Part shown: positions 1 to 33,520 of the stretch, in pieces
Position numbering within the stretch: the stretch's first letter is position 1
Layout of the letters: the number at the start of each line of letters is the position of its first letter
Source of the DNA: Patescibacteria group bacterium
GTDB lineage: Bacteria > Patescibacteriota > Patescibacteriia > JACQRZ01
DNA length: 33,520 bases
Assembly (NCBI GenBank): GCA_038065255.1
Contig: JBBTRI010000019.1
Span: 4,968 to 38,487 of the forward strand
Direction: 5' to 3'
Translations under genes and position numbers: made by a program
Notes under the pieces: generated by a model
What the model was told of the DNA's origin: nothing
The model's input: only the letters and a program-made list of their open reading frames with translations
Database searches by the model: none

Positions 1-199
1 CGGGAATATCCTCTCCTGCACGCAATTTCAAGATCATCCATTCTTCAAGAACTTCCTGCAATTCTTTACGGCAATCTTCCAAGTGCGTAGCTTGCGCCCA
101 TACGCCCTGAAGCAATGGAAGTTCACCGAAATAGCTTCCGTCTTCCAAGAGCTTATATTTTGCAATTTTTAATTGTTCTTCTATGTATTCACTCAACAT
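1..199 (-). CDS. HicB-like antitoxin, truncated by window edge
   Basis: Reading leftwards from an ATG at 199, the frame stays open for 66 codons to the window edge. It begins MLSEYIEEQLKIAKYKLL and contains DGSYFGELPLLQGVWAQATHLEDC and then a KELQEVLEEW helix. This is the layout of HicB-family antitoxins: a beta-rich RNase H-like fold with an acidic 'DGsYfgelP...g..A.g.tleea' core followed by a helix. HicB proteins neutralise HicA, an mRNA-cleaving toxin. The C-terminus and any hicA partner lie outside the window, so a lone or degenerate copy cannot be excluded. The upstream AGAGA stretch is a modest ribosome binding site. Confidence 0.6.
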   Translation of the reverse strand, partial: MLSEYIEEQLKIAKYKLLEDGSYFGELPLLQGVWAQATHLEDCRKELQEVLEEWMILKLRAGEDIP

Positions 200-252
200 A
201 TCTTCTCTTTGTAGTATCCGTCATGGCTTAAGTGTCGTCAAGCTATCCCGCA

Positions 253-900
253 CTATTTTTCGCGGTTGAGGATTTCTTGCAGGTACTCATGGGCTTCAGA
301 AAGCATTCCATGGGATTCCAAAAAGGCTGCATAGGCACGCATAAGGTCGATATGATTTGCTGTTGCGACAAGACCTTTTAAATACATTCCGCGCGCTTCA
401 TCCAGATTATGGAGAGTAGCGGCATAAAACTGCGCATAGGCATCGTAGGACTTCCAACCGTAAGGTTCGGCATCTAGTGCGGCTTCGAAAGCTTTTTTTG
501 CTCCCCGGTAATCTTTCATGCGGATAAGAACACTGGCGCTATGCAAGTGGGTGTCGGCATTGCGCATGTCCTGTTTGAGCGCTTTGACATAGGCATCTTT
601 TGCTTTTTGGAGATAACCGAGCTTTTCATAGAGTTCGCCAAGCTTAGTGTACTGCCGTGCAAGACCCTGCCCCTCTCCCCCATCCCCGCGCTGAATGCCG
701 TTATGAATGCCGACGATTTCTTTTTCGATTGAAGTTCTCTCATCCGGAGACAGTTGGACTTCAACAACCCCATGCGCTGCGCGCGCATTCTGTGCAGTTA
801 CAAATCGAATAGCGTTCGGCAGAGAAAACACGCCCCCGAGCACGGCGAAAAAAATAAGAGCAATAACAGCGCTATCTCTCCTGGGGTTCTGAAACAGCAT
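253..900 (-). CDS. Membrane-anchored TPR protein (second of pair)
   Basis: This 215-residue protein has a short basic N-terminus followed by a hydrophobic segment at about residues 11-30, which is a signal anchor. From about residue 80 onward there are tetratricopeptide-type helical pairs, for example LGELYEKLGYLQKAKDAYVKAL and a following copy around residues 118-148 (LIRMKDYRGAKKAFEAAL). TPR arrays are protein-interaction scaffolds, so the domain would face the cell exterior. The ATG is one base from the stop codon of the upstream TPR gene, which implies translational coupling. The two genes are probably diverged paralogues serving one envelope complex, but no partner can be named from sequence alone. 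Confidence 0.75.
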   Translation of the reverse strand: MLFQNPRRDSAVIALIFFAVLGGVFSLPNAIRFVTAQNARAAHGVVEVQLSPDERTSIEKEIVGIHNGIQRGDGGEGQGLARQYTKLGELYEKLGYLQKAKDAYVKALKQDMRNADTHLHSASVLIRMKDYRGAKKAFEAALDAEPYGWKSYDAYAQFYAATLHNLDEARGMYLKGLVATANHIDLMRAYAAFLESHGMLSEAHEYLQEILNREK

Positions 901-901
901 A

Positions 902-1585
902 TTATTTTGGCAGCTTTTGTTGGAGGTTTTTGATTTCAGCCTCCACTGCCTGCCGGTTTTGTTCCTGCGGGCTTAACGCCAGCCATTGTTGGTAGGTTTC
1001 GACAGCTCTGTCTGCCATGCCGTTGTCTCGGTAATAGCCACCCAAGAGAAGCAAGAACAGCGTACTTCGTGTTTTTTCAAAAGCTGTTTTGTAGAGTGCC
1101 GGGAGCTCGCCCTGCTTATCCAGCAGATAATACGTATAGAGCTCACCAAGCGCTTCGTAACCCAGGGGCTTATCCGGCACGCGTTCGATAGCAAGTTTCG
1201 CGTAGGTTTCCGCCTTGCCGTATTCCTTGGTTTGAATATACAGATGCGTCAGGTTCCAAAAGACTACCGAGGCATTGGGCGCGCGCTCGAGGGCTTTAAG
1301 ATAATTACTTTCGGCATTTGTGTAATCTTGAATGCCGTACTGGCTGGATCCAAGATCCACATAGTTTTGGGCGTCTTTGGGGTTGGCATGAACTGCCCGA
1401 TAGGCGCTTTTCAGATACTGCTTTCTTGAGTCAAAACCCGGTAGGTTTTTGTGGTTCTGTTCATACAGATAATAGGCTATATCCCCCCCATAGATTCGGT
1501 AGGCAACAAATGCGCCGGCACCGGCGGCAAGTAAGATGCCCAGCAGTACAAGTGTTGGCAGTAATTGTCTTAATTTGACATTCAT
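902..1585 (-). CDS. Membrane-anchored TPR protein (first of pair)
   Basis: This 227-residue protein has an N-terminal membrane segment at about residues 8-30 (LPTLVLLGILLAAGAGAFVAY). It is followed by TPR units such as AQNYVDLGSSQYGIQDYTNAE, VFWNLTHLYIQTKEYGKAE and LGYEALGELYTYYLL, and a last pair near residue 190. It lies directly downstream of the giant surface protein gene but behind that gene's terminator, and it has its own promoter at 1600-1628. It forms a two-gene unit with the next TPR gene. A role in assembling or anchoring envelope structures is inference from topology and neighbourhood only. Confidence 0.75.
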   Translation of the reverse strand: MNVKLRQLLPTLVLLGILLAAGAGAFVAYRIYGGDIAYYLYEQNHKNLPGFDSRKQYLKSAYRAVHANPKDAQNYVDLGSSQYGIQDYTNAESNYLKALERAPNASVVFWNLTHLYIQTKEYGKAETYAKLAIERVPDKPLGYEALGELYTYYLLDKQGELPALYKTAFEKTRSTLFLLLLGGYYRDNGMADRAVETYQQWLALSPQEQNRQAVEAEIKNLQQKLPK

Positions 1586-1599
1586 ATATTTGTTTGAAA

Positions 1600-1628
1600 A
1601 ATATAGCCGTTTGGCGCAATAAAAGCAA
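1600..1628 (-). promoter_or_regulatory. Promoter of the TPR gene pair
   Basis: On the minus strand TTGCTT (1623-1628) and TATATT (1600-1605) are separated by 17 bp, a sigma70-like arrangement placing the transcription start close to the ATG at 1585. The -35 overlaps the first bases after the terminator hairpin of the upstream surface-protein gene. Confidence 0.5.
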
Positions 1629-1656
1629 GACCCCTCCGAAGTACATCGGAGGGGTC
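1629..1656 (-). terminator. Rho-independent terminator of surface-protein gene
   Basis: There is an 11-bp perfect stem (1629-1639 with 1646-1656, GACCCCTCCGA/TCGGAGGGGTC) with a 6-nt loop. On the minus strand it is followed by TTGCTTTTATT. It lies 47 bp beyond the stop codon of the 1593-residue protein. Confidence 0.8.
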
Positions 1657-1702
1657 GTTGCGTTTCCTAGCTACGCTTTTTGGCTACGAAGCCCGAGAAA
1701 GC

Positions 1703-4700
1703 TTAGTAGGTGACGGTGTTGCCGTAGACTGGATAGTTGTCTGCGACATCCATCATACCGCCTGCTGAGGTGACGGTGCTCGTACCTGCAGCTAAGCCAC
1801 TCGCTGCCACACTGTAGAGTGTTACGAATGGAGTTGCGATATTTGAACCTGCAAGAGGCGTGAGCGTTACAACTGCTGCTGCGCTTGCTGCTGTGGCCTG
1901 CGCTGCCAAGGTGGCATTTGCATTCCATGCAGCGGCAATTGCTGTTGCAGCTGTTGTCGTGGTTCCGCCTACTACACCGGTATCAACCGACTGGCCATGG
2001 GCAAGGATTCTGAAGGTATTCGTTCCTGCGCCATCTACTGCGGTAACGGTAAGGGTTACAGTCATAGGCACGCTGTTTGCGCCTGCTGCTGCTTCCGAAC
2101 CGTAGCGGTTGTTGACGTCAACATAGTCCCAGCGAACGCCGCCGAGATTGTTGCCTGCAGCCTGTGCTGCTCCGCGACCGACATACTGTCCTGCGCCGGC
2201 TGAACCGTCAAGGAACACGCCTGCCGTCACTGAGCCAGACGTAACGCCTGCTTTGACGTTCGAAGTGTTTGCCTTGATCACGAGTTGTGATGGTGAACCG
2301 GGAGAGACAATAATCGGGGTGTTGAGCAAGAACTGCACGTAGTTGCCCGTGTTCATGCGCATGGTCTGCGATGCTGCACCGAGCAGTACCGAACCTGCTG
2401 TTGCGCCCGTGCCGCCGGTAACGACGTTCACAGTTGCACCAAGGTCACGGTTGTTCTGCCAGAGCTGCCATCCGCTAATACCACCGCCGGCAGTTGCGCT
2501 GTTTGAAGCGCCAAATGCCATTGCGGCAGCAGCTGCGTATGCACCGGTGCCGGAAACGGCATAGGTGTCAGCAAAACCTGCGACTGAAGTAAGCGTAAGC
2601 GTTCCGCCAGCAACTGTCGCTGAAACAATCTTATTGATAACGGGATGAGCGTTAACAATGACTGCCATATTGGTTGCTTCGGTTGCAGCTACATCATTGG
2701 CATCGGCGATGGTGATCGTCGTGCCGTTCACTACAAGCGTTGAAGCTGCAGCGTTTGCCGCAACTACGATAGCCGTAGTCGACTGTGCGGTCGAGTACGA
2801 ACCGGAGGTCTTCAGCGTGACCGAGCTCAGACGAAGATCTCGAGTGCCGTCCGACTTCACGTCGAAGGTTGCAAGTGCCTGGCCCGACTGCGGAGACTGC
2901 GTGCCGCCCAATGAACTTGCGTTCAGGGTGACTGCCGCTTCCGTGTTGTGGTTGACCATGGCATTCGACTGGAAGTTCAGGTTGCCGTTCACAGCTGCCG
3001 TGTTTGCCTGGGCAGTGTCGAAGGCTGCCAAACGTCCGCCGAGGGTCGTATCGACTGCATCGGCCTGTGCGGTTCCTGCAGCGGTCAATGTTACAACATT
3101 TGTCGTTGTATCGGTTGCCGCAACCAAGAAGCCTGCGCCGCCGTTTGTTTCGTTGGCATCACCGAAATCGCCATCGTTGTTGAAGTCGATTGCAACGCGG
3201 TGGTTGACTACGAATTGTGATGCATCGTTGACAGTGACTGTTGCTGCTGTATCGGCATTGTCATTGTTTGCTGCTGTGCCGACTGTGCCTCCGGATACGC
3301 GTACGGTAGTGCCGGATGATGCACCGCTGTACTCATAGTACGTTGGGGCAAAGAAGCTCTGTTGACCGACTGCCTGGACGCCGGAACCCGTTGAGGTTCC
3401 TTTGAGCCAGAGAACGGTCGGAGATGCGCCCTTGGCAACCGTGAAGTTGAGATTGGTGAACTTGATTTCATTGTTCACAATCTGTGCATTCTGGCCTACT
3501 TGGGTGCCGCCTGCAAAGAGCTTGAGGTCGGCATAGTTGCCGGCTCCGTTTGCACCTGCAAAATAGAGCTTGCCGAGCTTGATATTCTCCGCATTGGTGT
3601 TTTCCGAGACCTTGAGTGCAAGGAGCGGAACGTCAACCATTGCTGCGTGGACCACCTGTTGGATCGGGGTATCTGTTGGGCTCGAGGTGAGCGTCAGAGT
3701 ACCGTTCGCAACCATAGTGACCGATTGGCCGCTCTGTGCGGTTGCAGTCACGGTTGTCTGTGATTGCGCACCTACAGCAGCTGTTACACTGAGCTGCATC
3801 TGGAGAAGATCTGCGCCGGCTCCTGCAACAGAATCGAAGGCATTGGAGACATCTGCATAGATATCAACCATGACTGTTCCTGATGCGGGGACTTTCAAGC
3901 TGCCGGTGAAGGTTGAAGCGCTTCCTGCCGTTGGGCTTGAAGTCGGCGTGCCGAATGCTGTCTCACCCACTTTGAGGGTAAGGTTGCTGATGCCTGCCAC
4001 AACCGCTGCGGCTGTGAACAATGCAGAGTTCGGGTTGCCTGCGGTGTTGGTACCGGTCGTCAAGCCCATAGTTGTGACCGTGACGTCTTCAGCAGGACCT
4101 GCCTGGACGTTGAACGATCCCACCTTCAAGTTTGCGCCGCCCTTCACCAAGTTGGTTGGGTTGTACGCAGAGTTTGAAGAAACCGTAAGGCTTGTGACAT
4201 CAACCTGGCGCTGATTGCCGGTAACGGTTGATGCTGTTGTGACGAAGTTGTTAGACGAGATGCGGCGTGCATAGAAGCCGGTGATGGTCACGGTATACGC
4301 ATCTGCACTATCCGCCTGTTGGGCAAGATCCGAAACAAACACGAGTTTGCTCGTTGTGCCCGCTTTGACGGTGTGGAAGGTATTCAAGGTGACCTGCGTG
4401 GCTGTCAGGGCACCTGCACCCGTGTTCGTAACGACATTGTTGTTGCCGATGGTAAGATTCGCATCTGCATACAGAGTCGTAGTGAGCGCGGATGAGCTGT
4501 AGATGGTTGCGCCAAGATCGTTATTCATCTTTACGGTTCCCGAGAGGGCATGGCGATTGGTGGTCAATTCATTGGTACCATCGCTGGTAATGCCGAATGT
4601 GACGCGCTGCAATTCCATGTCTTCGCCGAATGCCTTCACATCAAACGATGCGAGGGTAACATTCGTGGAGCCCGGAGCAAGTTTGCCTGATGGCGAATCA

Positions 4701-6484
4701 GACGATTTTGAGAGGGTGATTGAACCCTGGCGGAACTGAACGGCATTTGCCACATCGCCTGCGCCTGTACCATCACCGACCGGGAAGGTCTGAGTGGTGG
4801 TTGGCAGGATGCCTGCGCCGGTGCTGGTGCCATAGAGTTCAATATCATAATCGTTCTGAACGGTCAGGTTGATGGTGCGGCTTGCGCTGTTTGCCGCGCC
4901 CGGGATGTCGATAGAAACGCTAACATCGCGCTGTTGGCCTTTTGCAATCTCATACGGCGCCGCCGAGAGATCGAAGACCATCTTGCTTGCCGTTGCATTT
5001 GCAAGAGTCGCAATGGTTTTGCCTGCCTGATCTTTGAGGGTGATATTTGCATAGTCACCGTCTGCCGCTGAACCGTTGTTGTACAGGGTCAAGCGATTGA
5101 GTTTCATGTTCTCCTGGCCGCTTGTTTCCTGGAGGCGGAATTTTGCAACATCATAGTTCTTCAGACCGAGATCGATCTGAGTTGGTGTTGCGATAGTGCC
5201 GCCGGCAACAGTCTGCGAAGTCAAGGCTGCTGAAGCGATCGTTCCTGCGCCAGCAACAACGCCGAAGGTGCTGCCCCCAAGCGGGAAGGTGCCTTTTGCC
5301 GTTGCGCCGTCAGTTGCGATATCGCCTGCTGCCATTGCATTGATTGCAAGAGTACCACTATTCACGCCTGCTGCGATATTAACTTTCGCATAGAGTGTGG
5401 TTGAGGTGCCTTTTGCAACGGTGATCGGATCATTCGTGAAACCAAGTGTTGATTTCTGTGAGCCGAATGTTGCGATGCTGCCATGGCGTCGGCCGGTGGC
5501 ATCATACACGCCTACGCCACTCACATTGGAATCCTGCAAAATGCCGGATTTGGTGAGTGTAAGACCGGTAACTTTTACATCGCCATCTGCGCTTGCAGTC
5601 AATTTGAGAGCAAGCATGGTGATGTATGCGCTGCCGCCTGCAACCGTCAAACCGTTCGGGTTTGCTTTTGCAAAGGCTGCTGTATCAAGTTCGACTGTCA
5701 ACCCGGTACCCTTTGGCGCTGTTGGCGTTGTTGGGGTGGTGGGGGTTGTTGGAGTCGTAGGAGTTGTCGGAGTTGTTGGCGCTGCTGCTGCGGGGAATGC
5801 CATTGCAAGGCCTGCTTCTTTTGCTGTAACATCTGTGCCTTTTGCAAGACCGGATACATCAGCTGCTGCAGGAGCCTGCAAGTACTTCTCCACATAGCCG
5901 TTTGCCGCAAATGCGCCGTTCGCAAACGAGCGGGCTGCACTGCCATCCCAGAACATCATCATCGTCGAGCCTGCTGGCTTGTAGAGATATCCTGCTGGGG
6001 GTGTTGCGCCGAGAGCGTCGCCCATCATGTAGTTGGGGAAGAATGCATCCGGAACATCGTGAATCTGCTTGTTCCAGTTGCTGCCCCACCACTTCTTGGC
6101 GACATCTTCTGAAGGAATATAGCGAAGCTTGCCTCCCGGTTCGACGGCATAGACCTTCGGATCGGTGGTGATCTTCACTAAGTTGGTACCAGGACGGTAG
6201 GCCATGTTGCCCTTGAGCGGTAAGGCTGCAAGGTCAGCATCACTAAGGGTTTTGACACCCTTGAAATCCTGGAACCATGTTTTATAGGTTTTTTCGTTCG
6301 GGAACGTGTACCGGCCGCCGTTCATGTAGTAGTACACCGAATTTCCTGAGGCTTTGACGAGATCGCCATCCATCGGCGCTGCTGCTGCAGGCATGATGGA
6401 AGCAAAACCGATGCCCCACAAAATCGTGGTGGTCGCTACTGAACCGGTCAGAACGCGTTTTCCCGTTGAGAGAATTCTGTTCAT
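1703..6484 (-). CDS. Giant secreted surface (S-layer-like) protein
   Basis: The product is 1593 residues long. An N-terminal signal peptide (MNRILSTGKRVLTG, a hydrophobic core, then a probable cleavage after AAAA near residue 36) directs export. Residues 40-230 hold three related segments with aromatic strand and loop motifs: YYYMNGGRYTFPNEKTY, VYAVEPGGKLRYIPSEDV and MMFWDGSAARSFANGAF. These resemble repeats seen at the N-termini of exported proteins in Patescibacteria. A (PTT)n linker follows near residues 235-257. The remaining 1300 or so residues are Thr/Ala/Gly/Val-rich beta-sandwich-like domains with almost no Cys. Around residue 1097 an acidic loop DFNNDGDFGDANE looks like a calcium-binding loop. 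Composition and length fit a self-assembling surface layer, but no S-layer family was confirmed. Long open frames on the opposite strand are composition shadows. Confidence 0.8.
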   Translation of the reverse strand: MNRILSTGKRVLTGSVATTTILWGIGFASIMPAAAAPMDGDLVKASGNSVYYYMNGGRYTFPNEKTYKTWFQDFKGVKTLSDADLAALPLKGNMAYRPGTNLVKITTDPKVYAVEPGGKLRYIPSEDVAKKWWGSNWNKQIHDVPDAFFPNYMMGDALGATPPAGYLYKPAGSTMMMFWDGSAARSFANGAFAANGYVEKYLQAPAAADVSGLAKGTDVTAKEAGLAMAFPAAAAPTTPTTPTTPTTPTTPTTPTAPKGTGLTVELDTAAFAKANPNGLTVAGGSAYITMLALKLTASADGDVKVTGLTLTKSGILQDSNVSGVGVYDATGRRHGSIATFGSQKSTLGFTNDPITVAKGTSTTLYAKVNIAAGVNSGTLAINAMAAGDIATDGATAKGTFPLGGSTFGVVAGAGTIASAALTSQTVAGGTIATPTQIDLGLKNYDVAKFRLQETSGQENMKLNRLTLYNNGSAADGDYANITLKDQAGKTIATLANATASKMVFDLSAAPYEIAKGQQRDVSVSIDIPGAANSASRTINLTVQNDYDIELYGTSTGAGILPTTTQTFPVGDGTGAGDVANAVQFRQGSITLSKSSDSPSGKLAPGSTNVTLASFDVKAFGEDMELQRVTFGITSDGTNELTTNRHALSGTVKMNNDLGATIYSSSALTTTLYADANLTIGNNNVVTNTGAGALTATQVTLNTFHTVKAGTTSKLVFVSDLAQQADSADAYTVTITGFYARRISSNNFVTTASTVTGNQRQVDVTSLTVSSNSAYNPTNLVKGGANLKVGSFNVQAGPAEDVTVTTMGLTTGTNTAGNPNSALFTAAAVVAGISNLTLKVGETAFGTPTSSPTAGSASTFTGSLKVPASGTVMVDIYADVSNAFDSVAGAGADLLQMQLSVTAAVGAQSQTTVTATAQSGQSVTMVANGTLTLTSSPTDTPIQQVVHAAMVDVPLLALKVSENTNAENIKLGKLYFAGANGAGNYADLKLFAGGTQVGQNAQIVNNEIKFTNLNFTVAKGASPTVLWLKGTSTGSGVQAVGQQSFFAPTYYEYSGASSGTTVRVSGGTVGTAANNDNADTAATVTVNDASQFVVNHRVAIDFNNDGDFGDANETNGGAGFLVAATDTTTNVVTLTAAGTAQADAVDTTLGGRLAAFDTAQANTAAVNGNLNFQSNAMVNHNTEAAVTLNASSLGGTQSPQSGQALATFDVKSDGTRDLRLSSVTLKTSGSYSTAQSTTAIVVAANAAASTLVVNGTTITIADANDVAATEATNMAVIVNAHPVINKIVSATVAGGTLTLTSVAGFADTYAVSGTGAYAAAAAMAFGASNSATAGGGISGWQLWQNNRDLGATVNVVTGGTGATAGSVLLGAASQTMRMNTGNYVQFLLNTPIIVSPGSPSQLVIKANTSNVKAGVTSGSVTAGVFLDGSAGAGQYVGRGAAQAAGNNLGGVRWDYVDVNNRYGSEAAAGANSVPMTVTLTVTAVDGAGTNTFRILAHGQSVDTGVVGGTTTTAATAIAAAWNANATLAAQATAASAAAVVTLTPLAGSNIATPFVTLYSVAASGLAAGTSTVTSAGGMMDVADNYPVYGNTVTY
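5713..5781 (-). repeat. 9-bp tandem repeat coding a (PTT)n linker
   Basis: About seven copies of a 9-bp unit (plus-strand GTTGTTGGN and variants) encode Pro-Thr-Thr repeats of the surface protein near residues 235-257. Third-position drift between units argues for an old array. The array separates the N-terminal repeat region from the beta-rich part and could vary in length by slippage. Confidence 0.85.
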
Positions 6485-6638
6485 AAGTTAGGTTTTGGAC
6501 CTTTTTATAAGAGTTAGTCTACAAACATTACCTGGGGCAACTTGCGGCACGTGCCACAATCGACTTTTGCTGCTTCAGGCGCCTTTCTGCCATAGCAGGA
6601 AACATTGTATCAACAGAAGAGCACTGATATTAATGTGG
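6485..6638. other. Intergenic region upstream of surface-protein gene
   Basis: This 154-bp gap must contain the surface-protein promoter. On the minus strand a TACAAT (in TTGATACAAT, about 6601-6610) is the best -10-like element, and no clear -35 accompanies it. No good Shine-Dalgarno sequence precedes the ATG at 6484. I do not see the ECF-type motif found at 7797-7825 here. Confidence 0.3.
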
Positions 6639-7658
6639 TTAATTTCGTTTTTTGCCATCAACGGGGGCGTTGTTTGCCGTATCCCGCAATGCTCGCTCGA
6701 TATGAGTAATAGTATCCTTAGATTTGGTTATTTTTTCAAGTGCGAGTTTAAATTCTTTTTTATCTATATCTTCTTGGGCTTTCTCAAGCAGGCCTGCGGC
6801 TTCGTTCTTCTGCTTGATAAGGTCGTCGCGGCTTTGGGGCTGATTCACTGTTGCAAGCGTCACTTTCATCTCAAGGCTGCCAAGCTTTGCCGTCATACTT
6901 CGTATCTCATCAACCAATTGAGAGGCAATCGCCGCATCGGTGAGACCGGCGCTTACTCCCCGATCAACAATCACTTCCAGAGCTTTCTGGTCAGCCTGTT
7001 GAACGGACGACTGGACATCGGCGATCTTTGACTGCGATCCTAACGGAATTTTCAATGCGCCAAGCTCCTGCCGCGTAGATGCTGTCTGCTGTTTGATCGT
7101 ATTTGCCAGAGACACAGCTTTTACCGGCTCGTCGATGGCATCCAAACTTTCTTGTGCCGTTGAAAGATTCTGCGAGAGGGTATCTGCAACAGTTCCCACT
7201 TGCTGTTCTTTCTGCTCATCGGAAAGCGGAGCATTGGAAAGCGCGCGCAATTCTGCAAGGCGACGGCTGACACGTTCAAGTTCCGCCTCTCCCCTGTCTT
7301 GGGGGGAGACAAATGCCATGCGCACTTCCTCATTGGTCTGCTTCACAGCATAGAGTGGGTCGCCCGGCAAACTCCTCTCGGCAACAAACACTATGCCGCT
7401 TCCCGCTACAATAAGTACCGAAAGTGCCGCTGCAAGATGGAAGGGACGCGCAAACACAATGCCAAACGTCATGTGGTATGCGCTTCGTGCTCCCTCGGTA
7501 AGAAAAACAAAGGTTTTTTGGGAAAATGGAACAGCCACATCCTTTGTGCCCTGCGAGCGTATCTGGGATAAGAGAATATCCCGCGTCTTCGTTTTCCATT
7601 CAGACGAGGGCTTGATGGACTGCAGTTGCTGTACTCGTTTTATAAATGCTCGGTTCAT
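6639..7658 (-). CDS. DUF5667 membrane protein, likely sigma-factor partner
   Basis: This 339-residue protein has a cytoplasmic N-terminus of about 70 residues, one membrane segment at about 74-92 (LAAALSVLIVAGSGIVFVA) and then the hallmark ERSLPGDPLYAVKQ at 94-107, followed by a long alpha-helical, Gln/Glu/Lys-rich exterior region to the C-terminus. 'LPGDxLYxvK' after a single TM helix is the signature of DUF5667 proteins, which commonly sit beside ECF sigma factors in Patescibacteria and Actinobacteria. Immediately upstream on the same strand is an ECF sigma gene, so an anti-sigma or signal-sensing role is a reasonable inference. The cytoplasmic part shows no obvious zinc-binding HxxxCxxC motif of classical ZAS anti-sigma factors. 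A Shine-Dalgarno TAGGAG lies before the ATG. Confidence 0.7.
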   Translation of the reverse strand: MNRAFIKRVQQLQSIKPSSEWKTKTRDILLSQIRSQGTKDVAVPFSQKTFVFLTEGARSAYHMTFGIVFARPFHLAAALSVLIVAGSGIVFVAERSLPGDPLYAVKQTNEEVRMAFVSPQDRGEAELERVSRRLAELRALSNAPLSDEQKEQQVGTVADTLSQNLSTAQESLDAIDEPVKAVSLANTIKQQTASTRQELGALKIPLGSQSKIADVQSSVQQADQKALEVIVDRGVSAGLTDAAIASQLVDEIRSMTAKLGSLEMKVTLATVNQPQSRDDLIKQKNEAAGLLEKAQEDIDKKEFKLALEKITKSKDTITHIERALRDTANNAPVDGKKRN

Positions 7659-7680
7659 AGAAACTCCTAAGAGTGATAGA

Positions 7681-7715
7681 AAAAACTCAAATGGAACATC
7701 CCCCTTTGAGTTTTT
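7681..7715 (-). terminator. Terminator-like hairpin in the DUF5667 gene leader
   Basis: A perfect 11-bp inverted repeat AAAAACTCAAA/TTTGAGTTTTT (7681-7691 with 7705-7715) has a 13-nt loop. It reads as a terminator on the minus strand, with a T-run following. It lies between the sigma gene and the DUF5667 gene, only 23 bp before the latter's ATG, so it could attenuate read-through into that gene. Because the stem is itself A/T flanked, it could act in both directions. Confidence 0.55.
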
Positions 7716-7796
7716 GTTTTTGTTATCGGTTTTTTTGTTTTTGCGCGGTCTTTGAATTCGGTCTTTTTTGTGTGGTCTTTTTGTGTTTCTAACTAA

Positions 7797-7825
7797 TAAG
7801 ACGGCTGGGAGTGAAAAGTGTTACA
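7797..7825 (-). promoter_or_regulatory. ECF-type promoter ahead of DUF5667 gene
   Basis: On the minus strand TGTAAC (7820-7825) is followed after 16 bp by CGTCTTA (7797-7803). TGTAAC/CGTC with 16-17 bp spacing is the classic pattern of many ECF sigma-dependent promoters. It starts 12 bp past the sigma gene stop, so the factor encoded just upstream probably drives its partner gene. The leader would be about 135 nt and includes the hairpin at 7681-7715. Confidence 0.5.
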
Positions 7826-7836
7826 GTGCCCTACGT

Positions 7837-8382
7837 CTATGCGTCAATCATTTTCCGTAGCGCCTTGACTCCCCTATGAAGCAAAACACGCACCGCCCCG
7901 GGCGAGCTCTCCAAAATCGCCGCAATTTCCTTAATGGATAATTCATTCAGAAAATGGAGGACAATCACTTCCCGATACGCATCCTTCAGTTGCCGCAGAG
8001 ATTCTTCTATTTTATTCAAATCCAGCTTGAGATCCATTTTCTCTTCGAGCGTAAGATCACTTCTGTCCGCCACAACGATTTCTGTTTCTTCAATACTTAC
8101 CGGCGCGACGCCTTTCCGCCGGTAAAAATCCACCACAAGGTTCCGTGCAGTCCTATAGAGCAGTGCTTGGAAATACTGCACCTTTTTGCCGTCTCGGATG
8201 TAGTGCCATACTTTCAGAAACGTTTCCGCGGTAATGTCTTCAGCGTCTTGGGGGGTTGCAACCTTGAGATAGACAAATCGGTAAATTTTATCGATATACT
8301 GGTCGTACAACGGCGAAAAGGCCTCCGCGTCTCCGCGGCGGACCCTATAGAGCAAAATGCGTTCATTAAAACGGTTACTCAT
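7837..8382 (-). CDS. ECF-family RNA polymerase sigma factor
   Basis: This 181-residue sigma70-family protein has only regions 2 and 4. Region 2 spans roughly residues 20-90 with YDQYIDKIYRFVYLKV and DAEDITAETFLKVWHYI. Region 4 spans about 125-178 with LKDAYREVIVLHFLNELS, IKEIAAILESSPGAVRVLL (helix-turn-helix) and a basic end. The length and domain set are typical of ECF sigma factors, which direct core polymerase to stress or envelope regulons. It is paired with a DUF5667 membrane protein downstream. Its own promoter is at 8392-8420. The target genes are unknown, and the nearby surface-protein gene lacks an obvious matching motif. Confidence 0.9.
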   Translation of the reverse strand: MSNRFNERILLYRVRRGDAEAFSPLYDQYIDKIYRFVYLKVATPQDAEDITAETFLKVWHYIRDGKKVQYFQALLYRTARNLVVDFYRRKGVAPVSIEETEIVVADRSDLTLEEKMDLKLDLNKIEESLRQLKDAYREVIVLHFLNELSIKEIAAILESSPGAVRVLLHRGVKALRKMIDA

Positions 8383-8391
8383 GGAAAACCA

Positions 8392-8420
8392 ATTCTATCA
8401 CAAAAAATGGATTCTGTACA
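8392..8420 (-). promoter_or_regulatory. Promoter of the sigma-factor gene
   Basis: On the minus strand TGTACA (8415-8420) and TAGAAT (8392-8397) are 17 bp apart, just ahead of the ATG at 8382. The upstream flank shares GT(G/A)GGGCACTGTA with the promoter before the DUF5667 gene. Confidence 0.45.
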
Positions 8421-8439
8421 GTGCCCCACCTCTTTTACG

Positions 8440-9483
8440 CTACTCCCCTTCTTCCTCTTTCTTTCGCGCGCCCAGGAGCTCCGACCCAACGGTTGTAATC
8501 ATGGTTGCAACAGGAATGGCAAGTAATATGCCAAATAACCCCCCTATTTTAGCGCCTATAAGAAGCGCGACAATGCTGCCTAATGGGTTGAGGCCGACTG
8601 CTTTTTGCATGACGCGCGGAACAAGGAAGTGATTTTCGATATATTGAATAAGCCAATACGCGAGAAGGGTCCATAATGCCAACATCGGTGATTGGTTAAA
8701 TGCAACAAACACCGCCGGCACGGCCGCAACAATCGGCCCGATAACAGGCATAAACTCAGTTAAGCCCCCAATGATTGCAAGAAGAAGAGCATAGTCAACC
8801 CCAAGAACCAATAAAACGACGAAGTCGAGGGAAAAGATTATAAGACTCAATGCCACCTGGCCGCGCAGCCACATGCCAACCCTGTCTTGCACTTTGGTGA
8901 TAAGGTGGTCGACGTAGTCACGATATGATTGCGGAGTGAAAAAGTGAATTGCGTTGCGCAACGCCTTTTCTTCCACGATCATGTAAAACACGACGACGAA
9001 AATTAAAAAGATGGCAAAAATGCCGCTAATAAGATCAAAGAATTTCACGACAACGCCTCCTGCAAATTGGAGTGCATTTGATTGAATGGATTCAAAAGCA
9101 CTCTTTGCTTGTTCCAAAATATTGACATCAGGACTGATTCCATGGAGCATCTCAATTACCTGATCAATATAGAATGGGAGTTTTTGGACAAAACGCGTGT
9201 ACTCCAAGGAGAGTGGCGGAATCAGAAGCACCACGGCAAGCGTAAGCACTGCCAAAAAACTGGTAAAAATCAATGCGACCCCGATAATGCGATGGACATG
9301 GAATCGTTCCATTGTTTTAATAAACGGCGTAAGCGCCGATGACAATATGAGCGCCACAAACAGAATTGCGACCACGTCATGGATAACATACAAAAACCCC
9401 AAAGCCCCTGCGAGCATGAGGACCTTGGCGATAGTGAGTGAAGAAATGTTAACCGTAAAAACGGTGTCGCGTTGAGATGGCAT
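8440..9483 (-). CDS. AI-2E/PerM-family membrane transporter
   Basis: The product has 347 residues from the ATG at 9483. The longer frame to 9537 would overlap smpB and its promoter, so I prefer the internal MPSQRD start. There are about eight hydrophobic segments: two or three near the N-terminus (VLMLAGALGFLYVIHDVVAILFVALIL), one near residue 55, a central loop of about 80 residues, then a C-terminal set including FEMPVIGPIVAAVPAVFVAF-like TEFMPVIGPIVA, YWLIQYIENHFLVPRVMQ and GLFGILLAIPVAT. Those last motifs are diagnostic of the AI-2E exporter family. The substrate cannot be told from sequence. It is transcribed divergently from smpB. Confidence 0.88.
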   Translation of the reverse strand: MPSQRDTVFTVNISSLTIAKVLMLAGALGFLYVIHDVVAILFVALILSSALTPFIKTMERFHVHRIIGVALIFTSFLAVLTLAVVLLIPPLSLEYTRFVQKLPFYIDQVIEMLHGISPDVNILEQAKSAFESIQSNALQFAGGVVVKFFDLISGIFAIFLIFVVVFYMIVEEKALRNAIHFFTPQSYRDYVDHLITKVQDRVGMWLRGQVALSLIIFSLDFVVLLVLGVDYALLLAIIGGLTEFMPVIGPIVAAVPAVFVAFNQSPMLALWTLLAYWLIQYIENHFLVPRVMQKAVGLNPLGSIVALLIGAKIGGLFGILLAIPVATMITTVGSELLGARKKEEEGE

Positions 9484-9493
9484 AGAAATATCG

Positions 9494-9506
9494 TATGATG
9501 TATAGT
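9494..9506 (+). promoter_or_regulatory. Probable smpB -10 region
   Basis: TATGAT (9494-9499) and TATAGT (9501-9506) lie 9-20 bp before the smpB ATG at 9515, so the transcript would be leaderless or nearly so. No convincing -35 was identified, and the same short spacer must serve the divergent AI-2E-family gene. Confidence 0.35.
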
Positions 9507-9514
9507 ACACGATT

Positions 9515-9973
9515 ATGCCGCTTATCGCAACAAACAAACAAGCGTTTCATGATTACGATATCCTCGACACCTACGAGGCTGGTATTGTATTGCTTGGTCC
9601 TGAAGTCAAGTCGGTTCGAAACGGATCTATCAGTCTCAAGGGGAGCTATGTAAGCGTCCACGATGGCGAATTGTGGCTTATCAACGCGCATATCGGGCAC
9701 TATGCCTCTGCGCCAAAAAAAGGCATTGATCCCACACGTAGCCGCAAGCTCCTTGTGCAAAAACGGGAAATGAAGCATATTATAGGGAAATTAAGTACTG
9801 CAGGCTTGACAGTAGTGCCTCTGAAGGTATATACTGCAAGAAATCGGATCAAGCTCGAGATAGGCATCGGCCGTGGCCGAAAAACCTATGAGAAACGTGA
9901 GCTTTTGAAAAAACGATCCATCGACCGCGAAATCAGACAAGTGCTCAAACGAGGGGATGCCGGGTATCGATAG
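9515..9973 (+). CDS. smpB: SsrA-binding protein SmpB
   Basis: This 152-residue protein is of normal family length. It shows the SmpB core: NKQAFHDYDILDTYEAGIVLLGPEVKSVRNGSISLKGSYV, then ELWLINAHIGHYA, a TRSRKLLVQKREMKHI segment and GLTVVPLKVYTARNRIKLEIGIGRGRKTYEKR, with a basic tail. SmpB binds the tRNA-like domain of tmRNA and delivers it to stalled ribosomes. Its last seven codons plus the stop (9953-9973) are also the 5' end of the tmRNA gene, so the protein's partner RNA is encoded partly within its own reading frame. There is no clear Shine-Dalgarno sequence. Confidence 0.97.
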   Translation: MPLIATNKQAFHDYDILDTYEAGIVLLGPEVKSVRNGSISLKGSYVSVHDGELWLINAHIGHYASAPKKGIDPTRSRKLLVQKREMKHIIGKLSTAGLTVVPLKVYTARNRIKLEIGIGRGRKTYEKRELLKKRSIDREIRQVLKRGDAGYR

Positions 9974-10360
9974 GGGCATCAATAGAATAGAACGCACGTC
10001 GAGGATGGCTGCTCTTCCTCGTAAATCCTTACAGCCAACCATTCAAATGCAAACGCATTTGTAGGCAAGCTCCGGGCGCTTGCATCAGCATTCGTCCCGA
10101 ACTTTGCTCTCGCAGTAGCGTAATCACGCAGCTGCCATCGGTACTTTTGACTCCTGATAAAAAGCTTCCGGTGTAATATCATCAGGATAGGGCGGCAGCT
10201 CTCGCAATCGGCTGCCATCCAAACCATCTTGATTTGCGCGTCATATGCCGTGGGTGTCGATTCCTTCATGGCATATGATTGAAATGATAATCGACTAAAC
10301 GTGTAGTGCTTTGTTTTATTGGCCAACTAGACGCGGGTTCAACTCCCGCCATCTCCACCA
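9953..10360 (+). ncRNA. ssrA: tmRNA
   Basis: This is a one-piece tmRNA of 408 nt. The 5' end GGGGATG (9953-9959) pairs with CATCTCC (10350-10356), followed by discriminator A and an encoded CCA (to 10360). A D-arm-like GGGTATCGATAGGG follows at 9962-9975. The T arm is CGGGTTCAACTCCCG. Helix P2 forms between about 9980-10000 and 10292-10321 (CAATA/TATTG and GCACGT/ACGTGT). Pseudoknot PK1 is at 10000-10040: CGAGGA/TCCTCG, with the loop TGGCTG matching CAGCCA. The tag frame opens at GCA 10055 and ends at a TAA after 24 residues (starts ANAFVGKL, ends NFALAVA), a protease-degron-like hydrophobic end. The first 21 nt lie inside smpB. Confidence 0.95.
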
Positions 10361-10384
10361 AGGATCTTCCACTCTAATCTACCA

Positions 10385-10945
10385 ATGCGAAAAAATTATA
10401 GAAAATCACGCGCGCGGCAAGAACCTGCGCGCCAATACCGCATCAACCGCCAGATCACTGCGCTGCAGGTGCGCTTGATCGACGATCAAGATGCGCATAT
10501 CGGCGTTATGCCGCTCGCGGAAGCACTGCAACGTGCTACCGATTCTGAATGCGATCTTGTAGAAATCCAACCCCAAGCCGACCCACCGGTATGCCGCCTA
10601 ACGGACTTTAATAAGCTCAAATACTCCCTCGACCGGGAATGGCGCAAGCAGCGAGCAAAGCAAAAGAAAGTGGAAGTAAAATGCATCCGGCTTTCGCTGC
10701 GCATTGGCGAACACGACCTTGCCGTACGCATGGCACAGGCAAAAAAGTTTCTTGAACAAAATGACAAAGTAAAAATCGAGCTTGCCCTGCGTGGGCGTGA
10801 ACGCCAATTGGGAACGCTCGCCCGTGAAATTATCCGCCAATTCATTGATACTTTAAAAACCAAAGAAAACTTGCAGATTGCAACCGAAGGAGACGTCAAC
10901 ATGCAGGGGGGGAAATTGAACATCGTAATCGGACTTAAAGCCTAA
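10385..10945 (+). CDS. infC: Translation initiation factor IF-3
   Basis: This 186-residue protein has both IF-3 domains. The N-terminal part has YRINRQITALQVRLIDDQDAHIGVMPLAEAL and DLVEIQPQADPPVCRLTDFNKLKY. A basic linker (REWRKQRAKQKKVEVKCIRLS) follows, and the C-terminal domain has RIGEHDLAVRMAQAKKFLEQNDKVKIELALRGRE. IF-3 binds the 30S subunit and keeps initiation accurate. It starts with ATG, not the AUU found in many bacteria, so the classical IF-3 autocontrol may be absent. It lies 24 bp after the tmRNA 3' end with no terminator seen, which suggests co-transcription with ssrA. Confidence 0.97.
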   Translation: MRKNYRKSRARQEPARQYRINRQITALQVRLIDDQDAHIGVMPLAEALQRATDSECDLVEIQPQADPPVCRLTDFNKLKYSLDREWRKQRAKQKKVEVKCIRLSLRIGEHDLAVRMAQAKKFLEQNDKVKIELALRGRERQLGTLAREIIRQFIDTLKTKENLQIATEGDVNMQGGKLNIVIGLKA

Positions 10946-10956
10946 CCGAAAGCCAT

Positions 10957-11154
10957 ATGCCAAAAATGAAAACCCGAAAAACAGTTGCCAAACGCTTCCG
11001 CGTAACCACAAACGGCAAAGTAATCAAACGCTACTGCGGACAAAATCATTTCAATGCACGGAGTTCGAGTAATATTACTCGAAAAAAACGGCGCAATACA
11101 TCAATGTCGAAAACGCTTGTCAAAACAATTCAAACATTAACGAATACTTTTTAA
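10957..11154 (+). CDS. rpmI: Ribosomal protein bL35
   Basis: This 65-residue basic protein begins PKMKTRKTVAKRFRVTTNGKV and contains the Asn/Arg-rich middle HFNARSSSNITRKKRR typical of bL35, a small 50S subunit protein. The family motif KxKThkaaaKRf is clear. It sits between infC and rplT in the conserved infC-rpmI-rplT order, with an 11-bp gap to infC. Confidence 0.95.
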   Translation: MPKMKTRKTVAKRFRVTTNGKVIKRYCGQNHFNARSSSNITRKKRRNTSMSKTLVKTIQTLTNTF

Positions 11155-11160
11155 TCCGTT

Positions 11161-11514
11161 ATGCCTCGAGTAAAACGCGGTACAATACATCTCAAAAAAC
11201 GCCGCAAACTTCTCAAAGAAGTAAAAGGATACAAATGGGGACGCAAAAAACTTATCAAGCTTGCCCGCCCGGCCATGCTGAAAGCCGGCGTCAACGCCTT
11301 CCGTGACCGACGCGCAAAAAAGCGGACGTTCCGTTCGCTCTGGCAGATCAAAATCAATGCTGCCTGCCGCGAACACGGCCTCACCTATAGCCGCTTTATT
11401 TCAATGCTTACCAAGGCGCACATAGGGCTGGATCGCAAAATCCTTGCCGACCTTGCAGAACACAACCCGGCAGTATTTGCACAAATTATCGAGAAAGTGG
11501 TAGCAACGGCATAG
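11161..11514 (+). CDS. rplT: Ribosomal protein bL20
   Basis: This 117-residue protein shows the bL20 signature: PRVKRGTIHLKKRRKLLKEVKGYKWGRKKL, then AFRDRRAKKRTFRSLWQIKINAACREHGLTYSRFI, with a helical C-terminus. It binds 23S rRNA early in 50S assembly and in many bacteria represses its own operon. It is 6 bp from rpmI and is the last gene of the translation block. No strong terminator hairpin is visible after it. Confidence 0.97.
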   Translation: MPRVKRGTIHLKKRRKLLKEVKGYKWGRKKLIKLARPAMLKAGVNAFRDRRAKKRTFRSLWQIKINAACREHGLTYSRFISMLTKAHIGLDRKILADLAEHNPAVFAQIIEKVVATA

Positions 11515-11696
11515 ACCATCCATCCGATGCTGTGGCGATACCTTCATCGTTTTTTAGGACAAGCGAAATGTAGATACTGAATGACGCAACAATTGAATAC
11601 CAAAAAAGAACCAAGGATTTGACATAGCCGATTGCGACTTAACGCTGAAGCGAAGTGCGCGACAGATAGGATTTATAGACCTGTTAATAAGTTAAG
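11515..11696. other. Intergenic region after rplT
   Basis: I see no gene, RNA or good terminator in this stretch. A 17-codon open frame at 11527 has no supporting signals. It marks the junction between the ribosomal block and the accessory insert. Confidence 0.4.
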
Positions 11697-11741
11697 TTGA
11701 CATCATTATGTATATTTAACTATAATTAAATATACATAATG
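11697..11741 (+). promoter_or_regulatory. Consensus promoter inside a 16-bp inverted repeat
   Basis: TTGACA (11697-11702) and TATAAT (11721-11726), spaced by 18 bp, are perfect -35 and -10 boxes. A perfect 16-bp inverted repeat (11704-11719 with 11726-11741, arms starting CATTATGTATATTTAA) with a 6-nt centre covers the spacer and -10. A dimeric repressor bound there would block polymerase, so this looks like an operator-promoter for the small ORF and membrane protein that follow. Confidence 0.65.
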
Positions 11742-11831
11742 CAATATAGATCCCCTATGTTAAAATTGATTCAGCTTGTACTTTCTGAAGTAAAGTATAA
11801 AAGTGTCGGAGTGCTCGAAGTTGTTGATTAA
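11739..11831 (+). CDS. Possible 30-residue leader ORF
   Basis: The frame runs from the ATG at 11739, overlapping the right arm of the inverted repeat, to TAA at 11829-11831. It is MQYRSPMLKLIQLVLSEVKY, then 10 more residues ending VLEVVD. It stops 2 bp before the ATG of the next gene, so it could couple translation. It would be nearly leaderless from the predicted start of transcription. No family is recognised and it may be simply a leader. Confidence 0.25.
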   Translation: MQYRSPMLKLIQLVLSEVKYKSVGVLEVVD

Positions 11832-11833
11832 AT

Positions 11834-12364
11834 ATGAACCGGGCTTCCTCTCATACAAGAAGTATTGTTGCACTCTTCGTAATTGCACTCCTTATCTTCG
11901 CGGTTTTATTGATATGGAATAAGTATCCTTTTAGTGTAAAGCGGTATAAAACTATTGAATTAGGACTGCAGTCAGCAGAGAAAGTAGGCGACTCAACAGG
12001 ATGGGCGCCTCCCTATGATAAAGTACCAGAAGAATCAGATTTTTTTGTATACTCACTTGGTGAAGAAACTATGTGTATTGGGTCGGACTGCGGTGTTGGA
12101 GGTTATTTCATAGAGTGTCTCGGGGGATGGATTTCGGGGTATAGGAACATAGGAGAAGTTGCAGATTACGGACTTAGGGATGCAGGGATAAACATCAATA
12201 CACAACGGGTTATAACAATCGCTGATAAGGATGGGAGTATTGTTGGCATCTATCCAGGTGCTCGCATAAAAAATCTTCCTTATATCATGCGCAATCATCG
12301 CAAACTCATCTCTGTTGAAACATTTAATACATGCTCAGATATGATGCCAAGCCGGTGGAGATAA
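11834..12364 (+). CDS. Hypothetical membrane-anchored protein
   Basis: This 176-residue protein has a hydrophobic N-terminal segment at about residues 9-28 (RSIVALFVIALLIFAVLLIW) that would anchor it with the rest outside. The exterior part has four cysteines (METMCIGSDCGVGGYFIECLG-type cluster, and one near the C-terminus), which suggests disulfides, and is Gly-rich. I recognise no family. It is the first sizeable gene behind the palindromic promoter and has an A/T-richer composition than the ribosomal genes before it, in keeping with an accessory insert. The DUF4143-type ATPase follows after 9 bp. Confidence 0.65.
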   Translation: MNRASSHTRSIVALFVIALLIFAVLLIWNKYPFSVKRYKTIELGLQSAEKVGDSTGWAPPYDKVPEESDFFVYSLGEETMCIGSDCGVGGYFIECLGGWISGYRNIGEVADYGLRDAGININTQRVITIADKDGSIVGIYPGARIKNLPYIMRNHRKLISVETFNTCSDMMPSRWR

Positions 12365-12373
12365 CTACATTCT

Positions 12374-13543
12374 ATGCATAGGATAAAACGTCATTTAGAT
12401 TCCGTTATTCAGTCGCATTTTGATCGCCACAAAGGGCAGACACTTCTCTTGCTGGGAGCGCGTCAAGTTGGGAAAACGACGCTTCTTAAGCGCATCTTTC
12501 CAACAGCACAGTACCTATTGCTTGATAACGATCCAGTGCGGAAAAATTTTGAAACGTATGACATCAATACCTATCGGCAATTCATAAACCCAACAGACAC
12601 GGTCATCATTGATGAGATTCAACTACTGCCCGATCCTGGTCGCGCGGCGAAGATTATTCATGATCAAATGCCTCAGGTTAAACTTATCGTGACCGGCTCG
12701 TCGGCGTTGCATATTAAAAATAGGTCAAGTGAGAGTTTGGCTGGACGGAAGATTGATTATCATTTGTTTCCCTTTACCTTTGCGGAATATCTCTACCAAA
12801 TTGGAATAGAAGAGCATCTTTCCGATGAATTTTTCTCACGTCTCATGAGTGGACATCTTAATCCCCGCGCTCATCTTTTTGACTTGCGTGCTACGCTTTC
12901 GCGTATACTCACTGTCGGCCTCAGTCCATACCTTATCGATCATCCAAATAACGTGGAGTACCTCAAGGAACTCGCCACATCCGCAATATTTAAAGATATT
13001 TTAGAGTTAGATCTTATTGAAGACCGCCGAATGGCTGCCGATCTTTTGCGGCTTCTCGCCTATCAAATTGGGAATCTTATAAACTACAGTGAGCTTGCCT
13101 CACGCCTTGGTGCAGATCGGCGTACTGTGATGCGTTATATTTCGATTTTCGAACAGAGTTTTATTCTTTTTCGACTGACGCCGTTCACCGGAAATAGGCG
13201 GGATGAGATTGGCAAAGCTCCAAAAATTTATTTTTTTGACGTTGGATTGCGCAATGCAATAATTAATGATTTTTCCGATCCGTTTTTGCGTCGCGATTTT
13301 GGTGCACTCTTTGAAAATTTTATCATCAGCGAAGTATACAAGCATAATGCATACAGTGACAATGAGTGTCAGATGGCATTTTGGCGTACGACACAAGGAG
13401 CGGAGATCGATCTTATTTTACGCCATGGCGAGCAACTCATCGCATGTGAAATAAAGGGAACACAAAGGAGAGTGCCAGTCGCTTTTCGCAATCGTTACCC
13501 GCATGCACAAATGCTTATGATGACACCTGAAAACTTTTATTAG
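12374..13543 (+). CDS. DUF4143-type AAA ATPase
   Basis: This 389-residue protein has an AAA_14-type ATPase domain with Walker A GARQVGKTT (28-36), Walker B VIIDEIQLLPDPG (77-89) and sensor-like VTGSSALHIK. A DUF4143 C-terminal half follows, with RLGADRRTVMRYISIFEQSFILFRL (winged-helix-like) and a nuclease-like FWRTTQGAEIDLILRHGEQLIACEIKG. These large families are common in archaea and bacteria, often in accessory regions, and their biological role is poorly established. The E-x-D-x(n)-E-x-K pattern in the C-terminal part is PD-(D/E)XK-like. It probably shares the upstream promoter. Confidence 0.9.
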   Translation: MHRIKRHLDSVIQSHFDRHKGQTLLLLGARQVGKTTLLKRIFPTAQYLLLDNDPVRKNFETYDINTYRQFINPTDTVIIDEIQLLPDPGRAAKIIHDQMPQVKLIVTGSSALHIKNRSSESLAGRKIDYHLFPFTFAEYLYQIGIEEHLSDEFFSRLMSGHLNPRAHLFDLRATLSRILTVGLSPYLIDHPNNVEYLKELATSAIFKDILELDLIEDRRMAADLLRLLAYQIGNLINYSELASRLGADRRTVMRYISIFEQSFILFRLTPFTGNRRDEIGKAPKIYFFDVGLRNAIINDFSDPFLRRDFGALFENFIISEVYKHNAYSDNECQMAFWRTTQGAEIDLILRHGEQLIACEIKGTQRRVPVAFRNRYPHAQMLMMTPENFY

Positions 13544-13724
13544 CTCAATGTCCAGCTCCTTGTGTGCAAAAAGCGTCCCACTGCTCTTTGAGAGTTGAGG
13601 TAAGATGTTTCTTAGTACGCTTACCGACTGCGTGTCTGATGTAGTGCCTTGAGGACAGCACATAGGACTGGAGGATTTGAACTGGCAGATCTTGTGGGGC
13701 TAAAAGCAAGGCTTCACTTTTTTT

Positions 13725-13739
13725 CGTATCTATGATACG
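13725..13739 (+). promoter_or_regulatory. Short palindrome with -10-like element before infB
   Basis: CGTATC/GATACG (13725-13730 with 13734-13739) forms a small inverted repeat. It contains TATGAT (13731-13736), a -10-like box that would put the transcription start about 9 nt before the infB ATG, as at smpB. No matching -35 is clear. Confidence 0.3.
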
Positions 13740-13751
13740 CTTCTGTGTACT

Positions 13752-15737
13752 ATGAATGTCTCAGAACTCGCACGAAGGCTCAAAATCACCACCAACCAAC
13801 TGCATGAGGTGTTGCCGCAGATGGGTATTGATGTTGGGCGAAAAGCTGTGAAAATCGACGACCGCACCGCAAATAGAGTCTTGCGTACCTGGAGCCACTA
13901 TCAACACCTTCTTATTAAAGATAAAGAGGAGGAGCAGGCTACTCCTGTTGTGCAAGAAAAAAAACGCGTCACACTCCCTCCTGTTATTACCGTGCGCGAT
14001 TTTGCCGCCCTCTTGAATATACCCGTAACAAAACTGATCACTGTTCTTATGAACAACGGCATTCTAGCCGCGTTGAATGAGCGAATCGACTTCGATACGG
14101 CGGCAATTATATCCGAAGATCTTGGCTGTATTGTTGAACCGCAAAAAGAAACCGACTACACCGAAGAAACTCTTGCATTGAATCCGCTTAAAGATATTCT
14201 CGACCGCGAACCCACCCTTATTCCCCGCCCTCCCGTTGTTGTTATTATCGGCCACGTTGACCACGGCAAGACATCCCTCCTCGACAAAATTCGCACCACA
14301 AATGTGGTATCCGGCGAAGCAGGCGGCATCACACAACATATCGGGGCGTACCAAGTGAAAAAGAAAAAGAAAGATACCGGCGAAGAAAAACGCATCACGT
14401 TTATCGATACCCCGGGACACGAGGCCTTCACCACCATGCGCAGCCGCGGAGCAAAAGTTGCAGACATCGCCATTCTGGTCGTTGCGGCCGATGACGGCGT
14501 CAAACCCCAAACAATCGAATCAATCAAAATCATCAAAGCGGCGGGACTTCCCATTATTGTTGCAATCAACAAAATCGACAAACCCGATGCTGACATCGAA
14601 CGAGTCAAGCGAGAACTTGCAGACAACGGACTTATCCCGGAAGATTGGAGCGGCACAACCATTTGCGTGCCGGTTTCAGCAAAAAAAGGCACCGGCATTG
14701 AGGACTTGTTGGACATGATCCTTCTGGTTGCGGATATGGAAAAAAGTACTATTGTTGCCAATCCGTCCGGCACCACTGTTGCAACGGTTATCGAATCCCA
14801 TATCGATAGAAACGAGGGGCCGCTAGCAACGCTTCTTGTCCAAAATGGTACCCTCTGCCAAAACGATTATATTCTCCATGACAATACACTCTACGGCAAA
14901 GCACGGGCACTACGGGATTGGAATGGTTCGCCCGTTGCATCGGTTGAACCAAGTATGCCGGTTAAAATAGTCGGACTCAAAACAGCCCCCCTCATCGGCG
15001 ACATGCTCTATGCAGCAAAGAAGCTTGATAAATCGGTTGAAAAGAATCTCAAGTACGAACGGGCGAGCGCTGCTATTATCGTAACGCCACGGCGGACAGA
15101 AGGTGAAAAGGAACACGCAAAAGCTGTTAAATTCATCCTCAAGACCGATACACTTGGATCGCTCGAAGCCATTGGCGGAGCCATGCTCAAAATCGACCAC
15201 CCTGAAGTAAAGGTAAAAATTATTGCAAAAGACTTGGGCAATGTGACAACGGCAGATGTCCTGAGCGCAGAAGGCACGGGCGGGTTTATTGCAGGATTCC
15301 ACGTAGCCGTCAACCAGAGCGCTGCGGAAATAGCCCGCGAAAAGAATGTGGAAATCAAGCTTTATAAAATTATTTACGAACTCATTGATGATATACGCTC
15401 GCGCGTAGAAGCACTCATCACTCCGGACGTCAATCGCATTATCCTCGGCACCCTTAAAGTGGTAAAAATATTCCGGAGCGAACCAAAAACAACTATTTTG
15501 GGCGGGCGTGTAGAAGAAGGCATTTTTGAAAAAGGCGCACGCGTTATGGTGATGCGGGGCGAGGACAAAATCACCGAAGGCAAAATCGGCCTTGTGAAAT
15601 CCGGCAAAACAGATGTTCCATCAGCCCAGTCAGGCCAGGAATGCGGCATTCAATTTGATGGCAAATCACTCATCAAAGAAGGAGATGTGCTCAAAGCCTA
15701 TCGTGAAGAAAAAATACAGGGAACTCTTGAAGCGTAA
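13752..15737 (+). CDS. infB: Translation initiation factor IF-2
   Basis: This 661-residue GTPase delivers initiator tRNA to the 30S subunit. Two short N-terminal IF2_N-like helical modules (residues 1-60 and about 75-135) precede the G domain: G1 GHVDHGKT (167-174), G3 DTPGHE (219-224), G4 NKID (273-276) and G5 VSAKKGTG. Domains II, III and IV follow, the last ending with the GRVEEGIFEKGARV and GQECGIQFDG motifs. The N-terminal extension is short, as expected for a reduced genome, and the usual upstream nusA is absent. It heads an infB-rbfA-clpP unit with a 15-bp gap to rbfA. Confidence 0.98.
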   Translation: MNVSELARRLKITTNQLHEVLPQMGIDVGRKAVKIDDRTANRVLRTWSHYQHLLIKDKEEEQATPVVQEKKRVTLPPVITVRDFAALLNIPVTKLITVLMNNGILAALNERIDFDTAAIISEDLGCIVEPQKETDYTEETLALNPLKDILDREPTLIPRPPVVVIIGHVDHGKTSLLDKIRTTNVVSGEAGGITQHIGAYQVKKKKKDTGEEKRITFIDTPGHEAFTTMRSRGAKVADIAILVVAADDGVKPQTIESIKIIKAAGLPIIVAINKIDKPDADIERVKRELADNGLIPEDWSGTTICVPVSAKKGTGIEDLLDMILLVADMEKSTIVANPSGTTVATVIESHIDRNEGPLATLLVQNGTLCQNDYILHDNTLYGKARALRDWNGSPVASVEPSMPVKIVGLKTAPLIGDMLYAAKKLDKSVEKNLKYERASAAIIVTPRRTEGEKEHAKAVKFILKTDTLGSLEAIGGAMLKIDHPEVKVKIIAKDLGNVTTADVLSAEGTGGFIAGFHVAVNQSAAEIAREKNVEIKLYKIIYELIDDIRSRVEALITPDVNRIILGTLKVVKIFRSEPKTTILGGRVEEGIFEKGARVMVMRGEDKITEGKIGLVKSGKTDVPSAQSGQECGIQFDGKSLIKEGDVLKAYREEKIQGTLEA

Positions 15738-15752
15738 AACGTAGTGTGAGAT

Positions 15753-16103
15753 ATGGCGCAAAGCAATCGGATCAAAAAAGTAAACGAACTCCTCCAGCGA
15801 GAAATCAGCATGCTCTTTGCCCGTGAGTTGGAATTTCCCAAAGGTACCGTTGCAACTATTACAGAAGTTGAAACGGAACAAAAACTCGACTATGCGCAGG
15901 TATATGTGAGTATCTACCCGCCGAACCAAAAAGATGCTATACTCGCTCTCATCGGCAAGCGCATACCGTACCTCCAAAGCCTTCTTAATCATCGGCTTCA
16001 CATGACACACGTGCCACAGCTTCGATTTGCATTTGATGAAAAAAGCCAGGAGTTGTTTGAGCTCGATGCCCTCATCGACACCGCACAGAAGGATTTGATA
16101 TAA
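15753..16103 (+). CDS. rbfA: Ribosome-binding factor A
   Basis: This 116-residue single-domain protein has the RbfA KH-like fold pattern: RIKKVNELLQREISMLFARE at the N-terminus, ATITEVETEQKLDYAQVYVSIY in the middle, and IPYLQSLLNHRLHMTHVPQLRFAFDE towards the end. RbfA binds the 30S subunit near the 16S 5' end during late maturation. It lies in the usual place directly after infB. Confidence 0.95.
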   Translation: MAQSNRIKKVNELLQREISMLFARELEFPKGTVATITEVETEQKLDYAQVYVSIYPPNQKDAILALIGKRIPYLQSLLNHRLHMTHVPQLRFAFDEKSQELFELDALIDTAQKDLI

Positions 16104-16115
16104 TAAAAGCATACT

Positions 16116-16700
16116 ATGAAAAACTACCATCTCATTCCGACTGTTATTGAAAAATCGCATCAGGGTGAACGTGCGTATGATATCTATTCCCGCCTTCTCA
16201 AAGAGCGCATTATTTTTTTGGGAAATGCCATCGATGATGACATTGCAAATACCGTTATTGCACAACTACTGTTCCTGGAATCAGAAGACAAAAACAAAGA
16301 TATCAAGCTGTATGTCAATTCGCCGGGCGGATCGGTTACAGCCGGCTTGGCCATCTACGACACGATGAATTACATCAAGCCGGATGTTTCCACGATTTGC
16401 GTTGGCATGGCGGCTTCCATGGGAGCGGTGCTATTGGCAGGGGGGCAGAAGGGCAAACGGTTCTGCTTGCCGAATGCCGAAGTGATGATCCACCAAGTGA
16501 TGGGCGGCGTAGAAGGCCAAGCAACCGATATCCGAATCAAAGCCGAACATATTCTGAAAATAAAAGCTCGCCTCAATGATATTCTTGCACAACATACCGG
16601 ACAGTCGATGGACAAGATAGAAAAAGATACCGACCGCGACTATTTCATGAGCGCGGAAGAAGCAAAGAAGTACGGTATCGTAGATATAATTATTTCGTAA
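16116..16700 (+). CDS. clpP: ClpP protease subunit
   Basis: This 194-residue serine peptidase of family S14 forms the tetradecameric barrel of Clp proteases. The catalytic triad is visible: Ser101 in GMAASMGA, His126 in MIHQVMGG and Asp175 in DTDRDYFMS. The oxyanion-forming NSPGGSV is at residues 68-74. An N-terminal [22 protein letters not shown] matches mature ClpP, with no propeptide of note. It follows rbfA by 12 bp and is closed by a hairpin at 16722-16745. Clp proteases also degrade tmRNA-tagged proteins, which fits the smpB-ssrA pair upstream. Confidence 0.98.
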
Positions 16701-16721
16701 GCTATTCTTGACACTACTCCG

Positions 16722-16749
16722 CAAGCCCTTGACAGCAGGGGCTTGTTTC
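16722..16749 (+). terminator. Terminator after clpP
   Basis: CAAGCCC (16722-16728) pairs with GGGCTTG (16739-16745) and is followed by TTTCG. It lies 22 bp past the clpP stop. The loop and right arm also hold the -35 of the next gene's promoter. Confidence 0.6.
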
Positions 16750-16756
16750 GTGTTAA
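16729..16756 (+). promoter_or_regulatory. Promoter of the M49-like peptidase gene
   Basis: TTGACA (16729-16734), then 16 bp, then TGTTAA (16751-16756) puts the start near 16763, ahead of the ATG at 16780. The box lies within the clpP terminator, and this supports 16780 rather than the upstream TTG at 16708 as the true start. Confidence 0.5.
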
Positions 16757-16779
16757 CTGGAACGTATTCGAACATTACA

Positions 16780-18372
16780 ATGAAAACTGCATTGAGCATT
16801 CACGATCGGCTTTCACGCGTACACTTCTTCGACCATGTAGTAGACTTGAGTAAAACACCCCTCTCCAACATTGAAATTCTGGCTCTTGGCTGCTGCATCA
16901 AGGCAGCCGAAAGAATGACAGAATTGTATGTCAGCCAGACGGGAAAAAAGAGTTCAGACCTTTTCTTCAAGTACATGAACGAGCAGCGCAATCCCGAAGG
17001 CAGAGCAATCTTTCGGTACCTTCAAGTCCATGGCAGCCCTTGGGACAGTTTTGACCATGATGAACCGTTTGTTCCGGGAATAGGACGACGCCCTGCCAAA
17101 GGTCCATTCTATCCAACCGGCCTAACGCAAGATGAATGGGATGCCTGGCTGCAAGCGCATCCTGACGACAAAGAAGCATTCGAATCCCCCTATACGGTAA
17201 TCGAGCGCGGGCGCGACGGACTTGTGGCAGTACCCTATCACAACCACTACAGCCCCCTTCTTACCGAAGCTGCGAATTTCCTTGAAGTCGGAGCGACATA
17301 TCTCCAAGAAGGTCCACTGAAAACCTATCTTGAACTCCGTGCACAGACATTCAAAGGCACTGCGAGCTATTTTGATAGCGATAGTGCCTGGGTAGACACT
17401 CGTGGTGAACCGTTTGAAATCACTCTCGGCCCCTGCGAGACATACATTGACGATCAGTTCCTTGGTCTCAAGTCTGCGTTCGAAGCATATATCGGCATTC
17501 CCAACCGGGAAGCGACCGAGATGCTCCAGCAATTCAACCAACCAGCCGCTGAATTCGACCGGCTTCTCGCACAAGAGTATCCATTCGAGCCACGGCCGGC
17601 TGGCCCTATGATCGTATTAGATGACGTGTATCGGGGAGGTGAGGCACGTTTCGGACGCATGTTCGTTGCGGCAAATCTACCGAATGATCGAAAGATCCAC
17701 AATCTTAAAGGATCGAAAAAGATCTTTAGCCGCACCATGCTTTCCGCAAAGTTCGGCAATGTCGGGGTTCCAATCGCACAACGAATTCTTCATCCTGCCG
17801 ACCAAGCTTATTGCACAGTCGAAAACCGCCTAGCCTCCAATGTCGGACATGAGCTTTCCCATGGCATGGGTCCCACCGGCATCATGCGGGATGGTGAACT
17901 CATTCGATTCGGCGTCATCCTCAAAGACCTTCACTCAATGATCGAGGAAGCAAAAGCAGACATGCTGGGTATACGATTTCTCCACCATTGCTGCACAAGC
18001 GGTATTCTTGGCATGGATACAGTTAAGGGAGCGATTGCCACTGAGCTCATATGCACTATCATGGGACTGCGCAAGAGCTTTACGGAAGCGCATGCCCGCG
18101 GCAATCTCGTGCAGTACAACTGGCTGAAAAATACCGGTGCATGGCGCTATAATGAATCGACCGGATGCTATACGATCAACTATGATGTTGCTCTGAACGG
18201 CATGATTATGCTCAGCGATGCGTTTTTGCGCTTGCAGCTTGGAGGTAGCTACGATGCTGCCCGAGAATTCGTAGAGACGTGGGGTAGTATCCCTCCCGAA
18301 CTCGTGCAAATCGTGAAATCTCTGTCGGACATCCCCCTCGAAGTCCATCCACGTTTCGATATTGCGGGATAG
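16780..18372 (+). CDS. Dipeptidyl peptidase III-like zinc peptidase
   Basis: The product has 530 residues from the ATG at 16780. An upstream TTG at 16708 would overlap the terminator and promoter. The zinc site is seen as HELSHGMGP (His357-Glu358-x-x-His361) with a second motif EEAKAD at 389-394, giving the third zinc ligand (Glu). This pairing is that of gluzincin family M49. Classical DPP III has HEXXGH, while this protein has a plain HEXXH, as in the DPP III-like domain of plant NUDT3-type proteins (HECCHGIGP). It would cleave short peptides in the cytosol, as no signal peptide is seen. It stands alone between its own promoter and a terminator. Confidence 0.8.
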   Translation: MKTALSIHDRLSRVHFFDHVVDLSKTPLSNIEILALGCCIKAAERMTELYVSQTGKKSSDLFFKYMNEQRNPEGRAIFRYLQVHGSPWDSFDHDEPFVPGIGRRPAKGPFYPTGLTQDEWDAWLQAHPDDKEAFESPYTVIERGRDGLVAVPYHNHYSPLLTEAANFLEVGATYLQEGPLKTYLELRAQTFKGTASYFDSDSAWVDTRGEPFEITLGPCETYIDDQFLGLKSAFEAYIGIPNREATEMLQQFNQPAAEFDRLLAQEYPFEPRPAGPMIVLDDVYRGGEARFGRMFVAANLPNDRKIHNLKGSKKIFSRTMLSAKFGNVGVPIAQRILHPADQAYCTVENRLASNVGHELSHGMGPTGIMRDGELIRFGVILKDLHSMIEEAKADMLGIRFLHHCCTSGILGMDTVKGAIATELICTIMGLRKSFTEAHARGNLVQYNWLKNTGAWRYNESTGCYTINYDVALNGMIMLSDAFLRLQLGGSYDAAREFVETWGSIPPELVQIVKSLSDIPLEVHPRFDIAG

Positions 18373-18389
18373 AACCACACACATCATTC

Positions 18390-18411
18390 GACCCCTATGG
18401 GGTCTTTTTTT
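18390..18411 (+). terminator. Terminator after M49-like gene
   Basis: A 6-bp stem GACCCC/GGGGTC (18390-18395 with 18399-18404) and a 3-nt loop are followed by seven T residues, 18 bp past the stop codon. Confidence 0.85.
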
Positions 18412-18523
18412 ATTATAATCATCACTCCTTGCCAAACGGACGTTTTTCTGCTACGCTTGACGCATACCTTAATTAGTAAATCCCACTTCAGACCTGAATG
18501 TGCTTGTATCAAAGGTATTGAGT

Positions 18524-18628
18524 ATGACGAACAACACTTTTGCCATGACTATTGCTGTTGACCTCATTTACGGCCTGCACGCCCAAAACCATGCAGGGTT
18601 TCTTCGTATTGCGAAAGGTGAGCGCTAA
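18524..18628 (+). CDS. Possible 34-residue small ORF
   Basis: This frame lies in the 295-bp gap between the M49-like gene and rny. It starts MTNNTFAMTIAVDLIYGL and ends with a basic RIAKGER. AAAGG lies 8 bp before the ATG. A TTGACG at about 18457 could be part of a promoter. No homologue is recognised. It could equally be part of the rny leader, and evidence for translation is weak. Confidence 0.25.
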   Translation: MTNNTFAMTIAVDLIYGLHAQNHAGFLRIAKGER

Positions 18629-18667
18629 TACTTCAACTATTACACTACAAAGCACTTCACTCTCCTG

Positions 18668-20212
18668 ATGTCGGGAATCGGAGTGATGTTTATGTTTAGT
18701 GCATTATTTATCGGAGTCGCCTTCCTCGTCCTCGGCGGACTGGTTGGCTACTACATTCGAAAACAGGTGGGCATCAACCAGATCAATTCCGCCGAAAGCA
18801 AAGCGGAAAAGATCTTTACGGATGCCAAAGCAAAGGAAAGTGAAATCCTGCTTCAAGCGCGTGATAAAGCAATCGGCATTATTGATAGTGCCAAAAAAGA
18901 TGAAGAATCGCGGCGCAGGGAATTTAACCATGCGCAAACAAGGCTCGAACGCCGCGAAGCGCTCTTTGACCAGAAGCTTCTGGAAATTCAAGAAAAACAG
19001 CAGAAGATCCAAGACAAAGCAACTCAGATTGAAGAAATAAAAACAAGCATCCAGACAATCAAACAGGAGCAGCTTGCCAAGCTCGAGCGTATTGCCGAGC
19101 TCACACGCGAACAGGCAAAGCAAGTCCTGCTCGAAAGCGTTGAGCGTGAAGCCAAAGAGGAAGTGCTGGAGCGCATAAAAAAAATCCAAAAAGAAGGCAC
19201 GGAAGATATGGCAAGTAAGGCTCGCCATGTAATCGTGGATGCCATGCAGCGCTGTGCCATGTCTGTGGTGTCCGAAGTGACCACATCATCAGTACCACTC
19301 CCATCAGATGAAATGAAGGGAAGAATTATCGGCAAAGAAGGAAGGAATATCAAAACGCTCGAAAATCTTACCGGGGTGGAAATATTGATTGACGATACAC
19401 CCAATGCAATCACTCTTTCAAGCTTCAGCCTTATCCGACGCCAGGTTGCAAAAATGACCATTGAAAAACTTGTGAAAGACGGGCGCATTCACCCGGGCCG
19501 CATTGAAGAATACCTTGAACAATCGAAGCAAGAGCTAGCGCTGGACATCAAAAAGGCCGGGGAAGACGCGCTCTTTGCGCTGGGCGTTACAGGAATCGAC
19601 CCCCGCCTCGTGCCGATTTTAGGGAGACTGAAATTCCGTGCGAGCTTTGGCCAGAACGCACTCGTCCACTCCATGGAAGTTGCCTACCTTGCGAATTTCC
19701 TTGCAGAAGAATTGGGTGCTGATGTGCTTGTCTGCAAAAAAGGCGGACTCCTCCATGACATCGGTAAAGCCGTCGACCATGAGGTCCAGGGAAGCCATCC
19801 GCAAATCGGCTATGACATTCTCAAAAAATTCGGTTTTCCGGAAGAAATTGCCTACATGTGTATTGCCCACCATGAAGACAATCCGCATACCCTTGAAGGT
19901 GTTATCGTGAAAGTTGCCGATGCGCTTTCGGCAAGCAGGCCGGGTGCACGCCGCGACAGCGTAGAACGCTACGTGCAACGCATTACCGAACTTGAGGGGC
20001 TTGCGACAAGTTTTTCGGGTGTTGATAAAGCCTATGCCATCCAAGCCGGGCGTGAAATTCGCGTCTTCGTGAAGCCGGATGAAATTGATGATGTCAATGC
20101 ATACAAGCTTGCAAAAGAAATTGCAAGGCGCATCGAAGAACAACTCCAGTATCCCGGTGAATTACGCATTACACTCATCCGGGAAAAAAGAATTATAGAG
20201 TACGCAAAATAA
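18668..20212 (+). CDS. rny: Ribonuclease Y
   Basis: This 514-residue protein is of usual family length. An N-terminal membrane segment at about residues 8-28 (FSALFIGVAFLVLGGLVGYYI) is followed by a long charged coiled coil to about 190. A KH domain follows with GRIIGKEGRN (218-227), then an HD domain with LLHDIGKAVDHE (His363-Asp364) and IAHHEDNPH. RNase Y is the membrane-bound endonuclease that starts mRNA decay in many bacteria lacking RNase E. It is the first gene of rny-ymdB-HU. Confidence 0.97.
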   Translation: MSGIGVMFMFSALFIGVAFLVLGGLVGYYIRKQVGINQINSAESKAEKIFTDAKAKESEILLQARDKAIGIIDSAKKDEESRRREFNHAQTRLERREALFDQKLLEIQEKQQKIQDKATQIEEIKTSIQTIKQEQLAKLERIAELTREQAKQVLLESVEREAKEEVLERIKKIQKEGTEDMASKARHVIVDAMQRCAMSVVSEVTTSSVPLPSDEMKGRIIGKEGRNIKTLENLTGVEILIDDTPNAITLSSFSLIRRQVAKMTIEKLVKDGRIHPGRIEEYLEQSKQELALDIKKAGEDALFALGVTGIDPRLVPILGRLKFRASFGQNALVHSMEVAYLANFLAEELGADVLVCKKGGLLHDIGKAVDHEVQGSHPQIGYDILKKFGFPEEIAYMCIAHHEDNPHTLEGVIVKVADALSASRPGARRDSVERYVQRITELEGLATSFSGVDKAYAIQAGREIRVFVKPDEIDDVNAYKLAKEIARRIEEQLQYPGELRITLIREKRIIEYAK

Positions 20213-20217
20213 ACAGT

Positions 20218-21009
20218 ATGCATATTCTTATCATTGGAGATATTGTTGGAAAACCGGGGCGCAAAGCAGTCGCAGAACTTCTGCCGCAGATCCGCAAAGA
20301 ATTTGATATTGACTTTGTCATCGCAAATGTCGAAAATCTTGCACATGGTTTTGGATTTACTTCTCAAACCCTCCAAGAACTTACGAATGCAGGAGTAGAT
20401 GCCGGCACAAGCGGCAATCATGCATGGGCGAAACCAGATGGACGTGAGTTGCTTTCGAACCGCAACTCCATTGTCGTGCGGCCTGCAAATTATCCTGTCG
20501 GCACCCCGGGCGTAGGGGCAAAAACCTTTACTATTGCAACAAAATCCATTCTCGTGGTAAACTTAATGGGTCGGGTATTCATGAAGGAAAACCTCGACTG
20601 TCCTTTTCGTGCGCTTGATGCAATCCTACAAGCTAACAGCGGCACTCGGCATGCTGGGATTATTGTGGACTTCCACGCTGAAACCACTTCGGAAAAGAAC
20701 GCTTTTGGCCTCTACGCCGATGGGAGGGTTTCGGCAGTTGTGGGAACACACACTCACGTCCCTACAGCAGACGAACGAGTTATGCCAGGCAAAACAGCTT
20801 ATATTTCCGATATCGGCATGGTTGGGCTCCAACATTCGGTGATTGGGTTCGATTCAGGCCCTCTCCAGAGCTTTTTGACCCAAATCCATCAGCATTTTGA
20901 GATATCCGACCACGGCACAGTGGTATTCAACTCAGTACTGATCGACCTGGATACGGCTACGGCGCAGGCACGATCGATCACGCGCATTCAACGAATAGTC
21001 AATGTTTGA
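20218..21009 (+). CDS. ymdB: YmdB-family metallophosphoesterase
   Basis: This 263-residue protein carries the metallophosphoesterase metal-binding motifs GDIVGK (Asp8), NVEN (Glu39, Asn40), GNHAW (Asn67, His68), VDFHAETTSEK and GTHTHVPTAD. This pattern and length match the YmdB/TIGR00282 family, for which 2',3'-cyclic nucleotide phosphodiesterase activity has been described in Bacillus. It follows rny by 5 bp, the same order as in Bacillus (rny-ymdB), so it is probably co-transcribed. Confidence 0.92.
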   Translation: MHILIIGDIVGKPGRKAVAELLPQIRKEFDIDFVIANVENLAHGFGFTSQTLQELTNAGVDAGTSGNHAWAKPDGRELLSNRNSIVVRPANYPVGTPGVGAKTFTIATKSILVVNLMGRVFMKENLDCPFRALDAILQANSGTRHAGIIVDFHAETTSEKNAFGLYADGRVSAVVGTHTHVPTADERVMPGKTAYISDIGMVGLQHSVIGFDSGPLQSFLTQIHQHFEISDHGTVVFNSVLIDLDTATAQARSITRIQRIVNV

Positions 21010-21051
21010 TTCATAATTAGGGGTGTGGAAAAACGTCCCCAAGGAGAACGT

Positions 21052-21357
21052 ATGACAACAAAAGGAACCAAGTTCAAAAAAGCAGACCTCATCGAGCATC
21101 TTGCCGCTAAACTCGAGGTCACTAAAAAGCAGGCCGAAGACATGATTGAAGCAGTACTCGTCTACATCACTGATACCCTCAAGCGCGGCGATGAACTGAC
21201 ACTCACCGGTTTTGGCACATTCTTAGCGAAAGAACGAAAGGGGCGCTTGGGCATCAATCCAAAGAATGTCACCCAACGCGTTGAGATTCCGCCATCGATT
21301 GTCCCCCGCTTCAAAGCAGGCAAAGCGCTCAAGGAAGCATTGAAAAAAATAATATAG
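21052..21357 (+). CDS. HU-family DNA-binding protein
   Basis: The product has 101 residues from the ATG at 21052, chosen over an upstream GTG at 21025 because AAGGAG (21041-21046) sits at the right distance. It shows the HU/IHF pattern: KFKKADLIEHLAAKLEVTKKQAEDMIEAVLVYITDTLKRGDELTLTGFGTF, then GINPKNVTQRVEIPPSIVPRFKAGKALKEAL. HU dimers bend and compact DNA. It is the last gene before a strong bidirectional terminator. Confidence 0.95.
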   Translation: MTTKGTKFKKADLIEHLAAKLEVTKKQAEDMIEAVLVYITDTLKRGDELTLTGFGTFLAKERKGRLGINPKNVTQRVEIPPSIVPRFKAGKALKEALKKII

Positions 21358-21370
21358 TTGTTTTCAACAC

Positions 21371-21402
21371 AAAAAAGCCGCCCTGTAAGGGGCGGTTTTT
21401 TT
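21371..21402. terminator. Bidirectional terminator between HU gene and opposite gene
   Basis: Six A residues, CCGCCC (21378-21383), a 6-nt loop, GGGCGG (21390-21395) and seven T residues form a symmetric hairpin serving both the HU operon and the convergent gene ending at 21408. Confidence 0.9.
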
Positions 21403-21407
21403 GATCG

Positions 21408-22475
21408 TCACAGCACTGATTCCTCCTTTAACGCTTTTTGTAATGTTTCTACAACATGAGTCCGTTGACTGTTTTTCCGTACTTTTTCAAGTACTTGATC
21501 TTGCAGTGCCGCAATATCTTCTTGAGAATAAAGTCCGCTATCAAGCAACTGGGATACAATAGCTGAAAATCGTGCTTTTTGCGCATACAGAACATACTCC
21601 GAAAATCCCTGAATAAAAGCTTTGGTATAATCCCCCAGAGGGGCTTCTGAAATGCTTTTTGCCAACAACCCAATGAGAGAGCGCTGAATGTCTGGCTCCT
21701 TGCACACATTCTTTATTTCCGGAAGCGTCGCAACACCTAGATATGCCGCTCTCCGGACAATTTCTTCAAGTTGCGTACCGACATGGGGAAAGAGGGCAAT
21801 GTATCCACTTGAAGTTTTTGGCTTTTGGAAAAGCGCAAGAATCGCAGTTTTGCATGCCAAAAGAACGGTTTCTTTTTCCTTGTGGGTTTCTTCATCGCGC
21901 GTATCGGGAGAAAAATGCCGTTGAAGGATGGGATTTTTAAGGCGTTTCATTTCTTTCTCAAGAATATCAAGATATGTCATTCCTTTTTGCTCCATTGCCT
22001 CCAATTGCTGAACGTCAAACAATCTGCGCATACCGGACGGAAACACCTTATCTTCAACGAACCGCGAATCAGCCGATAGCATTTCAGAAAGTTTCTGAAT
22101 ATTCTGTTCGCGCACCCATTTTGAAATATGTTCGAGCGCCAGACTGCGTGCATGCCTCCCCCCTTCGAATGTGCGTATTTTATCGGTCATTGTATCAAGT
22201 AGATCATAGTCGCCTCGTTCAAGGGCCTCATGCGCAATGCCGTCCCAGCGAAGTGTTTCTTTTTGATCCTTTTTATCAATGCGATTTGATCCCCTTCTAG
22301 CAAGCGCTTCCGTAAGAGATGCTTCGCCATGAGTAAGTAGGTTTACAAACATCTCATCGGCAATACGCTTGGCATAGGTTTCCGATGCGCTTTCACCTCT
22401 TTTTTTACCTATTTTTTCGTATCTCTTCTGCGAATCGCGCTCAAGCGCATTGAAGGATTTTTCTAGTGTATTCAT
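21408..22475 (-). CDS. Hypothetical helical protein
   Basis: This 355-residue protein is highly charged and predicted to be mainly alpha-helical, with no signal peptide or membrane segment. I recognise no family. Helices such as QKGMTYLDILEKEMKRLK and ILALFQKPKTSS, and a repeated Leu/Ile spacing in the C-terminal third, suggest an armadillo-like helical scaffold, but this is only an impression. It stands alone, convergent with the HU operon, with a promoter at 22497-22526 and the bidirectional terminator 6 bp after its stop. Confidence 0.65.
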   Translation of the reverse strand: MNTLEKSFNALERDSQKRYEKIGKKRGESASETYAKRIADEMFVNLLTHGEASLTEALARRGSNRIDKKDQKETLRWDGIAHEALERGDYDLLDTMTDKIRTFEGGRHARSLALEHISKWVREQNIQKLSEMLSADSRFVEDKVFPSGMRRLFDVQQLEAMEQKGMTYLDILEKEMKRLKNPILQRHFSPDTRDEETHKEKETVLLACKTAILALFQKPKTSSGYIALFPHVGTQLEEIVRRAAYLGVATLPEIKNVCKEPDIQRSLIGLLAKSISEAPLGDYTKAFIQGFSEYVLYAQKARFSAIVSQLLDSGLYSQEDIAALQDQVLEKVRKNSQRTHVVETLQKALKEESVL

Positions 22476-22496
22476 AGAGTTTTATATACTACGTGC

Positions 22497-22526
22497 AGTA
22501 TATCAAAATACGCATGCGCTACGCAA
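22497..22526 (-). promoter_or_regulatory. Promoter of the helical protein gene
   Basis: On the minus strand TTGCGT (about 22521-22526) and TATACT (22497-22502), 18 bp apart, lie 22 bp before the ATG at 22475. It sits 19 bp beyond the end of the upstream terminator. Confidence 0.5.
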
Positions 22527-22544
22527 GGAAAGTTTTATTGGAAT

Positions 22545-22604
22545 AAAAAAAGGAAGCAGGGGTTGGTATCCGACGAGGGGGTCGGACCAGGGTGGTGTGC
22601 TTCC
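22545..22604 (-). terminator. Large terminator hairpin of the candidate RNA unit
   Basis: GGAAGCA/TGCTTCC (22552-22558 with 22598-22604) closes a long helix that continues as TGGT and TCCGAC/GTCGGA (22569-22574 with 22581-22586). On the minus strand it is followed by seven T residues (22545-22551). It is a strong intrinsic terminator for leftward transcription. Confidence 0.8.
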
Positions 22605-23246
22605 ATTTGTTGGGGGGGCTTGCAGAGAGTTCGGCTTGGATTTGGCTTTGCAACCAAACAAGATTCCTACTTTCTCTGCTATGAAATTTTCAAAGTACCG
22701 GGGTTGAGGGGGAGGTCTAGGGCTAGGTCGGTAGACGATTATCGATTGTACGCTTGGATGGCCTCCATCCGCCTCGTCGGTCGAACCTGTGCGTAGCCAA
22801 TAGCATACGCGTAGTCCAAGCCGGTGTCGAGGTTTTTCTGGAACTCTCCGAGATTGACCTGCGGCTGCCCGCAGTCTTCCCGATGAGACTCTACCGTGGC
22901 GGGATTACAAAGAGTGATGCCGCATCCGCACAAAATCATTGCTAAATTTCTCCGCTTACACTGGTGCGTTACAACTGCATCATTTCTGATGAACAGCGTT
23001 GTGGGCTTCAATCCAATAGGATTGCGACCCACAACGATAGCCACCAACTACACTAAAAAGAGCGAAAAGGCTGTAGAGGCAAGCATTATATGAAGTAGCT
23101 GCGGCGGGTGGTCCGCGATGGGAATGAATGCCACATTATCTTCAAAGCGCTTATATATCCTCTTACCTTCTGGTTGGCCCCGAAGGGCACAATGGATGGA
23201 AAGTGGACTCTCTCCTCTACACTCTTTTCGCTCCTGGAGAATTTTT

Positions 23247-23260
23247 GTTATAGATATAAC
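23247..23260. repeat. 14-bp palindrome near start of candidate RNA
   Basis: GTTATAGATATAAC is an inverted repeat with 6-bp arms and a 2-bp centre, about 25-38 nt into the predicted transcript. It could be an operator or a small hairpin. Confidence 0.5.
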
Positions 23261-23290
23261 CTTTTTGAAGGGTACATACTCGATGCCATA

Positions 23291-23319
23291 AGTATACCAC
23301 ACTTTGAATAGTTTGTCAA
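23291..23319 (-). promoter_or_regulatory. Strong consensus promoter for the candidate RNA
   Basis: On the minus strand TTGACA (23314-23319), 17 bp of spacer and TATACT (23291-23296), preceded by TG two bases upstream of the -10, make a near-ideal sigma70-type promoter. It is among the strongest in the window, and no convincing protein gene follows it. Confidence 0.75.
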
Positions 23320-23404
23320 GTGTCTATAGTGCGTATTTTATAAATGTATTATGGTTATAATGAAAATAGTATATAAAAGTGTAAACTTCCTTATTGATAT
23401 AATG

Positions 23405-23431
23405 AAAAAAGCACTGGATCAAATCCAGTGC
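23405..23431 (-). terminator. Terminator of the liv-acyltransferase operon
   Basis: GCACTGGAT/ATCCAGTGC (23411-23419 with 23423-23431) has a 3-nt loop and is followed on the minus strand by six T residues. It lies 22 bp beyond the acyltransferase stop. Confidence 0.9.
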
Positions 23432-23453
23432 CTAGACCCTATCAACTTTGACT

Positions 23454-24227
23454 CTATTCAAATAGCTTATCGTAGTATTCGGTGAGGGCTTGATTTTTCG
23501 AAGATGATCCCCTCGCATCCTGCGCTGCTTTTTGCCACTGCTCACAGGTAGTATACGTCTCATTGAGACGAATGCAAAACTGCGGTGCGGGATGGATTCC
23601 TATACGCACACGCGTTATGCGTGCCATGGAATTTCGCTTTTCGCGCTGTATCATACCCTGAATATCTTCTTTGTTCACATGAAAGGCGTAGACCATTGTC
23701 TCAGGTAAGAGCTGTTCGAGAAGCGCACGGAATCCGCTTTGAAAAAGCTTGCTCCCTCCCCGTGCTTCTACCTCACCACTGGGAAACAACAGGAATACTC
23801 CTCCCTGCACAATATGTCTGCGCGCTTCGCCAAGGACGTTTTTCGCCTGCGTTCCGCTTGAGGGGGCTGGCACAAAATGATCTCCATAGAGTGCCGTGAA
23901 CTGCGGATAGCGTTTTTCGGTTACCATGACTTTGATATCGTGCCGCTTGATCGCTTGAAGCACTACAGGCACATCGATATATCCTGGGTGATTTGAAATA
24001 ATCAATCCCGGCCTGGTATTCAAGCGATTGCGCATCAGTAAAAACTCTGGATTGTCTTGCTGAACAACATCAACTTGAATGCCGATGCGCTTCAGAAGCT
24101 CTCCTGAAACTCCTGCAAGTCCTTCACGCTCATATATCGGGAGTGTTTCTTTCAAAAAACGTGCATAGGTTCCTTCAGATAGGGCGACTGCCGATGATTC
24201 TACTGCGCGAGATATGAGATGCTTCAT
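23454..24227 (-). CDS. PlsC-like acyltransferase
   Basis: This 257-residue protein has the glycerophospholipid acyltransferase motifs NHPGYID (79-85, the H-x4-D catalytic pair) and FPSGEVEARG (148-157, in place of FPEGTRS), with FVPAPSSGTQAKN between them. Such enzymes transfer acyl chains to lysophosphatidate or related acceptors at the inner face of the membrane. The glycine-for-threonine-type changes in motif III and the missing N-terminal TM helix make the substrate uncertain. The stop of livF and this ATG are 1 bp apart, so it belongs to the liv operon, an odd partner for an amino-acid importer. Confidence 0.8.
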   Translation of the reverse strand: MKHLISRAVESSAVALSEGTYARFLKETLPIYEREGLAGVSGELLKRIGIQVDVVQQDNPEFLLMRNRLNTRPGLIISNHPGYIDVPVVLQAIKRHDIKVMVTEKRYPQFTALYGDHFVPAPSSGTQAKNVLGEARRHIVQGGVFLLFPSGEVEARGGSKLFQSGFRALLEQLLPETMVYAFHVNKEDIQGMIQREKRNSMARITRVRIGIHPAPQFCIRLNETYTTCEQWQKAAQDARGSSSKNQALTEYYDKLFE

Positions 24228-24228
24228 A

Positions 24229-24954
24229 TTATGCAGCGCCTAAAAATACTTTTTCCAAAAGATCGGTTTTTTGCAACGTAGGAATATCACCATCATAAAC
24301 AACGCGCCCCTTATCAAGAATATATGCACGCTGGACAATCTCAAAAAGGGATTTCAAATTATGCTCAACAATAAAAATTGCCGTCCCATGTCGCTCATTG
24401 ATTTCCTTGATCTTATGGAAAATTTCTTTCACTACCTTCGGAGCAAGTCCAAGCGAAGGCTCATCGAGCAATAACACTTTTGGGTCTCGCATAAGACCGC
24501 GTGCGAGCGCAAGCATTTGCTGCTGTCCTCCGGAAAGCGTTCCCGCCTGAGCATTCTTTTTTGCACGCAATGCAGGGAACAACTCCATCACTTCATCGCG
24601 CCGCCTCCGCATTTCTTTGACTTGTGAAATACCGTATGCCCCGATCTCTATATTTTCTTCCACGGTGAGGCTCGAAAAAACTCTTCGCCCCTGGGGCACA
24701 AAGGATATCCCAAGCTGCACCACTTCATGGGGAACGGGATAGATTTTTTTTTCATGCCAATACACATCTCCATGGCTCAAGGGCGCAATACCAAAGATTG
24801 CTTTTAACACTGTCGACTTCCCTGCTCCATTGGGACCCATCAGCGCCACCACCTCTCCCTCATCAAGGGAAACAGAAACGCCGTCAAGCGCCCTAACGCC
24901 TCCATACTGCACCGTTGCATCTTTGAGCTGTAAGAGAGTTTCTTTACTTACCAT
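24229..24954 (-). CDS. livF: Branched-chain amino acid ABC importer ATPase LivF
   Basis: This 241-residue ABC ATPase has Walker A GPNGAGKST (40-48), signature LSGGQQQ (140-146), Walker B VLLLDEPSLGL (160-170) and a switch histidine in IVEHN. The sequence GISFVPQGRRVFSSLTVEENIEIG is characteristic of LivF-type subunits. It would power import with LivG on the cytoplasmic face. It lies 3 bp after livG and 1 bp before the acyltransferase. Confidence 0.92.
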   Translation of the reverse strand: MVSKETLLQLKDATVQYGGVRALDGVSVSLDEGEVVALMGPNGAGKSTVLKAIFGIAPLSHGDVYWHEKKIYPVPHEVVQLGISFVPQGRRVFSSLTVEENIEIGAYGISQVKEMRRRRDEVMELFPALRAKKNAQAGTLSGGQQQMLALARGLMRDPKVLLLDEPSLGLAPKVVKEIFHKIKEINERHGTAIFIVEHNLKSLFEIVQRAYILDKGRVVYDGDIPTLQKTDLLEKVFLGAA

Positions 24955-24957
24955 ACG

Positions 24958-25689
24958 TTATTCTCCTAAATATGCTTCAATAACATCCCGACGTTTAAGT
25001 ACGGCGCCGGGTTCACCGGATGCCAAAACCCTTCCTTCATCGATAACAATCACTTCATCAGACAGCTCGCGGATAAGATCCATGTTGTGTTCAATCAACA
25101 CAATAGTCTTTCCCTGTTCGCGCAGTTCTTTCACAATCGATACAACGATTTTTACCATTTGCGGAAAGAGCCCTGCAAACGGCTCGTCAAACAAGATAAG
25201 TGATTTGTCCATTGCAAGTACGCGGGCAATTTCGAGAAGCTTTCGCTGTCCATAAGATAGATTTAAAGCAAGCGCATTTTTCCTTTCTTCAAGCCCGACT
25301 CGCTTGAGCACATCGATGCTTTTGCGATAGTGGTAATCCGAATGTTTTTCGGCCAACGCGCCAAACACATTCCGCTCAGTTGTGACCACTAACATATTAT
25401 CCAATACGGTCATCTGCTCAAAAAGCCGCACCTCTTGAAATGTGCGGGTAATGCCATAGGTCGAAACATCATAGGTGTTGAGTTTGTGGAATGCCACACT
25501 ATCAATGGTGACCGTGCCAGCGTCAATGGAATACACGCCGGACAGCACATTGACACATGAACTTTTTCCCGACCCATTGGGGCCCACGATACTTGTGATT
25601 GTCCCTTTACGGATCGACAGCGTCAATCCATCCACTGCGTGGACACCGCCGAAATATTTTTTGAGATTATGTGTTTGGAGTGCGAACAT
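24958..25689 (-). CDS. livG: Branched-chain amino acid ABC importer ATPase LivG
   Basis: This ABC ATPase has 243 residues from the ATG at 25689 (MFALQTHNLKKYFGG). The frame is open to 25731 but upstream codons look non-conserved. Walker A is GPNGSGKSS, followed by the LivG-typical GITRTFQEVRLFEQMTVLDN, then signature LSYGQRKLLEIAR (the Y for G at the third place is common in LivG), Walker B LILFDEPFAGLFPQ and a switch region IVLIEHNMD. It pairs with LivF to energise LivH-LivM. A gap of about 180 bp with a hairpin separates it from livM, but the same strand and order imply one operon. Confidence 0.9.
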   Translation of the reverse strand: MFALQTHNLKKYFGGVHAVDGLTLSIRKGTITSIVGPNGSGKSSCVNVLSGVYSIDAGTVTIDSVAFHKLNTYDVSTYGITRTFQEVRLFEQMTVLDNMLVVTTERNVFGALAEKHSDYHYRKSIDVLKRVGLEERKNALALNLSYGQRKLLEIARVLAMDKSLILFDEPFAGLFPQMVKIVVSIVKELREQGKTIVLIEHNMDLIRELSDEVIVIDEGRVLASGEPGAVLKRRDVIEAYLGE

Positions 25690-25736
25690 AAACGTATCAT
25701 CCATTAGCATGCATAGGATTATGAAGCGCATTCGAA

Positions 25737-25827
25737 GGTATCTGTCTGGAAGGATCTGCGGAATGCGACGGCATGAGCCGAAGACCTCTTCCAGCAGAAA
25801 AATATTCGTGCCTGACGGACAGATGCC
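25737..25827. repeat. 91-nt imperfect hairpin between livM and livG
   Basis: GGTATCTGTC (25737-25746) pairs with GACAGATGCC (25818-25827), 9 of 10. Nested inside are CTGGAAG/CTTCCAG (25746-25752 with 25788-25794) and CGGC-ATGA-GCCG (25769-25780). It could be an intra-operon RNA structure regulating livG expression, or a small palindromic mobile element. No second copy is seen in the window. Confidence 0.5.
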
Positions 25828-25868
25828 TGAAGAAGTTGTGATTCATAATCATAGTAATCAGTGTAGTA

Positions 25869-26738
25869 TTACTGCAATTTATACTCGCCGACAAGCCCCT
25901 GCGGCCGATACATCATCAACACAACCAGCAATGCACCATAGGTAAAGAGACGCATCTGTGCTGCGATATCTGTTGGAAATCCAACAAAGCGCAAGAATTC
26001 TGGCAAGAGCACCAAAAAAAGCGCACCGAGCACCGACCCGCGCAGGTTCGCCAAACCGCCAAGAATAATGATTGCCAATATGAAAATTGATTCATCAATA
26101 GTAAATGTTGAGGGGTCGATAAATGAAATATAGACGGCAAAGAGTGCGCCGGCAATACTCGCCAATCCTGCAGAGATCATGAAAACAACGAGTTTGTAAT
26201 TAATTGTTTTATAGCCAAAAACTTGGAGAGCCACTTCATCTTCGCGAATGCCTTTTAGCGCTCTTCCAAAGGATGAATGAGTGATCCAGCGACATACATA
26301 CCATACAAGCGCACACCACAGCACCACAAAGAATAAAAATGCAAGATTCGAAGAAAATGAAAAACCGAAAAATTCCGGCCTCGGTATGCCGGGAATGCCC
26401 AAAGGTCCGCGCGTAAGATCCTGCCAGTTCAAAAAAATGCTATAAATAATAAAATTAAAACCGACCGTTCCAAGCACATAGTAATCTCCCCCAAGACCGC
26501 TTAATACATATCCAATGAAAAAACTTGCTACGAGAGCTATTCCAATACCAACCAGAAGTGCAGGAAAAAAATTCCAGTGTGCCAATGTCATCAGGAGCGC
26601 CACGGCGTATGCGCCAATACCAGAAAACGCCGCATGTGTCACGGACAGCAGCCCGGTATATCCGACCACGAGATTCAGCGTCATTGCGAGAATGGCATAG
26701 ATGCCGACAAGAATTGCGAGATGAATGAGGTATTCCAT
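25869..26738 (-). CDS. livM: Branched-chain amino acid ABC permease LivM
   Basis: This 289-residue membrane protein has about eight to nine hydrophobic segments. Family features include AILAMTLNLVVGYTGLLSVTHAAFSGIGAYAVALL near the N-terminus, SSFGRALKGIREDEVALQVFGY as the ATPase-coupling loop, and AIIILGGLANLRGSVLGALFLVLLPEFLR towards the C-terminus, ending MMYRPQGLVG. With LivH it forms the channel. It overlaps nothing and starts 1 bp after the livH stop. Confidence 0.92.
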   Translation of the reverse strand: MEYLIHLAILVGIYAILAMTLNLVVGYTGLLSVTHAAFSGIGAYAVALLMTLAHWNFFPALLVGIGIALVASFFIGYVLSGLGGDYYVLGTVGFNFIIYSIFLNWQDLTRGPLGIPGIPRPEFFGFSFSSNLAFLFFVVLWCALVWYVCRWITHSSFGRALKGIREDEVALQVFGYKTINYKLVVFMISAGLASIAGALFAVYISFIDPSTFTIDESIFILAIIILGGLANLRGSVLGALFLVLLPEFLRFVGFPTDIAAQMRLFTYGALLVVLMMYRPQGLVGEYKLQ

Positions 26739-26739
26739 A

Positions 26740-27612
26740 CTATTTTTTTACATTCATGATTCCCTGCGGGCGCCAGAGAAGAAATAGTATCAGCAGCGCA
26801 AAGGATATTGCACCCTTCCATTCTCCGGAAAGTTTCCAAATCCCGAAATTTTCCGCCAATCCCAAAATAAGCGCACCGACCAAGCCGCCGGTGATATTCC
26901 CGATTCCTCCGATGATGCATGCAATGGCGCCGCCAAGCAGCAAGAACATACCCATGGACGGCTGAATGCCGGTATCGAGCCCCGAAAGAACACCGGCGAG
27001 ACCTGCAATACTCGAACCGAGAAAAAATACCCATGCAATGATTTTTTCGGTATCGATGCCGATAATCTGCGCAACCTCGCGGTCATCGCTGATAGCGCGC
27101 ACTGCTTTCCCAAATGCTGTTCGGTACAGCAATACCCACAGAGCAGCATAGACAACAAATGCACTTATGAGAGCGGTTAGTTGCACTTCGGTAATAGATC
27201 CGCCGGCAACGGAAAAGATGCGGTAGTTCCAGTCTATGGGGGTGAGTGTTTGGAATTGGCTGGTAAACACCATTGCGAGAACTGCCTGAATTGCAGTAAG
27301 CGCTCCCAGTGAAGCAACAAGCAGCACAAGATTTGATGCTTTCCGGGCACGCAAATGCGCATAGATGCCCCGATCAAGCGCCACGCCGATAAGCCCTGCG
27401 ATCAGAATTCCTAAAAATATCCCCAGTGGATAGGGCGCTCCAAGCTGCTTACTGAAGAAAAAAACGGCATACGCTCCAACAAGCACCATACTCCCGTGAG
27501 CAAGATTAAAAAACCGGGCAGTACCATAGATAAGGTTGAACCCCAGAGCAACAAGCGCATAGATTGACGCGGCAATAACGCTGTTCATCAACAGTTGTAT
27601 GAAGATAGACAT
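26740..27612 (-). CDS. livH: Branched-chain amino acid ABC permease LivH
   Basis: The product has 290 residues from the ATG at 27612 (MSIFIQLLMNSVIAASIYAL). The frame is open further upstream to 27774, but that extension is Cys/His-rich, overlaps the antitoxin gene and lacks family resemblance. Features of LivH are ALGFNLIYGTARFFNLAHGSMVLVGAYA, TAFGKAVRAISDDREVAQIIGI (coupling loop) and GGIGNITGGLVGALILGLAENF. It partners LivM. It is the first gene of the livHMGF-acyltransferase operon and faces the divergent toxin-antitoxin pair. Confidence 0.92.
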   Translation of the reverse strand: MSIFIQLLMNSVIAASIYALVALGFNLIYGTARFFNLAHGSMVLVGAYAVFFFSKQLGAPYPLGIFLGILIAGLIGVALDRGIYAHLRARKASNLVLLVASLGALTAIQAVLAMVFTSQFQTLTPIDWNYRIFSVAGGSITEVQLTALISAFVVYAALWVLLYRTAFGKAVRAISDDREVAQIIGIDTEKIIAWVFFLGSSIAGLAGVLSGLDTGIQPSMGMFLLLGGAIACIIGGIGNITGGLVGALILGLAENFGIWKLSGEWKGAISFALLILFLLWRPQGIMNVKK

Positions 27613-27659
27613 ACGATGCATCCTATCACAAAACGAGCCGCCCCCACAAGGATAATCAA

Positions 27660-27687
27660 TTGACATTCGCTTGACTATTGATACACT
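27660..27687 (+). promoter_or_regulatory. Promoter of the RelE-type module
   Basis: TTGACA (27660-27665), 16 bp and TACACT (27682-27687) precede the antitoxin ATG at 27722 by about 34 bp. A second TTGACT lies 11 bp further on. The 109-bp spacer must also hold the livH promoter, for which I see only weak candidates. Confidence 0.45.
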
Positions 27688-27721
27688 AGTTATAAATCTC
27701 TTACATAAATAACAACAGTGT

Positions 27722-27940
27722 ATGGCTCTGTCGAAAACTCTACAGCTCACAAAAACAGTTTCAATACCACTCAATGAATATGAGCGATTAAAAGCGATTG
27801 AACAGACATTCCAAAAAGAATTTGATATTGTTCCGTTATTCTTTAATTCAGAACGTTTTACTGATTATACTCATAAAGCACGTATAAAAAAATCGCTTAG
27901 TAAGGCGATGAAAAAATATCCGCCTATAGTATGGAAATAA
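27722..27940 (+). CDS. Antitoxin of RelE-type module
   Basis: This 72-residue protein begins MALSKTLQLTKTVSIPLNEYERLKAIEQTF, a short beta strand and helix like small RelB/Phd-type antitoxins, and ends with a basic KARIKKSLSKAMKKYPPIVWK tail that may bind the toxin. It overlaps the toxin gene by 10 bp, the usual tight coupling of such modules. The family cannot be fixed from sequence alone, and the pairing supports the call. Confidence 0.7.
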   Translation: MALSKTLQLTKTVSIPLNEYERLKAIEQTFQKEFDIVPLFFNSERFTDYTHKARIKKSLSKAMKKYPPIVWK

Positions 27941-28188
27941 TCCATACGGATGACTTTGAACGAGCGTTTAGAAAACTTCCAAGTGAAATCAAAGAATTCA
28001 ATGCAACGCAAGAAGGCCGTTTTATCCGCAACTGGCTTGATCCGCGGCTCCACATAAAAAAACTGCATGGAGAACATGGGGTCTTCAGCTATCGTATCAC
28101 TCGGCGGTACCGAGGATTCTTTTACTTCCAACATCCTGATAGAGCCATCTTCTTTGATCTTGATCACCGAAAAGACGCCTACCGCTAA
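27931..28188 (+). CDS. RelE/ParE-superfamily toxin
   Basis: This 85-residue protein follows the RelE pattern: DDFERAFRKLPSEIKEFNATQEGRFIRNWLDPRL, then KKLHGEHGVFSYRITRRYRGFFYF and a final strand AIFFDLDHRKDAYR. The G-x-x-(S/R)-Y-R-I...Y/F-R and HRKDAYR motifs match ribosome-dependent mRNA interferases of the RelE type. The exact catalytic residues vary in this superfamily. It is expressed with the antitoxin upstream and is convergent with a substrate-binding protein gene. Confidence 0.8.
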   Translation: MEIIHTDDFERAFRKLPSEIKEFNATQEGRFIRNWLDPRLHIKKLHGEHGVFSYRITRRYRGFFYFQHPDRAIFFDLDHRKDAYR

Positions 28189-28247
28189 AACAAACAGGGC
28201 CGCCCCGCAAGGAACGGTCACTCATGCGCTAGAACTGCCTACGCTTT

Positions 28248-29441
28248 TTATTTAAGCAATTCGACTTTCCCATTTTTCACAATTTTTGCGACATGTCCTC
28301 CTGCCCGGTCCCCTGTCGCTTCAATAGTAACTTTCCCCGAGGCGCCATCCCAATCTTTAACAGTGCGCGACCATGCGGCAAGTTTTTCACCATTGTTTCC
28401 GACAGCTTTGAGCCCGTCAACAATGAGATAAACGGAATCATACTCTGTTTGAGCATAGCTCTGGAAAGGAGCATCTTTTTTGTACTGTGTTTTATATGCA
28501 TCAAGAAGGTGTTGGAATTTTGGATTCTGTTCATCAACGCCAAATTCTGCTGCAAGCGTACCCTCGAGCTGCGCGGCATGCCTCTTCATGAGTTCCGTAT
28601 CTCCGCTCATGGCATCAGAGATGAAGAGCTGCACCGTCCATCCAAGTTCTTTTAATTGCTTTAATACGCGCTCCCCTGATGCCGGAGTTTGTGCAGAGAT
28701 AAACAGAGCATCAGGCTTTGCGACTTGCAATTTCTTCAATTGGGTCCGGAAATCGACTGCATCAGATGCGAATTCCTCTTTTATGATTGAACCTCCTCCC
28801 TTTTCAAACTCTACGCCGAATGCTTTATAAATACCAAGCGGGTAATCTTTCTTTTCCTGCATGAACGCCATATTTTTCCATCCCTTTTCAAGGGCAACCT
28901 GTGCAAGTATTTTCCCCTGACTCGCATCACTTGGATAATCACGAAAGAAATAAGGGCTTGCATTCGTTAAGTCGGGACTACTTGCCGCGTTGGAAAGAAA
29001 TGCAATTTTATTTTTCTCTGCAATTGGAAATGCTGCCAATGCCTCACTGCTGCATGCCGCTCCAACAACCGCCTGTACTTTATCGATACTAATAAGTTTT
29101 TGGATTGCATTTGCCGCATCTTTTCCACTGCACTTTGAGTCTTCAAAAATAATTTCAAGCTTACTGCCATTCACACCGCCGGATGCATTTATTTCATCCG
29201 CAGCCATCTGCATAATCTCACGATCAGGTTCACCATAAGCAGCTCCATCTCCTGTAAGCGGCAAAATAGAACCGATAATAATCGGGTTGCCGCTCTTTGG
29301 CTGTTCTTGTTGAGATGGCTGCGTTGGCTCTGTGCCAACTTGTTTTTCTTGCTGTTGCCCGCCCTGCCTACTAAGAGCAAACGCGATCAAAAGCACCGCA
29401 ACAACCGCCACTCCAATCCATAAACCTTTTTGCTTTTCCAT
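28248..29441 (-). CDS. Amino-acid ABC substrate-binding protein, anchored (second)
   Basis: The product has 397 residues from the ATG at 29441 (MEKQKGLWIG); the frame opens two codons earlier. A single hydrophobic N-terminal segment at about residues 8-24 is followed by a Gln/Pro-rich spacer and no lipobox cysteine, so it is membrane-tethered by a signal anchor. The fold is periplasmic-binding-protein type I, family Peripla_BP_6: IIIGSILPLTGDGAAYGEPDREIMQMAADEINASGGVNGSKLEIIFEDSKC, then AVVGAACSSEALAAFPIAEKNKIAFLSNAASS. The ligand is probably a branched-chain or other amino acid, captured for LivHMGF. It lies next to a paralogue. Confidence 0.88.
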   Translation of the reverse strand: MEKQKGLWIGVAVVAVLLIAFALSRQGGQQQEKQVGTEPTQPSQQEQPKSGNPIIIGSILPLTGDGAAYGEPDREIMQMAADEINASGGVNGSKLEIIFEDSKCSGKDAANAIQKLISIDKVQAVVGAACSSEALAAFPIAEKNKIAFLSNAASSPDLTNASPYFFRDYPSDASQGKILAQVALEKGWKNMAFMQEKKDYPLGIYKAFGVEFEKGGGSIIKEEFASDAVDFRTQLKKLQVAKPDALFISAQTPASGERVLKQLKELGWTVQLFISDAMSGDTELMKRHAAQLEGTLAAEFGVDEQNPKFQHLLDAYKTQYKKDAPFQSYAQTEYDSVYLIVDGLKAVGNNGEKLAAWSRTVKDWDGASGKVTIEATGDRAGGHVAKIVKNGKVELLK

Positions 29442-29502
29442 ACGCACTTCTTATTATGTGTAATAAACAATATCATCTAGTGTACTGCCTATCGTATAAA
29501 AT

Positions 29503-29532
29503 GCAAGATCACCCCTTAAGAGGTGATCTTGC
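29503..29532 (-). terminator. Hairpin between the two substrate-binding protein genes
   Basis: GCAAGATCACC/GGTGATCTTGC (29503-29513 with 29522-29532) is a perfect 11-bp stem. On the minus strand it is followed by ATTTTATA, and on the plus strand by CAAAAAAA. It lies 32 bp past the first receptor gene's stop and may attenuate transcription into the second. Confidence 0.7.
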
Positions 29533-29563
29533 CAAAAAAACACGACAAGCATTGTGGATTAGA

Positions 29564-30751
29564 TTATTGCTTCATTTCAACTGCCTTTCCTCCCTTAAAT
29601 TCTTTGACAATATAATTCGCTTTCTCAACATCGCCATTTTTATCGAGCGTATATTCATCTGCAATACCCTGGTATCCTTTTACCTTGTAAAGCTCGTTCT
29701 TTATCTTTTCGCCATTTGTGCCGACGCTGCCCATGATGCCTGCAAGTACGTTGAAGATATCATAGACGCGCGGACTGTAGGTATTCAAGTCTTTATCAGC
29801 ATTGCGTTTTTTCATCTCATCAAGAAAGCTTGCAGGCAAATTTCTGTTTGCTGCAATCGTATACTGCGCGCCTTCTACGCTTGCACCACCTTCATTGGGA
29901 ATCTTCGGATCATCCCAACCATCCCCGCCGAGTACTAATGTTTTCATTCCCAGTTCTTTCATTTGTTTAAACGCAACCAATGCCCCTTCGGTCATGCTTG
30001 GAAAATAGATGGCTTCCGGTTGTGCCGCTCGTATCTTTGTAAGCTGGGTGCGCAAGTCTCGGGCATCTGTTTTGAAGCTTTCGTCAGCCACGATTGTAGC
30101 GCCATTACTTTCCGCCTGTTTTTTGAACACCTCATGCAAACCCACACACCAGTCATTGAGACAAGAAAGGATTGCGATTTTTTTAGTGCCCTTTGTTTTC
30201 ACAAGATAATCAGCGGCATAGACGCCCTGAAACGAGTCGGATGCGACAAAGCGGAAAACATAATCCCCCGCTTCGGTGATTTTCGGACTGGTGGATGAAG
30301 AAGAAACAAGCGGAACGTGCGCTTTTTCTGCCAGGGGCGCAATGGCAAGAGTTTCGCCGGAACAGGTGCCGCCTACTATCGCAACGACTTTATCAACGCT
30401 CAAAAGCTTGGTGCCGGCGCTGGTTGCGTCTTTCGCATTGCATTTTCCGTCTTCGTAGATTGCTTCAATCTTTCGCCCCTTAATGCCGCCCTTAGCATTG
30501 ATCTCGTCTACGGCAATCTGTGCCGCCACACGCATATTTTCTCCAAGCGTCGCCGCATCGCCTGTAAGCGGACCGACAAAACCCAATTTAATGGTCCCTG
30601 TTTCTTTTCGAAGCGGCAGCCAGCTCTGCGTCGGCTGACCCGCCTCGTCCTTCGGCGCTCCCTGCGTGCCGATCATATAACCGACAATCAAGCTCGCAAG
30701 TGCGACAACTACGAGCATGATCGTATTTTTTGCATTATTACTCTGCTCCAT
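29564..30751 (-). CDS. Amino-acid ABC substrate-binding protein, anchored (first)
   Basis: The product has 395 residues with a hydrophobic N-terminal segment at about 10-27 (TIMLVVVALASLIVGYMIG) and no lipobox, so again it is a tethered receptor. The Peripla_BP_6 motifs are IKLGFVGPLTGDAATLGENMRVAAQIAVDEINAKGGIKGRKIEAIYEDGKC, AIVGGTCSGETLAIAPLAEKAHVPLVSSSSTSP and DARDLRTQLTKIRAAQPEAIYFP. Cysteine pairs (for example in EDGKC and GGTCSGE, and CLNDWC) fit disulfides of this family. It diverges clearly from its neighbour at 28248, so the two probably bind different ligands for one permease. It has a good promoter at 30782-30809. Confidence 0.88.
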   Translation of the reverse strand: MEQSNNAKNTIMLVVVALASLIVGYMIGTQGAPKDEAGQPTQSWLPLRKETGTIKLGFVGPLTGDAATLGENMRVAAQIAVDEINAKGGIKGRKIEAIYEDGKCNAKDATSAGTKLLSVDKVVAIVGGTCSGETLAIAPLAEKAHVPLVSSSSTSPKITEAGDYVFRFVASDSFQGVYAADYLVKTKGTKKIAILSCLNDWCVGLHEVFKKQAESNGATIVADESFKTDARDLRTQLTKIRAAQPEAIYFPSMTEGALVAFKQMKELGMKTLVLGGDGWDDPKIPNEGGASVEGAQYTIAANRNLPASFLDEMKKRNADKDLNTYSPRVYDIFNVLAGIMGSVGTNGEKIKNELYKVKGYQGIADEYTLDKNGDVEKANYIVKEFKGGKAVEMKQ

Positions 30752-30781
30752 AAAAATGAAAATAAAAATGAATATGGTTTC

Positions 30782-30809
30782 AGCTTACTATCTCCAAAAA
30801 CCCTGTCAA
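30782..30809 (-). promoter_or_regulatory. Promoter of the substrate-binding protein genes
   Basis: On the minus strand TTGACA (30804-30809) and TAAGCT (30782-30787) are 16 bp apart, upstream of the ATG at 30751. The tRNA-Lys gene ends 30 bp further upstream. Confidence 0.5.
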
Positions 30810-30838
30810 GAATTTTTTAAAAAATTTTAAACTTTTTT

Positions 30839-30911
30839 TGGGCCGCCCGGGGGTCGAACCCGGAACCTTATCCTTAAGAGGGATCTGCTCTGCCAGTTGA
30901 GCTAGCGGCCC
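30839..30911 (-). tRNA. tRNA-Lys (anticodon CUU)
   Basis: A 73-nt cloverleaf on the minus strand: acceptor GGGCCGC/GCGGCCC with discriminator A, D arm GCTC-AACTGGCA-GAGC, anticodon loop CTCTTAA with anticodon CUU, and T arm CCGGG-TTCGACC-CCCGG. One anticodon-stem end pair (G27:A43) is mismatched. CCA is not encoded. Confidence 0.93.
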
Positions 30912-30961
30912 ATTATATGACATAGGGTAACCTAACTATCCAATCTTCACAATTACCCTTT

Positions 30962-31117
30962 TTATTTTAGAAGATAGAGGCTTCCATCTCCTTTGACTCG
31001 TAATTTTACCGTACTATTGTAAAGAATATTTTTTCGACAACCTGATCCTTCGGGTTTAATGAAGCTCTTAATGAAGTTCTTTACTGGCGATCCAGTTACC
31101 CATGACCAGTATCTTTT
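30962..31117 (-). CDS. Possible 51-residue small ORF, low confidence
   Basis: A frame beginning near 31117 with MKRYWSWVTGSPVKNFIKSF and ending at 30962 lies in the gap between the helicase gene and tRNA-Lys. It is basic, has no Shine-Dalgarno sequence I can defend, and overlaps nothing. It could be chance. The rest of 30912-31127 shows nothing else. Confidence 0.2.
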   Translation of the reverse strand, partial: KRYWSWVTGSPVKNFIKSFIKPEGSGCRKNILYNSTVKLRVKGDGSLYLLK

Positions 31118-31127
31118 CATTTTTAGT

Positions 31128-32717
31128 TCATTTTGTCCAGACTTCTTGCGCGAAAGCGATCTCAAGTATCCGGTCGACGCGGAACACGCGCGTATCGCGG
31201 CGGGAATGGCAGTACGCCTCCATACCGAGAAATGACGTGTCTTCGTACTCCATTTCGCCGACCATGCGCGGTGTCACGGTGCGTCGCGATTTCACGTCCT
31301 GTTTTTTAAGATAGGTGATCGAAAGCGGTCGGCGCATCGCGATAGCGCCCTCTATCATCTTGATCTTCTTATCGAGCGAGAGCGCTTCCTCCGATTTTTT
31401 GTACTGGTAGTGCGTGACGAAATCCATGACTCGCCAGTCGAGAATGATGTGCTTCTTTTCAATAGGCTTTTTAAGAACGATGCCCGCAAGCGTGCGGCAG
31501 CGAGAAAGCGCAACATAGGTCTGCCCGTGAGCGAACGCTCCCCTGTCCATGTCGATGATCACTCGATCGAATGTTTTCCCCTGGCTTTTGTGGATTGTGA
31601 CCGCCCATGCGAGACGGAGCGGATATTGCGTAAACGAACCGATCGTGCGCGTATCAAGGCTCTGCGTATTCGAATTGTATTCATACGAAAACAAATCCCA
31701 AGTATACGGAAGAATATCTTCAACTGATCCATCGGGCAGTTTCACGCGAATTGCATCGGCATCGCCTTTGAATGATGGTTCAAGCGCAGTGACACGCGCA
31801 ATTGTTCCATTGACCCATCGGCCGGCGCTGTCGTTATTCACGAGCATAACCTGTGCACCGACTTTCAGCGATAAATCTCGTTCGGTTGGCGCCTGTTGCT
31901 GTTCAAATGATCCGCTCGTATGCGCGTGATATGTTTGAGTTTTGCCTGAAAGTTCACGGAGGCGCACGGCATTGATCTTCGTCGCCGCGTCGTTTGTCGG
32001 CGTCAGCGCGATCCATAGCTGATTGCGCGGCGGTTCAAACGACGGGTTCACGCGAGACGCCAAGAAGGAAAGATCCTCATCGCAAACCGTGCGATTCCTG
32101 ATACTGTTGAGAAGTCCGATAAACGCATCATCGCTTTGCCGATAGATTTTCTCCAGCTCGACATACTCCATGGGAAAATTTTCGCATGCATGCGCCGAAA
32201 AAAAATAAGGGCTTTTGTAGCGTTCTCGAAAGATTGCTCGTTCGTTCGAGCCGACAACCGGCGGGAGCTGATAGAGATCGCCGATAAAAACCATCTGCGC
32301 TCCGCCGAACGGCGCAGACGACTTGGCGCGAACAATGCGCAAAAACACATCAACGCAATCCAAGAGATCTGCACGCACCATCGATACCTCATCGATGACG
32401 AAGCATTCGACCGTCTGATAAAGTGTTTTGTTTTCTCCTCCTTCTTTTGCTATTCGTTTTGCTTTTTTCTTCGCCTTTTCGACGGTGATATCGGGCTTGA
32501 ACCCAAAAAACGAGTGGATCGTAACACCGCGCACATTCAACGCAGCAACCCCTGTCGGCGCAAGGACTGCAATCTTTTTTTTCGTGATGCCTCGAAAATA
32601 TTCAAGCAAGGTTGATTTCCCAGTGCCGGCGCGGCCGGTTATAAATACGCTCTGCCCGCTCTCGATGGCTGATAGCGCTTGTTTGAATCCTGTATTTATT
32701 TCAATTCGTATCTTCAT
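31128..32717 (-). CDS. Pif1-like helicase with C-terminal WYL-like domain
   Basis: This 529-residue superfamily 1B helicase has Walker A GRAGTGKST (28-36), then VLAPTGVAALNVRGVTIHSFFGF, Walker B VIDEVSM (107-113), FIGDLYQLPPVV and, near residue 375-420, AWAVTIHKSQGKTFDRVIIDMDRGAF and TYVALSRCRTLAG (motifs V and VI). It would unwind DNA 5' to 3' at the expense of ATP. The last 72 residues (about 458-529) read as a WYL-like domain: LSITYLKKQD, RTVTPRMVGE and LGMEAYCHSRRDTRVFRVDRI. WYL domains bind ligands or nucleic acid and occur in regulators of defence and DNA repair. This fusion suggests a ligand- or DNA-gated helicase. Confidence 0.88.
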   Translation of the reverse strand: MKIRIEINTGFKQALSAIESGQSVFITGRAGTGKSTLLEYFRGITKKKIAVLAPTGVAALNVRGVTIHSFFGFKPDITVEKAKKKAKRIAKEGGENKTLYQTVECFVIDEVSMVRADLLDCVDVFLRIVRAKSSAPFGGAQMVFIGDLYQLPPVVGSNERAIFRERYKSPYFFSAHACENFPMEYVELEKIYRQSDDAFIGLLNSIRNRTVCDEDLSFLASRVNPSFEPPRNQLWIALTPTNDAATKINAVRLRELSGKTQTYHAHTSGSFEQQQAPTERDLSLKVGAQVMLVNNDSAGRWVNGTIARVTALEPSFKGDADAIRVKLPDGSVEDILPYTWDLFSYEYNSNTQSLDTRTIGSFTQYPLRLAWAVTIHKSQGKTFDRVIIDMDRGAFAHGQTYVALSRCRTLAGIVLKKPIEKKHIILDWRVMDFVTHYQYKKSEEALSLDKKIKMIEGAIAMRRPLSITYLKKQDVKSRRTVTPRMVGEMEYEDTSFLGMEAYCHSRRDTRVFRVDRILEIAFAQEVWTK

Positions 32718-32726
32718 AGGGAGCTA

Positions 32727-33167
32727 TCATTTCCGCAGGATGCCATACCAATTCTGTATATCAACAGCATGGAGACCGCTTACTTTCCCCTGGTGTTTCA
32801 TATTTGCCGTAAGAAGAGGGATGTTATATTCCAAAGCAAGAGCGGCATAAAGAGCGTCGTAGACTGATAACGAATATACGGATGCGATAAGAGATGCGGA
32901 TGCGACTCTTTCTTTTGTTGCCCATACAAACGTAAGAGGAAATGAAAATAAAAGATCAAGGGCGTCTTGGAGATTCGTACTCTTCAACCCCTTTCCTCTA
33001 ACCAACGCATTAGTTACTTCATACCACAAGAGGTCGGGCACAATAATTGGATACTCTCTCATGACGGCGCCACGCAACAACTCGCGTGATTGCTCGACTG
33101 CTGTCTCACCAAATGCGTTGAGTAACTGCACCACAACCGATGCGTCGGCAACATATCCCCGATGCAT
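32727..33167 (-). CDS. PIN-domain ribonuclease toxin (VapC-like)
   Basis: This 146-residue protein has the PIN acidic residues Asp8 (VADASVVVQLL), Glu50 (WYEVTNAL) and Asp104 (YDALYAALA). In the fourth position, LLTANMKHQGK has Asn122 where most VapC proteins have Asp (LLTAD). VapC toxins cleave tRNA or rRNA, and three acidic residues can suffice in some PIN enzymes, so activity is uncertain. It lies 2 bp behind a ribbon-helix-helix antitoxin, the standard toxin-second order. Confidence 0.85.
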   Translation of the reverse strand: MHRGYVADASVVVQLLNAFGETAVEQSRELLRGAVMREYPIIVPDLLWYEVTNALVRGKGLKSTNLQDALDLLFSFPLTFVWATKERVASASLIASVYSLSVYDALYAALALEYNIPLLTANMKHQGKVSGLHAVDIQNWYGILRK

Positions 33168-33169
33168 AG

Positions 33170-33445
33170 CTAACGTGCCTGTCTGTCGTTAATAATAAAC
33201 GTGGATAATTTTATCCTTTTCCCCTTTTTTGCCATGCGCCCCAATGCATCTCGCAGTTTTTTCCATTCGACAGTTCTTTTCCCGGCCTGGTGCTCATTTG
33301 CTTGTTCGCGCTCATAAAGGCGGAATGATTCCCGAAAAAGATCGCTAATGGTTGTGCTATTCCTGCGTGCAACCCGTTCCACGCGCCGAGCAACTGTTAC
33401 GGGTAATGAAATTGTCTTTGTCAAAATTTTTTCCCGTTTCAACAT
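33170..33445 (-). CDS. Ribbon-helix-helix antitoxin of PIN module
   Basis: This 91-residue protein has an N-terminal RHH motif (KILTKTISLPVTVARRVERVARRNSTTISDLFRESFRLYERE), which binds DNA as a dimer. The basic C-terminal part would wrap the PIN toxin. It directly precedes the toxin gene, and tandem direct repeats that look like its operator lie just upstream. Confidence 0.82.
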   Translation of the reverse strand: MLKREKILTKTISLPVTVARRVERVARRNSTTISDLFRESFRLYEREQANEHQAGKRTVEWKKLRDALGRMAKKGKRIKLSTFIINDRQAR

Positions 33446-33455
33446 AATAAGAAAA

Positions 33456-33484
33456 ATTCATAAATATTCATAATAGAAATTGTA
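33456..33484 (-). promoter_or_regulatory. Promoter and operator of the RHH-PIN module
   Basis: The plus strand has two copies of ATTCATAA, 33456-33463 and 33466-33473, with a 10-bp period, which places them on one face of the helix as for RHH dimer binding. On the minus strand TACAAT (33479-33484) is a -10 box just upstream, so bound antitoxin would block transcription start. No clear -35 is seen near the window edge. Confidence 0.5.
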
Positions 33485-33520
33485 TCATAGTTATTCGAGA
33501 TACACAACATTTTTCATTTC

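Follow-up and report, generated by a model that had tools for sequence, protein, structure and literature searches.

Our analysis supports the conclusion that a region of about 740 nt on the minus strand of the window (the whole stretch of 33,520 nt that was analyzed, from contig JBBTRI010000019.1 of a Patescibacteria group bacterium) encodes a stand-alone, highly structured RNA and not a protein message. This RNA is a divergent member of a class found in at least 15 related genomes. No earlier description of such an RNA was found in Rfam 15 or in a limited search of open-licence papers, and on that basis we regard the class as previously undescribed; the novelty claimed is that of an RNA class whose core and motif are its own, not that of a biochemical activity. 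Its members most likely are regulatory RNAs that act through an eight-letter signal, GGAGAGAG.

Transcription of the region is inferred from its two ends. A promoter scan placed TTGACA-17-TATACT with an extended -10 element (TG ahead of the -10) at 23291..23319 on the minus strand. The first-pass annotation, made from the letters alone, had called this promoter perfect; the -35 element is indeed perfect, but the -10 element is off by one base, which gives 11 of 12 consensus bases. The strong terminator that was said to close the region is borne out by sequence and fold: a two-tier hairpin (GGAAGCA..TGCTTCC) with a run of T (U in the RNA) occupies 22604-22545 of the same strand. A simple terminator scan omits it because the hairpin loop is too long for the scan. 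The predicted non-coding RNA bounded by these elements is about 739 nt long (22546..23284, minus strand).

The RNA has a minimum free energy (MFE) of -250.5 kcal/mol, corresponding to a z score of -7.4 on the transcribed strand versus -3.3 on the opposite strand. None of the shuffles folded as well, and among the long gaps of the genome it is on a par with RNase P RNA and tmRNA. All of the structures listed at first reading (a UUCG stem, a GNRA-capped stem, a long-range helix, a hairpin, and a three-way junction) are present with high pair probabilities. Along the minus strand, a 5' leader hairpin (23252..23280; mean pair probability, 0.86) is followed by domain A (23058..23235; z -6.1), the conserved unit of the class, which consists of helices P1 and P2, a purine junction, and two arms and is supported by the leave-out scan and the covariation described below. 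P1 pairs 23224..23234 with 23069-23059, and P2 pairs 23214..23221 (UGUAGAGG) with 23079-23072 (CCUCUACA), as indicated by fold and covariation. Both lie in the long-range helix 23235-23214/23079-23058, which has 20 pairs and a mean pair probability of 0.98. The GGAGAGAG motif is at 23208..23215, and its AGAGAG (23213-23208) forms the purine junction after P2. Within the long-range helix sits the three-way junction, with arm 1 (23157..23208) capped by UUCG in a stem at 23192-23174 and arm 2 at 23080..23153. Domain B (22609..23048) is predicted by folding to contain a closing helix (23048-23039/22620-22609), a hairpin (23036-22997; pair probability, 0.98), a GAAA-capped stem (22996-22975), and a junction domain (22974-22746). 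No homologues of domain B were found, and a model of its junction (R2) had no match in 38 relatives.

The first-pass annotation had reported no convincing gene in these roughly 740 nt and had favored a large non-coding RNA over an mRNA, and both statements hold: codon usage, frame length, and family searches give no coding signal, and the RNA folds much better than its shuffles (z -7.4). In codon usage, the 102- and 84-codon frames both have log-odds of -0.02, a value between those of shadow frames (-0.11 +/- 0.10) and those of the known window genes (0.06 to 0.25 for nearly all, with one at -0.02); training on the whole genome gave -0.01 and +0.07, respectively. The open-frame length is ordinary compared with that in dinucleotide shuffles (p 0.16; p 0.05 with one stop allowed), and the frames have no match in Pfam, NCBIfam, or PHROG. 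One might still suppose that there is no functional RNA here, only a decayed coding region or a chance structure, given that one frame is open across 188 codons with a single stop and that transcription is deduced from a promoter and a terminator. This supposition is already contradicted by the z score, by an open frame that is ordinary for its composition, by a covarying unit common to other genomes, and by a leave-out score of 61 versus 10 (see below), and we consider it very improbable.

An Rfam search of the region, set beforehand as a possible refutation, yielded no match beyond chance at E <= 10 in 22450-23420 among 4,227 families, which agrees with the initial listing of the RNA as a candidate undescribed one. 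RNase P RNA (RF00010) is similar to the window RNA in size, in the complexity of its fold, and in a superficially similar GAGGA(G/A)AGUCC stretch; however, the RNase P models (conserved core, P4) are unmatched in the region, and the search places the RNase P RNA of this genome on contig C10 (E 2.8e-44). Identity with tmRNA or SRP RNA was likewise tested with Rfam and rejected; the tmRNA of this genome lies elsewhere in the window. The tmRNA (9953-10360, plus strand; 128 bits by Rfam) is found just after a smpB-like gene and was missed by ARAGORN. The small bacterial SRP RNA model RF00169 had no match in this 99% complete genome, two contigs of which were read as N. DNA similarity searches against phage and plasmid sequences and against 381 genomes of the same bacterial class gave only short matches of chance length. 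The window RNA is absent from the YmdB locus in ten genomes of the same family, and none of the close relatives has the locus. No Rfam match at gathering score was found among 19 loci of the RNA class.

Relatives were sought by reading the whole genome (1,091,771 bases) and folding its long gaps. One gap (C3:51213-51716; L190 11213-11716, plus strand) folds exceptionally (z -12.4, from 8 shuffles only) and has UGUAGAGGAGRGAG...CCUCUACAG in common with the window RNA. A covariance model built from domain A of the window RNA alone (R1, a single sequence) and run over the whole genome finds this paralogue at L190:11229-11406 (E 1.3e-4). The paralogue unit has the same length as that of the window and shows compensatory changes in P1; it is located directly after a 146-aa gene, has AUCUCUCUCCUC in its 3' part, and lacks a strict promoter of its own. 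In a megabase of sequence from other loci, R1 identified a further unit (L080:6988-7157; E 0.0041) in Patescibacteria contig JAHIRY010000027.1, between clpP and ftsK and immediately behind a TTGACA-17-TATACT promoter. The single-sequence R1 found no other member in whole-genome searches; these negatives are weak because the paralogue, found by direct search, was also missed.

The window unit, the C3 paralogue, and the L080 unit were combined into a model (R3) with the structure limited to P1 and P2. In the 381 class genomes, R3 added 17 units from 15 additional genomes, with E-values from 1.8e-9 to 3e-3. Members at E <= 1e-4 are in G192, G178 (two copies), G098, G270, G085, G141, G346, G284, G231, G147, G267, G193, and G296; G094 matches at 8e-4, with a second unit at 1e-5 in a smaller search, and G081 matches at 2e-3. 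Because this search used stricter filters and its E-values are rough, being from a short calibration, other lines of evidence matter. Several candidates were discarded: (i) G312 (L360) proved to be a false positive, an inverted repeat rich in A+T that lacks the motif, (ii) two structured gaps in contig C1 proved to be G+C-rich genes, and (iii) pattern hits in viral contigs, for which only GAGGAGRGAG..CCTCTNCA was required, are chance matches. The P1-like flanks of the 120 viral hits mostly form 7 to 8 of 12 pairs, versus 11 to 12 in true members, and the one hit that reaches 11 of 12 overlaps coding sequence.

The cleanest membership test is a leave-out scan, in which the score was built from 18 units of other genomes and run on the genome of the window, because neither the window locus nor the paralogue contributed to the score. 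The two highest scores were those of the window locus (61.3 bits) and the C3 paralogue (58.1 bits); the best other place reached 10.1 bits. The unit of P1, P2 (UGUAGAGG/CCUCUACA), and the AGAGAG junction is present at the window locus, as is an upstream sigma-70 promoter in the same orientation, by which the class is also defined; 85 nt separate the -35 element from the conserved unit. We are highly confident that the window RNA belongs to the GGAGAGAG class.

The unit common to the class consists of an 11-bp helix (P1), an 8-bp helix (P2), and the purine junction AGAGAG, and the GGAGAGAG signal is near-invariant across 20 units. In these units, 13 of the 19 pairs of P1 and P2 change on both sides; 91.8% of the cells are paired (71.5% shuffled and 47 to 57% with slid partners), and the covariation score is 0.628 (0.224 shuffled and 0.13 to 0.18 slid), counts that are biased toward structure since the rows are model hits. 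At 17 of the 18 loci, the upstream 500 nt include a strict promoter in the same orientation, whereas the expected number per locus is 0.061. Transcripts of members carry 21 extra copies of GGAGRGAG, compared with 0.34 +/- 0.54 in shuffles, and 9 copies of CTCTCTCC, compared with 0.15 +/- 0.38; the control, 900 nt upstream of the promoters, has one GGAGRGAG and no CTCTCTCC. Extra GGAGAGAG copies occur in 12 of 18 members, and an exact CUCUCUCC complement occurs in 9 of 18 loci.

There are two kinds of member, stand-alone RNAs and leaders ahead of gene strings. In five genomes (L344, L346, L350, L356, and L358), a stand-alone RNA is located between clpP and ftsK and carries between one and roughly four units in tandem, followed by a 3' domain that includes CUCUCUCC and by a terminator of its own; L356 exemplifies the motif complement, with GAGGAGAGAGGUU against AACCUCUCUCCUC. 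Downstream of this terminator, ftsK has its own conserved promoter, TATGNTAAAAT. The window RNA and the C3 paralogue resemble these stand-alone members. Since a 355-aa gene begins 70 nt past the terminator on the same strand and the class includes leader-type members, the window RNA could instead be a cis-acting leader of that gene, with the terminator at 22604-22545 as a conditional attenuator. We judge this improbable: a promoter-like TTGCGT-18-TATACT separates the gene from the terminator, no family could be assigned to the gene, whose sole weak relative is not beside such an RNA, and in the five clpP-ftsK loci the RNA ends at its own terminator before the conserved ftsK promoter. The encoded 355-aa orphan protein (21408-22475, minus strand) has no Pfam, NCBIfam, or PHROG family, and its one weak relative in the bacterial family is at L045 9064-10170; used as a tracer for the RNA, the gene led only to this relative, which lacks it.

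Most other loci have the order promoter, H1, H2, P1/P2 unit, and gene string. H1 is a hairpin with the ten-base loop NNGGAGAGAG, in which the motif is present in the form AAGGAGAGAG; its stem has a covariation score of 1.286 versus 0.291 (seven examples). H2, between H1 and the P1/P2 unit, resembles a terminator in having a hairpin and a U-run; its hairpin loop holds CUCUCUCC or a near form in L348, L352, L354, L355, and L359. Genes after leaders are often far richer in G+C than the genome. In L375, L376, L377, L381, L385, and L387, the gene strings directly behind the leaders have G+C contents about 0.10 to 0.20 above that of the genome. L376 and L387 have MoxR-like AAA and VWA genes behind the leader, and L375 has a VWA gene there. 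At five loci, a gene for a TrmB-like regulator is oriented divergently, and the one tested matches Pfam TrmB. The genome of the window itself has an H1-type hairpin, UAUCUA[AAGGAGAGAG]UGGAUG, on contig C15 near 36632 (minus strand; L210), with a 6-bp stem, behind a promoter and ahead of a G+C-rich gene.

Leaders of this kind, behind a strong promoter, with a terminator-like hairpin, and ahead of long gene strings whose G+C content is atypical (e.g., MoxR and VWA genes), recall EAR and put elements, which are likewise promoter-proximal structured leaders before long gene strings. The class might accordingly comprise processive antitermination elements, the RNA modifying RNA polymerase to read through the terminators of a long operon. 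Such a role is a little less probable still than attenuation, as the window RNA and the clpP-ftsK members each stop at a terminator of their own, after which no operon follows, and as Rfam shows no match to EAR or to other families. The class further differs from EAR and put in that its terminator hairpins are internal and carry CUCUCUCC in the loop and in that some members stand alone.

We propose instead that GGAGAGAG, presented in loops and junctions, would be the working part of these RNAs and would be recognized by a common partner, either a protein or the transcription machinery. Alternatively, to judge from complementarity alone, it may pair with CUCUCUCC of the same RNA, so that the motif is hidden or the terminator is changed. 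In the leaders, this switch would decide whether transcription gets past the terminator hairpin that precedes the genes; the RNAs that stand alone, that of the window among them, would present or titrate the same signal in trans. We lean slightly toward the explanation as a whole, which combines a structured class member, a GGAGAGAG/CUCUCUCC switch, and action in trans; the mechanism proposed for the class, taken by itself, is tentative and somewhat short of probable. It is weakest for the window RNA, in which the H1 loop hairpin and the H2 terminator of the leaders are absent, GGAGAGAG occurs in a single copy without extra ones, and the complement is 7 nt long and paired locally in the MFE structure. 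This complement, ACUCUCU (22630-22624, minus strand), faces AGAGAGU at 23213-23207 and is a candidate counterpart of CUCUCUCC in other members; the assignment is tentative because the exact CUCUCUCC is absent from the window RNA and because of the local pairing.

In Csr RNAs of the CsrB/RsmZ type, a GGA-containing motif is repeated in the hairpin loops of one RNA. The class resembles these sponges in that a GGA-containing motif (AAGGAGAGAG) is repeated in loops, but all eight bases of GGAGAGAG are conserved, not GGA alone, and there is no Rfam match. A tblastn search of the genome with one CsrA sequence gave no match at E <= 10, although a distant homologue could escape such a search. In an extended version of the proposed mechanism, the leaders of foreign G+C-rich gene strings and the stand-alone RNAs could constitute an RNA-based regulon that shares GGAGAGAG: a common trans factor would read the signal, the stand-alone RNAs would set the supply of the factor, and the leaders would switch by GGAGAGAG/CUCUCUCC loop-loop pairing at an intrinsic terminator. 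We find this extended version doubtful.

The repeated units plus a complementary element in one RNA, together with the large size and multidomain fold of the window RNA, could also point to a scaffold or multimer, in which GGAGAGAG and CUCUCUCC would pair as kissing loops or pseudoknots to form a large RNA particle that may or may not include proteins. OLE, ROOL, and GOLLD RNAs are large, ornate, and non-coding like the window RNA, their function is at best poorly known, and RNAs of this type homo-oligomerize via RNA-RNA contacts (PMC12286853). However, neither the window region nor the 19 loci match their models, no sequence relation to them was found, and the class differs from them in its small repeated units around GGAGAGAG and in having both stand-alone and leader forms. 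Furthermore, many members are leaders with a terminator-like hairpin before genes, which a scaffold would not need, and the window RNA has an inexact complement. A scaffold role is thus unlikely, if less so than attenuation or antitermination, and we favor regulation through GGAGAGAG.

Patescibacteria are reduced and mostly uncultured, and little is known of their gene regulation. A structured RNA class that has no Rfam family, is present in at least 16 genomes of one bacterial class, and combines a strictly conserved signal of eight bases with its own complement offers a testable handle on gene control in this group, and its covariance core and motif suffice to search further genomes.

Other structured regions were observed in the same genome. 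Two more large, strongly folded regions are present on the minus strand of C6:139456-141216 (end of L200 and start of L201). They have TTGACA-17-TATWCT promoters, lack genes, and match nothing in Rfam; R1 and R3 were negative for both. A structured gap behind a promoter at L223 1451-1716 (C4:81451-81716), which runs off the contig end, has ATTACCGTTTNACAAA in common with one of the C6 RNAs. Another such gap behind a promoter, C17:16433-16900 (L171), contains GGAGGGAG. Finally, a non-coding gap of 260 to 450 nt precedes RNase Y in most genomes of the family (window 16700-18668; L057-L066) and could hold an RNA or a leader.
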